A program made the translations under genes and the position numbers. A DNA stretch of 64,000 nucleotides from Actinomadura alba (GTDB lineage Bacteria > Actinomycetota > Actinomycetes > Streptosporangiales > Streptosporangiaceae), in NCBI RefSeq assembly GCF_014323705.1, contig NZ_JABVEC010000012.1:1-64000 (forward strand), given 5' to 3'. The notes under the pieces are model-generated. The model was not told the origin of the DNA. It worked only from the letters and a program-made list of their open reading frames with translations, and ran no database searches. Positions 1 to 64,000 of this stretch are shown here, one piece after another. Position 1 is the stretch's first letter; every line of letters begins with the position of its first letter.

Positions 1-374
1 CCCCATGACCACGCCTGAACGGCAGATCCCGTGGAGAGCCCGTTGCGTTGAAAGGCGCACGGCGGGTTCGGCGAGAGGCCCGGGGAAACGGACCGGGAGC
101 AATCCCGGCACCGCGCCCCGGGCCTACTCAGCTCTGGCGCGAGGACACCCGGGACCGTGGTCCTGTGCGGCCCCTACACCGGAGAGCCCTGTGGAGTCAT
201 GGCAATCCGGTGAAGTTGCCCATGGGTCACTGGCGTGGCGTGTGGGACGGATGTTACAAAAAGCGACTTTAGTGTTGACACGTACGGTAGCGCTTCGACA
301 ACCTGGCGGGGTTGCCGAACCCGATAGAGGCTTGGGGGAGCCTCTGGGCCGAACCCTCGACCCGAGGAGAGACA
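1..374. other. Left-edge region, no gene recognised
   Basis: No frame here gives a recognisable product. A TTGACA hexamer at 275-280 lies about 95 bases before the next start codon, but no convincing -10 box follows at the usual distance, so I do not call a promoter. Confidence 0.4.
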
Positions 375-893
375 ATGCGTTCGACGGACCCTTCGTGGGA
401 CGAGCAAGCGCGCGCGGATGCCGGTCGGCTGTGGGCGGGAGGCGTAGCGACGGCGCTGGTCGCGGCAGGAGTGGCACTGGTCGGAGTGCTGGTGCTGCAC
501 AAGTTGCTGCACGTCGCCGTGCTGACCCCGAGCGGACGAACGCAGGCGGCCAGCGATGCGATGATCGTGTTGCCGATCTCGGCGGCGGTCGCCACGCTGC
601 TCGCGACCGGTCTTCTGCACCTGCTGATGGCGACTACTCCCCAAGCCTCGCAGTTCTTCGGCTGGATCGCCGCGCTGGTGATGGCCCTGGTCATCCTGCA
701 AGTATTCGTGGTCGGGGCCGACCTGATGGCCGAGGTACGGACGGCAGTGCTGTACCTGCTGATCGGCGTCGCGATCATCTCCTCACTGTTCGGTGTCTCC
801 CGTACTGCCGTGCGTTACCACCGGCATCAGGACTACCGGGAGAACCGCTTTGACGAGCCGGCCTACCGGTACGAGCCTCGCAGATACCGGTGA
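375..893 (+). CDS. DUF6069-like integral membrane protein
   Basis: A 172-residue protein. The ATG at 375 is chosen because a GAGGAG-type ribosome site lies just upstream (363-370); a start at 312 in the same frame has none and would add an unlikely leader. After about 15 polar residues there are four hydrophobic segments (roughly 22-42, 62-82, 92-110 and 118-140), with GLLHLLM between the second and third, as in DUF6069 proteins. The tail is basic and rich in Tyr and Arg. The family has no established function. The gene stands alone and is followed by a strong hairpin at 1082-1113. Confidence 0.7.
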   Translation: MRSTDPSWDEQARADAGRLWAGGVATALVAAGVALVGVLVLHKLLHVAVLTPSGRTQAASDAMIVLPISAAVATLLATGLLHLLMATTPQASQFFGWIAALVMALVILQVFVVGADLMAEVRTAVLYLLIGVAIISSLFGVSRTAVRYHRHQDYRENRFDEPAYRYEPRRYR

Positions 894-1081
894 CCGGGCC
901 GAGCGCTGAGCGGCGCGCTCCTCGGACCGGCGTGCGACCGACCGGCTCGTGCTTGGCGCTGGCGACAAGGCGACCGAGAGCCGTCCGTCGCACCCTGACG
1001 TGATGGAGCACGTCCCGGCTGTGCTCACGCGGAAGCAGAGCGATCGAGGGAATCGACGGAATCGAGGGGATTCTCACGTCG

Positions 1082-1113
1082 GAGGCCGGCCCACGACTCC
1101 GTGGGCCGGCCTC
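1082..1113 (+). terminator. Strong hairpin terminator
   Basis: A perfect 13-bp inverted repeat (arms 1082-1094 and 1101-1113) with a 6-base loop, almost all G/C. It lies between the DUF6069 gene and the convergent PucR gene and could end both transcripts. No T tract follows, as is common in actinomycetes. Confidence 0.7.
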
Positions 1114-1121
1114 ATGCGTAC

Positions 1122-1152
1122 GGGGAACGCGTTCCCCTTGTCGGGGAACGCG
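1122..1152. repeat. 16-bp palindrome with repeated half site
   Basis: GGGGAACGCGTTCCCC at 1122-1137 is a perfect palindrome, and its left half GGGGAACGCG recurs at 1143-1152. The remainder of 894-1386 shows no recognisable gene. It may be a protein-binding site or a second hairpin. Confidence 0.5.
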
Positions 1153-1386
1153 AGCGTTGCTTAGTGGATCTTGGTTGGCCCACAGAAGAATGCTCTCGAT
1201 GGTGACGACGGCTCGGCAGTAGGCGGCGAGAGCGCCAGCGTGTGGGCGACGCCACTGCGCGGCTTGGTGGCGCAGCTCAGCAGCGCGATCTTCACGACGA
1301 CTGCCGCGATACCCGGCCGAGGTCCGCGCCGCCGGGGCGCGCTTCAGCGATCGGCTCTCGGAAGGAGAGGAGTACCGCGGCAGGGA

Positions 1387-3255
1387 TCACCGGGTCGGTG
1401 TCGCCGGGCCAGGCTCGTTTCGAGGTGGCCGGCCAACCGACCGCGAATCTCGCATGCCGGCGATTCGAGCGACCGCCAACGAGGTCATGATCTCGAGAAG
1501 GTCGCGCGGACGTGAGAGCTTCAGAGCGGTCAGCTCCTCGATTCGGTGCATACGCTGGAGCACAGTGTTCGGGTGAACGTGCAATGCCCCGGCCGCCGCT
1601 CTCCGGTTCATGTCGTTCTCCCAGAGGACGTGCAGGGTGGTGAGCAGGTCGGTCGAGCGCTCGCGGTCGTAGTCGAGTACCGGTCCGAGCACTCGCTGGG
1701 CGAACTGGCGTAGCCCATCGGTGTCGCTGACCTGGAGCAGCAGGTTGTCGACGGTCAGCTCGGCGAGATGGAGGACGACCGGGTCCGACGACCCAGCGGC
1801 CAGCTCCAGTGCCCCTCGCGCCGTCCGAAAGGCGGTCCGGAGCCCCGGCAGGGTCGGCGCCGGAGCCGCCACGGCGGCGGTCACCTGTTTCACCGAGCGG
1901 GCTTTGGTGAGCGCGTCGGCCAGCCGCTCAGTCGCCTCGCGCGGCGTACCTGTCGTGCCGTCTCGCCATGCGATCTGAGTAGGCCAGAGCACGACGACCA
2001 GGCCCCGGTGCGCGGCGGCGAGCGGGAGCGGGTTCATACCTGCGAGGAAGCGGGTGGTGGTCGCGAGCGCGCGTTCAGCGGCCGGGAGTCCGGCGGCGCC
2101 GTCGGTCTCGCGTACCGCGATGGCGCTGAGGGTGTGCGGGCCGGTGAGGTCGTGGCCCATGCGGCGTGCCCGTTCGATGACGGCGGCGACGTCGAGAGAC
2201 TCGTCGGAGAGCAGATCTGCGACCAGGGAGCCGCGCAGGCGTCCCTCGACGTCCGCGGCGGTGCGCTCCCGGAGCAGCTCGAGGGCCGCGACGACCGATG
2301 CGTGCTCGGTGGCGCGGACGTCGAGTCCGGTAAAGGAGGTCAGCGGCCGGCGAATCCAGATCCGTCCCACGACCTCGCCGTCGAGCAGGACCGCCGATAC
2401 GACAAAGGTCTCGCCCTCCAGCACCGTTTCCACCAACGGCCCGTCGGTGAGGTCCAGAGATGTTGGTGGCGGTGCGTCGGTCTCAAGCGGTCGGCCGTCG
2501 CTACGTGCCAGCACCCATCCGTGGGCGTCGTCGGCGAGGACGTCGGAGCCGAGCAGGTCCGCGAGCGCGGTGACGACACCGCCGATTCCCTCGCCGCGCA
2601 GGGCGATCGCGGTGAGCTCAGCGTGGATCTCCTCCGCTCGGCGCAGCATGGCGTGCTGCTCGGAGAGGGAGCTGTTGAGCTCGCGCAGTTCGCCGATGGT
2701 CGCCCGCTCCCGGGCCTGCAGTTGGGCGGTCACCAGTGCGATGGCGACCTGGGTCGCGAGAGTGCCCACGAGCTCGCGTTCGGCGCCGTCGAAGTGGTGG
2801 GGCTGCCGGCGGTAGCAGTTCAAGGTGCCGACGACCGCGCCGGCGCGGCGCAGCGGCACGGACACCAGTGCTCGGTAGCCCTGTTCCTGGGCGACGCCGC
2901 CCCATGGGCCGAACTGTGGTTCGCGGCCGATGTCCTCCACGGCAACGATGTCGCCGGTGCGGAACGCCCGGCTGGTGGGTGCTTCGCCCTCCCGGCCGGC
3001 GCTGAGCAGGATCGGGCGTTCGGCGTTGACCTGGTCGACGTACTCGGGGGAAAGCCCGTGGTAACCGCGGATGACGAGCGCGGTGCCCTCAGGGCTCGGC
3101 AGGAAGACGCCGCAGAAGTCGTAGGCCATGAGTGAGCACGCAGTCCGGGCCACCCGGTTCAGGAGGTCGCCGAGTGGCTCCTGACGGCTGACGGCGGCGC
3201 CGATGTCGGCGATCCCGGCCAGCCAGCGCTGCAGTCCATCCTGATGTGGTCCCAC
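1387..3255 (-). CDS. PucR/CdaR-type transcriptional regulator with GAF domain
   Basis: A 622-residue regulator. Residues about 20-165 form a GAF sensor domain, followed by a coiled-coil-like stretch (about 165-205), a middle GGDEF-like region and a C-terminal helix-turn-helix of the PucR type (about 550-595; LHVHPNTVLQRMHRIEEL is the recognisable core). The start is GTG at 3255 behind a GGGAGG site. It is divergent from the ABC importer and catabolic operon starting at 3408, so it is the likely regulator of that operon, with the GAF domain sensing the substrate or a breakdown product. PucR relatives control purine, allantoin and aromatic catabolism; the ligand here is unknown. Confidence 0.85.
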   Translation of the reverse strand: MGPHQDGLQRWLAGIADIGAAVSRQEPLGDLLNRVARTACSLMAYDFCGVFLPSPEGTALVIRGYHGLSPEYVDQVNAERPILLSAGREGEAPTSRAFRTGDIVAVEDIGREPQFGPWGGVAQEQGYRALVSVPLRRAGAVVGTLNCYRRQPHHFDGAERELVGTLATQVAIALVTAQLQARERATIGELRELNSSLSEQHAMLRRAEEIHAELTAIALRGEGIGGVVTALADLLGSDVLADDAHGWVLARSDGRPLETDAPPPTSLDLTDGPLVETVLEGETFVVSAVLLDGEVVGRIWIRRPLTSFTGLDVRATEHASVVAALELLRERTAADVEGRLRGSLVADLLSDESLDVAAVIERARRMGHDLTGPHTLSAIAVRETDGAAGLPAAERALATTTRFLAGMNPLPLAAAHRGLVVVLWPTQIAWRDGTTGTPREATERLADALTKARSVKQVTAAVAAPAPTLPGLRTAFRTARGALELAAGSSDPVVLHLAELTVDNLLLQVSDTDGLRQFAQRVLGPVLDYDRERSTDLLTTLHVLWENDMNRRAAAGALHVHPNTVLQRMHRIEELTALKLSRPRDLLEIMTSLAVARIAGMRDSRSVGRPPRNEPGPATPTR

Positions 3256-3334
3256 GATCGAGGCGCCTCCCTCATGTTCGAGCGCACACTATCAAGGCCA
3301 AAGGTGTGTCTTTTGAAACATTGAGGAGGGCGCT

Positions 3335-3367
3335 TTCACCGGAGCATGGTTGTTTCTGGCCGGTGAA
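3335..3367. promoter_or_regulatory. Inverted repeat between PucR regulator and operon
   Basis: TTCACCGG (3335-3342) and CCGGTGAA (3360-3367) form an 8-bp perfect inverted repeat in the 152-base divergent region, 41 bases before the operon start. A plausible operator for the PucR protein; the assignment is inference. Confidence 0.4.
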
Positions 3368-3407
3368 CGCCGTCACACGGCCCCACGACAGCAGAGTTGG
3401 AAAGGCC

Positions 3408-4460
3408 GTGCGGTTGAACAGATGCAGAACCCGAGCACTGGCGGCTCTCCTGATGGTCGGCGCCATATTCGTGTCGACGGCCTGCAGCGCGGGTCTGGGC
3501 GGTCCCGCCTCCTCCCGGGCGGCACGCGATGGTGTCATTCGGTTCACCTTCGCCCCCGACCCGATCTGGGACTACATGCACGACGAGGGGATCATCGAGG
3601 ACTTCGAGAAGGGGACCGGCATCTCCATCGAGACCTCGGCGACCTGGGACGAGTTCGGGCTCTTCGCCGGCGGCCACGCCGACATCATCTCCTCGGCGTC
3701 CTTCGAAGTGCCGGGACTCGAGGAGGAGACCGAGCAGGACACCGTGATCATCGGGCGCTACAACTCCGAGCGGAGCCGGCTGATGGTGCGCGCCGGCAAC
3801 CCGGCCGAGTCCCTCGAAGACCTCAAGGGCAAGCGGCTCGGCGTGTTCACTTCGGTCTCCGGGACGCTGGTGTGGCACGCGCTGGTGGAGAAGATGCACG
3901 GGCTCTCCGTCACCGGAAAGAACTCCGACTTCAAGATCGTCGTCGCCGACATCCAGAACCTCTCCAACCTGCTCGCCCGCGGCGAGATCGATGCCTGCAT
4001 CTGCTATCCGGACCTCTCCGCACGCGAGCTTCGCGAGGGCAGCGTCCGCGCGCTGTACGACGGCAAGTCGTCCGCCCAGCTGTTCGCCGACCTGAAGGCA
4101 CCCGGCCACGACGGTCCCATGGGCAACGTGTTCGTCGCCCGCAAGGACTGGGTCGAGGAGCACCCCAAGGAGGTCGACGCGTTCTTGGACCTGTGGTCGC
4201 GCGGCCTCGAGGAGTGGCGTGCGCACCGCGACGAGATCATCGAGCGCTACCCGCAGCACTTCGCCGTCGAGTCCCCCCGTGACGTGCAGTTCATGAAGGG
4301 CTACGTGGCCGAGCACGACTGGGTGGTCCAGGACGTCCGTTTCGACAGGCAGTGGGCCGACGACGAGAGCAAGATCTTCGACCTCATGCGCGAGACCGGC
4401 GTCATCGACGGCGACGTGCAGGACCCGCAGTTCCTCCCCACGGTAGGAGACGACCGGTGA
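3408..4460 (+). CDS. ABC importer substrate-binding lipoprotein (NMT1/SsuA-like)
   Basis: About 350 residues from a GTG start at 3408, preceded by GGAAAGG. The N-terminus is a lipoprotein signal: basic start, hydrophobic stretch, then STAC with the lipidated Cys at residue 26. The mature part has the fold features of NMT1/THI5 and sulfonate/nitrate binding proteins, including LKGKRLGVFTSVSGTLVWH after the first lobe. It should sit outside the membrane and deliver a small organic acid or amine to the permeases encoded next, whose first start overlaps its stop by 4 bases. An upstream start at 3246 is possible but gives a non-secretory leader and overlaps the divergent regulator. Confidence 0.85.
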   Translation: MRLNRCRTRALAALLMVGAIFVSTACSAGLGGPASSRAARDGVIRFTFAPDPIWDYMHDEGIIEDFEKGTGISIETSATWDEFGLFAGGHADIISSASFEVPGLEEETEQDTVIIGRYNSERSRLMVRAGNPAESLEDLKGKRLGVFTSVSGTLVWHALVEKMHGLSVTGKNSDFKIVVADIQNLSNLLARGEIDACICYPDLSARELREGSVRALYDGKSSAQLFADLKAPGHDGPMGNVFVARKDWVEEHPKEVDAFLDLWSRGLEEWRAHRDEIIERYPQHFAVESPRDVQFMKGYVAEHDWVVQDVRFDRQWADDESKIFDLMRETGVIDGDVQDPQFLPTVGDDR

Positions 4461-5311
4461 CTTCGCCGACCGCTACCACCGAACCGCCCGTCACCCCGCC
4501 TGGCCAGAGTTCGCTGAACGCGCGGCTCCGCGGCCGGCGTCCACGACCCGACGGAGCCAGAGGCCCCTCGCGGTGGCTCGTCTCGCTGGTCTCACTGCTG
4601 GCGGCACTCGCCACCTGGGCCGTGGTCGCGTGGATCATCGATGACAACATCCTCCCCACGCCGTTCGAGGTCTTCGGACGCGTCGCCGACTTCATCGTGT
4701 CCGGTGCGGCGTTCAGCAACTTCGCCGCGAGCATCGTGAAGATCGGGATCGGCTTCGCGCTGGCGCTGGCCGCCGGCCTGCCGATCGGGTTCGTCATGGG
4801 CCGCAGCCGGTTCATGTCGACCTACTTCTCGATGCCGCTGTTCGTGCTCGGCAACGTCCCCGGCCTCGCCTACGCCGTCTTCGGGCTGGCCATCTTCGGC
4901 GTGGGTGCCACCGGGCCGATCGTGGTGTCGGCCCTGGTGGCCGTCCCGTTCATCGCGATCAACGTCGCTGAGGGCGTCCGTTCGGTCGATGGCGGGCTGC
5001 TGCGCATGTGCCGGGCCTTCGACCGACGGCCCGTCGACGTGATGCGCCACGTTTACCTGCCCGCCATCACGGCCTTCGTGTTCGTGGGCGTCCGCTACGC
5101 CTTCGCCATGGCCTGGAAGGTCGAGGCCCTCACCGAGGTCTTCGGCGCCGACAACGGAGTCGGCTTCATGATCCGGCGCGCCTACCAGGAGTTCAAGGTC
5201 GCCGACATGCTCGCCTGGACCATGTTGTTCGTCATCGCGATGGTGCTGATCGAGCGCGGCCTTGCCCGGATCGAGACCCGGGTGTTCGCGTGGAGGAAGG
5301 AACTCGCATGA
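4457..5311 (+). CDS. ABC importer permease 1
   Basis: A 284-residue inner-membrane permease of the binding-protein-dependent family. Start GTG 4457 overlaps the lipoprotein stop (GTGA) with TAGGAG upstream. Several hydrophobic spans are visible, and the cytoplasmic EAA-type loop (EGVRSVDGGLLRMCRAF, about residue 175) is the coupling site for the ATPase. It pairs with the second permease, whose start overlaps this stop, so the transporter is probably heterodimeric, unlike SsuC-type importers that use one permease gene. Confidence 0.88.
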   Translation: MTSPTATTEPPVTPPGQSSLNARLRGRRPRPDGARGPSRWLVSLVSLLAALATWAVVAWIIDDNILPTPFEVFGRVADFIVSGAAFSNFAASIVKIGIGFALALAAGLPIGFVMGRSRFMSTYFSMPLFVLGNVPGLAYAVFGLAIFGVGATGPIVVSALVAVPFIAINVAEGVRSVDGGLLRMCRAFDRRPVDVMRHVYLPAITAFVFVGVRYAFAMAWKVEALTEVFGADNGVGFMIRRAYQEFKVADMLAWTMLFVIAMVLIERGLARIETRVFAWRKELA

Positions 5312-6135
5312 CCACCGCAACCGCGCCGGAGGCGACACCCCGTCCCTTGCCGGCCGACCGGGCGGCGTCCCTGTGGTCGCGACGCGGACGCTCAACGTCG
5401 TCCTCCCTGATCGCGCTCGCCGCCTCGCTGCTCTCCATGCTCGCCGTCTGGCAGCTCGCGGCCGAGTACGGACACCGCGTACCCTCGATCGGCGAGACGA
5501 TCGGCCGGCTGGTCGACGAGGCGGCCGGCGGTCACCTGTCGACCAACCTGGCCGTGAGCATGAACCGCTTCACCTTGGGCCTCGTCGCGGCGCTCGTCGT
5601 CGGAACGGCCGTGGGCGTGCTGATGGGTCTGTCCCGGTTCGTCGATTACGCCCTGGCCGACCTGACCATGGCCGCGCTCGCCGCCCCGGCTGTGATCTGG
5701 GCGCTCCTGACCACGATGTGGTTCGGCTTCGGCTGGCTCACCCCGGTCACGACGGTCTTCCTCTCGGCCCTGCCCTTCGTCGTCGTGAACATCGCCAAGG
5801 CGGTCCGGGCCGTGCCCCCCGACCTCGTGCTCATGGCCCGCTCGTTCGGTGTCAGCCGGACCCACGTCCTTCGTCACATCGTGGCTCCGGCGGTCGCCGG
5901 CTCGACGGTCGCGGCGGTGCGCTTCGCGATCATGAGCGCCTGGAACGGCCTGCTCCTTGCGGAGTGGTTCGGCTCGACGTCCGGCGTCGGCTGGCGCTCC
6001 CGCTACTGGTACGACGCCAACCAGCTCGACGGCTTCCTTGCCTGGCTCGTCATCTTCATCGCCTTCCTGGTCCTCGCCGACCAGATCATTCTCGGCCCGG
6101 TCGAGCACTTCGTCACCCGCTGGCGCACCGCCTGA
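5308..6135 (+). CDS. ABC importer permease 2
   Basis: A 275-residue permease with the same family features as its neighbour: about six membrane spans and an EAA loop (KAVRAVPPDLVLMARSFG). The ATG at 5308 follows GGAGGAAGG and overlaps the preceding stop by 4 bases. A longer in-frame start at 5008 would lie inside permease 1 and is rejected. It acts with the other permease and the ATPase encoded 30 bases downstream. Confidence 0.88.
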   Translation: MTTATAPEATPRPLPADRAASLWSRRGRSTSSSLIALAASLLSMLAVWQLAAEYGHRVPSIGETIGRLVDEAAGGHLSTNLAVSMNRFTLGLVAALVVGTAVGVLMGLSRFVDYALADLTMAALAAPAVIWALLTTMWFGFGWLTPVTTVFLSALPFVVVNIAKAVRAVPPDLVLMARSFGVSRTHVLRHIVAPAVAGSTVAAVRFAIMSAWNGLLLAEWFGSTSGVGWRSRYWYDANQLDGFLAWLVIFIAFLVLADQIILGPVEHFVTRWRTA

Positions 6136-6165
6136 GCAGCGCATCCCTCCTCGAAAAGGAAACTC

Positions 6166-6903
6166 ATGGCCTCCATCGAAATCGACGGCCTGGTGAAGGA
6201 CTACCAGAACCGCCAGGGCAAGCAGACGCGCGTGCTCGACGGGATCGACCTGTCCATCAGCGGCGAGACCTTCGTCTCCATCGTCGGCCCCTCCGGCAGC
6301 GGCAAGACGACGCTGCTCAATATCGTCTCCGGAATTGAGAGCCTCAGCAACGGCTCGGTCCGCCTACGCGCCGGTGACCGGGACGCCAAGGTCGGCTACG
6401 TGTTCCAGGACCCGCGGCTGCTGCCCTGGCGCACCGTCACGCAGAACCTCAGGTTCGTCCAGCACGACCGCTCCGGCTGGGAGCAGCGCGCCCAGCACTA
6501 CCTCGACCTGGTCGGCCTCGGCCACCTCGGCGACCGCTACCCGGCCCAGCTCTCCGGCGGCCAGCAGCAGCGGATCGGCATCGCCCGGGCCTTCTCGGTC
6601 GAGCCGGACATCCTGCTCATGGACGAGCCGTTCAGCCACCTCGACGCGATGACCTCACGCTCCCTGCGTGAACACCTGGAGCGCATCTGGCTCGAGTCAC
6701 GGCGCACGGTCATGTTCGTCACCCACGACGTCACCGAAGCGGTCCAGCTCTCCGACCGGATCGTCGTGCTGGCGCCGGGCGGCCGGATCCACGAGACCAT
6801 CGAGGTGGACCTCCCGCGTCCACGCCGCGCCTCCGACCCGGCCGTCGCCATGCTCCAAGCCGAGGTGCTCGCCCGCTTCGAAGTAATGGAGGCGGCGGCG
6901 TGA
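6166..6903 (+). CDS. ABC importer ATP-binding protein (SsuB/TauB-like)
   Basis: A 245-residue ATPase with all motifs in order: Walker A GPSGSGKTT (41-49), Q-loop FQDPRLLPW, signature LSGGQQQR, Walker B ILLMDEPF and switch His in VTHD. The FQDPRLLPW form of the Q-loop region is typical of the nitrate/sulfonate/taurine group. It powers the heterodimeric permease; its stop overlaps the next start by 4 bases (GTGA), tying uptake to the catabolic genes. Confidence 0.92.
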   Translation: MASIEIDGLVKDYQNRQGKQTRVLDGIDLSISGETFVSIVGPSGSGKTTLLNIVSGIESLSNGSVRLRAGDRDAKVGYVFQDPRLLPWRTVTQNLRFVQHDRSGWEQRAQHYLDLVGLGHLGDRYPAQLSGGQQQRIGIARAFSVEPDILLMDEPFSHLDAMTSRSLREHLERIWLESRRTVMFVTHDVTEAVQLSDRIVVLAPGGRIHETIEVDLPRPRRASDPAVAMLQAEVLARFEVMEAAA

Positions 6904-7931
6904 CGACCCTCGACACCGACCGATCCCTCGCTGCGGCCCCCGCGGCGAGGCGGGGCGTCATCGACGTCCACGCCCACTGGCTGCCCCAAGAGCTGTTCGG
7001 CCTTCCGCCGGGCTCGCCGGTCCCGCCGCTGAACGCGCGGGGCGAAGAGCTGCACCTCGGCGACATCCCGCTGTCCATCGCGGCGTCGGCGATGAGCGAC
7101 CCCGACCGGGTGCTCGCCGAGACCGACCGTGCCGGGCTGGGCGCCCGGGTGCTGTCTGCCCCGCCGTTCGCATTCCCCGTGGTCGCGGACCCCGGAGTGG
7201 GCGAATACGTCGGTCGCTTCAACGAGGCCCTGACCCGCCTGTGCCACGACAGCCACGGCCGGCTGCTCGGCCTTGGCCTGGTCTCCCTGCACGACCCGAC
7301 CGCGGCCCGGGCCGAGATGAAGGCGATCGCCGCGTCGGCGGTCGTCCGTGGCGTCGCAGTTCCCCCGCTGGTCGGCGCCACCTCCTTCGACGAAGGCCCG
7401 CTCCACGAGGTCGCCCGCATCGCCGCCGAGCTGGACCTGGCCATGCTGGTACACCCCATGCAGCTGCCGCGGCCGGAGTGGAGGTCGTACTACCTCGCCA
7501 ATCTGATCGGGAACCCCACCGAGACAGCGACGGCCATCGCTTCCTGTGTGCTCGGCGGAGTCACGGAGACGCTTCCGTCGCTGCGCATCTGCTTCGTCCA
7601 CGGCGGAGGATGCGCACCCGCGCTCCTAGGCCGGTGGCGACACGGCTGGGAGCAACGCGCGGACGCCGGCGCCGGCACCGGCCGAACGCCGCACGAGGGC
7701 TTCCGCGACCTGTGGTTCGACACGCTCACCCACGACGGCCCGGCGCTGCAGCTGCTGCGTTCCAAGGCGGACCCGGACCGCCTGCTGTGCGGCAGCGACT
7801 ACCCCTTCGACATGGGCGTGGACCGCCCACAGGACCTGCCGGTCTCGGAAGGTATCGGCGCCGAGGCCATGGAGGCCGGCGCCCGCCGCTTCCTCGACCT
7901 GCCCGTGCTCGGGAGCGACAACGATGCATGA
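6900..7931 (+). CDS. Amidohydrolase family 2 (ACMSD-like) protein
   Basis: A 343-residue TIM-barrel metalloenzyme of the amidohydrolase-2 group, which holds ACMSD and resorcylate decarboxylases and some hydrolases. Visible metal ligands: HAH (24-26), His185 in LVHP, His234 in VHGGG and Asp300 in CGSDYPF. The chemistry is probably non-oxidative decarboxylation or ring-product hydrolysis of a catabolic intermediate. GTG start overlapping the ATPase stop. Located between transporter and monooxygenase genes, it likely acts on the imported compound or on the product of the monooxygenase. The substrate cannot be read from sequence. Confidence 0.82.
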   Translation: MTTLDTDRSLAAAPAARRGVIDVHAHWLPQELFGLPPGSPVPPLNARGEELHLGDIPLSIAASAMSDPDRVLAETDRAGLGARVLSAPPFAFPVVADPGVGEYVGRFNEALTRLCHDSHGRLLGLGLVSLHDPTAARAEMKAIAASAVVRGVAVPPLVGATSFDEGPLHEVARIAAELDLAMLVHPMQLPRPEWRSYYLANLIGNPTETATAIASCVLGGVTETLPSLRICFVHGGGCAPALLGRWRHGWEQRADAGAGTGRTPHEGFRDLWFDTLTHDGPALQLLRSKADPDRLLCGSDYPFDMGVDRPQDLPVSEGIGAEAMEAGARRFLDLPVLGSDNDA

Positions 7932-9135
7932 AACGAACGGCCAGGGCCACTACTCCGGCCAGCGGGCCCTGGTCATCGGCGGCTCGATCGGCGGCCTCAC
8001 GTCCGCGCTGCTGCTGCGTCGCCTGGGATTCGACGTGACCGTCTTCGAGCGCACGCCGACCAGCCTGGACGGCCGGGGCGGGGGCATCGTGCTGCAGCCC
8101 GACACGCTTCGCTGGTTCGCCGAGTGCAGCGAGCAGCACCCCGAGCAGGTCAGCACCACGACCCAGTACGTCCAGTACCTCGGCGCCGACAACGAGGTCC
8201 TGCATCGCGACCCCACGCCGTGGCGGTACACGTCCTGGGGCACGTTCTACCGGGCCCTGCTGGCTGACTTCGGCACTGAGCAGTACCACCTCGGGGAGTA
8301 CGCCGCCGGCTTCGACCAGGACGGCGACAGCGTCGAGGTCCGCTTCGTGTCCGGGCGCCGTGAGCGGGCGGAGCTCGTGGTGTTCGCGGACGGGATCGGT
8401 TCTGCGAGCCGCAGCCGGATCTCACCCGGCAGCGTCCTCGAGTACTCCGGCTACGTCGGCTGGCGCGGCACCGTGCACGAGTCCGAGGTCTCGCCCGAGA
8501 CCTTCGAGCTCTTGCGCGACTCGATCAGCTTCAACGTGGCGCCGTACACCCACATCAACATCTACCCGATCCCCTCGGACGAGGGCGGGCTGACGGTGGG
8601 GAACCGACTGCTCAACTACGTCTGGTACCGCAACGTCGCCGAGGGCGCCGACCTCGAGGAGCTGATGACCGACAAGCGCGGCTTCCTCGGCAAGGTGTCG
8701 GTGCACCCGGGCCAGGTGCAGGACCGGTTCGTCCAAGAGATGCGTGAGGTGGCCAACACGGTCCTGGCACCCGCCGCGGCCGAGGTGGTGCAGCGCACCG
8801 AGCAGCCCTACCTCCAGGCGGTCTACGACGTCGACGCCGAGCACATGGCCGTCGGCCGGGCAGCGTTGATCGGCGACGCGGCCAGCGCCGCGCGCCCGCA
8901 CGCCGCGGCCGGCACGGCGAAGGCCGCCGCGAACGCCTGGGCCCTGTACGACGCCCTGAGCGAGGCCGACGGCGCCATCCCCGCCGCCCTGGCGAAATGG
9001 GAGCCGGGACAGCTCGAGCTCGGCCAGCGCCTGCTGCGCCGGGTCAAGGAGATGGGCACCCGCTCGCAGGTCGACTGCACCTGGGCGCCCGGCGACCCCG
9101 ACCTGCGATTCGGCCTCTACGGCCCGGGCCAGTGA
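7924..9135 (+). CDS. FAD-dependent aromatic monooxygenase, 2,6-dihydroxypyridine hydroxylase-like
   Basis: A 403-residue class A flavoprotein. The N-terminus has the dinucleotide-binding motif VIGGSIGGLTSALLLRRLG (about 17-35), and residue Asp318 in ALIGDAASAARPHAAAG is the second FAD contact. The RPHAAAG run and the YPIP and VAEGADLEELM stretches match my memory of Arthrobacter 2,6-dihydroxypyridine 3-monooxygenase more than phenol or salicylate hydroxylases. It would hydroxylate a hydroxylated aromatic or pyridine ring using NADH and oxygen. The start overlaps the amidohydrolase stop by 8 bases. The precise substrate is inference. Confidence 0.8.
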   Translation: MHETNGQGHYSGQRALVIGGSIGGLTSALLLRRLGFDVTVFERTPTSLDGRGGGIVLQPDTLRWFAECSEQHPEQVSTTTQYVQYLGADNEVLHRDPTPWRYTSWGTFYRALLADFGTEQYHLGEYAAGFDQDGDSVEVRFVSGRRERAELVVFADGIGSASRSRISPGSVLEYSGYVGWRGTVHESEVSPETFELLRDSISFNVAPYTHINIYPIPSDEGGLTVGNRLLNYVWYRNVAEGADLEELMTDKRGFLGKVSVHPGQVQDRFVQEMREVANTVLAPAAAEVVQRTEQPYLQAVYDVDAEHMAVGRAALIGDAASAARPHAAAGTAKAAANAWALYDALSEADGAIPAALAKWEPGQLELGQRLLRRVKEMGTRSQVDCTWAPGDPDLRFGLYGPGQ

Positions 9136-9160
9136 CCACGACGTACGAGAGGAACACCCA

Positions 9161-9601
9161 ATGACCACCACGCCGGCATTCCTGACCGACGCCCCCTTGG
9201 CGGGCACCGTCGTCGCCACGGACTTCGAGGGTTGGTCCGACGCGCTTCGCGAGGAGTTCGAGACCCACGCCTACAACCCACACGTCGGCTCGCGGCTACT
9301 CAGCGAGAACGACCGCGTCCGCGTGTGGGAGATCCGCCTCGAACCCGGGGAGCGGTGGCACGCGCACCGGCACGTCCTCGACTACTTCTGGACCGCCGTC
9401 AACGCAGGCCGCAGCCGCCAGCACACCGCTGACGGCACTACCCGCGAGGTGTCCTACGACGCCGGCGAGACCCGGCACTTCACCTTCAGCGATGGGGAGT
9501 TTCTCCTGCACGACATCGAGAATGTCGGCGACGACGTCCTCGTCTTCACCACTGTCGAGCACCTCGACTCGGCCAACTCGCCGCTGCCACTATCAAGCTG
9601 A
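9161..9601 (+). CDS. Small cupin-domain protein
   Basis: A 146-residue single-domain cupin with a GAGAGGAA ribosome site. HAHRHVLDYFW (around 66-76) is the metal-binding cupin motif 1, and the second half keeps a Gly-Glu-x-x-His segment (AGETRHF). Size and motif fit BauB-like cupins of amine or acid catabolism, either a small dioxygenase or isomerase or a binding protein. Last gene of the operon; a 131-base gap separates it from the convergent VWA gene. Confidence 0.75.
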   Translation: MTTTPAFLTDAPLAGTVVATDFEGWSDALREEFETHAYNPHVGSRLLSENDRVRVWEIRLEPGERWHAHRHVLDYFWTAVNAGRSRQHTADGTTREVSYDAGETRHFTFSDGEFLLHDIENVGDDVLVFTTVEHLDSANSPLPLSS

Positions 9602-9732
9602 GGACACCCAAGGACGCCGACAGCGCCAAAGCGTCATGATCGGTTCACTATCGACAACGCACGCTCATCGACTACTTGTTGCATTGACCTCAGGACCGAT
9701 GCCTGGCGAGGCTCGAGGAGCGGCAAGGTCGC

Positions 9733-10971
9733 TCACCCGAGGCGTACGGTCTCGATCCAGGACGGTGGGGCCGGCGGATCCGTCCCGACCAGTACGGCGA
9801 TGAGGCGGCTGGACGAAGGCTCCTCTGGCCACGGAGTGAAGCCGTCGGTGAGGACGATCACGACACCGGGCCGCTCCGGACCGGCAAGTGCCTCCCGGAT
9901 GCCGACCCGCAGGTCGGTTCCGCCGCCGCCCGCGAGTGAGATCTGCTCGGTGGAGGTCACCCGGGACACCGTCTGCACGTCGGCGTCGCAGGCCAGGACC
10001 GCGACCCGGTTCCCCCGTACGCCCACCTCCCGCAGCACGCCGGTGACCTCGGCAAGGACGGCCGCCAGATCGTCCTCGCCCATCGACGCGGACGTGTCGA
10101 TGACGATCGCGACCCGGGGAAGTGGGCGGCGCAGGCTCGGCAGCACGACACCGTTCAGCGCCGAGGTGCGGCGCGATGGGCGACGGTAGGTGTAGTCGAC
10201 CGCGCCCCCGGCCCAGGCGACCGCCTCCCGGACTGCGCCCGCGAGCACCCGCCGCCAGTCGACGGTCGGTTCGAGGACCTGGTCCGCCCAGCGCCGCCAC
10301 CCGGCCGGCAGATCACCGCGCGTGCGCTGATGGGCGCGCATCCCCTCGGCGGTGTGCCTGCGCAGTGCCTCGGCCTCGACCGGGCTGAGCCGGGCCGCCG
10401 GTCCGGCGCCGTCGGCCTCCCAGGGCGCCGGCCGCCCGTGGGCGCCGGAGCCGCAGTCGACGTCGGTGGCCTGGGGCGGCAGCAGCGGCAGATACTCCTC
10501 GAACAGCCGGCCCGCTGGCTGTCCGAAGGTGCCGGGCTCGACGCGGCCTTCGGGCAGTGCCAGTCCGTCGGCGAGCAGGTCGTCGTTGATCTCGCAGTCC
10601 TGGGCGATGTTGACGCGCAGGCGGTCGCCCTGCGCGGAGGCGGGAAGCCGGTCCGCGCGTCGGTGGTGGTCGCGCAGCAGGTGCGCCACCTCGTGAATCC
10701 ACACTCCCGCGAGTTCGGGTACGGGGGTCGCGTCGACGAATGCGGCTGACACGTAGCAGCGCCAGTGCCGGTCGACGCCCATCGTCGACACGCCGGTGCT
10801 CGGCACGATCGACAGCGAGTACAGCGCCGACGCCAGGTAGGGCCGATCGGCCGCGGCACGATACCGGGCGGCGAGCAGCTTGACCCGGTCCAGGGCGGTC
10901 CCCCCGTCCGGCCCGGCCGCGGCCTCCGAGGTGGCGCTCGTCCGTTCGCGTCCGCTCCGCCGCCCGGTCAT
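9733..10971 (-). CDS. Metallopeptidase-like plus VWA domain protein (DUF2201-like)
   Basis: A 412-residue two-domain protein. The N-terminal half has HEVAH (93-97), the zinc signature of metallopeptidases, followed by RVNIAQDCEINDD (119-131), which fits the predicted peptidase domain of DUF2201 proteins. The C-terminal half is a von Willebrand A fold with the metal-ion site IDTSASMG (about 288-296) and later TDG. Such proteins pair with MoxR ATPases, as here: the MoxR stop lies 3 bases upstream. Both predicted active sites are intact. Role in the pair (chaperone-like or regulated protease) is not established. Confidence 0.82.
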   Translation of the reverse strand: MTGRRSGRERTSATSEAAAGPDGGTALDRVKLLAARYRAAADRPYLASALYSLSIVPSTGVSTMGVDRHWRCYVSAAFVDATPVPELAGVWIHEVAHLLRDHHRRADRLPASAQGDRLRVNIAQDCEINDDLLADGLALPEGRVEPGTFGQPAGRLFEEYLPLLPPQATDVDCGSGAHGRPAPWEADGAGPAARLSPVEAEALRRHTAEGMRAHQRTRGDLPAGWRRWADQVLEPTVDWRRVLAGAVREAVAWAGGAVDYTYRRPSRRTSALNGVVLPSLRRPLPRVAIVIDTSASMGEDDLAAVLAEVTGVLREVGVRGNRVAVLACDADVQTVSRVTSTEQISLAGGGGTDLRVGIREALAGPERPGVVIVLTDGFTPWPEEPSSSRLIAVLVGTDPPAPPSWIETVRLG

Positions 10972-10974
10972 GCC

Positions 10975-12180
10975 TCAGCCGCCGCCGGGCAGCGCACCGG
11001 ACAGCCGGAGCAGGTCGAGGAAGGCGTCGATGCCGCTCGGCACCGGCCAGTCGGTGTTCCGCAGCGCCGCCAGGTCGGCGGCCGCCCGAGCCGCCACGTC
11101 GGGCACTCCCGCGTCGGCCGCCTTCCCCAGCACGACCCAGCCGGCCTCCCAGCGCCGCCGGGTGAGATCGCCCTGGACGGCGGCGACCACCGCGGTCAGA
11201 AAGGCGAGTTGCCGGTCGCCGCGCTCGGGCAGCGCGAAGGCGTTCGGATCGGCCAGCACCCGGTCCGGGTCGGGCAGATCGAGCTGTTCGAGGTAGGACA
11301 GCAGCTCGATTCCCGCGCCGTCCCCGATCGCGCCGATCACCGCGGTCGCGATCGCCTCGAGACCGGTGCCGGTGGCGTATCCGGCGGCGAGCAGCCGCAG
11401 CGCCATCTCCCAGGTCCGTGGCGACGGCCAGGCCCGGCCGCGGCTCTCGGCGTCCTCGGGCAGGTGGTGCGCCAGACCGGGCCGCGCGGTGAGGAAGCCG
11501 GAGACCACCCCGCGTGCCCGGGCCACCGCACTGGGCACCTTGGCGGGATCGACCGGGGGAACCGGCACCGACGGCCAGGTGCCGGCCATGCCGCGCGCGA
11601 CCGTACGCGGATCGTGGGTCCAGTGCAGATGGACGAACCTGTTCGCCAGGGGCGGGCTCAGGTGCCAGCCGTCCGCGGCGCTCGACGGCGGATTGGCGGC
11701 GGCGACCACCCGTACCGGCTCGGGCAGGGCCAGGCTGCCGACCCGGCGTTCGAGGACCACGCGGAGCAGGGCCGCCTGCACGGCGGGCGGTGCGGAGGAC
11801 AACTCGTCGAAGAACACCAGGCCGCGCCCGGCCCCGGCCAGCCGGACCGCCCAGTCCGGCGGGGCCATCGGCACACCCTGGGCCGCCGGGTCGTCACCGA
11901 GGATCGGCAGACCGGCGAAGTCGGACGGCTCGTGAACGCTGGCGATGACCGTCTCCAGGGGGACGCCGAGCCCGGCGGCCAACTGCTCCATGCCCGCGGA
12001 CTTGCCGATGCCGGGCTCGCCCCACAGCAGTACGGGCAGGTTCGCGGCCACCGCGAGCGCCAGCGCCTCGAGCTGCGGATTGCCGCCGGGCTCGGTCCGC
12101 CAGGCCCGGAGCCGCAGATTGAGATCGTCGGCGGCGGCCAGCGGGTCCTGGGATCGCGAAAGGTCATTGGTGGCGTTCAC
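10975..12180 (-). CDS. MoxR-family AAA+ ATPase
   Basis: A 401-residue AAA+ protein: Walker A GEPGIGKS (54-61), Walker B LVFFDE (121-126), sensor 1 region VVAAANPP and an arginine-finger-like LANRFVHL. MoxR ATPases act with VWA proteins in assembling, activating or remodelling other proteins. The GTG start at 12180 overlaps the upstream ankyrin gene stop (GTGA) and its stop is followed after 3 bases by the VWA gene, so the pair is translated as a unit. Confidence 0.88.
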   Translation of the reverse strand: MNATNDLSRSQDPLAAADDLNLRLRAWRTEPGGNPQLEALALAVAANLPVLLWGEPGIGKSAGMEQLAAGLGVPLETVIASVHEPSDFAGLPILGDDPAAQGVPMAPPDWAVRLAGAGRGLVFFDELSSAPPAVQAALLRVVLERRVGSLALPEPVRVVAAANPPSSAADGWHLSPPLANRFVHLHWTHDPRTVARGMAGTWPSVPVPPVDPAKVPSAVARARGVVSGFLTARPGLAHHLPEDAESRGRAWPSPRTWEMALRLLAAGYATGTGLEAIATAVIGAIGDGAGIELLSYLEQLDLPDPDRVLADPNAFALPERGDRQLAFLTAVVAAVQGDLTRRRWEAGWVVLGKAADAGVPDVAARAAADLAALRNTDWPVPSGIDAFLDLLRLSGALPGGG

Positions 12181-13958
12181 GCGTGCTCTTTCAGGAAGGC
12201 AGAGGCCGTGCAGAGATCGGGGTGGTCCCGCTCGAGCCTTTCTTCAAGGAAGCGCAGGTCACGGCGCTTGCCCCGGACGCTCAGGTAATGCACCGACAGG
12301 CCACTGTCAGGGTCGACGACGTCGATGCGGGCTCCGGCGGTGAGCAGTGCCCGGATGAGTTCCGCTGAGCCGTTTTCGCCGACGGCCACGTGCAACGGGG
12401 TGCGGTGGTCCTTGTCGGTGGCCTCGATGTCGAGCCCCGCCGCCAGGAGCCGGGGCAGCAGCGGTTCATGGTCGAGCAGATGCAAGAGATGAAGCAGGGT
12501 GCGTCGCCGGCCGTCGCGTGCGTGGGGGTCGACGCCCGCGTCAAGCAGCCGGATGACGCCCGGGGTGTCGCCGTGCTGGATGCGGGCGAACAGCTCCCGC
12601 CACTGGTCACGCAATGCTCTCGGGAGCCGCCCGATGCCGGAGGTCCAGGTTCGCTGGACGGCGAAGCATCCGCTGATCGTGCCGCCGAACGCCGACATCG
12701 CACGTTCGCGTTGCTCTTCTTCGTCGCCGTGCTGGGTGTGCAGGGTGCCGTCGCGGAAGGACATTTCGTGCCACTCGCCGCGGCAGCGGACGCGCACAGG
12801 AGAGGGCGGTTCGGCCTCGGGTGGTCCGACCGGACCGCCTGTGGCCGGCCGGTCTGGGAACAGGGCGTCCCGCACCAGCGGGTGCAGATGATCTGGTGAG
12901 ATCTGGCCGATCCGCAGCAGATCGAGGTCCGGCGACCGGCGCCAGCAGGCCTCGGGCAAAACGACGTCGGGGACCTCGTCGAGCTCGATGCACTGAGCCC
13001 GCAGGCCTCCATTTCGTCTCTTGCGTTCGAACAGCATGGCGATGCGCCAGCGCTCGAACGGATGGAGGAGGAAGCGGTCTCCGTGGCCTTCGTCGGCGAG
13101 CCGTTGGATCTCCGGTCCGAGTCGGGTCAGGGCCAGCGGCATCCTCTCGAGAGGTTCGAGCACCTGCACGGACCCGTATTCGAGGTCGGGAGCCAGTGGG
13201 TTCAGGTCGATGCCGGCGGCGGCGAAGGCGGCCTCGACTTCGCCCCGCTCGTGCAGTGCGGTGACCCATTCGGTTCGTGCTGCGGGGTCGGTGAGACCAG
13301 GGGCGGTGGTGGGGAGTTCGTCGGTTGCGCGCGGGGTGCCGTCGGGGTTGAGGAAGGGCGCACGGTCCGCGCCGCCGCCGCAACGCTCGCGCAGTTCGAT
13401 CGTGTGGCGCACGTCCCACAGATGCCGCGCCGCGGTCCAGTTCTCCACGGTGCCTGGCCAGAAGCGGCGGGACTCATCGACACGGGCGACCCGGCCGAAC
13501 CGCAGGGTCAGCCGTTGCGGTCCGTCCGGCATCCAGCCCGGCGTGGTGACGTAGAGCCGTGGAGTGTCCGGCCGACGACTTCGCCTCCCGCCGCCGTATC
13601 CGCCCAAGACCACCACCTGGTTGGGATTGATCGTCGTGCGTCCGTCTCCCAACCGGGGCAGGTGCCAGCGCAGCAGATCCGGTGCGAAATGGCGGAGGTC
13701 GTCTTCGAGTACGGTGACGATCTTCCTACCGTGTTCTCTGGCCACGTCGGCCAGGTCGAAGGCGATGTCGATGCCGGCCGCTCCACAGGCGCCCCGCCAG
13801 TCGCCGGCCAGCCGTCGTTCGGCGGCCTGCTCGATCATCCACTGAGGCACGGCATAACGCCGGATCCTCCGCCAGCGCGACGCCTCATCCGGCGGAAACG
13901 ACGTGGAGGGAGCCTGGAGCGGCGGTGCGGCGGCCGCTGGGGCGCTGATGGCGGTCAT
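12177..13958 (-). CDS. Ankyrin-repeat protein, copy 1
   Basis: A 593-residue protein with the same architecture as its upstream neighbour. The first 100 residues hold an unnamed conserved region (WRRIRRYAVPQWMIEQA near residue 30), the middle is variable and Trp-rich, and residues about 455-565 contain three to four ankyrin units (TPGVIRLLDAGVDPHARD; RTPLHVAVGENGSAELIRAL). No enzymatic motif seen. Start and stop overlap both neighbours by 4 bases. Ankyrin repeats bind proteins, so it may be a target-recognition or adaptor subunit for the MoxR/VWA pair; this is inference. Confidence 0.78.
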   Translation of the reverse strand: MTAISAPAAAAPPLQAPSTSFPPDEASRWRRIRRYAVPQWMIEQAAERRLAGDWRGACGAAGIDIAFDLADVAREHGRKIVTVLEDDLRHFAPDLLRWHLPRLGDGRTTINPNQVVVLGGYGGGRRSRRPDTPRLYVTTPGWMPDGPQRLTLRFGRVARVDESRRFWPGTVENWTAARHLWDVRHTIELRERCGGGADRAPFLNPDGTPRATDELPTTAPGLTDPAARTEWVTALHERGEVEAAFAAAGIDLNPLAPDLEYGSVQVLEPLERMPLALTRLGPEIQRLADEGHGDRFLLHPFERWRIAMLFERKRRNGGLRAQCIELDEVPDVVLPEACWRRSPDLDLLRIGQISPDHLHPLVRDALFPDRPATGGPVGPPEAEPPSPVRVRCRGEWHEMSFRDGTLHTQHGDEEEQRERAMSAFGGTISGCFAVQRTWTSGIGRLPRALRDQWRELFARIQHGDTPGVIRLLDAGVDPHARDGRRRTLLHLLHLLDHEPLLPRLLAAGLDIEATDKDHRTPLHVAVGENGSAELIRALLTAGARIDVVDPDSGLSVHYLSVRGKRRDLRFLEERLERDHPDLCTASAFLKEHA

Positions 13959-15748
13959 TCCTCTTCAGCGAGTTCGGGGTGTTCGCGCTCGATCCGTTCC
14001 GTGAGGCAGTCCAGATCTGTGCGTTGGCTCCAGTCGATCAGCCGGTAGAGGGACATGCCCTCGCCGTGGATCTCACCGGTCACGTCGATGCGCGCTCCGG
14101 CGGCGAGCAGTGCCCGGACGAGGGCAACGGAACCGCGCTCACAGATGGCCACGAACAGCGGGGTGCGCTGTTCCTGGTCTCCGGCGTCGATGTCGAGGCC
14201 CGCCGCGAGGAGTCGTGGCAGCAGTGGCTCGTGGTCGAGCAGATGCAGTGCGTGGAGCAGGGTGCGCTGCCGGCCGCCGCGTACGTGAGGGTCGATGCCC
14301 GCGTCCAGGAGCCGCAGGACCCCCGGGGTGTCGCCGTGCTGGATCCGGTCGAACAGCTCCCGTCGCTGGTGGCGCAGTGACTTCGGCAGCCGGCCGGTCC
14401 CGGACGTCCATGCCTGCTGCACGGCGAAGCATCCGGCGACGGCGCCGCCGAGGGCCCGCATCGCGTGTTCGCGTTGTTGTTCCTCGTCGGTGTGCGGCAG
14501 GTGGAGGGCGCCGTCGCGGGAGGACACCTCGTGCCATTCGCCTCGGCAGCGGACGCGTACGGAAGAGGGGGGCTCGACGTCGGGCGGCCCGACCGGGCCT
14601 TCGGCGGCCGGACGGCCGGGGAACAGGGCGTCGCGAACCAGCGGGTGCAAATGCTCTGGAGGCGTACGGCCGTCGCGCAGCAGATCGAGGTCGGGCAGCC
14701 GCCGCCAGCAGGCCTCGGGCAGCACCTCCGCGTTCTCCGGATCCGAGCCCATCTCGTACTTGACGACCTCGACCCGCAGACCCGCATCGGACCCGGCGCT
14801 TTCGAGTACGACGGCCGTGTACTGAGTGCAGGGGATCCAGAATCGGTCCCAGATGTTCTCGTCGGCGAGTCGCCGGATCTCCGGTTCGAGCCGGGTCAGG
14901 GCCAATGGCATCCGGCTGAGGAATTCGAGCGGCTCCACCCTCTTCACGCTGTACCAGGGGTCGAGGTCGAACGGCGACGCGTCCAGTTCGATGCCTGCGG
15001 CGGCGAAGGCCGCTTCGACCTCGCCCCTCTCGTGCAGGGTGGTGACCCATTCGGTGTGCGTCGCGGGATCGCCCGGACCCGGGTCGGTGCCGGGGAGCTG
15101 ATCGACGGTGCGCGGGGTGCCGTCGGAGTTGTAGAACGGTGCTCGGGTCTTGTTGCCGCCGCAGCGTTCGAGCAGCTCGGAAGCGTGTCGTGCATCCCAC
15201 AGATGCCGAGACGCGGCCCAGGTCTGCACGACATTGCGCCAGAACGCGCAGAACGACCAGTCGGTCTCGAGGGAGACCCAACTGCGATCGATCGGGGCAA
15301 AGTTCAGCCTCAGTCGCTGAGGGCCGTTGACCATCCACGCGGGCGTGGCGACGGACAGCTGCGGAGCACCCTTCCGCCAAGGGCCTCCTGCCGGCCGGCC
15401 CAGGACCACCTGCTGGCTGGGGGTGATAGTGGTGCGTCCGCGTTCCGCCACCCGGGGCAGATGCCAGCGCAGCAGATCCGGCGCGAAGTGGCGCAGATCG
15501 TCCTCTAGCGCGGCCGTGACCTCCCCGCCATGCTCGCGGGACACGTCGGCCAGGTCGAACGCCACATCGACGCCGGCCGCAGCGCAGGCGCCCCGCCAGT
15601 CACCGGCCAGCCGCCGTTCGGTGGCCTGCTCGATCATCCATCCGGGCACGGCGTAGCGCCGGATCCGCCGCCAGCTCGACGCCTCCTCCGGAGGGAAGGA
15701 TCTGGACCGGACACGGGGCGGCGGAACGGCCGGTGTGCCGGTGCTCAC
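13955..15748 (-). CDS. Ankyrin-repeat protein, copy 2
   Basis: A 597-residue paralogue lying directly upstream of copy 1; the two align over their full length by eye, including the N-terminal WRRIRRYAVPGWMIEQA block and the C-terminal ankyrin units (TPGVLRLLDAGIDPHVRGG; RTPLFVAICERGSVALVRAL). They differ most in a mid-protein segment (about 150-300) and in the last 40 residues. GTG start overlapping the LRR gene stop; stop overlapping copy 1 (ATGA). The tandem duplication with divergence suggests two adaptors with different partners. Confidence 0.78.
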   Translation of the reverse strand: MSTGTPAVPPPRVRSRSFPPEEASSWRRIRRYAVPGWMIEQATERRLAGDWRGACAAAGVDVAFDLADVSREHGGEVTAALEDDLRHFAPDLLRWHLPRVAERGRTTITPSQQVVLGRPAGGPWRKGAPQLSVATPAWMVNGPQRLRLNFAPIDRSWVSLETDWSFCAFWRNVVQTWAASRHLWDARHASELLERCGGNKTRAPFYNSDGTPRTVDQLPGTDPGPGDPATHTEWVTTLHERGEVEAAFAAAGIELDASPFDLDPWYSVKRVEPLEFLSRMPLALTRLEPEIRRLADENIWDRFWIPCTQYTAVVLESAGSDAGLRVEVVKYEMGSDPENAEVLPEACWRRLPDLDLLRDGRTPPEHLHPLVRDALFPGRPAAEGPVGPPDVEPPSSVRVRCRGEWHEVSSRDGALHLPHTDEEQQREHAMRALGGAVAGCFAVQQAWTSGTGRLPKSLRHQRRELFDRIQHGDTPGVLRLLDAGIDPHVRGGRQRTLLHALHLLDHEPLLPRLLAAGLDIDAGDQEQRTPLFVAICERGSVALVRALLAAGARIDVTGEIHGEGMSLYRLIDWSQRTDLDCLTERIEREHPELAEEE

Positions 15749-16878
15749 CGGTACAGGCTTCCGATCGCGTGGACGTCGGGATGGGTCCGGGCGGCCGGGC
15801 GCAGCCGCGGGGCGAGCGCCCGCTTCACCCGACGGGGCACCCCCGGGCCGAGACCCACGTACTCCAGGCGCGTGTCGGCGGTGACCCCGGCCAGCAGGGT
15901 CTTCGCGCCGCGTCCGGTGAGCCCGGTGTGGCGCAGTTCCAGCCGGCGCAGCGGGCTGCCGGGCAGTGCGGCGGCCAGCAGGGTCGCCCCCGCGTCACCG
16001 GTGACGTTGGGGGGTGCGCCGAGGGTGCGCTCGGACGGTGGCCGGCCCAGATCGAGGGCCTCGATGCCGTCGAGGGCCTCGGCCAGGGCCCGTGCCCCTT
16101 CCGGCCCGATGCCGTTGCCGCCGAGACCGAGACGTACTGGCCGGGCCGGGTCGGCCGCCGCGGCGAGCGCCGCCGCGCCGGCGTCACCGAGATGGTTGGC
16201 GGGAAGGTACAGCTCCCGGACGCCCGCGTCCCGGATCAGCGCGGTCAGCAGGCCGGCCGAGTCCGCGCCGAGCCCGTTGCCGCCGAGGAAGAGCCGTTCG
16301 ACCGGCCGGGACCGCTCGGCGAGCACGGTCAGCAGCGCCCGCAGACCCTCGGCGGTGAGCCCGGTGTTGACCAGATCGAGCGTACGGATCACCCGGTTGC
16401 GGCGCAGCATGGCGGCCAGCGCGCCGACCCCGGCGTCGCCCACGGGGTTGCGCTTGAGCCAGAGGGCGTGGACGGTGTCGTCGCCGGCCAGCCGACCGGC
16501 GAGCGCCGTGGCCCCGTCCGGCCCGATGCGATTGCAGCCCAGGTACAGCGTCTCCAGGCCGTGCCCGGGGGCCAATGCCTCGGCGATGCTCCGGGCACCG
16601 GCGTCACCGATGGCGTTGGTGCCGAGCAGCAGGTGGACGGCGTGCGGCGAGGCGGCGGCCACCGGCAGCAGCCTGGCCACGCCCGCCGGGCCGAGGCCCT
16701 GCTTGCAGAGGTCGATCCGCCCGTCCGGCCGTACGGTGCCGAGGGGGAAGGGCTCATCGGCCTCGACCGGATCCGGGAGGGCCAGCCGGGCGAGCAGCGG
16801 CTCCAGATGCGCTGGATCGGCGAGCGGCAGGTCGGGATGCTCGATCGCCGGGCAGCGTACGGGGGTCGGCTCCATCAT
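15745..16878 (-). CDS. Leucine-rich-repeat protein
   Basis: About 377 residues from an ATG at 16878 whose A overlaps the SDR stop (TGATG); an ATG two codons earlier (16884) is equally possible. From about residue 55 the sequence is built of roughly 28-residue repeats of the ribonuclease-inhibitor type, for example LETLYLGCNRIGPDGATALA and VERLFLGGNGLGADSAGLL, about ten units in all. The N-terminal 50 residues are non-repetitive. No catalytic motif. A protein-binding scaffold within the six-gene operon. Confidence 0.78.
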   Translation of the reverse strand: MMEPTPVRCPAIEHPDLPLADPAHLEPLLARLALPDPVEADEPFPLGTVRPDGRIDLCKQGLGPAGVARLLPVAAASPHAVHLLLGTNAIGDAGARSIAEALAPGHGLETLYLGCNRIGPDGATALAGRLAGDDTVHALWLKRNPVGDAGVGALAAMLRRNRVIRTLDLVNTGLTAEGLRALLTVLAERSRPVERLFLGGNGLGADSAGLLTALIRDAGVRELYLPANHLGDAGAAALAAAADPARPVRLGLGGNGIGPEGARALAEALDGIEALDLGRPPSERTLGAPPNVTGDAGATLLAAALPGSPLRRLELRHTGLTGRGAKTLLAGVTADTRLEYVGLGPGVPRRVKRALAPRLRPAARTHPDVHAIGSLYR

Positions 16879-18509
16879 CACCATTCCACCGGTCGGTAGT
16901 CCTTCAGGAACAGGCCGGACATCCGCTCTCCGCCGATGCCCCGCACGATCGGGTCGTAGACGCGGGCGGCCCCGTCGATGACGTCCAGCGGCGGGCGGAA
17001 GCCCGCCTCCCGCTGCACCGTCTTGTCCGGGTGGGGCCGTTCGTCGGTCACCCAGCCGGTGTCCACGCTGTTCATGTGGATGCCGGAGGCCGCGAAGTCT
17101 GCGGCCGCCGTGCGGGTCATCATGTTCAGTGACGCCTTCGCCATGTTCGTGTGCGGATGCCGGACGGTCTTGTTCTCGCGAGAGAAGCTGCCCTCCATCG
17201 CCGAGACCTGCACCACGTACCGGTCCGGCCACGGCGACGCCTCCAGCAGGCCGCGCAGCCTGGAGGTGAGCAGGAAGGGCGCGAAGGAGTTCACCATCTG
17301 GACCTCCAGCCACTCGGCGGGATCCACCTCGTGGAGTCGCAGGCTCCAGCTGTTGCGGGCCCGCAGATCCAGCGGCTGACCGGTCTCGTCGGTCCGGCCG
17401 GCCGGGAACAACACCTCCCACGCGGAGTCCCTGGCCGAGGTCACCGTACCGTCGGTGACCGGTTTCTCTGGCGTGGCGCCGTCCAGCGCGCTTGGCCCGG
17501 ACACCGGCCCGGACATCAGGTGCGGGGGCACGGGCGTGAAGGGACCGGGGCCGCTCGCTTCCAGAGATGACGGTGCGGGGTCGGTCAGCATGCACGCGCC
17601 GCCGGTGACCGTCACCCGTGCGGCGGTGCCCGTCAGGGGCAGCTTTTCGGCGGCCCGGACCTCCCGGTGAAAGGCAGCGGGGCGGCGAATCGTCTGCGCG
17701 GCGTTGTTGATGAGGATGTCGAGGTGGTCGAAGCGCCGATGGACGGAGCCCAGGAGTTCCGCGACCCCGGGCAGGTCGAGGAGATCGACGCCGTGAACGT
17801 GCAGTCGCCTCAGCCAGTCCGCCGAGTCCGGGACGGCGGCGAACCGGCGGGCCGCGTCGCGCGGGAAACGCGTGGTGACGATGACCTCGGCACCGTCGCG
17901 CAGCAGCTTCAACGCCACCTGAAAGCCGATCTTCACCCGGCCGCCGGTAACGAGGGCGCGACGTCCGCGCAGGTCACAGCGGGCGTACCGACGGACCTGG
18001 TTCTCCTCGGCACAGTCCACGCAGAGCAGGTGATACTCGGAATGCATCTCGCGGTAGGGGGCCTTGCAGACATAGCACCGCCGAGCGCCCACCAGTCGGC
18101 GCCGGACCTTCACGGACGCGTCGCCGGCCTCGTCCGGAGCCCGGCCGCCCACCGTGGCGGGGGATGCGCCGGCCGGCGTCAGATCGGGAGCAAGACTGAA
18201 ATCGGGGTCCTGAGCCGGTGTCGGCGCCGGTTCAGGCCCGGGATCCGGCTGTCGGTAGCGCGTGGAGGCCGCGCTGCTCTCGATGTCACGCCGTCTGCGG
18301 TCCGCGTGCCGGGCGGCCTTCCGCGACTTCTTGGCCGCCCGATGGACCTGCGCGACCGCTTGGTGCACCGCCCTCCAGCGGGGATCGTCCGGGTCCGTCG
18401 CCTGGACCTGTGCCAGGACTCGCAGGCAGATGTCGACCTCGGCCGGGTCAGGAGCGGCCGCTTTCCCGATCGACCGCGCCCCATCCGGGTCCGAGATGGT
18501 CGACGGCAC
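16878..18509 (-). CDS. Zinc-ribbon SDR-like protein with altered catalytic tetrad
   Basis: A 543-residue protein and first gene of the operon. Residues 1-135 are charged and low complexity; Cys145, Cys148, Cys163 and Cys166 form a zinc ribbon (CYVC ... CVDC). Residues from about 180 are a short-chain dehydrogenase fold: cofactor loop TGGRVKIG (188-195), INNAAQ (268-273) and Ser436 in VSAMEG. The usual Tyr-x-x-x-Lys is Thr454-x-x-x-Lys458 (HTNMAKASLN), so the catalytic Tyr is missing. An insertion of about 100 residues lies between the Rossmann core and the substrate region. It may bind NAD(P) or a nucleotide as a sensor rather than catalyse; this is inference. Confidence 0.75.
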   Translation of the reverse strand: MPSTISDPDGARSIGKAAAPDPAEVDICLRVLAQVQATDPDDPRWRAVHQAVAQVHRAAKKSRKAARHADRRRRDIESSAASTRYRQPDPGPEPAPTPAQDPDFSLAPDLTPAGASPATVGGRAPDEAGDASVKVRRRLVGARRCYVCKAPYREMHSEYHLLCVDCAEENQVRRYARCDLRGRRALVTGGRVKIGFQVALKLLRDGAEVIVTTRFPRDAARRFAAVPDSADWLRRLHVHGVDLLDLPGVAELLGSVHRRFDHLDILINNAAQTIRRPAAFHREVRAAEKLPLTGTAARVTVTGGACMLTDPAPSSLEASGPGPFTPVPPHLMSGPVSGPSALDGATPEKPVTDGTVTSARDSAWEVLFPAGRTDETGQPLDLRARNSWSLRLHEVDPAEWLEVQMVNSFAPFLLTSRLRGLLEASPWPDRYVVQVSAMEGSFSRENKTVRHPHTNMAKASLNMMTRTAAADFAASGIHMNSVDTGWVTDERPHPDKTVQREAGFRPPLDVIDGAARVYDPIVRGIGGERMSGLFLKDYRPVEW

Positions 18510-18540
18510 TGACGCTCCTCTGGGACCCGCGAAGAAAGGG

Positions 18541-18615
18541 TGGCAAGGCTGGTCGGATTCGAACCGACGTCCTCCAGCCCGCTGTAAGGCGCGACGACCT
18601 CTGCGCTACAGCCTT
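18541..18615 (-). tRNA. Degenerate tRNA-like sequence
   Basis: Read on the minus strand it has a 7-bp acceptor stem (AAGGCTG/CAGCCTT), an encoded CCA end, a D stem GCGC/GCGC and a perfect T arm (GTCGG, TTCGAAT, CCGAC). The anticodon arm does not fold: only about 20 bases separate the D and T stems and no 5-bp stem with a 7-base loop forms, so no anticodon can be read. The acceptor pairing also extends 3 bp further if CCA is ignored. Either a tRNA damaged by a small deletion or an unusual tRNA-like RNA. Confidence 0.5.
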
Positions 18616-19119
18616 GCCGCGCGACAATCTAGCGAAGACTCACGATGAGTCGCACGAAAACATGATCGTTTCCTCCGGCCGAACCGGTGCGGCAGGTCGC
18701 CCGGGCTCGAGCCTCCAAGGGCTCATTGACCGGCGCACCATCGCCACCCAGGGAGCCGAGGTCTCCGCGGACTTCAGCACGGTCGGGGTTGATGACGTTC
18801 TGGCGGAGGTGTACTGCTTGGGTTCCAGGCGGGCTGGTCACTGGCGAGAATTGGGAAACGGATGGACGTCAACGACATGACGGTACGGGGCCGCCTGGTC
18901 GAGCGAGGGGTGCAGATGCGGGACCAGCAGCGGAAGCGATGACCCCCTTACCGCTGGACGCAAGCTACCCCTTGCCAGACCAACTGCCGACCAAGATCAC
19001 CGGCTGCCCGTCAGCCCCAGCCCACGTCCGTTGTCGGTGCTGGGCAAGGCTGGGGTCGCTGGTGGCGTCGCGTCCTGAACCAGCTGGTGTGGAGCAAGGA
19101 GCGCCGTTAGGGTTCGCCC
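18616..19119. other. Intergenic region, no convincing gene
   Basis: About 500 bases with only short frames. A 26-codon frame at 18862-18942 ends in basic residues but has no good ribosome site. Nothing further recognised. Confidence 0.35.
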
Positions 19120-20091
19120 ATGAAGGCAGCGGTGCACGGCCGGTACGGGCCGCCGACCGTGGTCCGGGTCGCCCAAGTGGACAAACCCTCGATCGGGGAC
19201 CATGACGTTCTTGTGAGGGTGCACGCGACGACGGTCAACCGGACGGACTGTGCCTACCGGGCGGCCAGGCCTTTCTTCGTGCGCACGTTCACCGGTCTTG
19301 CCCGGCCGCGGCGTAGAGTGCTCGGGACCGAGTACGCGGGAGTGGTGGAAGCGGTCGGCAGCGGCGTCATGTCCTTCACGGTCGGCGACCGGGTATTCGG
19401 GTACAACGAGGGCGCGTTCGGAGCCCATGCCGAGTATCTGTCGGTTCCGCAGGGCGGCGCCATCGCAACCATGCCGAGAGGCGTGACCTTCGAGGAGGTC
19501 GCTCCCGGTACCGAGGGCTCGCATTACGCGCTGTCGTTCATCAGAGCGGCGGGCGTCCGGGCCGGGCACGACGTCCTCGTCTACGGCGCGACCGGCGCCA
19601 TCGGTTCGGCGGCGGTGCAGCTCCTGAAGCATCACGGGGCCACCGTGACCGCAGTGTGTGAGACGGCGCACTTGGAGCTGGTGAAGGGCCTGGGTGCGGA
19701 CCGGGTCGTCGACTACACGGCCCAGGACTTCACCAGAGACGAGCAGAGCTACGACGCGGTGTTCGACGCGGTCGGCAAGAGTACGTTCGGCCGCTGCAGG
19801 CGGCTGTTGAAACCCGGCGGAGTGTATCTGTCCTCGGACCTTGGCCCCTGGTGGCAAAACCTGCCCTTGACGCTCGTCACGCCCCTGTTCCGCGGCAGGA
19901 AGGTGAAGTTTCCCTTTCCGAAGCAGGACCAGGAGATGGTGCGGTACTTCCGGGACCTGATCGAGGCCGGAGAGTTCAGGCCGGTCATCGACCGACGGTA
20001 CCCGTTGGAGCAGATCGTCGACGCCTATCGGTATGTCGAGACCGGGCGGAAGATCGGCAACGTCGTCATCACCGTCGTACCGCCGAACTGA
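19120..20091 (+). CDS. Medium-chain NAD(P)-dependent oxidoreductase (quinone oxidoreductase-like)
   Basis: A 323-residue MDR-superfamily enzyme. The GroES-like N-terminal domain has GTEYAGVVEAVGSGV (about 69-83); the Rossmann domain has VYGATGAIGSAAVQLL (about 153-168), an AxxGxxG-type NADP loop. The zinc ligands of classical alcohol dehydrogenases are not evident, as in quinone oxidoreductases and enoyl reductases. Single gene; the ATG at 19120 follows weak AGGG. It reduces a quinone, enone or similar substrate; no neighbour narrows this. Confidence 0.82.
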   Translation: MKAAVHGRYGPPTVVRVAQVDKPSIGDHDVLVRVHATTVNRTDCAYRAARPFFVRTFTGLARPRRRVLGTEYAGVVEAVGSGVMSFTVGDRVFGYNEGAFGAHAEYLSVPQGGAIATMPRGVTFEEVAPGTEGSHYALSFIRAAGVRAGHDVLVYGATGAIGSAAVQLLKHHGATVTAVCETAHLELVKGLGADRVVDYTAQDFTRDEQSYDAVFDAVGKSTFGRCRRLLKPGGVYLSSDLGPWWQNLPLTLVTPLFRGRKVKFPFPKQDQEMVRYFRDLIEAGEFRPVIDRRYPLEQIVDAYRYVETGRKIGNVVITVVPPN

Positions 20092-20390
20092 CCTAACCGA
20101 GCTACACCAACTTGTGGATCTGTGGCGTTGATCGTGGCCTGCAGTCAAGATCAACAAGTCGGATAACGGTCTCCGACCACACGGCCACGATCCCCCGGAA
20201 CACCGTGCCACGACAAGATCACGACATCCGCACAACCACGGGGAAATACTCCAAAACGCCGACCGGACATCCTCGCGATCTTGGAGGATGCCCAGGCCAG
20301 ACATGGTGGGCCGCCTGGAACTCTGTCGCGCGTCAGAATTAGTGGCGCCGGAGTTAGTTGGGACTCCTGGGCCTGGAAGAGAGACGCATC
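20092..20390. other. Intergenic region upstream of insertion sequence
   Basis: No gene recognised. It should include the left end of the IS whose orfA starts at 20391, but I could not define its terminal inverted repeats by eye. Confidence 0.35.
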
Positions 20391-20711
20391 GTGAGTCGCC
20401 CCCCACAGTTCCCTGTTGAGGACAGGCTGCGGATCGTGTTGTCGGTTCTGGCCGGTGAGTTGACCATTGCCGAGGCCGCTCGGCGTTACAAGACCTCCGA
20501 GACCTCGATCGGCAAGTGGAAGGCCCAGTTCCTGGAGGCCGGCAGGCAAGGCCTGGGCGCGGGTGGCTCCTCTCGGCCATCTGGCCGTGAAGAGCAGCTC
20601 GAGGCCGAGATCGCCGGACTGCACACCGCCCTCGGCGAGGCGCATGTGCAGCTGCGGGTGTGGAAGAAGTCGGCGGAGGGCCGCCTGGCCCCTTCGCGGA
20701 CCTCGAGGTGA
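20391..20711 (+). CDS. IS3-type transposase OrfA
   Basis: About 106 residues from GTG 20391 (GGAAGAGAG upstream). Contains the helix-turn-helix of IS3 OrfA proteins (ELTIAEAARRYKTSETSIGKW), then a coiled-coil segment rich in Glu and Leu near residues 70-95. OrfA overlaps OrfB by about 50 bases in the -1 frame, the usual arrangement for a frameshifted OrfAB fusion transposase. Confidence 0.8.
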   Translation: MSRPPQFPVEDRLRIVLSVLAGELTIAEAARRYKTSETSIGKWKAQFLEAGRQGLGAGGSSRPSGREEQLEAEIAGLHTALGEAHVQLRVWKKSAEGRLAPSRTSR

Positions 20712-21652
20712 TCCGCCAAGACGCGGCGATGCCGGTCTCGAGGTTCTGCCAGCTCACCGGCATTCCGCGCCGCACCTACACACGCAAGCTCGCCAAGAGG
20801 CGCTCCGGGCCGGTCGGCAAGTGGCCGTGGCCGGCGCCGGTCGTCGATGAGCTCAAGCCGGTGGTGGCCAAGTACGCCGCGGACTGGCCGACCTGGGGGC
20901 ATCGGAAGATCCACTGGTTGATGGCCGCCGATGGGATAGCAGGCTCGGCGTCGTCGGTGGAGCGGGCGATGCGCCGCCGCGATCTGCTGCAGCCCATCGA
21001 CTACCAGGGCGAACGCCGTGAGCTGGCCAAGGCGCGCAAGGCCGCGTTCGCCGATCCGCCCACCAGGCCGAATCAGGTGTGGCAACTGGACTTCTCCGAG
21101 TACGAGACCACCACCGGCGGTGTGTGGCGGCTGGCGGGGGTCACCGACCACTTCACCAAGTACGAGCACGGCTCGCGCATCACGCCGACCTGCACTGGAG
21201 CCGACGCCATCAACGCCGTGCGCATCGCGATCGACCAGGCCGAAGCCCTGGCCGGATGCTCGCTCGAGGAGGCCCTGACCGACCCGCAGACGGGTGAGGT
21301 CCGCAAAATCAAACTGGTCACAGACAACGGCAGCGCGTTCAGAGGAGCAGCGTTCGCCCGCTTCATCACCGGCCGGACCGAGTTCGTCCACATCCGCACC
21401 CGACGGCGCTCACCCGGACAAAACGGCGTCCGTGAACGCGCGTTCGGCTCCCTGAAGTACGAGCACTTGTACTGGATCGAGATCGACGACCTGCCGACCC
21501 TGGCCCACGAGGCCGAGGCCTACCGGCAGATCTTCAACCACATCCGGCCCCACGAAGCCCTCGCCGGCCACCGGCCGAGCGTTAGCATCACCTCTTCCTC
21601 CAGAGGACTTTCACCCCCAAGCAATCGCCCATGCTGGGCACACCGCCATTGA
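20660..21652 (+). CDS. IS3-type transposase OrfB (DDE integrase core)
   Basis: A 330-residue frame carrying the DDE core: first Asp in VWQLDFSEYE, second Asp in LVTDNGSAF, Glu in GVRERAFGSLKYEHL, and HIRPHEALAGHRPS near the end. The expected HTH_21 region (WGHRKIHWLM) lies before the first Asp. The last 20 residues look unlike the usual C-terminus, so the extreme 3' end may be frameshifted, although the catalytic core is intact. It would act as the OrfAB fusion made by -1 frameshifting in the overlap with OrfA. Confidence 0.8.
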   Translation: MEEVGGGPPGPFADLEVIRQDAAMPVSRFCQLTGIPRRTYTRKLAKRRSGPVGKWPWPAPVVDELKPVVAKYAADWPTWGHRKIHWLMAADGIAGSASSVERAMRRRDLLQPIDYQGERRELAKARKAAFADPPTRPNQVWQLDFSEYETTTGGVWRLAGVTDHFTKYEHGSRITPTCTGADAINAVRIAIDQAEALAGCSLEEALTDPQTGEVRKIKLVTDNGSAFRGAAFARFITGRTEFVHIRTRRRSPGQNGVRERAFGSLKYEHLYWIEIDDLPTLAHEAEAYRQIFNHIRPHEALAGHRPSVSITSSSRGLSPPSNRPCWAHRH

Positions 21653-21682
21653 GGCCTCCTCGGCACAAGCCGAGGAGGCCTC
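21651..21682 (+). terminator. Hairpin after transposase
   Basis: A perfect 14-bp stem (21651-21664 with 21669-21682) and a 4-base ACAA loop directly at the transposase stop codon. It may end transposase transcription or insulate the IS. Confidence 0.65.
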
Positions 21683-21717
21683 AGATTCGCAGAACGAAAG
21701 TTGAGCGGCTGCCCTGT

Positions 21718-22119
21718 TCACCACTGACGCCATCTATCGGTGATCGCATAGCGACTCACGCCATGGCGGGCTGCTAGCTCACCAACATCAACCCCGCCCT
21801 CAGTCAGCACTTCATCGATGAACAGGCAGATTTGCTCTCGCTCGTCGGTGTCGATACTGCCGCCCCTCGCCTCCTGATTCACTCTGTTCAGAGCCAGAAC
21901 AACCCGTTCAACAACAGCGAGGATCTGCGTGTCCGACGCTGCCCCCAGTTCCCGCACTTCGACTTCGAAGGACGCCAGGGCGGCATCAACAGCCTCTAGA
22001 AAGCTTTCGGAGTAAACACCCAGGAAGGATGCACAACCAGGACTCATCGTGCCGTCAGCGACCGCACGGGCCTCTTTCGCTATTTCGCTACGCCAGTACT
22101 GAGAAGGTCTTTCAGCCAT
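21718..22119 (-). CDS. Hypothetical protein, 133 residues
   Basis: Not recognised. An acidic, helical, Cys-poor protein with a Trp-Arg-Gln-Trp C-terminus and an ELAARHGVSRYAITDRWR segment (about 112-129) that resembles a helix-turn-helix, so it may bind DNA. No signal peptide or membrane segment. It stands between the IS and a GIY-YIG-like gene on the same strand. Confidence 0.55.
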   Translation of the reverse strand: MAERPSQYWRSEIAKEARAVADGTMSPGCASFLGVYSESFLEAVDAALASFEVEVRELGAASDTQILAVVERVVLALNRVNQEARGGSIDTDEREQICLFIDEVLTEGGVDVGELAARHGVSRYAITDRWRQW

Positions 22120-22191
22120 GACGAAATCCTACCGTGCGGTTCCGCGACCTGTGATCTCAGAGGGCCCGCAGCCCGCACCCCGCCAGCCTGC

Positions 22192-22237
22192 GGGTGCCGT
22201 CCGTGACATCACCCGAGTGACGTCACGGACGGCACCC
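22192..22237. terminator. Long hairpin terminator
   Basis: A 20-bp inverted repeat with one mismatch (arms 22192-22211 and 22218-22237, 6-base loop) between the GIY-YIG-like gene and the 133-residue gene, suited to ending the GIY-YIG transcript on the minus strand. Confidence 0.65.
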
Positions 22238-22339
22238 TGCACCTACCCATTACTCCGAACCAGCCGGCAAGGGCAGCCTCGGCGGCCTTAGCCAATCACG
22301 TCAACGTCTGAGCGGAACCGGCCGCCGCCTCGACAGCCC

Positions 22340-22621
22340 CTACGGAGCTGGGGCGTTTATTCGATTCAACAGCGCCCCCCCACCAATTCCGCCGTAGTAA
22401 TCGATCAGACCTTGCTCGAGCTGGTATATCAGCTTCTCACTACCGCCCGGCACCTCAATCCAGTCAAGCTCTCGAACATGAGAAATCTTGTACCCGGAGC
22501 TCTTCACGGCGTGCCTGTCATCGCTGAACGCTCGATGGATTCTACGGTGAATGGTGTTCGCCTTCGTCGCAGACCCCACATACACCATTCCATTTCTTGG
22601 CGATCCCCCAGGCCGCACCAT
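22340..22621 (-). CDS. GIY-YIG nuclease-like protein, possibly N-terminally truncated
   Basis: A 93-residue frame with NGMVYVGSATKANTIHRRIH at residues 10-29, matching the second strand and following helix of GIY-YIG nucleases (YVG-S/K motif and downstream Arg). The first GIY strand should lie upstream. The frame stays open for about 24 codons before the ATG and reads like protein (KHLERTQGQVESDEALAPS), but I see no good start there. The gene may begin at a rare start or have lost its 5' end next to the divergent aldo/keto reductase gene. Confidence 0.5.
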   Translation of the reverse strand: MVRPGGSPRNGMVYVGSATKANTIHRRIHRAFSDDRHAVKSSGYKISHVRELDWIEVPGGSEKLIYQLEQGLIDYYGGIGGGALLNRINAPAP

Positions 22622-22695
22622 CGACGGGGGCGAGGCGAGTGCCTCGTCTGATTCAACTTGACCTTGAGTGCGCTCCAGGTGCTTGGCTGCTGCTC

Positions 22696-23694
22696 ATGGA
22701 ATACGTACAACTAGGTCGTACTGGGCTCAAGGTGAGCCGGTTGGTGCTCGGCACCATGAACTTCGGCGAGCATACCGACGAGCCGCTTGGTCACGAGATC
22801 ATGGACGCGGCGCTCGACGCGGGGATCAATTTCTTCGACACCGCCAATGTCTATGGCGGGAGGGAGAGCAAGGGTCGTACCGAGGAGATCATCGGCACCT
22901 GGTTCGCCAAGGGCGGCGGCCGCCGGGACAAGACGGTCCTGGCCACCAAGGTGTGGGCGAACATGGGTCCGGACGGCGATGTCTGGCCGAACCACGACAA
23001 GCTGTCCGCGCTCAACATCCGCCGCGCCGTTGACGCCTCCCTGCGGCGGCTCGACACGGATTACATCGACGTCTACCAGTTCCACCACATCGACCGGGCG
23101 ACACCGTGGGAGGAGATCTGGCAGGCGATGGACGTCCTGGTCCGGCAGGGCAAGATCCTTTATGTCGGGTCCTCCAACTTCCCCGGCTGGGACATCGCCC
23201 GCGCCAACGAGACGGCCGCCCGGCGCGGCTCGCTCGGGCTGGTCAGCGAGCAGTGCCTGTACAACCTGTTCGAGCGGCGCGCCGAGATGGAGGTCATCCC
23301 GGCCGCACAGGTGTACGGCCTCGGGGTGATCCCGTGGTCGCCGCTGCATGGTGGGCTGCTCGGCGGAGTGTTGCGTAAGGAGCGCGAAGGCGGAGTCGTG
23401 CGTTCGACGAGCGGGCAGCGCAGCGCGCAGATCCTGGCCGATGCGGCTCAGCGAGGGCGCATTCAGGCGTACGAGGATCTCTGCGACAAGCACGGCATGG
23501 AGCCGGGCGACGTGGGCCTGGCCTGGCTGCTCACCCGGCCTGGGGTGACCGGCCCGATCGTCGGACCGCGTACGCAGGCGCAGCTCGACTCGGCCCTGCG
23601 CGCCGTCGAGTCGGAGCTGTCCGAGGAGTTCCTCACGGGCCTAGAGGAGATCTTCCCGGGTCCCGGGCCGTCGCCGGAGGCATTCGCCTGGTGA
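22696..23694 (+). CDS. Aldo/keto reductase
   Basis: A 332-residue TIM-barrel reductase. Catalytic residues are visible: Asp48 (NFFDTANVYG), Tyr53, Lys85 (LATKVW) and His130 (YQFHHID). C-terminal WLLTRPGVTGPIVGPR is the NADPH-binding segment. ATG 22696 is preferred; upstream in-frame starts give a leader unlike the family. It reduces aldehydes or ketones with NADPH; the related YajO/YccK-like group has unclear physiological substrates. Monocistronic, followed by a hairpin. Confidence 0.88.
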   Translation: MEYVQLGRTGLKVSRLVLGTMNFGEHTDEPLGHEIMDAALDAGINFFDTANVYGGRESKGRTEEIIGTWFAKGGGRRDKTVLATKVWANMGPDGDVWPNHDKLSALNIRRAVDASLRRLDTDYIDVYQFHHIDRATPWEEIWQAMDVLVRQGKILYVGSSNFPGWDIARANETAARRGSLGLVSEQCLYNLFERRAEMEVIPAAQVYGLGVIPWSPLHGGLLGGVLRKEREGGVVRSTSGQRSAQILADAAQRGRIQAYEDLCDKHGMEPGDVGLAWLLTRPGVTGPIVGPRTQAQLDSALRAVESELSEEFLTGLEEIFPGPGPSPEAFAW

Positions 23695-23703
23695 GAACCG
23701 GTT

Positions 23704-23751
23704 GATCCCCGAGTCCACGCGGCCACAACGTCCTGCGTCGACTCGGGGATC
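23704..23751 (+). terminator. Terminator hairpin after aldo/keto reductase
   Basis: GATCCCCGAGTC (23704-23715) pairs perfectly with GACTCGGGGATC (23740-23751) across a 24-base loop, just after the reductase stop. A second inverted repeat (AAGGCCCAGGC at 23808-23818 and its complement at 23835-23845) follows. Confidence 0.55.
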
Positions 23752-23854
23752 GTGGGGTGCGTCGTCACAGTTCACAGGTGTCGACCCTCGCCGACCTGGA
23801 ACGCGTGAAGGCCCAGGCGGAGATCATGTCTCTGGCCTGGGCCTTCGTCTGATA

Positions 23855-23900
23855 TGCCCCCAACCGGATTCGAACCCGTGCTACCGCCTTGAAGGGCGGG
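23855..23900 (-). pseudogene. 3' tRNA scar, old attachment site
   Basis: Read on the minus strand this is the 3' part of a tRNA: an anticodon-arm-like hairpin (CCGCC/GGCGG, 6-base loop CTTCAA), a T arm around TTCGAAT with one mismatched pair, and an acceptor end GGGGGCA. The 5' half is absent. Such 3' tRNA pieces are left by integrative elements; integrase wreckage lies 0.7 kb to the right. Confidence 0.5.
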
Positions 23901-24115
23901 CTTGATCTTGGCCGCTGATCTGGCGATCCGCTGACCTGCAGGTTCAGCGGTCGTCTGCCCGTGAGTGACCGCGAGTCCCCGCGGTTCCCCCTGGGATCGG
24001 GCACGCAACGGGCACGGCCTGAGGGTGGGTCGGATTAGAAGTGAACACTTCGGCCACATGATCATTTCTTAGAAACCCTTTTGATCGCCTGTAGCTCGTC
24101 CGCCATCCTGTCGAG

Positions 24116-24484
24116 ATGGTCGGTGAACTTGCCCATGCGCAGCTCATACCCACGCTTCTTGAGGCCGTGCCCGAGTTCTGGAGCATCTACCTTGACGAAG
24201 TGGGCGACGATGGCGAGCCGCTTACGCATGTGCTGTTCGGCGTCGACCTGACCCCGTTCGTCATGGAGGCGCATCAACAGGGGCGGTCGGAGTTGGTGCA
24301 GCGCTGCCTGACTTTCTTCGAACACGTGCTGACGGTCGGGGACAAGCGGTCTAGAGAGGTGATCGTGACGTCCTTCGTCTACCAGGTCGGGCCATGGGAT
24401 CCAGAGATGGCAAGCTTCATCAGCCAGTGGCCGCCCGCGCTCGCAGAGAGGGCACGCCAGCAGGGCTGGTCAGGAACAAGCTAG
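24116..24484 (+). CDS. Small acidic protein, DUF7674/immunity-like
   Basis: A 122-residue acidic soluble protein: LIPTLLEAVPEFWSIYLDEV near the start, a central TFFEHVLTVGDKRSREVI and a VGPWDPEMASFI tail segment. The pattern recalls small DUF7674 or Imm-type proteins found in accessory regions; I am not certain of the family. No toxin gene is visible nearby. It lies between a tRNA scar and integrase debris, so it may be cargo of a lost element. An antisense frame (24062-24325) is judged a shadow. Confidence 0.5.
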   Translation: MVGELAHAQLIPTLLEAVPEFWSIYLDEVGDDGEPLTHVLFGVDLTPFVMEAHQQGRSELVQRCLTFFEHVLTVGDKRSREVIVTSFVYQVGPWDPEMASFISQWPPALAERARQQGWSGTS

Positions 24485-24599
24485 AAAGTGCTCTGGACGC
24501 CGGTCGCACGACGGTGGGGTTGAGCGGCCAGAGAGTCAACTGAGCAGTCGTGCAGCGCTACCGGGGCCAGGCCCCTACGGTCGGGGGCTCCCTGTCATG

Positions 24600-24830
24600 C
24601 CCCAGGGCCTGCGGCAGGGTGGAGCTGGACGGTTCCGGACTTGCGTGAGGGCGGGGCCTCATAGCCTTGCCGGCGGACGCCGCCGTCTACCCGCCCGGCC
24701 CGCTGGGCGAGGTGTTCACAACACCACCGGCGGACCGGTCCGCCGCACGCTGTTCCGTGCTCGCGTCTGGCGGCCCGCCCTCGTCCGCGCCGGTCTTCTG
24801 GGCAAGGTCACCGAGATAGCTTCAATGGAA
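24600..24830 (+). pseudogene. Tyrosine integrase fragment 1
   Basis: Broken reading frames here spell parts of an actinomycete tyrosine recombinase: LIALPADAAVYPPGPLGE then TTGGPVRRTLFRARVWRPAL, the stretch before the catalytic HxxR box, with frameshifts and a stop between. The catalytic C-terminus is missing. 24611-24678 is repeated at 31643-31710 with about six mismatches, in the second integrase relic. Confidence 0.5.
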
Positions 24831-24889
24831 GAAATTTGCCTTGCCCTCGCAGCCTACGCCAACGGATGCGACATTCGCTCAATGTGTCA

Positions 24890-25156
24890 AGAGCTTTCGG
24901 GCTCGCCGGCGCATTGTTCAACCCGGCAGCCCGGGCCTACCTCGCCCACGAGGAAGCCGACCGGCGAGTGGAGGCCTTTGCCGTGTTCAACATCTTCTAC
25001 CAGACCGGGATCTTGATCGGACCCTTGGTCGGCGTCCTCCTGCTGCGGATGGACTTCCGGCTGGTGTGCCTGAGCGCATCGGCCATCTTCGCCACCCTCA
25101 CCGGCGGCGTCCCCGCGGTCTACATCGGCATGCGCGCCGCCCCCAAGATCGCCTGA
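24890..25156 (+). pseudogene. MFS transporter fragment
   Basis: The frame ending at 25156 encodes about 85 residues typical of major facilitator permeases: FNPAARAYLAHEEADRRVEA (loop after a transmembrane helix), FNIFYQTGILIGPLVGVLLL and LVCLSASAIFATLTGGVPAV. Both ends of the protein are absent: no N-terminal helices and no second half. A truncated remnant joined to integrase debris. Confidence 0.65.
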
Positions 25157-25184
25157 CGCCTCGGCCTGTCTTTAAGGAAGTCGT

Positions 25185-25234
25185 CACTATGTCTACCAGT
25201 CCGTCACCATCCGTGACGGACTGGAGACATAGTG
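25185..25234. terminator. 22-bp hairpin with one bulge
   Basis: Arms 25185-25207 and 25213-25234 pair over 22 bases with a single bulged A and a 5-base loop (CATCC). Longer than a usual terminator; it sits at the end of decayed DNA, about 120 bases from the 3' end of the convergent SARP gene. The rest of 25157-25355 holds no gene. Confidence 0.6.
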
Positions 25235-25355
25235 TCTAACGCTCCCTGTTGACCTCCCGAGCCAAGATCGTTCTCATCAATAGCGGCTGTCCGCCGGTTC
25301 CTCACCCCAGGTCTTCCTCGGCCATGCTGACCTTCTCGCGGACGGGAGCGAGTTG

Positions 25356-28300
25356 TTATGCGAAGGTCTGGACCACCTGGTCCGTGCTCAGGCGCGTGCC
25401 CTGCTCGAACTCGGCGGTGAACGCCGTATCTTCCAGCGCGTCGCGCAAGGTCGCGGTGATGCGGTTAACATCGCCTTGTTCGGCGGGTGGCAGGGGCGCG
25501 TTGACCGAGGTGCGCAGTGTCGCGGCGGCGCCCAGCAGGCGGGCCGCGTGTGGCGCGTCTGAGGTGGTGAGTGCCCCCGCCAGTCCTTCGAAGGCGAGGG
25601 CCACCGCCCTGGGGTCGCCGATCGCGCGGGCCGAGGCCAGGCTGTCCAGGTGTAGCTTCAGAGCGGTTTCGGGATCGCCGCGCTGTTCGGCGGCGAAGCC
25701 CAGCTCGGCCAGGACCAGGGCCAGGCCGGGCTCTCCTTCCACTCCGCGCAGCCAATCGACCCACTTGGTCAGGTGCGTCTCGGCCAGTTCCGGTTCGCCC
25801 CGGCGGCGCGCGCTCAGCGCCAGTCCCATCTCGGCGAAGTGCTCGGCGACCTTGTTCGATTGCTCCGCGGCCAGGCGCATCGCCTGCTCGTGGTGGGCGT
25901 CGGCGGCGGCGAAGTCGCCGGTCAGAAGGGCGATCCGGCCGAGCCCGGAGCGCCGGAACGACGCCTCGCTCCACAGGGACAGTTCCTCGGCCATACGCAG
26001 GCCCTCGCGATGCAGCCGGGCCGCCCCGGGATAGTCGCCGGCGATCTCGGCCAGTTCGGCGAGCGTGTTGGTGGCTTTCACCTGGCCCCAGCGATCGCCG
26101 AGCGCCCGGAACAGGGCGTTGCTCTCTGCGGCGTCGTGGTGGGCGGCGGCGAGGTCGCCCCGGGCTCGGGCGATCGTGGCCCGCAGGCTCAGCGCGGCGG
26201 CCAGGCCCCAGCGGTCGTCCAGTTCGCGAAAGCCGTCGAGGGCTTGTTCGAGCAAGGTGGAGGTGGCGGTCAGGTCGGTGAAGCCGCGGTGGGCGTAGCT
26301 CAGGAACCATCGGGCCCGCGCCCGCTCGCCGGGGTCGGCGATCGTCTCGTACGCGGCGTCCGCCGAGCGGGCGTCCGGGTCGGCGCCGCCGCTCATCAGG
26401 AGCGCCACACCGGCCCGCCAGGCGGCGGCTCGGGCGTCGTCGCGCACGCCCAGTGCCAGGTCGAGCGCGCGGCGGGCCTCGGCCATGCGGCCTCGCAGGA
26501 GCCAGTACCAGGTGAGCGCGTTGACGAGTCGGACGGCCGCGCCGTCGGCGAGGCGGACCGCCGTGTCGAGGGCGGCGCGCAGGCTGGCCCATTCGCGGTC
26601 GAGGCGTTCCAGCCACGGCCGCTGGTCGCGGCCGTACAGGTGCGGCGCGGCGCGTTCGGCCAACTCGGTGTAATAGCGCAGGTGGCGGCCAGCGATCTCG
26701 TCATGCTCACCGGCTTCCCGCAGACGCTGGAGGCAGTATTCGCGTACGGACTCCAGCAGGTGGTAGCGGGGGCCGTCCGGATTGTCGGTCATGACCACCA
26801 GCGAGCGGTCCACCAGACGGGCCAGCACGTCTATCCCGTCCAGTGCTGCGACGTCCTCGGCCGCGGCCAGCGTGCAGCCGTCGGGGTGGACGCTGAGCCT
26901 GCGCAGGGCCACGCGTTCGGGCTCGGACAGCAGCTCCCAGCTCCAGTCGATCATTCCCCGGAGCGTGCGCTGCCGGGCGGGGGCGCCGCGGCGGCCCGCG
27001 ACGAGCACGTCGAATCGGTCGTCGAGGCGGGCGGCAAGCTCGTGCACTCCGAGCGCGCGCACGCGGGCGGCGGCCAGCTCCAGCGCGAGCGGGATCCCGT
27101 CCAGGCGCCGGCAGATCGCTGCCACCGCCGCCATGTTGCCGGGGTCGAGCGCGAAGCCGGGCGCCGCGGCGGCGGCCCGGGTCACGAAGAGGTCGATGGC
27201 GGCGAAGCGGCGCAGGCCGGCGGGTTCGGCGGCGGGTCCGGGAAGCTCCAGGGGAGGTACGGTCCAGAGCACCTCGCCGGGGATGGCAAGGGGTTCCTGG
27301 CTGGTGATGAGGATGCGCAGGCCGGGCGCTGCCTGCAGCAGCGTCTCGGCCAGCACGGCGACGGACTCGACGACGTGCTCGCAGTTGTCCAGCACGAGCA
27401 GCAGGCTCCTGCCGCGCAGCGCGTCGGCCAGCCGCGCCGGCGGATCGCTGTGGGTTGCCTCGTCGTCGCGGATCCCGAGGGCGGTAGCGGCGAGTCCGGC
27501 CACCGACGTCGGGGAATCGCCGGAGGCGCGGTCCAGGCCGGCCAGCTCCACCAGCCAGGCGCCGTCGGCGAAACCGTCCGCCGACTCGCGGGCGACCGTG
27601 AGCGCGAGTCGGGTCTTGCCCACCCCGCCCGCTCCCGTGAGCGTGACCAGCCAGCCCGACCGCAGCAGCGTACACACCTGGGCGACCGCCTCCCCTCGGC
27701 CGATGAGCTCAGTCAGGGCCGCAGGCAGATTGGTGCGGGGACGTGCCGGGACGGCGACCTCGTCCGGCGCCGGCCCGTCCAGCGCTGGATCGTGCCGCAG
27801 GATGGCCTGGTGCAGGGCCACGAGTTCAGGGCCGGGGTCAAGGCCGAGTTCGTCGGCCAGCCGCGTGCGCAGCCCGGCGTAGCCCTCCAGTGCCTCGCCC
27901 TGCCGCCCAGCCCGGTAGAGAACACGCATGTGCAGGACGCGCAGCCGTTCACGCAGCGGGTGACGGCCCACCAGCTCGCCCAGCTCGCCCGCCAGCCCGG
28001 CATGCTCGCCGAGCTCCAGCCGCGCCTGCGCGTGATCCTCCAGCGCGGCTAGGCGCTCCTCCTCCAGCCGCGCCGCGACCGGCCTAGCGAAGTCCTCGTC
28101 GGCGAAGTCGGCGTACGCGGGTCCCCGCCACAACGCCAGCGCGCCGGCCAGCAGGCCCGCCCGCTCCCGTACGTCACTCGTCCTGCGGGCTCGCGCGACC
28201 AGAGATGCGAACCGGTCCGCGTCCACCTGCCCGGGATCTGCCCGCAGCAGGTACCCCGGCGGCTGCGACACCACGAGGCCGCGTCCGCCCGGCTCGGCGT

Positions 28301-28526
28301 CCTCCAAGGCGCGGCGTAGCTGGGACACCCGGGTCTGCAAGGTGCCGGTCGGGTTGCGCGGCAGCCGCCCGGCCCACAGGTCGTCGATCAACCGGTCGGC
28401 CGAGACGGGATCGCCCTCGGATGCGAGCAGATCGGCCAGCAGCGCGCGCACCTTCGCCTCGCCGATGCGTACCTGCGTGCCGTCGGCCGTCCAGACGGCC
28501 AGCGGGCCGAGCACCCCGAAACGCAC
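25356..28526 (-). CDS. AfsR/SARP-family regulator with ATPase and TPR domains
   Basis: A 1056-residue regulator. Residues 1-95 form an OmpR-type winged helix, about 100-245 a bacterial transcriptional activation domain (BTAD), about 270-560 a STAND ATPase (Walker A GAGGVGKTRLAL near 300; LLLVLDNCEHV as Walker B), and 640-1000 tetratricopeptide-like repeats. This layout matches large AfsR relatives that activate secondary-metabolite or stress genes. It is divergent from the oxidoreductase gene at 28632 with a 105-base gap, so that gene and the next are the likely targets; no biosynthetic cluster is adjacent. Confidence 0.88.
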   Translation of the reverse strand: MRFGVLGPLAVWTADGTQVRIGEAKVRALLADLLASEGDPVSADRLIDDLWAGRLPRNPTGTLQTRVSQLRRALEDAEPGGRGLVVSQPPGYLLRADPGQVDADRFASLVARARRTSDVRERAGLLAGALALWRGPAYADFADEDFARPVAARLEEERLAALEDHAQARLELGEHAGLAGELGELVGRHPLRERLRVLHMRVLYRAGRQGEALEGYAGLRTRLADELGLDPGPELVALHQAILRHDPALDGPAPDEVAVPARPRTNLPAALTELIGRGEAVAQVCTLLRSGWLVTLTGAGGVGKTRLALTVARESADGFADGAWLVELAGLDRASGDSPTSVAGLAATALGIRDDEATHSDPPARLADALRGRSLLLVLDNCEHVVESVAVLAETLLQAAPGLRILITSQEPLAIPGEVLWTVPPLELPGPAAEPAGLRRFAAIDLFVTRAAAAAPGFALDPGNMAAVAAICRRLDGIPLALELAAARVRALGVHELAARLDDRFDVLVAGRRGAPARQRTLRGMIDWSWELLSEPERVALRRLSVHPDGCTLAAAEDVAALDGIDVLARLVDRSLVVMTDNPDGPRYHLLESVREYCLQRLREAGEHDEIAGRHLRYYTELAERAAPHLYGRDQRPWLERLDREWASLRAALDTAVRLADGAAVRLVNALTWYWLLRGRMAEARRALDLALGVRDDARAAAWRAGVALLMSGGADPDARSADAAYETIADPGERARARWFLSYAHRGFTDLTATSTLLEQALDGFRELDDRWGLAAALSLRATIARARGDLAAAHHDAAESNALFRALGDRWGQVKATNTLAELAEIAGDYPGAARLHREGLRMAEELSLWSEASFRRSGLGRIALLTGDFAAADAHHEQAMRLAAEQSNKVAEHFAEMGLALSARRRGEPELAETHLTKWVDWLRGVEGEPGLALVLAELGFAAEQRGDPETALKLHLDSLASARAIGDPRAVALAFEGLAGALTTSDAPHAARLLGAAATLRTSVNAPLPPAEQGDVNRITATLRDALEDTAFTAEFEQGTRLSTDQVVQTFA

Positions 28527-28631
28527 AACCGTCAGGTTAGACGACTTCGGACGGGCCTAAAGCGACCCCGCAGAAAACCCAAAGCGCCGCGGGCCAGGCT
28601 GAAGCACATCACTTCGATGAAAGGACCGACG

Positions 28632-29636
28632 ATGAGTATCCATCGTGAGATCCGCCTTGCCTCTCGCCCCTTCGGCGAGCCGGGACCGGAGAACTTCGAG
28701 CTGGCCGAGGTGGCGGTGCCGGAGCCCGGCGCGGGCCAGATCCTGGTCCGCAACACCTGGATGTCGGTCGACCCGTACATGCGGGGCCGGATGGACGACC
28801 GCGAGTCTTATATAGCGCCGTTCGAGGTCGGCGCCGCGCTGGAGGGCAGCGCGATCGGCGAGGTGATCGCCTCCCGGGCCGCGCAGGTCCCGGTCGGGGC
28901 GACGGTCTCGCACTTCCTGGGATGGCGGGAGTACGCCGTCCTGGACGCCGCCGCCGCGACCGTCGTCGACACGGGGCTCGCCCGCCCCCAGGACTACCTG
29001 GGCGCGCTCGGCCCGACCGGCATGACCGCCTACCTCGCCGTCACCCGGATCGCGCCGGTCGAGCCCGGCGACGTGGTCTTCGTCTCCGGCGCCGCCGGGG
29101 CGGTCGGCAGCGTCGCCGGCCAGCTCGCCCGCAAGCTGGGCGCGGCCAAGGTGATCGGCTCGGCCGGAGGACCCGAGAAGACCAAGAAGATCGTCGAGGA
29201 CTTCGGATTCGACGCCGCCATCGACTACCGCGTCGGCTCGCTGGCCGAGCGGCTCACCGAGCTCGCCCCCGAGGGCATCGACGTGTACGTCGACAACGTC
29301 GGCGGCGACCACCTGCAGGCCGCCATCAGCGCGCTGAAGGTCCACGGCAAGGCCGCCCTGGTCGGGATGATCAGCCAGTACAACGCCACGGAGCCGGTTC
29401 CCGGCCCGAGCAACCTATACGACGTGGTCACCAAACGGCTGACCCTGCGGGGCGTGCTGGTGACCGACCACCCCGACGTCTTGCCCGAGTACCTCGCCAA
29501 GGCCGCGTCCTGGCTCACCGACGGCAACCTGCGCACTGAGGAGACCGTGGTGGAGGGCCTCGACCAGGCGCCGGGCGCCTTCCTCGGCGTGCTGCGCGGT
29601 GCCAACACCGGCAAGATGCTGGTCCGCCTGGTGTGA
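28632..29636 (+). CDS. NADP-dependent oxidoreductase (CurA/PTGR-type MDR)
   Basis: A 334-residue zinc-free medium-chain reductase of the curcumin/prostaglandin reductase group: VDPYMRGRM near residue 50, GPTGMTAYLAV (about 133-143), and the Rossmann loop VSGAAGAVGSVAGQLARKLG (about 154-173). The ATG at 28632 sits 6 bases after AAAGGA; the ATG five codons upstream overlaps that site and is less likely. It reduces alkenals or enones with NADPH. The PNPOx-like gene follows after 10 bases, probably in one transcript controlled by the divergent SARP regulator. Confidence 0.86.
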   Translation: MSIHREIRLASRPFGEPGPENFELAEVAVPEPGAGQILVRNTWMSVDPYMRGRMDDRESYIAPFEVGAALEGSAIGEVIASRAAQVPVGATVSHFLGWREYAVLDAAAATVVDTGLARPQDYLGALGPTGMTAYLAVTRIAPVEPGDVVFVSGAAGAVGSVAGQLARKLGAAKVIGSAGGPEKTKKIVEDFGFDAAIDYRVGSLAERLTELAPEGIDVYVDNVGGDHLQAAISALKVHGKAALVGMISQYNATEPVPGPSNLYDVVTKRLTLRGVLVTDHPDVLPEYLAKAASWLTDGNLRTEETVVEGLDQAPGAFLGVLRGANTGKMLVRLV

Positions 29637-29646
29637 AGGAGAGACT

Positions 29647-30078
29647 ATGTCCACGCTCATGACCATCGCCGAACGCGAGACGTTCCTGGCCGGCACGCAC
29701 ATCGGAATGCTCAGTGTCCCCGACAGGCACGCCTCGCTCCTTATCCCGATCTGGTACGCCTACACCGAGGGTGGTGAGATCCGGATCAGCACCCCGTCCG
29801 GCAGCCGCAAGCTGGGCCTGATCCAGGAGGCCGGCTACGTGGGCTTTGCCGTGCAACAGGAAGAGATGCCGTACAAGTTCGTCTCCATCGACGGACCGGT
29901 GACCGCCTACGAGCCGACTGACCCGGAAGAATACCGGCGATGGGCGATCCGATACCTGGGACCCCTGAACGGCGAGCGGTTCTTCGCATCGATCAAGGAC
30001 GCGTTGTCATCGTGGATCACCATCCACATCCGGCCACAACGGTGGCGCACGTTCGACTTCGGCAAGGAGTTCGGCTGA
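29647..30078 (+). CDS. Pyridoxamine 5'-phosphate oxidase-like flavoprotein
   Basis: A 143-residue split-barrel protein. ATG 29647 follows AAGGAG; starts at 29599 and earlier overlap the reductase gene. LIPIWYAYTEGGEIRIST near residue 35 and the Trp-x-Thr-Phe-Asp tail match small PNPOx or F420/heme-binding split-barrel proteins of actinomycetes. Which cofactor it binds cannot be told by eye. Cotranscribed with the preceding reductase. Confidence 0.78.
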   Translation: MSTLMTIAERETFLAGTHIGMLSVPDRHASLLIPIWYAYTEGGEIRISTPSGSRKLGLIQEAGYVGFAVQQEEMPYKFVSIDGPVTAYEPTDPEEYRRWAIRYLGPLNGERFFASIKDALSSWITIHIRPQRWRTFDFGKEFG

Positions 30079-30254
30079 CCTTCGACGCACCTGAGGCCGC
30101 GACTCGCCTGGTTCGACACCCAGGTCCCCGGCCACGGATGCACGCCGAACACAGCTGACCCCAACCCTCACCCATCCGATAGCCGGAATCTTCTCGAAAC
30201 CCTGTGCCGTGCCAATATCCGCGCATCGGCTCTGAGCTGGGGTTTTGGATGATA

Positions 30255-30983
30255 CTAGGCTGCTCTCCGGTACTGGTTGATCAGGCCTCCGGCGACCTTA
30301 TGGCGCTGGATCCGGGCGGTCGTGTCGATCACTCGGCCGGGTTCGTGCAGCGGTGGCCTTTGGTCCCGGGACTGATGCGGACGATGATCGTTATAGTGCC
30401 GCTCGTAATCGGCGAGCACCTTACGCAAATGCTGTGCGCCGTAGATCAGCAGATGGTCCAGGCACTCGCGCCGTAGCGTCCCGACGAATCGCTCCGCATA
30501 GCAGTTCGCCCGAGGCGCCCGGGATGGGGTCTTGATGATCCGGATGCCGGTACCGGTGAACACCTCATCAAAGACTCCAGAGAACTTGCCATCGCGGTCC
30601 CGGATATCCGCCGCCATGCGTACGACGAGGTCACGTACCTCCTTGGGGATGGGCGGGCGACCGGACCGGTTCGGATACCTCCAGTGCCGCTTGACCAGCC
30701 TGCGGTGCCAGGCCAGCAGCGTGCGCGGTGTCACGATCCGATACGCCCGAAGCCGTCTCGGAAGGTGGCGCGTGAGCGCGGCCAGGATCGCCCGATCAGC
30801 CCAGTCCGGCTTGGGATGAGCAACGTGGCGGCGCAAGATCGCCATCTCATGCCGCAACACGAGAATTTCCACGTCCTTGGAAGAACCACTGCGGGTCAGC
30901 AACACCAGCCATCCCAGCGCCCGGACAAAGATCAGATACAGCAGACGGAAGCACACGACGGGCGAGGATAAACCCCAGGTCAA
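30255..30983 (-). pseudogene. Internally deleted IS transposase
   Basis: A 242-codon open frame related to integrase-core transposases of about 350 residues. The N-terminal part (LVLRHEMAILRRHV; TLLAWHRRLVKRHWRYP) runs to RDLVVRMAAD and then jumps to IRDRDGKFSGVFDEVF, skipping roughly 110 residues that should include the HTH_21 region and the first catalytic Asp. The rest (GIRIIKTPSRAPRANCYAER, then the C-terminus INQYRRAA) is intact. The deletion is in frame, so a protein could be made, but it should be inactive. Confidence 0.75.
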
Positions 30984-31038
30984 CCACCCTGAACGAGTTC
31001 TGGCACCGCACAGGCCGACTGTCCGGGCACGTGGATCG

Positions 31039-31539
31039 TCAGAACGTGCCGAAGAAGCGATGCCACCAACTGGCCTGCTGGACGTGCCAGGGTAGTTGGC
31101 TCGGCCCTTCGTAGTCGCGCTCCAGCAGTTCTTCAGGAACTACCGCATATCCGAGATCGACCAACGCTTGATTGATTTTGGTGAGATCGGCGGCATCCAA
31201 CTCGCCCTCCGCTTGGGCGTCATCCGTACCCAAGAAGGCTCCAGGGTTGTCAGCAGAGACAAGGGCAAGGGGTCCGAACTTGCTCACGCAGACCACGATC
31301 CGGGTCCCGCACACGGTTGCTTCCGCAGGTACGGTGACACGCCCGTACTCGCTGGAGTCCTGGGTGTCTTGTTCGGTGGCGCATCGAGCTGCGAAGTCGC
31401 CCTCAAGCCGTGCCACCAGGCCGCTGAACAGCACGCGGGTCTCGCTGTGATCGTAATCTCGCGGCCACTCCAGCCACTCCGGATCATCGAGCTCACACAG
31501 CAACGCCAGCAACTCCGATTCGCGCTCAGTCACTCGCAC
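31039..31539 (-). CDS. Hypothetical protein, 166 residues
   Basis: Not recognised as a named family. Acidic, soluble, no signal or membrane segment; the first 75 residues are helical and Glu/Asp-rich, the middle is beta-rich (VCGTRIVVCVSKFGPLALV) and the tail is Trp/His-rich (WHVQQASWWHRFFG). Codon use is like genuine genes. It lies between a dead transposase and integrase debris. Confidence 0.6.
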   Translation of the reverse strand: MRVTERESELLALLCELDDPEWLEWPRDYDHSETRVLFSGLVARLEGDFAARCATEQDTQDSSEYGRVTVPAEATVCGTRIVVCVSKFGPLALVSADNPGAFLGTDDAQAEGELDAADLTKINQALVDLGYAVVPEELLERDYEGPSQLPWHVQQASWWHRFFGTF

Positions 31540-31639
31540 ATCTTGGCGCGACAGCCCCTAACCTCGCGAGCCCGATGGGTAGCGGGTCGGCGGCGGGACC
31601 GCCGTTCCCGTGACCGCCCGCAGCTGCTTGCCCAACGAT

Positions 31640-31879
31640 CGGGCGGCAGGGTGGAGCTGGACGGTTCGGGACTTGCGCGGGGGCGGAGCCTCGTAGCCTT
31701 TCCGGCGGACGGGCTGGTACCTGCCTGCCGAGCAGACCTCGACCACCCTCGACCGCTACACCCACGCCTCACGCGACCGGCACACCCGCGTACGCGGAGT
31801 ACTTGCTGACTTTTCGCTGACTTCCGCCCCTGATCAGGGTCCCAGTAACGACGAAGACCCCTCCGAGGAGGGGTCTTAG
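31640..31879 (+). pseudogene. Tyrosine integrase fragment 2 at tRNA-Val(CAC)
   Basis: Two pieces of an integrase gene reading toward the tRNA: 31643-31710 is the repeat shared with 24611-24678, and from about 31727 a frame encodes TSTTLDRYTHASRDRHTRV, the segment with the catalytic Tyr, then runs to a stop at 31877-31879. The stop lies 16 bases before the tRNA end, the normal place for an integrase next to its attachment site. The upstream catalytic region is missing. Confidence 0.6.
31855..31876. terminator. Short hairpin terminator
   Basis: AGACCCCTC (31855-31863), loop CGAG, GAGGGGTCT (31868-31876): a perfect 9-bp stem between the integrase remnant and the tRNA, able to end the tRNA transcript. 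Confidence 0.65.
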
Positions 31880-31894
31880 CTGGGGAAACGAGGG

Positions 31895-31966
31895 TGGGCG
31901 ATACTGGGTTCGAACCAGTGACCTCTTCGGTGTGAACGAAGCGCTCTCCCACTGAGCTAATCGCCC
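31895..31966 (-). tRNA. tRNA-Val (anticodon CAC)
   Basis: Complete cloverleaf on the minus strand: acceptor GGGCGAT/ATCGCCC, anticodon arm CTTCG-TTCACAC-CGAAG giving CAC, T arm CTGG-TTCGAAC-CCAG. No encoded CCA. It is the attachment target of the adjacent integrase relic. Confidence 0.92.
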
Positions 31967-32130
31967 CGGACGGTGCACCCTGCGGTGTTCCGTCGCTCGC
32001 CAAAGATTAGCGCATCCGCAGGTGTTCTCGCGCCGCAGTGACCGCCGGCCGCCGCGGATGGTGCCCGCCCCAGGCCTCTGAGCTCGGGTCGGTCACCTGG
32101 TGCGATCGGCTCCAACACCAGGGGAGATGA

Positions 32131-32586
32131 TCATTCCCACACTGCCATGAGGTCGGTGTTCCACGGAAGGTTGAATCCGTAAATGATCAAGTAGGCGGTC
32201 ACCGCGGCGCCGACGAGCAGGCCGAAGACCACGGCGATAATCTGGTTGCGCTTTCGAACCCGGGGGTCGAGAGCCTTCTCCTTGGCCTTCGCGGCCGCCT
32301 GCTTGGCCTTGTGCAGCGCGGTCTGGGCCCAGGCGAACTCGGTCGCCAGGATCGCCAGGCCGACGAAGATCGCAACCCAGCCCGGCCCGGGGGTCACCAT
32401 CATGACCAGACCGGCCACCAGCACGGTCGCTCCGACCGTGAAGACACCGATCTGCCAGGTGGTGTTCAGGAGGCGGTATCGGCGGACGAACTCGCGGAAC
32501 CGCTTGAAGCCGCGCGGTGGACCGTCGCCCTCCGGGTCCTGGGACTCGGATTCGACATCGACGTTTCTGTCATGGTTAATCGCCAC
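32131..32586 (-). CDS. PGPGW-motif membrane protein (TIGR02611 type)
   Basis: A 151-residue protein with an acidic/basic N-terminus, two hydrophobic segments separated by MVTPGPGWVAIFVG (the PGPGW signature, about 85-98), an Ala/Lys-rich amphipathic helix, and a further membrane helix near the C-terminus. Members are widespread single genes of unknown function in actinomycetes. Divergent from ssgB; no operon partner. Confidence 0.85.
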   Translation of the reverse strand: MAINHDRNVDVESESQDPEGDGPPRGFKRFREFVRRYRLLNTTWQIGVFTVGATVLVAGLVMMVTPGPGWVAIFVGLAILATEFAWAQTALHKAKQAAAKAKEKALDPRVRKRNQIIAVVFGLLVGAAVTAYLIIYGFNLPWNTDLMAVWE

Positions 32587-32919
32587 GATCTTTACCCTAT
32601 GTCAACGAAGCGGGCTCTTCAGAACTTCAAGGGGCCATTGCGCAACCAACGGATCAGCTTCGCACGTTACTCATCTCAAAGGCTACAGATCCGGCCCCGT
32701 GGCGGAGTTCAAGACCATCTCCGGAGTTGGATTGTCCGTCTTTGCCCAGGTCAAGACCCACTTGAGCTTACGTGAGATACGTCACATCCGGCGCCGGAGA
32801 CGGAATGTTCCCCCAACTGTTCTCAGTTACGCCTCATAGATCGCGGGGAGACCCGTGGAGGGAGCGAGTACTCATCGGAGCGCCCCGCCATGCGGGACCG
32901 ACGTCTGAAGGAAATGGCC
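32587..32919. other. Divergent intergenic region upstream of ssgB
   Basis: 333 bases without a gene. It must contain the promoters of the PGPGW gene and of ssgB, but no box stood out clearly enough to call. Confidence 0.4.
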
Positions 32920-33342
32920 ATGAACAGCAGCAGCACCACAGTCTCGGCCGAGTTTGGCCTTCGGCTCGTCGTTCCTGACAGTGCGGCCGTCCCCCTGCTC
33001 GCCTGCCTGGAGTACGCCGCCGACGACCCCTACGCGATCCGCATGTCGTTCTACGTCGGCAACGACGACCCGGTCGAATGGATCTTCGCTCGTGAGCTGC
33101 TGACCGTCGGAATCGTCCGCCAGGTCGGCGAAGGCGACGTTCAGGTGTGGCCCATGAGCCAGCAGAACGAGCATGCCCTGAACATCGCGCTGTCCTCACC
33201 TTTCGGCAACGCTCTCTTCGAGGTTCCGCTCCTGCCGCTCGCCGACTTCCTGCACCGCACGTACGAGATCGTGGCCGCCGGCCGTGAGACGGAGTTCATC
33301 GATATGGAGACCGAACTGGACGATCTGCTCTGGCCCTCTTGA
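32920..33342 (+). CDS. ssgB: SsgA/SsgB-family sporulation and cell-division regulator
   Basis: A 140-residue SsgA-like protein. Start ATG 32920 is chosen because AAGGA lies 7 bases upstream; the ATG at 32914 is too close. Family hallmarks: VSAEFGLRLVVPDSAAVPL near the start, DPYAIRMSFYVG (about 36-47) and WIFARELLTVGIVRQVGEGD (about 53-72). SsgB brings FtsZ to future septa in aerial hyphae of streptomycetes. Its short unfused form and sequence favour SsgB among the paralogues, so the organism probably sporulates. Confidence 0.85.
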   Translation: MNSSSTTVSAEFGLRLVVPDSAAVPLLACLEYAADDPYAIRMSFYVGNDDPVEWIFARELLTVGIVRQVGEGDVQVWPMSQQNEHALNIALSSPFGNALFEVPLLPLADFLHRTYEIVAAGRETEFIDMETELDDLLWPS

Positions 33343-33464
33343 TCACCGCCACGCCGCCTCGCGACCTCGCGACCTCGTGCGATGGTCGTACGGGCCGATG
33401 CGGCGTCACCGACGGCGTCTCCGGTGGCGTGAGGAGCCCGAGCCTCCCGCGTTCGGGAGGCGCG

Positions 33465-34868
33465 TCACTCGCTGAGGCGGGCGATGTGCCGCATCTTGTT
33501 CATGGCGTCCAGGGCGGCGACCTTGTACGACTCCGCGAGCGTCGGGTAGTTGAACACGGCGTCGACGAGATAGTCCACAGTGCCGCCGCAGCCCATCACG
33601 GCCTGGCCGATGTGAACCAACTCCGTGGCGCCGGTGCCGAACACATGCACGCCGAGCAGGCGGTGATCCTCGGGTGAGACGAGCAGCTTGAGCATTCCGT
33701 AGGAGTCTCCGATGATCTGGCCGCGGGCGAGTTCCCGGTAGCGCGAGACGCCGACCTCGAACGGAATGCTCGTCTTGGTCAGTTCGTCCTCGGTACGGCC
33801 GACAAAGCTGATCTCCGGAATCGTGTAGATCCCGATCGGCTGAAGCTCGTGCATGGCGTTGGCGGCCTCTCCGCACGCGTGCTGCGCCGCCAGCCGGCCC
33901 TGCTCCATGGACGTCGCCGCGAGCGACGGGAAGCCGATGACGTCCCCGACCGCGTAGACGTGGGGCACCTCCGTACGGAAGTACTCGTCGACGGAGATTC
34001 GGCCGCGACTGTCGGCGGTCAGTCCGGCCGCCTCCAGACCCAGCCCGGCGGTCATCCCGTGCCGTCCGGCGGAGTACATGACCATGTCCGCAGGGATCTT
34101 CTTACCGCTCTCGAGGATGGTGATGGCGCCGCGCGGGCGCCGCTCGACCGCCGCCACGGTCTCGCCGAACCGGAAGGTCACCGCGAGGTCGCGCAGGTGG
34201 TACTTCAGCGCCTCGACCACCTCGAGGTCGCAGAACTCCAGCATCCGCTCCCGCCGCTCGACAACGGTGACCTTGGTGCCGAGAGCGGCGAACATCGACG
34301 CGTACTCGATGCCGATCACCCCGGCACCCACGACGACCATGGACTCGGGTACCCGCTCGATCCGCAGGATGCCGTCGGAGTCGATGATCGTGTTCTCGTC
34401 GAACTCGACGCTGTCGGGCCGGGCCGGGCAGGTTCCCGTGGCGATGACGATCTTGTCTGCGGTGATCTTCTGCTCGCGGCCGGCGGGGTCGACCACGCCG
34501 ATCGTGTGCGGGTCGAGGAACCGGCCAGTACCGGCGACAACGCTCACGTGGTTGCGCGCGAGCTGGCTGCGGATCACGTCGACCTCGCGCCCGATGACGT
34601 GCTGCGTGCGCATGCCGAGGTCGGCGACCGTGATGTCGTCTTTGACGCGGTAGCTCTGGCCGTACAGGTCACGCTGGTTGAGACCGGTGAGGTAGAGCAC
34701 GGCCTCGCGGAGCGTCTTGGAGGGGATCGTGCCGGTGTTGATGCACACCCCGCCGATCATGTCCCGCCGATCGACGACCGCGACCCGGCGCCCCAGCTTG
34801 GCCGCCGCGATGGCCGCCTTCTGACCGCCGGGACCGGATCCGAGCACGATGAGATCGAAGTCTTTCAC
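33465..34868 (-). CDS. sthA: Soluble NAD(P)+ transhydrogenase
   Basis: A 467-residue flavoprotein of the pyridine nucleotide-disulfide reductase fold. FAD loop GSGPGG (10-15), NAD loop [17 protein letters not shown] and C-terminal dimerisation domain are present. In the redox segment ([17 protein letters not shown], about 39-55) the second Cys of the disulfide pair is Thr, which separates Si-specific SthA from lipoamide dehydrogenase. It balances NADPH and NADH in the cytoplasm. Single gene downstream of the TetR gene on the same strand. Confidence 0.9.
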
Positions 34869-34965
34869 GCCCCTCAGTGTGGCCGCCGGGGGGCGTGTCT
34901 TGAAGGCCCTTCATGTAACAAAGGCCCCACCGCGAACCGGCCGTACGGTGGCCGAAGCGTGATGA

Positions 34966-35592
34966 TCAGCGCGCGGAGTGATCGGTGTCCAGGCCGGTGA
35001 TCAGGTCATCCAGGCCGGTCTTGATGCGGTCTACGTCCATCCCGCGGGCGCGGCGCTGGTACCTGAACAGGTTCGCGGCGAGCGGGGCCAGCAGCGCGTC
35101 CGCGAGGTAGTGGGCGTCCGTGCCGGGTCTCGCCTGAGAGATCAGCGTGGCCAGATGGGTGTGATAAACGGCGTACGCCCCATCGGCGAACCGCGCGTCG
35201 GGCGAGTCCATCTCGGCCATCACCAACAGCGTCGACTGCGCCTCGGTGCGGTCGACGAGGGCGTCGATGAAGGCCCGGATGCGCCGCAGCGGCTCGGCTC
35301 CCGGGCCGAGCGGCGGATCACCGTGGAGGAAGGTCTCCTGGAACTCTCGTTCGCGATCGTCGATCAGGGCGTAGAGCAGGCCGGCCCGGTCGCCGAACCG
35401 GCGGTAGACCGTGCCCACGCCGACGCCGGCCTCGCGGGCGACCTCGTCCATCGACAGGCTCTCGACACCGCGGGCGGCGACGATGCGCGACGCCGCCTCA
35501 AGGATCTTGCGGCGGTTCTGCGCGGCATCCGCTCGTTCTGCCGGGGGTCGGCCGACGACGGGCAGCTCGCGTCGGGCTCCCTGTTTGATCAC
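34966..35592 (-). CDS. TetR-family repressor
   Basis: About 208 residues from a GTG at 35592, which follows GGGAG at good spacing; an ATG at 35616 in the same frame has a weaker context. The helix-turn-helix MDEVAREAGVGVGTVYRRFG and the following ligand domain are typical. It is divergent from the SDR/SMR genes, and a perfect 10-bp-arm inverted repeat at 35663-35685 lies between them, so it probably represses both and is released by a substrate of the efflux pump or the dehydrogenase. Confidence 0.88.
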   Translation of the reverse strand: MIKQGARRELPVVGRPPAERADAAQNRRKILEAASRIVAARGVESLSMDEVAREAGVGVGTVYRRFGDRAGLLYALIDDREREFQETFLHGDPPLGPGAEPLRRIRAFIDALVDRTEAQSTLLVMAEMDSPDARFADGAYAVYHTHLATLISQARPGTDAHYLADALLAPLAANLFRYQRRARGMDVDRIKTGLDDLITGLDTDHSAR

Positions 35593-35662
35593 GAGGCTCC
35601 CTCTCCCTCGCGCCAAGGCTATCGGAACCTTCCTTCCAGCAGACGGACATATGCGGAACCGA

Positions 35663-35685
35663 CTCCGGTTATGTTATAACCGGAG
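35663..35685. promoter_or_regulatory. TetR operator
   Basis: CTCCGGTTAT, spacer GTT, ATAACCGGAG: a perfect 10-bp-arm inverted repeat in the divergent region, 33 bases before the SDR start. An AT-rich centre overlapping a likely -10 region fits repressor binding. Confidence 0.7.
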
Positions 35686-35717
35686 AAAGTTCCGCTTATT
35701 CGTGTGGAGGGCATGAC

Positions 35718-36458
35718 ATGACAGGACTCGAGGGCAGGGTGGCGCTGGTCACCGGCGGGAGCAGGGGCATCGGCGCAGCGATCGCCCTGCGCCTGGCACG
35801 TGACGGTGCCGACGTGGCGCTCACCTATGTGCGGGCGAAGGCCAGGGCCGAGGACGTGGTCGCCGAGATCCGTGCCGGCGGCCGGCGCGGGCTCGCGATC
35901 GAGGCCGACGCAGCGGACCCCGAGGCCGTCATCGGAGCCGTCGAGCGAACCGCCGCCGAACTCGGGCGGCTGGACATCCTGGTCAACAACGCCGGCATCT
36001 ACGAGCACGGCCCGTTCGAGGCCATGACGGTCGACCAGGTGGACCGTACGCTCGCGGTCCATGTCCGTGGCGCCTTCGTCGCCGCCCAGGCGGCGTCGCG
36101 GCGCATGGAACCGGGGGGACGCATCATCAACATCGGCAGCAGCCTCGCCGAGCGGGTCCCCTATCCGGGGGTGAGTCTCTACGCGATGAGCAAATCCGCA
36201 CTGACCGGGCTGACCAAGGGACTCGCGCGCGATCTCGGGCCACGTGGCATCACCGTCAACGTCGTCCAGCCCGGCTCGACCGACACCGAGATGAACCCGG
36301 CCGACTCCCCCGATGCCGAGGCCGAGATCGCCTTCAGCGCGGTGGGCCGCTACGGCAGAGCCGACGAGATCGCCGGCACCGTCGCCCATCTGGCGGGTGC
36401 CGGCGCCGGATTCATCACCGGCGCCTCGATCGCCGTCGACGGCGGATTCGCGGCCTGA
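35718..36458 (+). CDS. SDR-family oxidoreductase
   Basis: A 246-residue classical short-chain dehydrogenase: cofactor loop TGGSRGIG (13-20), NNAG (90-93), catalytic Ser in IGSSLAE, Tyr-x-x-x-Lys as YAMSK, and C-terminal TGASIAVDGG. Resembles FabG-like enzymes with NADPH preference (Arg after the loop). Start ATG 35718 after GGAGGGC. The SMR gene begins 5 bases after the stop, forming a two-gene operon under the divergent TetR protein; such trios often answer to reactive or toxic small molecules. Confidence 0.88.
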   Translation: MTGLEGRVALVTGGSRGIGAAIALRLARDGADVALTYVRAKARAEDVVAEIRAGGRRGLAIEADAADPEAVIGAVERTAAELGRLDILVNNAGIYEHGPFEAMTVDQVDRTLAVHVRGAFVAAQAASRRMEPGGRIINIGSSLAERVPYPGVSLYAMSKSALTGLTKGLARDLGPRGITVNVVQPGSTDTEMNPADSPDAEAEIAFSAVGRYGRADEIAGTVAHLAGAGAGFITGASIAVDGGFAA

Positions 36459-36463
36459 CGATC

Positions 36464-36781
36464 ATGGCGTGGATCCTCGTACTCATCGCCGCCCTGCTCG
36501 AGATCGTGTGGGCGCTCGCGCTGAAGGTCTCCGACGGCTTCACCAAGCCCTGGCCGAGCATCCTCGGCGTCACGACGGCGATACTGAGCTTCGTCCTGCT
36601 GTCGCTGGCCTTGCGCTCCCTGCCCGTGGGCACCGCCTACGCGATCTGGGTGGGCCTCGGCGCGCTCGGTGTCGCGCTCGCCGGGATCGTCGCTCTGGGC
36701 GAGAGCGCCTCGACGGTACGGCTCGCCTGCCTGACCCTGATCCTCATCGGCGTCGTCGGGCTGCGCGCGACCGAAGGCTGA
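36464..36781 (+). CDS. SMR-family multidrug efflux protein (SugE/QacE-like)
   Basis: A 105-residue membrane protein with four helices. The essential Glu in the first helix is present (LLEIVWALALK), with the SMR signature KPWPSIL, GTAYAIWVGLGALG and the C-terminal RLACLTLILIGVVGL. Works as an antiparallel dimer exchanging protons for cationic drugs or guanidinium. WALALK rather than WATALK at the first helix leans toward the SugE/Gdx branch, but the distinction is uncertain. Cotranscribed with the SDR gene. Confidence 0.85.
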   Translation: MAWILVLIAALLEIVWALALKVSDGFTKPWPSILGVTTAILSFVLLSLALRSLPVGTAYAIWVGLGALGVALAGIVALGESASTVRLACLTLILIGVVGLRATEG

Positions 36782-36788
36782 CGCCCAC

Positions 36789-36842
36789 CATGCCATGATC
36801 TTGCACTCGTTCGCCGGCGGCCGAGCGCTTGATCATGGCATG
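36789..36842. terminator. Convergent terminator with 12-bp perfect arms
   Basis: CATGCCATGATC (36789-36800) pairs perfectly with 36831-36842 across a 30-base loop, between the stops of the convergent SMR and pabC genes. Confidence 0.6.
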
Positions 36843-36864
36843 AGGTGGACGATCAAGGGATGGA

Positions 36865-37689
36865 TCAGGGATCGGTCACCTCGGCCGAACGGGCCGCGAA
36901 CGTCTCCATGGCCTTGCGGGTGACCGGTCCGGGCGCGTTCGACAGCACGACGTCGTCGATGGCCCCGATGGGCTGCACGTCCCGCGTCGTCGACACCAGG
37001 AACGCCTCGTCGGCGCGGTAGAAGTCGTCGAGAGGCAGGTTCTCCTCCTCGCCGCCGCACCACTCCAGAACGAGGGCCCGGGTGACGCCGGCCAGGCAAC
37101 CGGACGAGAGCGGCGGCGTGACGAGCCGCCCGTCCCTCACCAAGAAGACATTGCTCCCGGTGCCCTCGCACAGGTCACCGGCGAGGTTGCCGAAGATCGC
37201 CTCTCCCCCGTTGCGCTCCTTGGCGTAGGCGAGGGCAAGGGCGTTGTCGGCGTACGACGTCGTCTTCAGACCGGTCAGCGCGCCCCTCTCGTTGCGCGGC
37301 CAGGGCACGACGGTGACGTTGGCGGTGGCCGGGAACGGCTTCTGCTCGGCGGCGATGATGACCGCCGTCGCGCCCTCGGCGCCCCGGTCGGAGCCGAGCG
37401 GGCCGGGACCGCTGGTGTAGGTGATGCGCACCCGGCCGAGCGGCCACTGGGGCGCGGCTGTGAGGACGTCCAGCGTGCCCTGCCGCAGCGCCTCCTTGTC
37501 CGGCTCGGGCAGCCCGAGGCCGGCCGCCGAGCGGCCCAACCGCTCAAGGTGCCGGGTCAGAGCAAAGGGCTCGCCGTTCACCACCTTGATCGTTTCAAAC
37601 ACTCCGTCGCCGACGAGCATGCCGTGATCGAAGACCGACACCTGCGCGTCTTCGGGCGCGTGCAGTTCCCCGTTGAGCCAGACCTTCAC
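36865..37689 (-). CDS. pabC: Aminodeoxychorismate lyase (class IV aminotransferase)
   Basis: A 274-residue fold-type IV PLP enzyme: N-terminal VFDHGMLVGDGVFETIKV (about 19-36), catalytic Lys in GLKTTSYADNALAL, and EGTGSNVFLV. Releases pyruvate from 4-amino-4-deoxychorismate to give 4-aminobenzoate for folate. The start overlaps the pabB stop by 4 bases, which supports PabC over branched-chain or D-amino acid aminotransferase roles that share the fold. Confidence 0.85.
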   Translation of the reverse strand: MKVWLNGELHAPEDAQVSVFDHGMLVGDGVFETIKVVNGEPFALTRHLERLGRSAAGLGLPEPDKEALRQGTLDVLTAAPQWPLGRVRITYTSGPGPLGSDRGAEGATAVIIAAEQKPFPATANVTVVPWPRNERGALTGLKTTSYADNALALAYAKERNGGEAIFGNLAGDLCEGTGSNVFLVRDGRLVTPPLSSGCLAGVTRALVLEWCGGEEENLPLDDFYRADEAFLVSTTRDVQPIGAIDDVVLSNAPGPVTRKAMETFAARSAEVTDP

Positions 37690-38666
37690 TGTGCTGCAAC
37701 CTCCAATAGCCGAGCCGCCTTGAGCTCGGTCTCACGCCATTCGCGATGCGGATCGGAACCCCAGGTGATTCCCGCCCCGGTGCCGAACTTGAGCAGGCCC
37801 TCCTCCGCCCAGAACGTACGGATGCCCACCGCGAGGGCACCGCGCCGGGAATCCGCGTCCACCCAGCCGATAGCCCCACAGTACGGCCCACGCGGCATGG
37901 GTTCGAGTTCATCGAGCAGGGTGACTGCGCTCGACTTCGGCGCGCCGGTCACCGATCCGGGGGGAAAGGTCGCCTCGATCAGTTCCGGCCATCCCCGCCC
38001 GGGGGCGAGCCTGGCCCGTACCGTCGAAACCAGGTGCACCAGCCCGGGGTGCTCCTCGACCGCGCAGAGCTCGGGCACCGTCACCGAGCCGATCTCAGCC
38101 ACCCGGCCCAGGTCGTTGCGGACCAGATCGACGATCATGACGTTCTCCGCTTGGTCCTTGGGCAGCAGATCCTGCTCCGTCCGCCCGGTGCCCTTGATCG
38201 GCCGTGATTCGACGACGTCTCCGTCCCTGGACAGGTAAAGCTCCGGCGACGCACTGGCGACCCGCGCCCCGGGCACGTCTATGACGGCGGCGTACGGCGC
38301 GGGATTGCCCCGCGCCAGCCGGGCGCCGAGGCCGGCGATCTCGGCGCCGGCCGGCAATGGCGCGGTCAGGACGCGGCAGAGATTGGCCTGGTAGACGATG
38401 CCGTCCGCGATGGCGTCGCGGATCGCACGGACGCCGTCGACGTAGGCGGCCTCGTCCATCGACGTGGTCCAGTCCGTCGGGCCGGTCCATGGCGCCCATG
38501 GCAGCGGAGCCGGCCGTACGGTCTCGAAGCGCGCACAGGTGACCTTGCCCTCATAGGTGATCACCACGGCCCACCAGCCGCCCGAATCGAGCACGGCCAG
38601 ATCGCAGGTGACCTCGGCCAGGCCGGTGGCCAGGACTCCGCCGACATGGGCGAAAGCGTCGTGCAT
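37686..38666 (-). CDS. pabB: Aminodeoxychorismate synthase component I (chorismate-binding)
   Basis: A 326-residue chorismate-binding enzyme. Conserved signatures: YQANLCRV, ASASPELYLS, SRPIKGTGRT, IVDLVRNDLGRVAEIGSV, ATFPPGSVTGAPK and FGTGAGITWGSDP. It lacks most of the N-terminal domain of longer TrpE/PabB proteins, as in other short actinomycete PabB proteins. With a glutaminase partner elsewhere it aminates chorismate. Overlaps pabC by 4 bases; the ArsR-type gene upstream ends 21 bases before it on the same strand. Confidence 0.85.
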   Translation of the reverse strand: MHDAFAHVGGVLATGLAEVTCDLAVLDSGGWWAVVITYEGKVTCARFETVRPAPLPWAPWTGPTDWTTSMDEAAYVDGVRAIRDAIADGIVYQANLCRVLTAPLPAGAEIAGLGARLARGNPAPYAAVIDVPGARVASASPELYLSRDGDVVESRPIKGTGRTEQDLLPKDQAENVMIVDLVRNDLGRVAEIGSVTVPELCAVEEHPGLVHLVSTVRARLAPGRGWPELIEATFPPGSVTGAPKSSAVTLLDELEPMPRGPYCGAIGWVDADSRRGALAVGIRTFWAEEGLLKFGTGAGITWGSDPHREWRETELKAARLLEVAAQ

Positions 38667-38687
38667 GTCACCCAGTGTCGCGCGTGC

Positions 38688-39395
38688 TCAGGACGCTCTT
38701 GCCACCGGCTCGTCCAGCACGCAACCGAACGTCTCGCGCAGGCCCCGGCCGCCCTCAGCGGTCACGACGAGCGCCCGCGGCACCCGGCCTCGCTCCAGCC
38801 AGCGCAGTTCGATCAGCCGCGTGGTGATCGCCGCTCCCAGCGCGCCGCTGAGATGCGGGCGCCGCTCGGTCCAGTCCAGGCAGGGGCCGGCGAACCTGCG
38901 GCGGGCTCTGCGCAGGCCGGCGGTCTCGAGACCGAACCGGCTCAGCCGCTCCTCCCCCTCAGCCGTGAGATCGCAGGCGTCCGGATCGAAGAGCATGTTG
39001 TCGCACAGACCGGCGAACAGCTCCACCCCGGCCCGGCCGGCGAGGTGGTCGTAACACGTACGCGCCTGCCGCAGCGCCTCGGCCTGCCTGCTCTGGCGCA
39101 GGCTTCGCGGCTCGATCGGCGGGCTGATCTGGCTGAGTGCCTCGATGACCTGGGCCACGTCGGCGCTCGTCAGCTCGTAGTAGCGGTGGCGACCCTGCTT
39201 GATCACGGTGACGAGCCCCCCGTCGAGCAGCCTGGCGAGGTGCGCGCTCGCCGTCTGGGCGGTGACGCCGGCGACCTTGGCGAGTTCCCCGGCCGCCAGC
39301 GGAAGCCCGCCGAGCATCGCGGTCAGCATGGCCGCGCGAGTCCGGTCCGCGAGCAGGGCGGCGACCGGTGCGATGTCGGAGTCGTATGCGGACAT
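38688..39395 (-). CDS. ArsR-type winged-helix regulator with extended C-terminus
   Basis: A 235-residue protein starting at ATG 39395; a longer frame to 39893 runs antisense to the DinB gene and is rejected. Residues 10-90 are an ArsR winged helix (LAKVAGVTAQTASAHLARLL; IKQGRHRYYEL) without visible metal-binding Cys pairs. The C-terminal half has conserved Cys, His and Trp (YDHLAGRAGVELF; FAGPCLDWTERRPHLSGALG) seen in a larger class of ArsR proteins. Divergent from the DinB gene 42 bases away, which it probably controls. Confidence 0.82.
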   Translation of the reverse strand: MSAYDSDIAPVAALLADRTRAAMLTAMLGGLPLAAGELAKVAGVTAQTASAHLARLLDGGLVTVIKQGRHRYYELTSADVAQVIEALSQISPPIEPRSLRQSRQAEALRQARTCYDHLAGRAGVELFAGLCDNMLFDPDACDLTAEGEERLSRFGLETAGLRRARRRFAGPCLDWTERRPHLSGALGAAITTRLIELRWLERGRVPRALVVTAEGGRGLRETFGCVLDEPVARAS

Positions 39396-39437
39396 GCTTC
39401 GACGGTAGACGAACCATTGTTGTCCCAGCATCGAAGC

Positions 39438-39890
39438 ATGACATCGAACGAGAACCCCGGAGCAGCCGTGTCCGACTCCGTCCGCGAGTGCCTGGAGATC
39501 GCCTCGAGCTGGCTGGCCTGGGACGGTCGGCCACGGATCGGCGAGGGTGGGAGCCTGTGGACCCCGCACAAGGCCCTGCGCCGGATCACCGACCATCTGA
39601 TCGACCACCTGGCGGAGGTCGAGGCGCTTCTCGCCGGGGCACCCACGATCCCTGACGAATGGCACGGGCGGACGGTGACCTTCGACAGCGACTGGGCCCG
39701 CTTCACCGAGACCGACCTGGCCGAGACGAGACAACGGCAGACACGGCTGGGCCAGTGGCACGAGCTGCGGTACGCGGCCTGCCCAGCGGAATGGGACATC
39801 CCACGTACGCCCAGCTGGACGCTGCGCGAGATCGCCGACCACGTCTCCGGGGTGACCTGGTACGCCCGCCAGATGGGCAGGCTGACCTGA
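39438..39890 (+). CDS. DinB-like four-helix protein
   Basis: A 150-residue DinB/YfiT-type helical bundle. His residues in HLIDHLAEVEALL and in the C-terminal LREIADHVSGVTWYA are in positions used for metal binding in this fold. Members include bacillithiol or mycothiol transferases and many unknowns. Start ATG 39438; the long upstream extension in this frame is antisense to the regulator. Divergent from the ArsR-type gene, suggesting a small regulated detoxification pair. Confidence 0.72.
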   Translation: MTSNENPGAAVSDSVRECLEIASSWLAWDGRPRIGEGGSLWTPHKALRRITDHLIDHLAEVEALLAGAPTIPDEWHGRTVTFDSDWARFTETDLAETRQRQTRLGQWHELRYAACPAEWDIPRTPSWTLREIADHVSGVTWYARQMGRLT

Positions 39891-39984
39891 CACCCGCGTG
39901 GCCGGCTGGGCTAATCGGTTTGGGGAAACGGCCCGGATTGGCTATGGTTTTCTCCGTCGCCCCCGCTCGCCGGGTGGGGCGCAG

Positions 39985-40057
39985 GCGGACGTGGCTCAGC
40001 TGGTAGAGCATCACCTTGCCAAGGTGAGGGTCGCGGGTTCGAATCCCGTCGTCCGCT
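39985..40057 (+). tRNA. tRNA-Gly (anticodon GCC)
   Basis: Full cloverleaf: acceptor GCGGACG/CGTCCGC, anticodon loop TTGCCAA, T arm CGGG-TTCGAAT-CCCG. First of three clustered tRNA genes. Confidence 0.95.
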
Positions 40058-40087
40058 CGGAGAGGCCGAGCAGTGCGGCCTCGCGCT

Positions 40088-40158
40088 GGTGGAGTGGCCG
40101 AGAGGCGAGGCAACGGCCTGCAAAGCCGTGTACACGGGTTCAAATCCCGTCTCCACCT
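40088..40158 (+). tRNA. tRNA-Cys (anticodon GCA)
   Basis: Acceptor GGTGGAG/CTCCACC, anticodon loop CTGCAAA between ACGGC and GCCGT, T arm ACGGG-TTCAAAT-CCCGT. Confidence 0.95.
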
Positions 40159-40175
40159 CGACCGCTGTCAGTCTC

Positions 40176-40247
40176 GGGCGATTAGCTCAGTGGGAGAGCG
40201 CTACCTTGACACGGTAGAGGCCACTGGTTCAATCCCAGTATCGCCCA
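40176..40247 (+). tRNA. tRNA-Val (anticodon GAC), integration target
   Basis: Acceptor GGGCGAT/ATCGCCC, anticodon arm CTACC-TTGACAC-GGTAG, T arm CTGG-TTCAATC-CCAG. Its 3' two-thirds are duplicated at 59049-59095, marking it as the attachment site of the integrative element that starts here. Confidence 0.95.
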
Positions 40248-40248
40248 C
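40202..40248 (+). repeat. Left attachment site copy (attL)
   Basis: The 3' 46 bases of tRNA-Val(GAC) plus one base. The same 47 bases occur at 59049-59095 in the same orientation with one difference (C here, T there, in the variable loop). An integrase gene begins 64 bases to the right. Confidence 0.9.
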
Positions 40249-40265
40249 ACGTTTCCCCAGGTCAG

Positions 40266-40298
40266 AACCCGGCCCGCCATGAAGGGCGGCCGGGTTTT
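40266..40298. terminator. Terminator between tRNA-Val and integrase
   Basis: A near-perfect 13-bp stem (AACCCGGCC side at 40266, CCGGGTT side ending 40296) followed by TTTT. Serves the tRNA operon and possibly the convergent integrase. Confidence 0.65.
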
Positions 40299-40311
40299 GA
40301 TCGTTTGACCG

Positions 40312-41694
40312 TTATTTGACCGTGGCCGATGTCCCGACATCACGGAGTATCCGGATGCCGGCTCGGGTGCGGTGGAAGGCGGTCAGGGCGGTGTCGTCGG
40401 CGTCGGGCAGGGTGTGCAGGTAGCGTTCGGTGGCCCGCAGCCCGGCGTGGCCGAGGCGTTCTCTTACGGTCTGCAGGTCCGCTCCCCCGGCCAGCAGCCA
40501 GGAGGCGTGCGCGTGCCGCAGATCCCGTACCCGCACACGCCGTCCGATCCCAGCGGCCTGGACTGCGGGGTCCCAGATGCGCTGGCGGAACCAGTCGCGG
40601 GGGATGTGCCCGTCGGTGTCCAACCTCCGCCCGGCCCGCGGCTGGTCCTTGCCGGCTGCGCGGCGCACGGCCCGATAGCGGGCGTACGCGGCCCGGCACC
40701 ACGAGCAGCGGCAGCGGCCCATCGAATACCCGGACAGGGTTCCATGGCGGTACCGGCGCCCTGCCGCATTGGGAGCCGTGGCTCCGGCAGGATCGGGCAG
40801 CTCCAGCAACCGCCGCTCCGTCGGCCGCCGGGATTGGGGCGCTGTGAACAGCAGATCATCGCTACCGAGCCCACGTTCCGCGGCATAGGCTCTGATGCGG
40901 GCGACAAGAGTGCTGCTGAGTTTGATCCGGCGGAACTCCCGGCTCTTCGGATAGCCCTTGACCAGGAACCGCGCCCCGGACGGGTGGTAGCCCGGCCGCA
41001 GCTCCACGACCGTGCGCGCCACGGTGAGCATCCGCGTCACCGGATCGAGATCACCCAGGCGGAGCTCGGTCAGCTCGCCCCAGCGCAGCCCGCCTTCGAG
41101 GGCGGTCTCGGCCAGCAGCCGTGACTGCTCATCCGGCAACGCCTCAACGATTGCCTCGAACTCCGCCGGGCTCACGATGGTCAGCGGTTTGGCCACCACC
41201 GGAGGTACCGCCACCCCACGGCAGGGATGCAGGGCGATCACTTGATCGTTGAGCGCGGTAGTGAAAATCGAACTCAGCACCGTCTTGCACCGCTGCACCA
41301 TCATCGCTGACTTACCGGCATCGGTGAGCCGGCGCAGGAAGTCCCGCACGTGCGAGGGCAGGATCTCGATCATCCGGATCGCCCCGAACTCCGGCAACAG
41401 GTACTTCTCAATCACCGAGATGTAGCCCTGACGTGTGTTGGCCTCCATCCGATGATTGGCCAGCCACACTAGTGAGACGTAGCGAGCGAAGGGCTGCCGA
41501 CCACTGCGAAGATCAGCAAACCGCCCCTCCCCCGCACCGGCTTCCGCACGCCGCCACGCCCGGACGGCCTCTTTCCTCGTCGCGAACGTGCCCGCCGAGC
41601 GCTCCCGGCCGCGCACGTCCCAGAAATACGCGGTGTACCTCGGACTCCCGTCCTTACGCAACCGTGTTCGTACGTAACCCATGGTCACCATCAC
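40312..41694 (-). CDS. int: Tyrosine recombinase / element integrase
   Basis: A 460-residue integrase transcribed toward the attachment site. Catalytic residues: Arg in LEGGLRWGELTELR (about 207), LRHAHASWLL (Arg 393), His416 in RERLGHAG and Tyr425 in ATERYLHTLPD; the box-II His position is Arg (RVRDLRH). Between the catalytic halves is an insertion of about 55 residues with a Cys cluster (GRCRCSWCRAAYARYRAVRR), possibly metal-binding. It should integrate and excise the 18.9-kb element at tRNA-Val(GAC). ATG 41694 or 41682 may be the true start. No excisionase gene is evident next to it. Confidence 0.88.
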   Translation of the reverse strand: MMVTMGYVRTRLRKDGSPRYTAYFWDVRGRERSAGTFATRKEAVRAWRRAEAGAGEGRFADLRSGRQPFARYVSLVWLANHRMEANTRQGYISVIEKYLLPEFGAIRMIEILPSHVRDFLRRLTDAGKSAMMVQRCKTVLSSIFTTALNDQVIALHPCRGVAVPPVVAKPLTIVSPAEFEAIVEALPDEQSRLLAETALEGGLRWGELTELRLGDLDPVTRMLTVARTVVELRPGYHPSGARFLVKGYPKSREFRRIKLSSTLVARIRAYAAERGLGSDDLLFTAPQSRRPTERRLLELPDPAGATAPNAAGRRYRHGTLSGYSMGRCRCSWCRAAYARYRAVRRAAGKDQPRAGRRLDTDGHIPRDWFRQRIWDPAVQAAGIGRRVRVRDLRHAHASWLLAGGADLQTVRERLGHAGLRATERYLHTLPDADDTALTAFHRTRAGIRILRDVGTSATVK

Positions 41695-42302
41695 CTTGAT
41701 CGTTTGACCGTCACCTGACCGTCAACCATGTCTTCAGGCCAGGCCTTCATCACAATCAACGCAGGTCAACGGCCTGATCCACACCCACAGTGACTACGAT
41801 CCAGAAACCGAAGTTCAATCAGCAACCACTTACTTGGCCCACTCTGCAAAATGGCATGCGGATCTACGGGATCAGGGGTCCCGCCAGCCAGCGCAGGGAG
41901 CGCGGGACGGACGGGGCGGGCATCTCATTGTGACGACCACATGGCCACGTCAAACGGAGTATCCGTGAACCCAGGGAAAGCTCATTTACCAAATACAGTT
42001 GGTCTAATTTCCCCAGTAGGCGTGATCGTTTGATGAATTGGAACTTATTACGGGCCTTCGTGGCTTTGCCTCGACGGCCTGCCGACCGGGCAGCAGAACT
42101 AGGGGCAGGAACCGTGACGGCCAGTGTCCGTTTGAGGATCCTCAAGCGGACAAGCGCGATCCGGCGAGACTGTCGATGTCCGAACTCCTCTGCGCGTTTG
42201 TCCTGGGTTTATGGGGTTGGTTTGCAGAGAACTTCGGATCCTCCTGCTGTCCGTAGTCGTGTGCACTACGGTCACTCTTCGTCCGTACTCGTGTGCGCAA
42301 CG
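41695..42302. other. Junction region between integrase and Tni transposon
   Basis: No convincing gene. It holds a 28-bp near-perfect palindrome at 42125-42152 (one mismatch per arm, centre GGATCC) and the transposon end repeats at 42250-42304. The integrase promoter should lie near 41700-41800. Confidence 0.45.
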
Positions 42303-42304
42303 GT
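42250..42304. repeat. Transposon left-end repeats (TniA-binding type)
   Basis: Two direct 23-bp repeats at 42250-42272 and 42282-42304 differ at only three positions (core CGTGTGC; both begin TCCGTA and end ACGGT). The first is preceded by TG, giving a TGTCC terminus typical of Tn5053/Tn7-type ends. I could not find the matching right end. Confidence 0.6.
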
Positions 42305-43988
42305 GAGGTCGTGGTTGGACGAGGGGCTGACGGAGGTCGTTGAGCGGGGTGTGCTGACAGCATCGGGAGAGGCATGGGCGGTCGCGGTGCGGCGGGCCGA
42401 GGTGATCGGACCGTTGGCGCTGCGGGCGCGGGTCGGTGTGGACGCGGCGGATGCCGCCGCCGCTCAGCTGGGTATTTCTCGGCGGCAGGTGTATGCGCTG
42501 CTGCGCCGGTGGCGACAGGGCGAGGGCGTGGTTACGGACCTGCTGCCCGGGACCTCCAGCGGCGGGCGCGGCTGGAGCCGGTTGCCGGATGAGGTGGAGG
42601 CACTGCTGGCCGAGGTCGTCGGGTTGCGCTATCTGAGCAGGCAGCGCCGGTCGGTGGCGGCGGTCTACCGCGAGGTGGTGCGGCAGTGCCGCATGCGGGG
42701 GCTGGCTGTCCCGGCCCGGAACACGCTTGTACGGCGGATTGAAGGGCTGGACCCGGCGGCGGTCGTCTCGGCGCGGGAGGGCGCGGACCGGGTTCGTGCA
42801 CTGCGGTCGGCGGGCGGGCAGCCGCCGGTGATCGAGGGCCTGCTGGAACAGGTGCAGATGGATCACACGGTGGTCGATCTGGAGGTGGTGGACGATCGGT
42901 TCCGCCGGCCGATCGGACGGCCCTATGTCACCGCAGCGATCGACGTCGCGTCGCGGTGCGTGGTCGGGCTGGTCGTCACGCTGGAGCCGCCCTCGGCGTT
43001 GTCGGTGGGGCTGTGCCTGGTGCACACGGCGACCGACAAGCGGGCCTGGTTGGAACGCCTCGGGGTGCAGGCGGTCTGGCCGATGAGCGGCAAGCCGCGC
43101 ATGATCCACGTGGACAACGCGGCGGAGTTCAAGAGCGAGGCGTTGCGGCGGGGCTGTGACCAGCACGGGATCGCGCTGGAGTACCGGCCCTTGGGGCTGC
43201 CGCACTTCGGCGGGATCATCGAGCGGTTGATCGGCACGATGATGGAGATGGTACATGAGCTGCCCGGCACTACCTTCTCCAACCCGGCCGAGCGCGGCGA
43301 TTACGACAGCCAGGCGTCCGCGGTGCTGACCGTCGCCGAGTTGAACAAGTGGCTGGCCTTGGCGGTGGCGTCCTACCACGGGCAGGTGCACGGCACGTTG
43401 AAGCAGACCCCGGCCGGGCGGTGGGAGCAGGGCGTCGCCGAGTCCGGCCGTCCGGCCACGGTGGCCGGCGAGACGGCGTTCCTGGTCGACTTCCTGCCGG
43501 TGATTCGCCGCACCCTGACCCGGACCGGGTTCACGATCGACCATGTCCAGTACTTCAGCGACGCGCTCAAACCGTGGATCGCCCGCCGCGACCGGCTGGA
43601 GAAGTTTGTGCTGCGCCGCGACCCGCGCGACATCTCCCGGATCTGGGCTCTGGATCCGGATGGGGACGCCTACGTGCAGGTGCCGTACCGAACACTGTCG
43701 CGGCCGCCGATCAGTGTGTGGGAGCAGCGCGCCGCGGTCGCCCGGTTGCGTGAGCAGGGCCGCGACCAGGTCGATGAGCACGCGCTGTTCGCGATGGTGG
43801 AGCAGATGCGGCAGATCACCGACACCGCGGCCGCCACCACCCGCAAGGCGCGGCGTCAGGTCCAGCGCCGATCGACGACCCGGGACCGCGCGGCATCAGC
43901 GCCGACACCACCACCACCGCCGCCCTGCCAGGAGGACCGGGCGGCCGGAGCAGCGGCACAGCCGTTCGAGGTGATCGAGCAGTGGTGA
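42303..43988 (+). CDS. tniA: TniA-like DDE transposase
   Basis: About 561 residues if GTG 42303 is the start (42261 also possible; no strong ribosome site). N-terminal helix-turn-helix (AAQLGISRRQVYALLRRW), DDE core with Asp in VQMDHTVVDLEV, Asp in MIHVDNAAEF and Glu in GGIIERLIGTMMEM, then a Mu-type C-terminal beta-barrel (LDPDGDAYVQVPYRTL). Matches TniA/TnsB transposases that cut and join transposon ends. Overlaps the ATPase gene by 7 bases. Confidence 0.88.
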   Translation: MRSWLDEGLTEVVERGVLTASGEAWAVAVRRAEVIGPLALRARVGVDAADAAAAQLGISRRQVYALLRRWRQGEGVVTDLLPGTSSGGRGWSRLPDEVEALLAEVVGLRYLSRQRRSVAAVYREVVRQCRMRGLAVPARNTLVRRIEGLDPAAVVSAREGADRVRALRSAGGQPPVIEGLLEQVQMDHTVVDLEVVDDRFRRPIGRPYVTAAIDVASRCVVGLVVTLEPPSALSVGLCLVHTATDKRAWLERLGVQAVWPMSGKPRMIHVDNAAEFKSEALRRGCDQHGIALEYRPLGLPHFGGIIERLIGTMMEMVHELPGTTFSNPAERGDYDSQASAVLTVAELNKWLALAVASYHGQVHGTLKQTPAGRWEQGVAESGRPATVAGETAFLVDFLPVIRRTLTRTGFTIDHVQYFSDALKPWIARRDRLEKFVLRRDPRDISRIWALDPDGDAYVQVPYRTLSRPPISVWEQRAAVARLREQGRDQVDEHALFAMVEQMRQITDTAAATTRKARRQVQRRSTTRDRAASAPTPPPPPPCQEDRAAGAAAQPFEVIEQW

Positions 43989-44905
43989 CCGGAGAGCTGG
44001 AGGTCGGCGACCCGGAGGATCTGTCGCACCTGCACGAGGGGGTCCGGAACGTGGCGCGGCTGCCCGCGGCCGAGCGGCTGGCCTACGTGCGGGCGGACCG
44101 GTGGATCGGTTACACCCGCGCCACTCGCGCCATCACCCGGCTGGAGGAGCTGCTGGCCTGGCCGGAAAAGCAGCGGATGCCGAACCTGCTGCTGATCGGC
44201 CCGACCAACAACGGCAAGTCGATGATCGTGGAGAAGTTCCGCCGCACTCACCCGCCGATCTCGCACCCTGATCGGGAGGAGATCCCGGTCCTGGTCGTCC
44301 AGATGCCGTCGGATCCGAGGGTGGCGCGCTTCTACACCGCGCTGCTGACCGCGCTCGGGGCGCCGCTGCGGCCGCGGCAAGCACTGCCGGTGCTGGAGCA
44401 GCTGACGCTGCGGCTGTTGCGCGAGACGGGCGTGCGGGCGCTGGTGATCGATGAGCTGCACAATGCGCTGGCCGGACGCGGTGAGGCCCGCCGCGAGTTC
44501 CTCAACTTGCTGCGGTTCCTGGGCAACGAGCTGCGCATCCCGCTGGTGGGCGTCGGCACCCGGGAGGCCTACCTGGCCGTCCGCTCCGACGACCAGCTGG
44601 AGAACCGGTTTGCTCCCTTCGTGCTGCCGCGCTGGGAGCCCGGCACCGAGGCCGGCGCGCTGCTGGCCAGTTTCGCCGCGGCGTTCCCGCTGCGTCGCCG
44701 CTCCCACCTGGCCACCCCGGAGACGGCCGAGTACTTGCTGGCCCGCAGCGAGGGCACCATCGGGGAACTGGCCGCGCTGCTCACCGACGCCGCCGTCGCG
44801 GCGATCGAGTCCGGCGAAGAGGCGATCAACCAGCGCACCCTGCTCATGGCGGACTACGCCGGGCCGACCGAACGACGACGCCTGTTCGAACGCGAACTGG
44901 CATGA
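43982..44905 (+). CDS. tniB: TniB-like transposition ATPase
   Basis: A 307-residue AAA+ protein: Walker A GPTNNGKS, Walker B VIDELHN, sensor region VGVGTREAY. Related to TniB and TnsC, which select targets and recruit the transposase. GTG start overlapping tniA, stop overlapping tniQ by 4 bases. Confidence 0.88.
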   Translation: MVTGELEVGDPEDLSHLHEGVRNVARLPAAERLAYVRADRWIGYTRATRAITRLEELLAWPEKQRMPNLLLIGPTNNGKSMIVEKFRRTHPPISHPDREEIPVLVVQMPSDPRVARFYTALLTALGAPLRPRQALPVLEQLTLRLLRETGVRALVIDELHNALAGRGEARREFLNLLRFLGNELRIPLVGVGTREAYLAVRSDDQLENRFAPFVLPRWEPGTEAGALLASFAAAFPLRRRSHLATPETAEYLLARSEGTIGELAALLTDAAVAAIESGEEAINQRTLLMADYAGPTERRRLFERELA

Positions 44906-46139
44906 GATCCGGCAGGTCCCGGCGGTGGCCGCTGCACCCGCCGCCCGCTCCGGGGGAGGCCCTGTCATCCTGGCTCGCCCGGCTCGCCGCGCCCTACGAC
45001 CTATCGGTCCGGGAACTGCTGGACCACAATCTCGGCCCCGCCTCGACGCCAGCCGCGACGGTGGAGCAGGACGCTGTGGACTGGGACCCGCCACCGGAGA
45101 TCCTGGAGGCCTTGGCCGAGCGGACGGGCACCGAGACGGCCGAACTGCGGCTGATGACCGTCGCCGGGTGGGTGCCCTGGCTGGCCGACACGCTCGACCC
45201 CGACCAAGCCCCCGATGCCTTCCACATCTACACCCGCCAGGACTCGGTCCTGTTGCGCCGCGGGGAGGCCGGCACCAACACCGTCGGGCGGTGGCTGCCC
45301 TGGCTGCCGGTGGATCGAGAACCCCGCCGAGCGCCTCCCCGCGTGTGCCCGGTGTGCGCGACCGATCCTGCCCGCGGCGTCGCGCTGACGGCCGGGCTGC
45401 TGCTCATGCTCAGCTGCCCCGACCACGGGTGCCTGCTGGAACCCGAGGGCTCCGTCCGCATCGGGCTGGTCCTGGGCGAGCCGACGCCCGCCAGGCCAGC
45501 CCCCGAGCCCGTGGCCGCCGTCGACCGGCTCACCTGGGAGGGCCTGACCACCGGCACGGTTACCCTGCCCGCCCGGCCCGTTCACCTCGGGGTCTGGCTG
45601 CGACTCCTGCGCACCCTCATCGACGAGGTGAGCATCTCCACCTCCCGCCTCCGCGCCGCCTCCGCGCCGCCTCCGCGCGCATCCTGGACCAAATCTGGGA
45701 GGCCAGCGGCTGCCCGCCGCGCGGCGGCATCACGCTATGGCGCCCGTACGAACAACTGCGCGATTACCAGCAAGACGCGATGCCCGCCGCCGCCGCCACC
45801 GCGCTCCGCCTGGCCCAGACCGGAACGATCACCCCCCGTGGCACGCTCGGGCCGCTCCTGGCCACTCCCGTCCATCGGCCCGTCTACGACGGCGACCCTC
45901 CGGTCCCGCCCCCAGCCCCACGCAACGACGTCTGGCGGGAACTGATGGAGGAGATGGAGCGGGCGCTCAACCAGGCCCGGGAGGACCCCGCCGCCGCCCG
46001 CCAGCTCCTGGCCATCTTCACCCTGGGGCACCGGACGCAGCGTCGCTACGAGGAGGAACGCGCCTTCCTGTTCGGCCTCGGCGTCCCCGCCGGATTCCTC
46101 CCGGCCGCCTCCGCCCTCGGCCTGGACGACCTGGCATGA
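44902..46139 (+). pseudogene. tniQ: TniQ-like protein, frameshifted by an 11-bp triplication
   Basis: The N-terminal part (APGEALSSWLARLAAPYDLS; zinc motif CPVCATDPARG ... LSCPDHGC) is TniQ/TnsD-like and runs in frame from 44902. At 45646-45678 the 11-mer CGCCTCCGCGC occurs three times in tandem. With two copies the frame would continue as [19 protein letters not shown] into the downstream open frame ending at 46139 ([18 protein letters not shown]). With three copies it shifts into noncoding-looking sequence. As read, TniQ is truncated after about 255 residues. Loss of one copy would restore a protein of about 408 residues. Confidence 0.8.
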
Positions 46140-46294
46140 GGCCCGTTCCACTTCCTTGGAACCGGAACGACTCACCGACTCCGTCATTGGGTACCGCGAA
46201 ACGGACACTCCGGGATGGCGTTCGTTCCGGAACTCGTTCCACAAGACCTGTTCCAGAAAGACCGTACGGAACCGGATATCGGTACGATCGGATC
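46140..46294. other. Probable resolution (res) region of the transposon
   Basis: 155 bases between tniQ and the resolvase gene with several imperfect inverted sequences (GTTCCA/TGGAAC; CCGGATATCGGTACGATCGG). In Tn5053-like elements the res site lies here, upstream of tniR. Assignment by position only. Confidence 0.4.
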
Positions 46295-46903
46295 ATGAGC
46301 GCCGGAAGCGATCATCCCCAAGGCGGGCTCGAACTCGGGTACGCCCGCGTATCCACCACCAAACAGTCCCTCGACCGCCAACTCGACGCCCTGGCCGCCA
46401 CCGGGATCGGCGACGAGCGGATCTACGTCGACAAGAAGACCGGCACCACCATCGACCGCGACGGCCTGAGCCGGCTGCTGGCCTACGCCCGCCCCGGCGA
46501 CACCATCGTCGTGCACACCCTGGACCGGATCGGCCGTAACCTGCGCGAGGTCCTCAACCTCGTCCACGACCTGGCCGAGAAGGGCATCGGCGTGCGGTCG
46601 CTGGCCGACCCGCTGCCCATCAACACCGCCGACGAGGGCATGGCCCGCATCGCCTTTCTGCTGCTGGCCCTGTTCGCCGAGATGGAACGCACCTTCACCG
46701 CCGAGCGCGCCGCCCACGCCCGCACCGTCGCCGAGGCTTCCGGCCGCCGGATCGGTCGCCCCGTGGCCCACCCCGAAGACAAGATCGAATACGCCCGGCT
46801 CCTCAAAGCCCAGGGCGACTCACTCGGCGTGATCGCCACCAAGACCGGCATCCCCAAAACCTCCCTGCACCGCTACCTCACGGCCGCCGAGGCCACCGGA
46901 TGA
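46295..46903 (+). CDS. tniR: Serine resolvase (TniR-like)
   Basis: A 202-residue serine recombinase: catalytic Ser20 in [36 protein letters not shown] and a C-terminal helix-turn-helix ([18 protein letters not shown]). Resolves transposition cointegrates at a res site, probably just upstream. ATG 46295 is chosen; the longer frame overlaps tniQ. Its stop overlaps the start of a kinase fragment (ATGA). Confidence 0.88.
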
Positions 46904-47034
46904 GGCCGGGGCAGGAACTGGCGGGTCGGTACCGACTCGTCCGGCGTCTTGGCGGGGGCGGGATGGGCGAGGTGTGGGCGGCTCGTGACCAACGGTTGGA
47001 CTGCCCGGTCGCGGTCAAGGTGCTACTCGCTGGC
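46900..47034 (+). pseudogene. 5' fragment of a Ser/Thr protein kinase gene
   Basis: From ATG 46900 the frame reads LAGRYRLVRRLGGGGMGEVW and AVKVLL: the glycine-rich loop and VAIK-type Lys of a PknB-like kinase. After about residue 45 kinase similarity ends abruptly. The catalytic lobe is missing, so this is a truncated gene or the site of a deletion. Confidence 0.7.
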
Positions 47035-47189
47035 GCACCCGACTGCGAAGCTCGCAGCGTGGGTCCGTACCACCCGAGCAACGGTGACCTGGCCGTAGCT
47101 CCGCTCCAAACCGGGCACTCTCCATGTCGGCTCGAACTGGCCTCGCCCCCGAGCTGCGTCTACTCGGATAGGGCGTTCCGGCTGCCCGC

Positions 47190-47410
47190 TGGGCACCCGG
47201 CCCGGCCTGCAGGGCGAAGGAGACGGCAGGTGGAACATGCCGACCACATCGAGAGCCAGGACGAGGACCAGGACGTCGTCGACGACACAGCCGAGGGCGC
47301 CGAGGACGGGATCGAGGTGGCGTCCGCCGGGTCGTGCCGTTCGTGGCGGTGGCAGGGCTACGTCCGGCCGCGCTGGCGATGTACGTCCAGCTGGCCGCGC
47401 ATCTCAAGGG
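47190..47410 (-). pseudogene. DUF1232 (YkvA)-like remnant
   Basis: One minus-strand frame reads HLDPVLGALGCVVDDVLVL, like the core of small DUF1232 membrane proteins (DLIPDFIPVLG.LDDVLV). No start, and the flanking sequence is in other frames. Weak identification. Confidence 0.3.
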
Positions 47411-47429
47411 GTTCCGGTAGTGATCGAGA

Positions 47430-47520
47430 AATTTTCGCCGGATATGGTCCTGAGCTGCGGCAGGTGGCGGCGCAGCTCGGCGGCAAGGACGAGGGTCTCC
47501 TCGTCCGTGCGACCGGTCAT
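47430..47520 (-). pseudogene. 5' fragment of a second gene after the DUF4132 gene
   Basis: An ATG at 47520 overlaps the DUF4132 stop (ATGA) and encodes TDEETLVLAAELRRHLPQL before diverging; the frame ends at 47404. The start resembles the N-terminus of the DUF4132 protein itself (VLLLPSSLRRQLHPRR), so it may be a truncated paralogue. Confidence 0.45.
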
Positions 47521-50500
47521 TGCATCCTCGCGAGATCGCCGATGATCTCGGACACGGCGACCGGGTCCAGGTCCCCGGTCCCGTTCAGCCGGATGGCGGC
47601 GAGCCGCTGCTCGGGCACCTCCTCCGGATCGTGCGGCGCCAGGCCGGGATGCAGCTCGACCAGTGCGCGGCCGGTGCCGGGCAGCGGGCGCGAGAGCAGG
47701 CGCGGGCTTTCGCGCAGCCATCCGCGCCAGGACAGCCCGAAGAGCCACACCGACCGGACCGTGGTGCCCTCGAAGCGGATGAGGCGGCCGGCCTGCCGCT
47801 CCTCGTCGGTGAGCGCATAGGTGGGCCGGTCGATCTGGGGGAACGGCTGGGACAGCTCGTAGTCCTCGAACACTTCCCGCCAGAGCTTGACCTCGTCACC
47901 GAGGTCAAGCGGGTGCGCGATGCCGATCTCCGCGCTGTCCGCGAGTGTGAGCGCGTCGTCGTTCACGTTGGCGAACGAGCGGTCCTCGGCGATCCGGAAC
48001 CCGCGGCCGTCTGCCAGCCAGACCAGGCGGCGCGCCACGTTCCAGATCAGGGGGTGGGAGACGAAGTGGTCCTGGAATTCGGCGGCGGTCCAGCGGCGCC
48101 GGGTGGCCATGGCCCTCTCCAGCCGCCGGATCTGCTCGGTCGCCGCGCTCCGCGCCTCCTTCTTGACCGCGGTGAAGCGCTGGTGGGCGGCCGGGGCGAG
48201 CTCCTGGTCGTCCTTTGCGGACGGTTTCGGGAGCGACTTGAGGCGCTTGCCGTCCCCGTCGAGAACGAAGGGGGTGAGGGTGTGGTCGAACCCGACGGTG
48301 AACGAGCGCGGCCCGTAGTCGAGCACCATCGTGCCGTCGGCGTCCAGGCCGAAGTCCGGGACCAGCCGATCGGCGAGACGCTCGGCGTCCAGGCCCAGCC
48401 CGTCCGCGATCTCCTGGATCTTGTCCTGGGCGCGCCGCTTGAGGCTCTTGGACGGGGCGTTCCGCGAGATGCCGTGCAGGTGCATCAGGGCGATCTCGGT
48501 GCCGATCGTGCCGAGCGCGTCCAGCCCGACGGTGGCCTTGTGGATGCCGCCCGCGGTGGGCCAGGTCCTGATCAGCGGGGTGAGCCGCCGTACCGTCTCG
48601 TCTCCGCCGAGCCAGCCGAGCTGCGCCAGCGCCCAGCCGTCCGGGACCGGTGAACCGTGCAGCTCCCAACGTTCGAAGAGCTCCCAGGCGAAGTCCTCCA
48701 GCGAGCGCGGATCGCACATCTCCCGGACCGCTTCGACACCCGCGTACACCTCGCCCTGCTTCGATATCGCCAGCATCGTCACCACGTGACCGGCCGCCTC
48801 CGCCGGGAGGGCCCGCTCCCTGCCGCGCAAGAGGATCTGCGGCAGCGCGCCCACCGCGGCCCATTCCCCCGGGACGGGGATCTTGGACGGGAGCTTTTCC
48901 AGCGGGTCGGCGTTCAGCAGCGCCTCGATCGCGTCGCCCACCTCGTCACCGGCTGCCCGGGCCTCCGCGACGACCGGCCCGATGCCGGTGTCGGACGCGA
49001 TGACGTGCAGCGCTGCCTCGGCGTTCCGGCGGTCCTTCCCGGCCTTGCCCAGCGCGGGCGCGAACAGGTAGCGGGCGGCCGCCACGCCGTGCCGGCCGAG
49101 CCAGGCGACGGCAGGGCGGCGGCCCGCCTTCTTCGCCAGCAGGGCGGCCGCCAACGCCGCGACGTCGGCGCTGAGGCAGGGGCCGAGGAGCTTGCCGCAC
49201 GCCGCGGGGGCCACCCGGGCGGCGGACAGCGCCAACGGGATCGCGTCCGTGCCGTACCGGCCCAGCACGGACCGCACCCACGGCACGTCCGCCTCGGACC
49301 AGTAGTGGTATTCCGGTTCTTTCCAGTCGGCGAGCAGAGGACGGACGACCTCCTCGGGGCCCTGCGGGAAGAGGTCGTCCCAGTGCCGGCCACTGGTCCG
49401 GCACTCCTTCACCTTGAGGCCCCAGTCGGTGTCCGCCGGGATCCGCCAGAACTGGTTGCGGACGGGGTTGGAAGCCGCCCAGGCATCGCGTTCGCCGTCG
49501 AGCCAGGCCAGCTCCCGCCCCTCCGGCGGCGTCAGGCCGGTGATGACGACGGGCTTGGCCTTCTTGCGCTTCCGTGTCCAGGGCGGGTCGGCCAGCAGCG
49601 GCGGAAGCTCGTCCGGCGCCGCGTCCGGAACACGCGGGTCGGCGGCGATGACCTCCTCGACCGCGGCGCGTTCCGCGTCGGGAAGGTCCGGCAGCAGCGC
49701 GGCGGTCACCTCCGGATGCGCCCGGACGTGCTCGGCGAGCAGGTCGCTCCGCCCGGCGGCCAGCAGCCGCAGCGCCCGCGCCGGGAACCGCGTCATCGCC
49801 TTCGCCAGGACCGTCGGGACCTCGGGGCGGCTCCTGCGATCGAGCAGCGCCTGGAAGGCCACGTCGTACGGCATCAGGCCGATCACTTCGACCAGCTGCT
49901 TCTCCTTGCCGTAGACGCGGTCACGGTCGAGGGCGTCGAGGAAGAGCGGCAGGGCGTCCTCACCGGCGGCGTCCGCGAGCGTGACGAACAGGCCCGTCGA
50001 GCAGCTCTCCCTGTTGAACACGTCTTCCTGGGCCAGTTGCCCCGGCGTGCTGAACGTATGGCACAGCAGCGTCCAGGCGATCCCCCAGGTGTCGTCGGCG
50101 CCGCACTCCTCCAGCCAGTCGAGGCGGGTCGGCACGAGGTAGGAGACGAGCACCTTCCTGGCCGGGTTCGTGCGGTGCTCCGCCAGCCGGTCGACCGCGT
50201 CCTGGAACTCCTCGTCGGACGCGGCGGCGAGCAGGATCCGCATGCGCTGGGCCACCTCCAGGTCCCAGTGGATCGCGCCGTCGCGGTCGAGCCTCAGCTT
50301 CCAGTCCCGCCCGGCAGCCTCTACCTCGAAGTCGAGGGTGCCCGTCTCGACCAGCGCGCACGCGGCGAACGCCACCCCGTGCGCGTGCACCCAGCCGTCC
50401 ACGTCGATGTTCCAGACCACCGGCCGCCAGTTCCTCAGATCCTTGCCGCGCCGCTCGCTCGGCGCGACCTCCAGCAACAGCCTGAGCGCCGCGGCCCCCA

Positions 50501-50747
50501 TCGGGTCGGGCTCGCCCTCCAGGTGCCGCCGGACGCGGTCGCACCAGTCCGGGTCCGCCAGGCGGTTCACCAGGCCGGGGTCCTTCCCCAGCTCCTTGGC
50601 GATCTTTTCCGGGATCCATGTCGGGGCGGCAGGCAGCGTCTGGATGCGGGTGCCGGGGTGGCCGCCGCGGCGGGGATGGAGCTGGCGGCGCAGGCTGGAC
50701 GGGAGCAGCAGGACGTCCTCGTCCGCCGCGGTTCGATGATCGGTCAT
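47517..50747 (-). CDS. DUF4132-family large protein (MolR/YehI-like)
   Basis: A 1076-residue soluble protein. The N-terminal 600 residues are helical and repeat-like; the C-terminal third carries the DUF4132 region (SLKRRAQDKIQEIADGLGLD, LADRLVPDFGLDADG, RRWTAAEFQDHFVSHPL). E. coli YehI/MolR is related and is encoded near MoxR ATPase and VWA genes (yehL, yehP). Here the MoxR/VWA pair is 35 kb away, outside the element. Function unknown; no enzyme motif seen. Its stop overlaps the start of a truncated gene, so it headed an operon. Confidence 0.82.
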   Translation of the reverse strand: MTDHRTAADEDVLLLPSSLRRQLHPRRGGHPGTRIQTLPAAPTWIPEKIAKELGKDPGLVNRLADPDWCDRVRRHLEGEPDPMGAAALRLLLEVAPSERRGKDLRNWRPVVWNIDVDGWVHAHGVAFAACALVETGTLDFEVEAAGRDWKLRLDRDGAIHWDLEVAQRMRILLAAASDEEFQDAVDRLAEHRTNPARKVLVSYLVPTRLDWLEECGADDTWGIAWTLLCHTFSTPGQLAQEDVFNRESCSTGLFVTLADAAGEDALPLFLDALDRDRVYGKEKQLVEVIGLMPYDVAFQALLDRRSRPEVPTVLAKAMTRFPARALRLLAAGRSDLLAEHVRAHPEVTAALLPDLPDAERAAVEEVIAADPRVPDAAPDELPPLLADPPWTRKRKKAKPVVITGLTPPEGRELAWLDGERDAWAASNPVRNQFWRIPADTDWGLKVKECRTSGRHWDDLFPQGPEEVVRPLLADWKEPEYHYWSEADVPWVRSVLGRYGTDAIPLALSAARVAPAACGKLLGPCLSADVAALAAALLAKKAGRRPAVAWLGRHGVAAARYLFAPALGKAGKDRRNAEAALHVIASDTGIGPVVAEARAAGDEVGDAIEALLNADPLEKLPSKIPVPGEWAAVGALPQILLRGRERALPAEAAGHVVTMLAISKQGEVYAGVEAVREMCDPRSLEDFAWELFERWELHGSPVPDGWALAQLGWLGGDETVRRLTPLIRTWPTAGGIHKATVGLDALGTIGTEIALMHLHGISRNAPSKSLKRRAQDKIQEIADGLGLDAERLADRLVPDFGLDADGTMVLDYGPRSFTVGFDHTLTPFVLDGDGKRLKSLPKPSAKDDQELAPAAHQRFTAVKKEARSAATEQIRRLERAMATRRRWTAAEFQDHFVSHPLIWNVARRLVWLADGRGFRIAEDRSFANVNDDALTLADSAEIGIAHPLDLGDEVKLWREVFEDYELSQPFPQIDRPTYALTDEERQAGRLIRFEGTTVRSVWLFGLSWRGWLRESPRLLSRPLPGTGRALVELHPGLAPHDPEEVPEQRLAAIRLNGTGDLDPVAVSEIIGDLARMQ

Positions 50748-50935
50748 GGGCTCTCACCGTAGTGACACACCCCGACAAACGACCACGCATCCCGATTTGC
50801 GTCGTTCGCAAGGGTCTCCAGGTCGGTGAGGATCTCCGAGGCGGTCGCCTCGTCCAGTTCCTCGAAGGTCCGCCCGCGTTCCCGACCGACCGCAAGCCCG
50901 TCAGGGAGGCGTGCATGAGCGCGGCTGCGCGTTCT
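50744..50935 (-). pseudogene. C-terminal fragment upstream of the DUF4132 gene
   Basis: The minus frame ending at 50744 reads FEELDEATASEILTDLETLA, a convincing helical C-terminus of the kind found in single-strand DNA or recombination proteins, and stops within the DUF4132 start. Upstream it runs antisense to the LOTUS remnant, so the 5' part is lost. Confidence 0.35.
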
Positions 50936-50966
50936 GCGGCTCGCCGTAGCTTCAGGACTCCGGGCC

Positions 50967-51101
50967 GTGGAGGCCGCCTCCGACGACGACGGTTGGGCCC
51001 GCCCGGCGGACGTCGGCAACATCATCACCAAGCAACGCCCCGACTTTTACTCCCGCAATTGCGGCTACCCCAAGCTCATGGATCTGTTCGGCGCCACGTA
51101 G
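50967..51101 (+). pseudogene. LOTUS/OST-HTH domain remnant
   Basis: 45 codons read EAASDDDGWARPADVGNIIT and DFYSRNCGYPKLMDLFGAT before a stop: the winged-helix OST-HTH/LOTUS domain that follows NYN nuclease domains. The nuclease part is absent. The rest of 51102-51290 is noncoding. Confidence 0.65.
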
Positions 51102-51290
51102 GACCGCTACACCCGCCACGGGCCTCACGGGTTGACGGTCAACCGCCAACGTGAAGAGGTCTTCTGACATCTGTGCAGAGGACTTCTGAAAGCGACAGAG
51201 ACGCGAGATCACGACATGCGGAAACGTCGTCTCAATAGACCGGTCCGCATATCTGTCCGGTGATGGGGGGCTAAACGGTACGCTGCTCGG

Positions 51291-51872
51291 GTGGGTGAGC
51301 TGATCGGCTACGCCAGATGCTCGACCGTCCTGCAAGACCTCACCTCCCAGCGCGAAGCGCTCACCGCGCTCGGCGTGGCAGGCGACCGGATCTATCTCAA
51401 CAAAGGGCTCACCGGTACCAACCGGGCCCGCCCGGGCCTGGATCAGGCGCTGGCGGCCGTCCGCGTCGGCGACACCCTGGTCGTTCCCAAGCTCGACCGG
51501 CTTGCTCGGTCGATGCCCGATGCCCGGCAGATCGGGGACTCCCTGGTCGAGCGCGGCGTGAAGCTGTCGCTGGACGGGACGCTCTACGATCCAGCCGACC
51601 CGATGGGCAAGATGTTCTTCAACATCCTGGCCACCTTCGCCGAGTTCGAGGGCGACCTGCTCAGGATGCGGACCCACGAGGGGATGGCTGTCGCCCGCTC
51701 CAAGGGCAAGAAGCCCAAGCTGACCACCCGCCAGCAGGCCGAGCTGGTCCGGATGCGCGCCAGCGGCGAGGACTCCATCGCCGACCTGATGGAGATGTTC
51801 TCCGTCGGCAGAGCGACGGTCTACCGGGTCCTCGAACGCGCCGGCCACGGTCGTGCGAGCGGGGCAGCATGA
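51291..51872 (+). CDS. Serine recombinase (resolvase/invertase family)
   Basis: A 193-residue recombinase: catalytic Ser11 in IGYARCST, VPKLDRLARSMPDA, FAEFEGDLLRMRTHEGMAVA and a C-terminal helix-turn-helix (IADLMEMFSVGRATVYRVL). GTG start at 51291. Distinct from the TniR protein at 46295, so it belongs to another mobile module or is a cargo invertase. Stop overlaps the next start by 4 bases. Confidence 0.85.
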   Translation: MGELIGYARCSTVLQDLTSQREALTALGVAGDRIYLNKGLTGTNRARPGLDQALAAVRVGDTLVVPKLDRLARSMPDARQIGDSLVERGVKLSLDGTLYDPADPMGKMFFNILATFAEFEGDLLRMRTHEGMAVARSKGKKPKLTTRQQAELVRMRASGEDSIADLMEMFSVGRATVYRVLERAGHGRASGAA

Positions 51873-52255
51873 GGCGCCGCGATGCCAGGCTCGATCGGGA
51901 CGTGGCCGCGCTCTTGGCGGCCAGGGCGTTCGCCGAGATCCGTTACCTGGCCGGGGATGTCCGGCGGATGTCGGAGGACAGTTCCCCTGACCAGGATCTG
52001 GACCGCATCAGGTTTCTGGCCGATCTGTGCCACAACATGCCGGGGATCGCCCGGCCACGCCCCTGGCGGCCGTCCCGCAAGGGAGCCTCGGGCAGCAGCC
52101 TTCAGAAGGCGATGGCGAAACGGCCGATGAGCTGAACCTGGAACACCACCGGCCCGGAAGGGCGCGCATGGATGCTGCGTCATATCGAACAGGACGAGCT
52201 CCGCTGGACACCACCGCAACTGCTCCCGACTCCACGCAAGGCCCCTCGTCCCTGA
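51869..52255 (+). pseudogene. Recombinase partner gene with in-frame TGA
   Basis: From ATG 51869 (overlapping the recombinase stop) 88 codons encode a charged helical protein (AFAEIRYLAGDVRRMSEDSS; FLADLCHNMPGIARPR) and end at TGA 52133-52135. The same frame continues past the TGA as TWNTTGPEGRAWMLRHIEQD and RWTPPQLLPTPRKAPRP to a second TGA at 52253-52255, which looks fully coding. The first TGA probably replaced a Trp codon. Either a nonsense mutation or readthrough. Family known to me only as an unnamed partner of such recombinases. Confidence 0.65.
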
Positions 52256-52443
52256 CGCTGGCCGGTCAGAGTTCCGGCCGTCTGACCGTCGTTGTTCAAG
52301 CCATCCTCACCCTCCACCATCACGCCAGAGGATGGAATCAGCTCAATGGTCACAAACCTCGACTTACCAGGAGCTCCCCAGTTCTCGATCATGCCGCGGG
52401 TGTCGCAACCGGCCTGTGATCAGCAAGACCAGGATAAATGCGC

Positions 52444-53294
52444 TCATTGATCTCGGCGATCGGTGTGCTCGATCAAGCGCTGGACGAGGTCGTCCAGCAT
52501 TTCTCTTGAAAGCGGTTCTGTCACCGGAACAGGGGCGAAGCGATCCCCTAGACGAGTGCTAAGAGCGTCGTAGAGCTGGTCTGCGATTGCCTCGGCAAGC
52601 GGAGTCGGGACAACCTGGAATGTGACGTGTGTGGAGCCTGGTGAGCCAGCGGTGGCGGAATGGATCCATCCAACGGGAAAGTACAGGATGTCGCCGGGCT
52701 CCAGCCGTACGGTGCAGGTTGGTTCCCCCAACTCGGCCTCAGTCACGTAGCGGACTGAGGTGTTCGTTGACTCCCATATGCGCCATTCTTTCACACCCTC
52801 GAGCTGGATAAGGAAGTTGTCTTCACCATCTGCGTGCGGTGGTATACCCCGCCGGTCGGAACCGGTAAGGAATACGTGCGCCTGGACGTCGCTGCCCAGT
52901 TCTTGTCGCAGGGCGTCGCCGAGCTTGATCACGGACGGGAGCCAGGATTCCACATTGGCGAGGATCAGGGTCGCTCCAGCGTCGACCAGCTCCAGCGCTC
53001 GCGCGGGGTCGACGATGTCGTTGACGGCCTGGTTACCGTGCACCCTGCTGGTGGTGTACTCGTTTGCGTGGTGCAGCCTGCCCGCAGTGGAGATACTGAC
53101 CTGGTCAGCCCGCAGGTTCGTGTTGAGGATGTCGGGCACGCGAGCACCAAGAAAGATTTCACATTCCGCTTGTGTGATGATGTGTGCGAGACCGCTCCCT
53201 TTCTCCAGTATTTCCGCATAAAATCGTGAGGCAGTCCCCATTCATTGAATGTCGTCACCGAGTCCTCGGCGGCGCCCTGCGTGCTGACGTTCAT
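52444..53294 (-). CDS. JmjC/cupin-4-like oxygenase, apparently frameshifted near its start
   Basis: The 265-residue frame ending at 52444 has the iron-binding motif PPHADGEDNF (His-x-Asp) and the distal His in VGWIHSATAGSPGSTH, as in JmjC-type 2-oxoglutarate hydroxylases that modify proteins or peptides. Its own ATG (53241) lacks a ribosome site. A better start is ATG 53294, which overlaps the previous stop (ATGA) and encodes VTTFNEWGLPHDF before running into a wrong frame. A -1 slip or one extra T in the TTTT run (53220-53223 on the plus strand) would join the two parts as GLPHDFYAEILEKG. Confidence 0.7.
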
Positions 53295-53713
53295 GCGATG
53301 CTCCCATCGATCTCTTCCCGCCTGAACCAGCAGGCGGCAGCGAAGTGCCGCGCAGCCGTTCCCAATGAGTGGCCGAATGTTTCATTGACGGTGGCCAGCG
53401 ACCGAGTCCACGCCTCCCGGGGTCCACCGGATCGGAGAGCATGGGCGGGTGCGTCAGCCAATCGATTGCGAAGGATGGTCCAGCGTTGCGCGCCGATTTC
53501 ATAAGCAATTTCGGCTTTGATCCTTAGTTCGCCTTGGTGGTTAAGGTGATCGACAGCAAGGACCATGAGAGAGGGGTCGTCGATGATCTCGCTGATGCCC
53601 AGCCCGGTCAGTAGTGTCCGTGCGTCAAGCCCGAGCAGGACAACGCCTACCTCCGTATCCGGCGAAATATCGAGATGGGGCATACTGAATGAGCCGTCGT
53701 GAACATCAAGCAT
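53291..53713 (-). CDS. Unknown protein, 140 residues
   Basis: Not recognised. ATG 53713 with AGGAG about 11 bases upstream, overlapping the FAD gene by 8 bases. Starts with alternating hydrophobic and acidic residues (HLDISPDTEVGVVLLGLDA), then helical segments and a Cys/Trp-containing tail. No signal peptide. Position between the flavoprotein and the JmjC-like gene suggests a role in the same pathway, perhaps a carrier or helper protein. Confidence 0.6.
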   Translation of the reverse strand: MLDVHDGSFSMPHLDISPDTEVGVVLLGLDARTLLTGLGISEIIDDPSLMVLAVDHLNHQGELRIKAEIAYEIGAQRWTILRNRLADAPAHALRSGGPREAWTRSLATVNETFGHSLGTAARHFAAACWFRREEIDGSIA

Positions 53714-55043
53714 TGGTCCCCACGCTCCTAGAGGAGGGGCGGTCCCTTCCGTCCTTAGCGGGCAGGCAGGTGCGTGTGATGGCTTTGAGTACTCTGGCGG
53801 TGGCCACGCGGTGCCCGTCGATGTTCCTGGCCGCCGGCCCAAGGGCCATGGCCGCCGCCGCACCGACCACATGGATCCTCGGAGCGTGTGTGTAGGCGAG
53901 GGTGGCTTGTTCAATGTCGGGCCAGCCATCGCGTGGCGCGATGATCTCATCGGGTAGCAGACCGGCGCCGACGTTGGCTTGTGTGCCCAGGGCGAGGACG
54001 GCGATGTCGGCTTCAATGCTTCGCCCGCCCTCTATGGCCAGCCGGACACCCTCCCCAGTGTCGCCAATGCAAGCGACGTGCGAGTTCCGGTGGACGCGCA
54101 GTTGGCCGGCGAACTCGGCCCGGCGGATTCGAGGCTCGAACTCGAACATGATCGACGCACGGCGCTCGCGCCTCATTAGTTCCAATCGCTGGTGCCGGTC
54201 TGTATCCAAGAACCGGGCTCGGCCCTCTGCTCGGAAAAACGAGGCATTGACGTCGGCGCACTGGTAGCGCTCGGTCTTCCGCAGGATCCAATCGACCTGT
54301 GAACCTTTGTCCAAGAAATTGGCGATGACGTGTGCGGCGCTGAGACCGGCACCGACCACCACTGCGGCCGAAGCGTGTTCGGGGACGGGCTCGTCCCAGT
54401 AGAAGACTCTTTTCCAGTCTTTTCCGTTCTCCCGCCACGAGTCCGGTGCCTGAACGCGTCGTTCGCCAGTACACATGACGACCGATCTTGCGCGAATTTC
54501 TCCGTTGCTGGTCTTGACGCACACCGAGTCCTCCGACGATTCGAGTTGGGACACATGCGCTTGCCAGGAGCGTGCGTAGACTTGATGAATGGCTGCCACA
54601 TGACGGCAGAAGCCTTCGAAGACATCCAGTGGCACCACAGAGCGGTGCCCAGCCTGGGCCATGCGAACCTCACGGCGCTCGATATCGGTAAGGTGGGCCC
54701 AGTGCAACCGGGCGAAATCGAGCAACTCACAGTCGCGGTGGCCCTCGGCTCCTGGATGATGATCGTATGGTGAGCGCAAGACGCGTTGCTTCAGCCGGTC
54801 AACACGCTGGAAGAACTGCCCGCCAATCACCCCGGTTCGTTCCAGCAGGACAACATTGCGCAGGCCCGCATGCCAGCACGCCGAGTAGACGGCCAGACCC
54901 GCAAGACCTCCTCCCACGATCACCAGGTCTACGGTAGGGGGAACCGCATCGCGGCGCATAGCGGTGTCCTGGTCGGCGTAGAAGGGGAAAGCGCGGCCGC
55001 GGGGAGAGGCCAGCAGTGCTTCATCAGGCATGAACCTGGTCAT
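53706..55043 (-). CDS. FAD/NAD(P)-dependent oxidoreductase (N-hydroxylase-like)
   Basis: A 445-residue flavoprotein. FAD loop VIVGGGLAGLAVYSAC (about 40-55), second nucleotide loop VVVGAGLSAAHVIANFL (about 220-236) and C-terminal VVGAAAAMALGPAARNIDGH. Two Rossmann motifs and length resemble ornithine/lysine N-monooxygenases and related single-component monooxygenases. It may hydroxylate an amine or oxidise a tailoring intermediate. The ATG overlaps the MFS stop (ATGA); the longer frame upstream is rejected. Confidence 0.78.
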   Translation of the reverse strand: MTRFMPDEALLASPRGRAFPFYADQDTAMRRDAVPPTVDLVIVGGGLAGLAVYSACWHAGLRNVVLLERTGVIGGQFFQRVDRLKQRVLRSPYDHHPGAEGHRDCELLDFARLHWAHLTDIERREVRMAQAGHRSVVPLDVFEGFCRHVAAIHQVYARSWQAHVSQLESSEDSVCVKTSNGEIRARSVVMCTGERRVQAPDSWRENGKDWKRVFYWDEPVPEHASAAVVVGAGLSAAHVIANFLDKGSQVDWILRKTERYQCADVNASFFRAEGRARFLDTDRHQRLELMRRERRASIMFEFEPRIRRAEFAGQLRVHRNSHVACIGDTGEGVRLAIEGGRSIEADIAVLALGTQANVGAGLLPDEIIAPRDGWPDIEQATLAYTHAPRIHVVGAAAAMALGPAARNIDGHRVATARVLKAITRTCLPAKDGRDRPSSRSVGTNA

Positions 55044-56269
55044 TGACTCTCCTTCGCCGCGGTGGCAGTGGCGTGTGTCCGCTGTCGCGACACGATGGAT
55101 CCGTAAGCGGTGACTGCGAGGATGAACGGTGCACCAATGAGGGCCAAGCCGAACAGAGTGGTGGATGCGCTGAAGGCGTCGACAAGGACGCCAATACCGG
55201 CCACAGCCAGCACACGCACAGTGGAAGTGATCGCACCTGATGCGGCGGTGAGCCGGCCGATGGCCTCGCCTGGCGTGATGCGCTGTCTGGTCGCCGAGGC
55301 GATGATGAAGCACAGGGCGGAGGCGCCGTCGAGGACGGCCACTGCCGCAGCCAGCAACACGATGTGAGTGAAGACTCCCAGTAGGCCCACCCCTACCGCA
55401 TTGACCGTCAAAGCGATGGCGAGCACCATCCACCATGGTCGTCGTTCGACCAACCGGGCGATGATCAAGCTGCTGGCCAGGCCACCGACTCCCGCGGCGG
55501 AGGCGACGAGGCCGATCACCCCGGAGGCAAGGTCCAGGTCATCCTTGGCTCGGACGAAGAAGACCAGCAAGGCACAGGAGGCCAACAACTGCATGTAGAC
55601 GGAGCCGACCAACAGCGCTAGCTGATCTGTCCTGCTCAGAAGCAGACGGGCTCCCAGCAGCAGCCCGGCCTCGTGCCGCGGGCCGCGCGGTCGAGTGTCG
55701 GGCAGCCTCCTCAGCAAAATGGCAGACACCAGGAAGGAGCAGGAATTGAACGCCAGCGCTGGCATAGTCCCGAGCCGCTGCAGGAGCATCCCTCCCACCG
55801 CGGGACCGGTCAGAGTCGCTCCTGCGTCCGCGGCCTCCAGCCAGCCGTTCGCTCGAACTAGACGTTCCTTGGCGACGATTTGTGGCAGATAACTCGCGGC
55901 CGCGAGGCTGAAGACCGTCTCCGCCATGCCAGCGATCAGCGCCACCATCACCAGAGGAATCCAGCGGGCGCCTCCTACGCTGATTTCCAAGCCGATCACT
56001 ATGTACGCCAGTCCCTGTATGAGATCGGCGCCGATCATAAGTTTGCGACGCGGCACCCGATCCACCAGCGCTCCCGCATGCAAAGCCGCAAGAACCCGTG
56101 GCGCTTGCAGGGTGGCGGCCACCACCCCTGCCTTGGATGCCGATCCGGTAACCGAAATGATCGCCAGCGGAAGCGCAAGGTCGGCTATTCGATCGCCGAA
56201 AATGCTGACGGTGCGCGAGGCGATGAACCGGGTGAGCTGTTCCGCCATAGAGAAGAAACCTGACTGCAT
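55040..56269 (-). CDS. MFS transporter
   Basis: About 409 residues with 10-12 membrane helices. The loop after helix 2 (HAGALVDRVPRRKLMIGADL) is the major facilitator signature, and NGWLEAADAGATLTGPAVGG resembles exporter helix 5. ATG 56269 or 56248 are the candidate starts; the ORF extends upstream without protein-like sequence. A probable exporter for the product of the neighbouring enzymes or a self-resistance pump. Confidence 0.82.
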   Translation of the reverse strand: MQSGFFSMAEQLTRFIASRTVSIFGDRIADLALPLAIISVTGSASKAGVVAATLQAPRVLAALHAGALVDRVPRRKLMIGADLIQGLAYIVIGLEISVGGARWIPLVMVALIAGMAETVFSLAAASYLPQIVAKERLVRANGWLEAADAGATLTGPAVGGMLLQRLGTMPALAFNSCSFLVSAILLRRLPDTRPRGPRHEAGLLLGARLLLSRTDQLALLVGSVYMQLLASCALLVFFVRAKDDLDLASGVIGLVASAAGVGGLASSLIIARLVERRPWWMVLAIALTVNAVGVGLLGVFTHIVLLAAAVAVLDGASALCFIIASATRQRITPGEAIGRLTAASGAITSTVRVLAVAGIGVLVDAFSASTTLFGLALIGAPFILAVTAYGSIVSRQRTHATATAAKESQ

Positions 56270-56382
56270 AGGAAACGGGGCCGTGGGAGTCTGATGCTGC
56301 CGCTGGCCCCGATCCAGGTCCGAGAACAGTTGATCACAGCGGTCGGCCAGCCGCTCGGAGCGGCCCACCGGCCGGTCTGTGA

Positions 56383-56934
56383 TCAGCCCACCACCGTCAC
56401 CGGAATGATCGTCTCGATAACTGGCTTGGGCGGCATACCTGCCACTGCGGCTTGCTCGATCTGCCCCTTGGTCTCTTCGGGGGAACTCTGTGGCCTTGGA
56501 GCGAACCTCGCGTGGCTGATGATCGCTCGGCGACGGCGGCACTCGATGGTGAACCACTTCAGGACGGCCTCGCCCGGACGGACCTCGCCGTCGTAGAAGG
56601 TGAGGCGTTTGCGATCCGGCGTCATGAACGTGTTGGCGTACTGGCGGGACACCACCATGGCGTCGCTGTCGTCGATGAAGGAGGTATCGTCACCGGCCAC
56701 CATCTGCCAGGCTAGCCACGGCTCGTCGGTCAGGTTCGACTCGGACTTGACTATCTCCCAGCGCCCCGGTGCGGGAAGCTCGAAGGTAACCGAGATGTCG
56801 TGGCTGTTGACGTCGATGGCGCCGGAGATCATGAGCACGCGGCGGCTAAGATCCGCGCCAGCCGCCATCTGGATGTCACGAGCCCGCACACGGTTCGCCA
56901 CATCCAGTCCGGTAGTGACCTGCATCGTTTCCAT
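56383..56934 (-). CDS. Unknown protein, 183 residues, first gene of the operon
   Basis: Not recognised. ATG 56934 follows GGAGG at ideal spacing. Beta-rich middle (ISVTFELPAPGRWEIVKSES; FMTPDRKRLTFYDGEVRPGE), a basic patch CRRRRAIISHARFAP, then a Pro/Val/Ile-rich end (PPKPVIETIIPVTVVG). It could be an enzyme, a binding protein or a precursor with a modifiable tail; the last is speculation based on the JmjC-like gene downstream. A 113-base gap separates it from the MFS gene. Confidence 0.65.
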   Translation of the reverse strand: METMQVTTGLDVANRVRARDIQMAAGADLSRRVLMISGAIDVNSHDISVTFELPAPGRWEIVKSESNLTDEPWLAWQMVAGDDTSFIDDSDAMVVSRQYANTFMTPDRKRLTFYDGEVRPGEAVLKWFTIECRRRRAIISHARFAPRPQSSPEETKGQIEQAAVAGMPPKPVIETIIPVTVVG

Positions 56935-57043
56935 GGCGAGCAGCCTCCTGTTCGATTCCGTGACGCACAGTTCACGTCTATCGGTGGGATTTTCGTCCAG
57001 ACGTCCTGGTGCGCCAACCACTCCACAGAGGCCATGACAATAT

Positions 57044-57055
57044 CTTACGCGTAAG
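57044..57055. promoter_or_regulatory. Operator-like palindrome upstream of the five-gene operon
   Basis: CTTACGCGTAAG, a perfect 12-bp palindrome in an unusually AT-rich stretch (57035-57140), about 110 bases before the first gene of the minus-strand operon. On the minus strand TTGACT overlaps its edge. No regulator gene is adjacent. Confidence 0.45.
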
Positions 57056-57169
57056 TCAAGTATTGGGCAGATCATTCTCGTTTGATAAGGTGCGCAACAA
57101 TGGTCTACTAACTGGTGTTTTGAAGCGACCATAATCCTAGTGAGTGGTCGGGTGGCCGGGAGGAGTCTC

Positions 57170-57410
57170 ACCTCCCGGCTCCCACAGGTGATGACCGGCC
57201 CCGTCCGTGGCGGCTGATCGGTCAGGCTCTGGGCATGAGCGGGCAGGCGGCCAGCAAGTGGGCGCGCAAGCATGACCTGCCGATCGAGGAAAATCGACGA
57301 CGCCACGGCCGCGCGGCAAGGGCGAGCGCTGAGCGCCCAAATGCACTGGGGCGCCACAGTCGTTGGCGGTGGCGGGTCTTGGTCAGGTTCCGGGCGCGGT
57401 AGGCAGCTCG
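57170..57410 (+). pseudogene. Helix-turn-helix gene fragment
   Basis: One plus frame reads RPWRLIGQALGMSGQAASKW then ARKHDLPIEENRRRHGRAAR, a convincing helix-turn-helix without a start or the rest of a protein. Probably a relic of an element gene. On the opposite strand 57388-57490 reads FWSHLNLYGRFELDMSHHLK, reminiscent of a Tn3 transposase C-terminus. Confidence 0.35.
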
Positions 57411-57493
57411 TTGTCGAGTTTCAGGTGGTGGCTCATGTCGAGTTCGAACCGGCCGTAGAGATTCAGGTGGCTCCAGAACAGGGCAGACGGTGC

Positions 57494-57682
57494 GGGTGCC
57501 GAAAACCCCGTCCACTACCGTGACCTGCGCTTCTCTGCCCTTGAAGCCGAAGATTTGGGGCCAGTTCTGAGCACGTTCAAAAGTAGCCTCGACGCTCGAA
57601 CGCGTTCAGTTTGACCTTTATAACCGGCCAAGGTTTGGGGCGACTGCCCAGGTCACAAGGCGCGGATGAATTTTCGGCACCC
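57494..57682. mobile_element. MITE-like or IS-end remnant with 12-bp inverted repeats
   Basis: GGGTGCCGAAAA (57494-57505) and its exact complement (57671-57682) bound 189 bases without a gene. The repeats resemble the inner part of the 21-bp ends of the IS at 59411-60657 (CTTGCCGAAAA), so this may be a non-autonomous relative. Just beyond, 57685-57715 encodes a shred of transposase (GSGIRIIKT) on the minus strand. Confidence 0.45.
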
Positions 57683-57730
57683 ACAGAGGTTTTGATGATC
57701 CGGATGCCGCTTCCAGTGTGCCTACCCACG

Positions 57731-58594
57731 TTACTGCGTGGCCACCTGGTCCAAGCGGCCGGTTGCTCCGGCCTGTTTGACCAGGCGCCCCCAACGCTCT
57801 CGTCGCCCGAACCGTTCTGCGATCGCCTTACCGGAAGGCAGATCCCCGGTGGGTGTGCGGTTGGCGACGGCCCATTGCCAGGCCTGCCGTTGCAGCCCGG
57901 ACGGTGGACGGCTGCGCGGTGAATGATCCCGATGCTCGCCTTCGACGCCGCCCGCGTGAACCGTCTCCGTGCTTCGTATGAGGTGCTCAGGGCTGTCGGT
58001 CTGAACTTCATATGAAGGCGTCGGCAGGCCGGGCGGAGTCGTATGGGCGTCGTCTGTAGCAGCGTCGTCCTTGGCCAAGGCCGTATGAGGCACATATGAG
58101 GGAACGGTCTTCTCCGCTCCTGCCTCATATGAGGGCTCGTATGAGGCGGCGTTGTCGGCCACCGGGCTCGTATGAGCTACCGCTGAGGCGACCGGCGTCT
58201 TCGGGCTGGCGGCGTGCCTGACCTGGCGCATCAACAGCTCATACGACCCGATCAGAGCGCAACTCGGCCACGCCGCGATCACCCGGCCGACCGCAGACGG
58301 CTCCGCCACCGCCACATTCGCCGCCAGACTCGCCATGCTCCCTACAACCAGCAGGGCCCACGGCAGAAAACCACTACGCCGACCACTGCGTGAGTCCGCC
58401 AGCAACGTCATCGACGACGCCGCAATCATCCCGTCCACCGAGACAGGCAGCAGAGCCGCCGTCCACGAGGTCTCCCCGTACTGCAGGACCAAGGTGTACA
58501 TGTGCTTGTACGACAACACCGCCGCGATCACGGCCAGCACGACCACGCTAACCGTCGTCGTCCACCGAATCGCCCGATCACCCGGCCGCATCAC
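57731..58594 (-). CDS. DUF2637 membrane protein of AICE type
   Basis: A 287-residue protein. The first 120 residues hold four hydrophobic segments with the DUF2637 pattern (YGETSWTAALLPVSVDGMIA; ALIGSYELLMRQVRH). The middle is a linker with repeated PSYE/PSYV units, and the C-terminus (LPSGKAIAERFGRRERWGRL) is a DNA-binding-like region. DUF2637 proteins are marker genes of actinomycete integrative and conjugative elements and plasmids, with an unproved role in replication or spread. Start ATG 58594 overlaps the preceding small gene by 17 bases. Confidence 0.82.
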   Translation of the reverse strand: MMRPGDRAIRWTTTVSVVVLAVIAAVLSYKHMYTLVLQYGETSWTAALLPVSVDGMIAASSMTLLADSRSGRRSGFLPWALLVVGSMASLAANVAVAEPSAVGRVIAAWPSCALIGSYELLMRQVRHAASPKTPVASAVAHTSPVADNAASYEPSYEAGAEKTVPSYVPHTALAKDDAATDDAHTTPPGLPTPSYEVQTDSPEHLIRSTETVHAGGVEGEHRDHSPRSRPPSGLQRQAWQWAVANRTPTGDLPSGKAIAERFGRRERWGRLVKQAGATGRLDQVATQ

Positions 58595-58817
58595 CGCTCA
58601 CCAACCTCGTGCCCGTGAACGCCCTCCACTCCAGCCGCGTGCAGTTCTGCCGCCCAGATCGCATGACTCCCCTGGCCGATCGCACCACCTGGACAGCCTG
58701 CTTGACCATCCGCTGGCGGAGTGCCGGCAGTGCAGTCGATATCTCCCACCGCGCGGACACCCGCGGCGCAGCACCAACCCGCCGCCGCACCACGACAGAC
58801 CAGGGCACAGCCAGCAC
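58578..58817 (-). CDS. Small basic hypothetical protein upstream of DUF2637 gene
   Basis: A 79-residue frame from GTG 58817 overlapping the DUF2637 start. The first residues are hydrophobic (LAVPWSVVVRRRVG), and the frame stays open upstream with a membrane-like run (FLPVIRVVCFVLAVPW) but no start, so the 5' end may be lost. Small membrane genes are common beside DUF2637 genes. The rest, 58818-59048, has no convincing gene. Confidence 0.4.
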   Translation of the reverse strand: MLAVPWSVVVRRRVGAAPRVSARWEISTALPALRQRMVKQAVQVVRSARGVMRSGRQNCTRLEWRAFTGTRLVSGDAAG

Positions 58818-59048
58818 GAAGCAGACGACCCGGATAACCGGCAGGAAACAGGCGGCTATGGATGCCGCGAAAACTCACGGAGAGTAGTGAAAGTCGAAGA
58901 GACATGCCGGTGGCTCCCCCACAAGATCTGGAGAGGAACTGGAGACGCCCGCTTCTCTCAACGTCTCCGAACGTCCCTCAACGGACTCGAACGGAAGCCT
59001 CTGACCTGCACATTCTTGTGAAGACACCGGTCGGACCAGCACGCGGAT

Positions 59049-59095
59049 TACCTTGACACGGTAGAGGTCACTGGTTCAATCCCAGTATCGCCCAC
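59049..59095 (+). repeat. Right attachment site copy (attR)
   Basis: 47 bases matching 40202-40248 with one mismatch, same orientation, without the tRNA 5' part. Marks the right end of the 18.9-kb element. Confidence 0.9.
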
Positions 59096-59103
59096 CACAT
59101 CAT

Positions 59104-59146
59104 CCCCAGGTCAGGATCATGATCCCGATCTGGGGATCTTTGTTTT
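59104..59146 (+). terminator. Terminator beyond attR
   Basis: A 32-base near-palindrome (59104-59135, CCCCAG ... CTGGGG with two imperfect pairs) followed by TTTGTTTT. A good intrinsic terminator, as expected after a tRNA 3' end. Confidence 0.65.
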
Positions 59147-59199
59147 CCGGGTGTATCGGGAGCATGTCGGGAGCACGCTGCTCCACGGGGCCCCTGACA

Positions 59200-59290
59200 C
59201 AACCCAGCTGTGGGTTGTGGTCTGTGGGTTGTGGTCACCGGGAGCAGCTGCTCCCGGATCGGGAGCACCACCGGTTATATGGCGGGTTGT
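59200..59290. repeat. Arm-site-like repeats
   Basis: GGGTTGTGGT occurs three times between 59212 and 59294, and CCGGGAGCAGCTGCTCCCGG (59238-59257) is a perfect 20-bp palindrome, with further GGGAGCA copies nearby. Repeats of this kind beside an att core resemble integrase arm-binding sites. Confidence 0.45.
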
Positions 59291-59410
59291 GGTCACGGGC
59301 GTGGGCGCTGCCGGTTGAGGGCGGCCCATTGACGCTGGAGCTTGGCGGTCAGGCGTTCGCGCATGGTGGCGGTGACGTGGCTGTAGATGCCCTGGATCCC
59401 GGGCAGGGGA
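59285..59410 (-). pseudogene. C-terminal remnant of a second integrase
   Basis: On the minus strand a frame reads IQGIYSHVTATMRERLTAKL and RQWAALNRQRPRP to a stop, the region after and around the catalytic Tyr of actinomycete tyrosine integrases. The gene is cut by the IS that begins at 59411. It points toward the att copy at 59049, like the intact integrase at the left att. Confidence 0.65.
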
Positions 59411-60657
59411 GGGCCCTGCGCTTGCCGAAAACTCCATCCATGCACGTCAGGCAGCATGTTCGTACTCGTGGAGGATTCCGCCGAGGCGTTGGTGTCTTCG
59501 TATGTTCAGGTGGGCGATCTGGTCCGGGTCGGTGATCGGCAGGGGCAGTGGATGGAGTGGCCGGGCGCCTGCGATGCCCTGGTGGGGACGGTGCTCGTTG
59601 TAGAAGCGTTCGAACTCGCGCAGGGCGTGGAGCAGGTGGCGCTGGTTCCAGACCAACGTTCGGTCCAGCAGCTCGCGGCGGCAGGTCTGCACCCACCGCT
59701 CCATGATCGAATTCATCCGGGGCATCCGGACGCCGCTGAGCACCACCTCGATCCCCGCATCCCGCAACACGGTGTCGAACAGCTGGGGGTACTTGCCGTC
59801 CCTATCCCGGATCAGCAACCGCGCCCGGAAGCCTGCGTCTTCGAGGTCCATAACGAGGTTCTTCGCCGCCTGCACCACCCAGGATCCGGATCCGGCGGTC
59901 GGCGTGCTCGATCACCGCGAGCACATACATCCGTGCTCCGGACAGGGTGACCGTCTCGAAGAAGTCACAGGCCAGCAGGGAATCGGCCTGGGAACGCAGG
60001 AAATCAGCCCAGGTGCTGGAGGCGCGCTCGGGCGCCGGGTCGATACCGGCGTCCTTGAGGATCTCCCACACGGTCGAGGCGGCCACCTTCACCCCGAGGA
60101 CCAGCAGCTCACCGTGGACGCGCCGGTATCCCCAATGGGGGTTCTCGCGGACCAGACGCAAGACCAGGGCGCGAATTGAATGCACCGTCGGTGGCCGACC
60201 CGCTCGCTTCGGCTTGGACCTGGCGGCGTGCCGTCGGGTGATCAGGTCGCGGTGCCAACGCAGGATCGTGTCCGGGCGTACCAGCAACCGCAGCCGACGC
60301 ACCATCTGCGGCGGCAGCCGGTGCAGCAACGCCGCGAGGAACGCACGGTCGACTGGGGTGAACCGGGCCTTCTGTTTGCCCAGCTGGCGCTCCAGCACCG
60401 CGATCTGATGGCGCAGGGCCAAGATCTCGGTGTCCTTGTCCCGGTCACTCATCGGTAGAAGACGCAGCACCGCAAACGTGTTCGTCACGGTCAAGTACGC
60501 AAGTCGCAACAGCACAGCCGGTCATCATCCCGCCGCGCCCGCTTCCTGCGCGACCACTCCGACACGATCAGCCAGAGCCACGACGCCCGGAGACCCGGTC
60601 AAACCGCTCCCAGGGCGTTGACCTGGCCGGATGACATTTTCGGCAAGCGCAGGGCCC
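59411..60657. mobile_element. Insertion sequence with 21-bp perfect inverted repeats
   Basis: GGGCCCTGCGCTTGCCGAAA plus A at 59411-59431 is matched exactly by its complement at 60637-60657. Between them lies one transposase gene on the minus strand, now frameshifted. I could not recognise a target duplication. The element interrupts an integrase relic. Confidence 0.8.
59447..60515 (-). pseudogene. Integrase-core transposase, single frameshift
   Basis: The first part (60515 to about 59885) has ALRHQIAVLERQLGKQKARF, HWGYRRVHGELLVLG and the first catalytic Asp in LLACDFFETV. The second part, in another frame (59878 to 59447), has RDRDGKYPQLFDTVL with the second Asp and NSIMERWVQTCRREL with the Glu, ending LGGILHEYEHAA. 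The frame changes between HADRRIRILG and VVQAAKNLVMDL near 59870-59885. Same broad family as the deleted transposase at 30255. Confidence 0.8.
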
Positions 60658-61060
60658 CGAGTCCGTCCTGCTGCCCGCTCCCCTGCTGGCCGCGCACACC
60701 ACGGCCACCGCGCCTTCGCAGATCATCGTCCGGGCCGCGCGCGGCGGTCAGCCACGACCGGCTGACCGCCGCGCTCACCGATCGCGTGTCCGGACGTCCC
60801 GGCGTCCTGGTCGCCGACCGGGACGAGGCGATCGCCGCGCAGGCCGACCGGGGCCTGGGTGAACTACCCGTTCGTCGCGATGATCGCCGGCTACACCGTG
60901 ATCTCGCTGGTCAACACGCTGATCATCGCAGCCGCCGAGCGACGGCTCGAGGTCGCGCAACCGGCTCATCGGCGCCGACCGCGGCGGGCTGCTCCGGATG
61001 ATGGGCGCCGAAGGCCTAGTCATCGGCCTCAGCGGTGTCAGCAGCACAGTTCCGAGACTC
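60655..61060 (+). pseudogene. FtsX-type ABC permease wreckage
   Basis: Fragments in successive frames read VLLPAPLLAAHTTATAPSQI, LTAALTDRVSGRPGVLVADR, VNYPFVAMIAGYTVISLVNT plus LIIAAAERRLEV, and RNRLIGADRGGLLRMMGAEG. Together they are the extracellular loop and C-terminal membrane half of an FtsX/MacB-like permease, with at least three frameshifts and no N-terminus. Confidence 0.7.
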
Positions 61061-61097
61061 AAACTCGGCCCAGGCCACGAGGTGCCCGCGTGATGCG

Positions 61098-61649
61098 CTA
61101 CTCAGTCGTGGTCGCTGAGGGGCATCGATAGCGGAGGAACAGGGTGCCCTTCGGGCTGTGCGTGACATCGAGCAGCTCGAGCTTCTGCAGGACGTCACCC
61201 TCGAAGACGCGCCGCCCCTTCCCGACCACGGCCGGCGCCACGATGAGTCGCAACTCGTCGATCATTCGGGCGCCCAACAGTGAGCGGGCCAGGTCGATGC
61301 TTCCGTGAAGGCCGATGTCACCGCCCGGCCGTTGCTTCAGATCGGTCAGGTAGTCAGTGACCGGAGTGCTGACCAGAGTGGTATTCGCCCATTCCTGGTC
61401 GGGCTTGCTGGAGGTGATCACGTGCTTGAGGGTCGAGTTGATGAAATCGGCGAACGGCTGCACGTCCGAGGTGGGCCAGTATCCGACCCAGTAGTCGTAG
61501 GTGCCGCGTCCCATCACGATGTCGTCCTGGGTTTCGATGACGCGGCCGATGTTGGCGAACAGCTCCGGGCCGCCGTCATCGAACCAGTCGTCCTCCTCGA
61601 AGGCGAATCCGTCCAGCGAAACGATGTGGTAAAACACGACTTTGCGCAC
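61098..61649 (-). CDS. Dihydrofolate reductase-like (RibD C-terminal) protein
   Basis: A 183-residue protein of the RibD-C/DHFR-like fold common in actinomycetes: MRKVVFYHIVSLDGF at the start, VMGRGTYDYWVGYWP (about 45-59) and GGDIGLHGSIDLARSLL, with IDELRLIVAPAVVGKGRRVF. Likely an NADPH-dependent reductase of unknown substrate. Intact despite lying in decayed DNA; the AraC-type gene lies 36 bases upstream on the same strand. Confidence 0.82.
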   Translation of the reverse strand: MRKVVFYHIVSLDGFAFEEDDWFDDGGPELFANIGRVIETQDDIVMGRGTYDYWVGYWPTSDVQPFADFINSTLKHVITSSKPDQEWANTTLVSTPVTDYLTDLKQRPGGDIGLHGSIDLARSLLGARMIDELRLIVAPAVVGKGRRVFEGDVLQKLELLDVTHSPKGTLFLRYRCPSATTTE

Positions 61650-61685
61650 AAGGTCCTCCCGAATATCGCTGATGTGCGTGGGAGC

Positions 61686-62402
61686 CTATGGCAGTGCGGC
61701 CGGCCAGGGCTTGTACAGAAGGGACACCTGATCTTGCGGCTGCCGCCGCAGCTGGGTGGCCGTCCGGCCGATGAACCGGCTCAGCGACCGCGCCAGATGC
61801 GGGTGATCGAAATAGCCCAGGTCATGGGTCAGGTCGCCGATAGACGAGCCGTCTCTGAGCAAGGACGCCGCCTGCCGGGCCCGCTCAATCTGCCGGATTG
61901 TCTCGCTGGTGAGCCCGGTCGCGCGCACGAAATGCCGCCGCACCGACCGGATCGAGAGCTCGACCGTGCCGCCGTCCAGCACCAGGGCCACCACCAGGTC
62001 CCGGACCAGTACGCCGGCGCGCACGAGCCGTCGTACGAAGTGCTCGGCGTTGTCGTAGTCCGGCAGCGGCCAATGCGCGCCGTCCAGCCACAACCGGCGC
62101 CGGGTCACATCGGGCAGCTCGAGGTCACCGTCGACGACCTGCTGGATCGGCAGCCAGGGCAGCGTCGTCCCGAGCGCGAACCTGATCCCGAAAAAGGTCG
62201 TGTCCGGCGGGACCGGCGCCATGCTCGCCCGCGTCTCCGGCCCCTGCACGGCGGCTCTGGCCTGGCCCGCTTCCTCCCAGACGACCAGATTCCAGTGCGC
62301 GGTGGCGACCGAGGTCATCCGGTCGAGGCCCGCGCTCCGGCTGCGCCAGACCCGCTCGACGTACGGCGACTCCGACGACCGGTCCTCGAATTCCAACCCC
62401 AT
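61686..62402 (-). CDS. AraC-family regulator
   Basis: A 238-residue regulator with a sensory N-terminal part and a C-terminal AraC domain: SIRSVRRHFVRATGLTSETI and IGDLTHDLGYFDHPHLARSL form the two helix-turn-helix units (about 145-225). Probably transcribed with the DHFR-like gene downstream, which it may regulate. Confidence 0.85.
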   Translation of the reverse strand: MGLEFEDRSSESPYVERVWRSRSAGLDRMTSVATAHWNLVVWEEAGQARAAVQGPETRASMAPVPPDTTFFGIRFALGTTLPWLPIQQVVDGDLELPDVTRRRLWLDGAHWPLPDYDNAEHFVRRLVRAGVLVRDLVVALVLDGGTVELSIRSVRRHFVRATGLTSETIRQIERARQAASLLRDGSSIGDLTHDLGYFDHPHLARSLSRFIGRTATQLRRQPQDQVSLLYKPWPAALP

Positions 62403-62513
62403 GCGTCGATCCTACCGGAATCCGACGCACGAATAACCGGAAAGGACCAGGTCACAGGGTCGGCGATACCCGAATCCCCGCAGTGGCTACCGCTGCTTCC
62501 TATGCTCGGTGAC

Positions 62514-62578
62514 ATGACCATTCAACGGATGGACAACGTCGCCATCGTCGTCGATGACTTGGACGCGGCCATCGCGCT
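62514..62578 (+). pseudogene. 5' fragment of a glyoxalase/VOC gene
   Basis: ATG 62514 starts MTIQRMDNVAIVVDDLDAAI, the first strand of a VOC-fold protein, and then runs into the antisense of an oxidase fragment at about 62578. Only some 22 codons remain. Confidence 0.65.
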
Positions 62579-63270
62579 CGCGTACGGCCTCGGCGACGTG
62601 CGGGGCGTCGGGCATGGTGGTCAGCGTGAGCGCGGTGCTCAGTTCGTCGGGAATGCGGGTGCACCAGTCCCGGTAGAACGCCATCGTCTCCGCGGCCCGC
62701 TCAATGGCGAAGCAGGCCGTTCCCGCATACACCTCGTGGACGGGATGGAGCCTGAACTCGAGCGACGTCACCACGCCGAAGTTGCCTCCGCCACCGCGCA
62801 GCGCCCAGAACAGGTCGGGGTGCGAGTCCGGGGAGGCCGTGGGATCCTGCCGTCGGCGGTGACCACCTCGGCCTGTAGCACGCTGTCGGCCGCGAAGCCG
62901 TACGCGCGGGCCAGCCAGCCGATCCCGCCCCCGAGCGTGTAGCCGGTCACCCCGACCGAGGAGTGCGAGCCGGACAGCGGCGCCAAGCCGAACGGCTCCG
63001 CAGCGGCCAGCACGTCGGCCCGCGGGCGCCCGGCCCCACCCGGGCCACTCGCCGCCGGGTGTCCACGTCGACCGTCGCCATCGCCGACGTCTTCAGCAGG
63101 AGGCCGCCGTCGCAGGGAACGTAAGTGCCGTGACCGGTGGACTGCACGGCCAGCGGCAGGTCGTGAGCTGGCCGAGGATGCCAGGCAGGTAAAGCGGCGA
63201 AAGGGCGACGAGCGCAAGAACCAGTTGGTGGCGGCCCCGCAGAGAGTACCCGTGACGATATCCCCGCTGA
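62578..63270 (-). pseudogene. FAD-linked oxidase (BBE/PCMH type), broken
   Basis: Three frames together give a flavin oxidase: LPLAVQSTGHGTYVPCDGG and ATVDVDTRRRVARVGPGA, then VGVTGYTLGGGIGWLARAYG (the FAD-binding GGGIGW), then VVTSLEFRLHPVHEVYAG. At least two frameshifts separate them, and the 3' half is lost at the junction with the VOC fragment. Confidence 0.72.
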
Positions 63271-63514
63271 ACCGACCTGTAGGCGCTGAGGACGTTCTTC
63301 AAGTCGAGCAACTACCACGATGGGTAGGCGAAGCCGTTCCACCAGTGATCGTCTGCTTCGTCAGGCGGCCGGGCGTATGACCACGCCGCTGAGAACCCTT
63401 CCTCTGCGGGGTCCCGCAACCGTCCCTCGACGGCGGCATCGATGGTCCACCCACGAACGTTCATCCCGCCTACGGGACCAACGTCGATACGCCGTCCCTC
63501 CGCCACGGTGTTAG
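63271..63514. other. Decayed region, no clear gene
   Basis: A minus-strand frame at 63312-63468 (start NVRGWTIDAAVEGRL) looks mildly protein-like but cannot be assigned. Nothing else seen. Confidence 0.3.
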
Positions 63515-64000
63515 TCACGCGGTGGAGCGGTCGCAGCAACCGATGGTTGTGCAGCTGGCGACTACGCGGTCGCCGCCAACCGGTTCGCCGGCACGTACGA
63601 CTGGCCGACCGCGACACAGCTGCAGCAGCTCGGTGGCTTCGACCAGCACTACGCCCACATGCGCCAGTACTGGAACACCCGGCTGTCGGCGATCGCGGAC
63701 ATCACCGACCTGCCCGACAAGCGGCTGATCAACGCGTACAAGGCCGGCTACATCTACACGCTGATCATCCGCGACGACGTCAACGGTGAGAAGCAGTTGC
63801 ACGTCGGCGAGAACGGGTACGACACGATGTTCGACCACGACACGATCGGCATCGTGTCGACGCTGCTGACGATCGGCGACTTCACGTACGCGAAGGACTA
63901 CCTGTCCACGCTGCCGGCACAGCTGCAGTACGACGACGCGAAGTGGAAGTACAGCTGGCCGTACGCCCTGTACATGCAGCGCACCGGTGACAAGGACTTC
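63515..64000 (+). CDS. Partial gene at right edge, six-hairpin glycosidase-like
   Basis: The frame is open from 63515 to the window end with no start codon in a sensible place, so the 5' end is probably broken; the gene continues beyond 64000. It reads FAGTYDWPTATQLQQLGGFD, YWNTRLSAIADITDLPDKRL and LHVGENGYDTMFDHDTIGIV, resembling the catalytic (alpha/alpha)6 domain of debranching-type or rhamnosidase-type glycosidases. The family call is tentative. Confidence 0.5.

What the first reader, a model, noticed from the sequence alone, without database searches (positions are those of the whole stretch)
9733..18509. Six-gene coupled operon: zinc-ribbon SDR, LRR, two ankyrin proteins, MoxR, metallopeptidase-VWA
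Seen: six minus-strand genes whose stops and starts overlap or lie within 3 bases, so they are made together. They combine a nucleotide-binding SDR-like protein, three repeat proteins of two recognition types, an AAA+ motor and a protein with intact HExxH and VWA metal sites. Established: MoxR and VWA proteins act as pairs, and MoxR-VWA sets with extra components have been proposed as NTP-dependent conflict or quality-control systems. Inference: the repeat proteins choose clients, the MoxR/VWA pair remodels or cleaves them, and the SDR-like subunit senses a nucleotide. I do not recall this exact combination being described.
Basis: partly seen in the sequence, partly recalled or inferred. Interest (0 to 1): 0.78.

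Follow-up and report, generated by a model that had tools for sequence, protein, structure and literature searches.

The report
tRNA-mimic RNA heads LRR–ankyrin–protease operon

Summary
The six coupled genes are present as described and are a recurrent unit: SDR–LRR–ankyrin–MoxR–metallopeptidase/VWA in Streptosporangiaceae and Catellatospora, and the same without the SDR in a large genus taken to be Streptomyces. Tests show it belongs to the system. It was found 5' of 69 of 73 LRR loci and of 35 of 38 held-out LRR loci, but of only 7 of 87 SDR loci without the LRR. A whole-genome pattern search of 151 genomes gave 31 matches, all at SDR/LRR loci or their remnants. A −10 box lies about 8 nt before its first base in most loci. 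Its cloverleaf is supported by covariation. Its body is nearly invariant, whereas anticodon positions 34–35 change several times faster while position 36 stays C. Arrays of up to six occur. The SDR lacks the catalytic Tyr and has been lost in the inferred Streptomyces, while RNA, LRR, ankyrin, MoxR and VWA remain. Likeliest role: an RNA bait or RNA-gated switch for a MoxR–metallopeptidase effector, probably in conflict. Anatomy is near certain; mechanism is inferred. I found no published description.

The parts
18626..18631 (-). -10 promoter box TAGATT, 8 nt before the first base of the tRNA-like RNA
   Evidence: TAnnnT at this place in 69 of 73 loci against 1.8% of random positions; sequence
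18543..18617 (-). tRNA-like RNA gene: 9-bp acceptor stem, D, anticodon and T arms; ARAGORN calls 18541-18615 tRNA-Cys(aca)
   Evidence: Rfam tRNA 41.4 bits; covariation; only copy in this genome
18581..18583 (-). variable triplet of the anticodon arm (AGC here); last base C is kept in 115 of 134 distinct elements
16878..18509 (-). zinc-ribbon SDR-like protein (543 aa); Cys4 ribbon at residues 145-166; catalytic Tyr replaced by Thr
15745..16878 (-). ribonuclease-inhibitor-type LRR protein (377 aa), the protein most strictly tied to the tRNA-like RNA
13955..15748 (-). ankyrin protein B (597 aa): about 450-residue N-terminal region without known relatives plus C-terminal ankyrin repeats
12177..13958 (-). 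ankyrin protein A (593 aa), 64% identical to B
   Evidence: (model pLDDT 89)
10975..12180 (-). MoxR-type AAA+ ATPase (401 aa), Walker A GEPGIGKS, Walker B FFDEL
9733..10971 (-). DUF2201 metallopeptidase (HEVAHLLRDHH) joined to a VWA domain (DTSAS)

Best explanation
The locus is a ribonucleoprotein system. Shown: one or more tRNA-like RNAs, apparently starting at the transcription start, head an operon for an RI-type LRR protein, a fast-evolving ankyrin protein, a MoxR ATPase and a metallopeptidase-VWA protein, often with a catalytically altered SDR. Inferred: the LRR (with the SDR where present) binds the invariant L-shaped body of the tRNA-like RNA and shows its anticodon loop as bait. The RNA has an intact elbow and loop, but its acceptor end does not look chargeable. 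A toxin, phage or stress factor that cleaves or binds anticodon loops hits the bait; the damaged RNA releases or reshapes the complex; the ankyrin protein relays this to the MoxR ring, which switches on the metallopeptidase-VWA effector. Fast change of positions 34-35 would track changing attackers, while C36-purine37 keeps a CpA/CpG step and avoids the usual hypermodified base 37.
For: RNA and LRR are inherited together: 69/73 LRR loci against 7/87 SDR-only loci, held-out 35/38, all 31 pattern matches in 151 genomes at SDR/LRR loci or remnants, and retained after SDR loss. Covariation: 90.8% of cells paired, 18 of 22 pairs with changes on both sides, 0 of 500 shuffles as high. Promoter at a fixed distance. 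Anticodon positions 34-35: 18 of 93 recent substitutions in 2 of 82 columns, binomial P about 1e-11; position 36: none. Not ordinary Ala tRNAs: G3:U70 in only 2 of 26 Ala-type elements, no consistent 3' CCA. LRR closest to ribonuclease inhibitor, E 2.5e-42. MoxR, peptidase and VWA motifs intact.
Against: No expression, binding, cleavage or phenotype data. The commonest triplet in the inferred Streptomyces (ATC, A34) is not a normal bacterial anticodon, and its loop is short, so it may not mimic any real tRNA. The window has one RNA but two ankyrin genes; RNA and ankyrin numbers correlate only loosely (rho 0.52). Anticodons within one array are not more distinct than chance (24/28 against 22.4 expected). 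The cyanobacterial locus L049 has RNA, SDR and LRR but no MoxR-VWA within 10 kb. No PADLOC defence family was hit beyond weak ankyrin and AAA matches.
Confidence: 0.38

Rival explanations
1. The tRNA-like RNA is a 5' leader element that controls its own operon: a tRNA mimic bound by an operon protein (as in repressor autoregulation) or a processing or translation signal, with no sensing of attackers.
For: It starts at +1 and lies a few tens of bases before the first ORF. In L134 copies also lie between operon genes, and in L278-L280 one heads a separate ankyrin gene.
Against: A plain regulatory element would not need arrays of three to six or fast change confined to the anticodon.
Confidence: 0.22
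2. An RNA antitoxin like type III toxin-antitoxin: the tRNA-like units bind and hold off the effector, and loss of the RNA frees it.
For: Same layout as type III systems (RNA repeats first, protein after, one promoter); type III features as in PMC8860590. Several units per locus in some genomes.
Against: No ToxN-like endoribonuclease; the units are tRNA-like cloverleaves, not pseudoknot repeats; most loci have only one.
Confidence: 0.15
3. They are working but specialised tRNAs that feed small or acidic amino acids (Ala, Gly, Asp, Glu, Val) to a tRNA-dependent transferase or to translation.
For: Most triplets read GNN codons; full cloverleaf and T-loop.
Against: Acceptor stem often 9 bp, discriminator and CCA not conserved, Ala identity pair absent; A34 triplets; some anticodon arms without a proper stem; no transferase domain found.
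Confidence: 0.1
4. One reading: repeat proteins choose protein clients for a MoxR-VWA machine and the RNA is irrelevant.
For: Operon and catalytic motifs are real.
Against: Strict RNA-LRR linkage, including when the SDR is lost.
Confidence: 0.06
5. The tRNA-like gene is a passenger, for example an integration site or a decayed host tRNA.
For: In G066 the operon lies in an island bounded by a duplicated ordinary tRNA cluster.
Against: That cluster is a different set of tRNAs. The tRNA-like is inside the transcription unit, keeps compensatory pairs, recurs in independent loci and degrades when the LRR is lost.
Confidence: 0.02

Closest known systems
Salmonella rsr-yrlBA-rtcBA RNA repair operon (Rsr/Ro60 with tRNA-mimicking Y RNA; PMC7790460)
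   Same: A tRNA-like noncoding RNA encoded with proteins in a system that responds to broken tRNAs; the paper raises the idea that the tRNA-like domain competes for an anticodon nuclease. Ro60 carries a VWA-like domain (own knowledge).
   Different: No RtcB, RtcA, RtcR or TROVE/Ro60 domain here; here LRR, ankyrin, MoxR and metallopeptidase; no fast-changing anticodon is described for Y RNA.
MoxR-vWA NTP-dependent conflict systems (Kaur et al. 2020, PMC7159879)
   Same: MoxR AAA+ with a VWA protein in an operon with extra parts, in multicellular bacteria.
   Different: bpMoxR model below cut-off; that paper's main text has no DUF2201 or ankyrin, and tRNA appears only in its reference list.
MoxR with DUF2201 metallopeptidase-VWA pairs
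   Same: The effector gene matches DUF2201_N and DUF2201 above cut-off next to an AAA+ gene.
   Different: The pair is only one module of this locus; partner RNA and repeat proteins are extra.
Type III toxin-antitoxin (ToxIN, CptIN)
   Same: RNA units first, protein second, one promoter.
   Different: tRNA fold instead of pseudoknots; no ToxN nuclease; several proteins.
Allo-tRNAs with 8/4 or 9/3 acceptor branches (Soell laboratory; recalled, paper not held; review PMC7609411)
   Same: Longer acceptor stem, odd anticodons.
   Different: T-stem stays 5 bp here (total 14 bp); always beside the LRR; anticodon changes fast.
Mammalian ribonuclease inhibitor
   Same: LRR type; best PDB match of the LRR.
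   Different: Sequence similarity only; no RNase partner known here.

Membership tests
Ordinary elongator tRNA | Cloverleaf with T-loop TTCRANY and D-loop GG | tested here: met
   Rfam tRNA 41.4 bits; T arm 99.7% and whole structure 90.8% paired
Ordinary elongator tRNA | 7-bp acceptor, conserved discriminator and CCA | tested here: inconclusive
   Two extra outer pairs form in 48/63 and 40/63 elements, in GC-GC, UG-CA and other versions; 3' letters vary
Ordinary elongator tRNA | Identity element of the amino acid named by the anticodon (G3:U70 for Ala) | tested here: not met
   2 of 26 Ala-type elements
Ordinary elongator tRNA | Aminoacylated and used by ribosomes | not testable with these tools
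   needs an experiment
MoxR-vWA ternary conflict system (Kaur 2020) | MoxR of the bpMoxR type with a VMAP or beta-propeller partner | tested here: not met
   bpMoxR 19.9 bits against cut-off 27; no such partner domain in the six proteins
MoxR-vWA ternary conflict system (Kaur 2020) | AAA+ and VWA genes in one operon | tested here: met
Ro60/Rsr-Y RNA system | TROVE-domain Ro60 protein | tested here: not met
   no TROVE match in Pfam
Ro60/Rsr-Y RNA system | tRNA-like noncoding RNA encoded with the proteins | tested here: met
Type III toxin-antitoxin | ToxN/AbiQ-fold endoribonuclease | tested here: not met
   no such match in Pfam, NCBIfam or PADLOC
Type III toxin-antitoxin | RNA units upstream of the protein under one promoter | tested here: met
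   layout and promoter position from sequence; co-transcription itself not measured
Classical SDR enzyme | Catalytic YxxxK | tested here: not met
   Thr at the Tyr position in 30/30 aligned; HPHTNMAK in 65/67
Classical SDR enzyme | TGxxxGxG cofactor motif | tested here: not met
   TGGRxKIG in 63/67: the middle Gly is Lys
DUF2201 metallopeptidase-VWA | HExxH and MIDAS DxSxS with both Pfam domains | tested here: met
Known anti-phage defence system | Match to a PADLOC family across the protein | tested here: not met
   only weak ankyrin-region and AAA-region matches

The most novel reading that the evidence does not exclude
A bacterial immune system that guards the translation machinery with encoded tRNA baits: the RNA's anticodon diversifies under attack by anticodon-targeting nucleases, and bait damage triggers a MoxR-driven metallopeptidase through RI-type LRR and ankyrin proteins.
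Probability: 0.3. Interest if true: 0.95.

Novelty: categorically new. Interest (0 to 1): 0.86.

Why it matters
A tRNA-shaped RNA with a nearly frozen body and a fast-changing anticodon, inherited with a ribonuclease-inhibitor-like protein and an AAA+-driven protease, fits no described system that I found. If it is a bait sensor, bacteria would watch for attack on tRNAs with sacrificial mimics, and it would become directly testable what most often attacks actinobacterial tRNAs. Even if the role differs, it is an unreported RNA family in at least a hundred genomes that annotation pipelines will list as ordinary tRNAs of the wrong identity.

Tried and rejected
Phage, plasmid and viral collections as carriers: no LRR operon on plasmids or phages; only SDR relatives on four plasmids and a cyanobacterial SDR-LRR pair on one viral contig. 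Rfam for a known leader family: only tRNA. PADLOC: nothing useful. Distinctness of anticodons within arrays: a first count double-counted copies; the corrected test shows no excess over chance. One RNA per ankyrin gene: loose correlation only. Solved-structure match for the ankyrin N-terminal region: none, only DARPin-like hits to the repeats. Wider search of the phylum: 2 of 396 genomes, so the system is patchy and concentrated in two groups. Literature searches for the combination, and for tRNA bait or decoy systems, gave no match; the library lacks most subscription journals.

Full report
CHECK OF THE OBSERVATION. The six minus-strand ORFs are at the stated coordinates with overlaps of 1-4 bases or a gap of 3 bases. 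Pfam supports every label: adh_short for the SDR, LRR_6, Ank_2 in both ankyrin proteins, AAA_5 (and AAA_3 at its cut-off) for MoxR, DUF2201_N plus DUF2201 for the last gene. Neither NCBIfam nor PADLOC names the system.

WHAT WAS MISSED. ARAGORN calls a tRNA-Cys(aca) at 18541-18615 on the minus strand, ending 31 nt before the SDR start; Rfam tRNA scores 41.4 bits. Read as a 9-bp acceptor stem it spans 18543-18617. In relatives the ARAGORN labels in this place differ widely (Arg, Trp, Phe, Ala, Ser, Glu, Cys, Gly), but the body is almost the same sequence everywhere and only the anticodon arm differs.

CONSERVED UNIT. In the family of the window's genome (Streptosporangiaceae, inferred because contig G033:C80 has the same length as Herbidospora galbida NZ_SZQA01000066.1) the order RNA-SDR-LRR-ANK-MoxR-VWA recurs in many genera and in Catellatospora. 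In a genus of at least 296 species, taken to be Streptomyces from genome size and species number, 43 of 296 genomes have the LRR. Type A there (25 loci) has RNA-LRR-ANK-MoxR-VWA without the SDR in 24 of 25. The spacer keeps a scar of the SDR 3' end (GACCGGTGGAGTGGTGATGAC) in 24 of 25, so the SDR was lost and the RNA kept. Type B has one to three RNAs, SDR, LRR and a convergent AAA+/DUF2201 pair. A cyanobacterium (L049) has two tRNA-like genes, SDR and LRR; Candidatus Parabeggiatoa (L042) has two tRNA-like genes and the SDR; Chitinophaga (L101) has SDR-LRR without a tRNA-like gene.

STRENGTH OF THE LINK. A tRNA-like gene lies 5' of 44/48 SDR+LRR loci and 25/25 LRR-only loci but 7/87 SDR-only loci. 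Of those seven, two are ordinary tRNA-Leu genes about 950 nt away and four lost the LRR, one of them with a broken T arm. A 58-base pattern searched over 151 whole genomes gave 31 matches in 20 genomes, all at SDR/LRR loci; the one apparent orphan precedes a truncated LRR. The window's genome has one copy. On 38 LRR loci not used before, 35 have the RNA; of the three misses, L299 and L303 lie near contig ends and L302 is unexplained; 28 of the 38 have the full LRR-ANK-MoxR-VWA set. Arrays of three, four and six units occur (L295-L298). In L278-L280 a tRNA-like RNA also heads a separate ankyrin gene, and in L134 units lie between operon genes.

RNA ANATOMY. On 63 non-redundant elements, 90.8% of cells pair and 18 of 22 pairs change on both sides; no shuffle out of 500 reaches this and slid structures give 32-46%. 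Two pairs outside the normal 7-bp acceptor form in 48 and 40 of 63. A -10 box TAnnnT lies 4-18 nt, mostly 7-10, before the first base in 69 of 73 loci; random positions give 1.8%. So the RNA probably starts at or next to +1 and would not need RNase P for its 5' end (inference). Single-sequence folding gives the cloverleaf with the 9-bp stem for the cyanobacterial element and the 9-bp stem and T arm for the window's.

THE ANTICODON. Among 134 distinct elements position 36 is C in 115, followed mostly by A or G; the triplets are mainly Ala, Gly, Asp and Glu type (GNN codons). Between nearest relatives, positions 34-35 take 18 of 93 substitutions in 2 of 82 columns (binomial P about 1e-11), position 36 none, and the D arm 1 (first seen). 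In one genus (g34) L121 and L137 differ at a single base, in the triplet (AGC or ATC), and L135 adds TTC with one compensated acceptor pair. Caveats: sequences are related, the alignment of odd arms is approximate, and the rate comparison does not model constraint. G3:U70 is found in 2 of 26 Ala-type elements and the 3' end has no steady CCA, so charging is unlikely but untested.

PROTEINS. LRR: 75-82% identical within type A and most like ribonuclease inhibitor in the PDB. SDR: Cys4 ribbon in 67/67, Thr for the catalytic Tyr, Lys in the Gly motif; so probably not an ordinary dehydrogenase (inference). Ankyrin protein: about 53% identical, the fastest-changing protein of the operon core; the model is confident (pLDDT 89) but only its repeats find solved structures. 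MoxR and VWA: median identity 83% and 75%, motifs intact.

MECHANISM. Shown: linkage, structure, promoter position, triplet change, SDR loss. Inferred: LRR binds the RNA body; the exposed anticodon loop is bait; damage or capture signals through ankyrin to MoxR and the metallopeptidase. The frozen LRR and frozen RNA body fit a binding pair; the two fast-changing parts are the triplet and the ankyrin protein. Ankyrin and RNA copy numbers rise together only loosely (rho 0.52, not corrected for kinship), and anticodons within arrays are no more distinct than chance. The A34 triplets of type A are not normal bacterial anticodons (own knowledge), which is the main difficulty for a strict tRNA-mimic bait. 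An RNA antitoxin or a leader control element remain serious rivals.

COMPARISON. The nearest described analogue is the Salmonella RNA repair operon with tRNA-like YrlA RNA, induced by tRNA halves (PMC7790460); its proteins differ. The MoxR-vWA conflict systems of Kaur et al. 2020 share the motor-VWA theme only (PMC7159879). I found no paper that describes this combination, within an open-licence library only.

VERDICT. Anatomy: about 0.95. Bait or RNA-gated effector mechanism: about 0.38.

Noticed in passing
L129 (G066), about 12.4 kb between flanks: The operon lies between two copies of a 447-bp segment (98.9% identical) that holds an ordinary tRNA Gly-Cys-Val cluster, which suggests a mobile island inserted at that cluster.
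   Followed up: partly
window 39985-41694: An ordinary tRNA Gly-Cys-Val cluster with an integrase-like ORF (40312-41694, minus) beside it, the same type of cluster that bounds the island in G066; a TniB-like ATPase ORF lies at 43982-44905 (labels by eye).
   Followed up: no
L220-L233 type-B loci, e.g. L225:8577-8655: A separate Trp(CCA)-type tRNA-like gene lies just before the DUF2201-VWA gene on the opposite strand in most type-B loci, with a similar body.
   Followed up: partly
L194-L218, 20-40 nt upstream of the -10 box: A recurring motif near AACTGGTGATCGA or AACTGGTGTGCGA upstream of the promoter in type-A loci, perhaps a -35 element or operator.
   Followed up: no
L138 (G000:C43:27007-28458): A second zinc-ribbon SDR in the window's own genome, without LRR or tRNA-like RNA nearby.
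   Followed up: no
L043-L118: The zinc-ribbon SDR family without LRR is widespread (Actinobacteria, Cyanobacteria, Verrucomicrobia, Planctomycetes, Gammaproteobacteria, Bacteroidetes); its function is unknown and the catalytic Tyr is missing in all members aligned.
   Followed up: partly
L165, viral contig IMGVR_UViG_2687453458: A cyanobacterial-type SDR-LRR pair at the end of a contig classed as viral, cut off before the place where a tRNA-like gene would be.
   Followed up: partly
L297/L305 and L296/L304: Arrays of six and four tRNA-like units before the LRR together with several consecutive ankyrin genes.
   Followed up: partly
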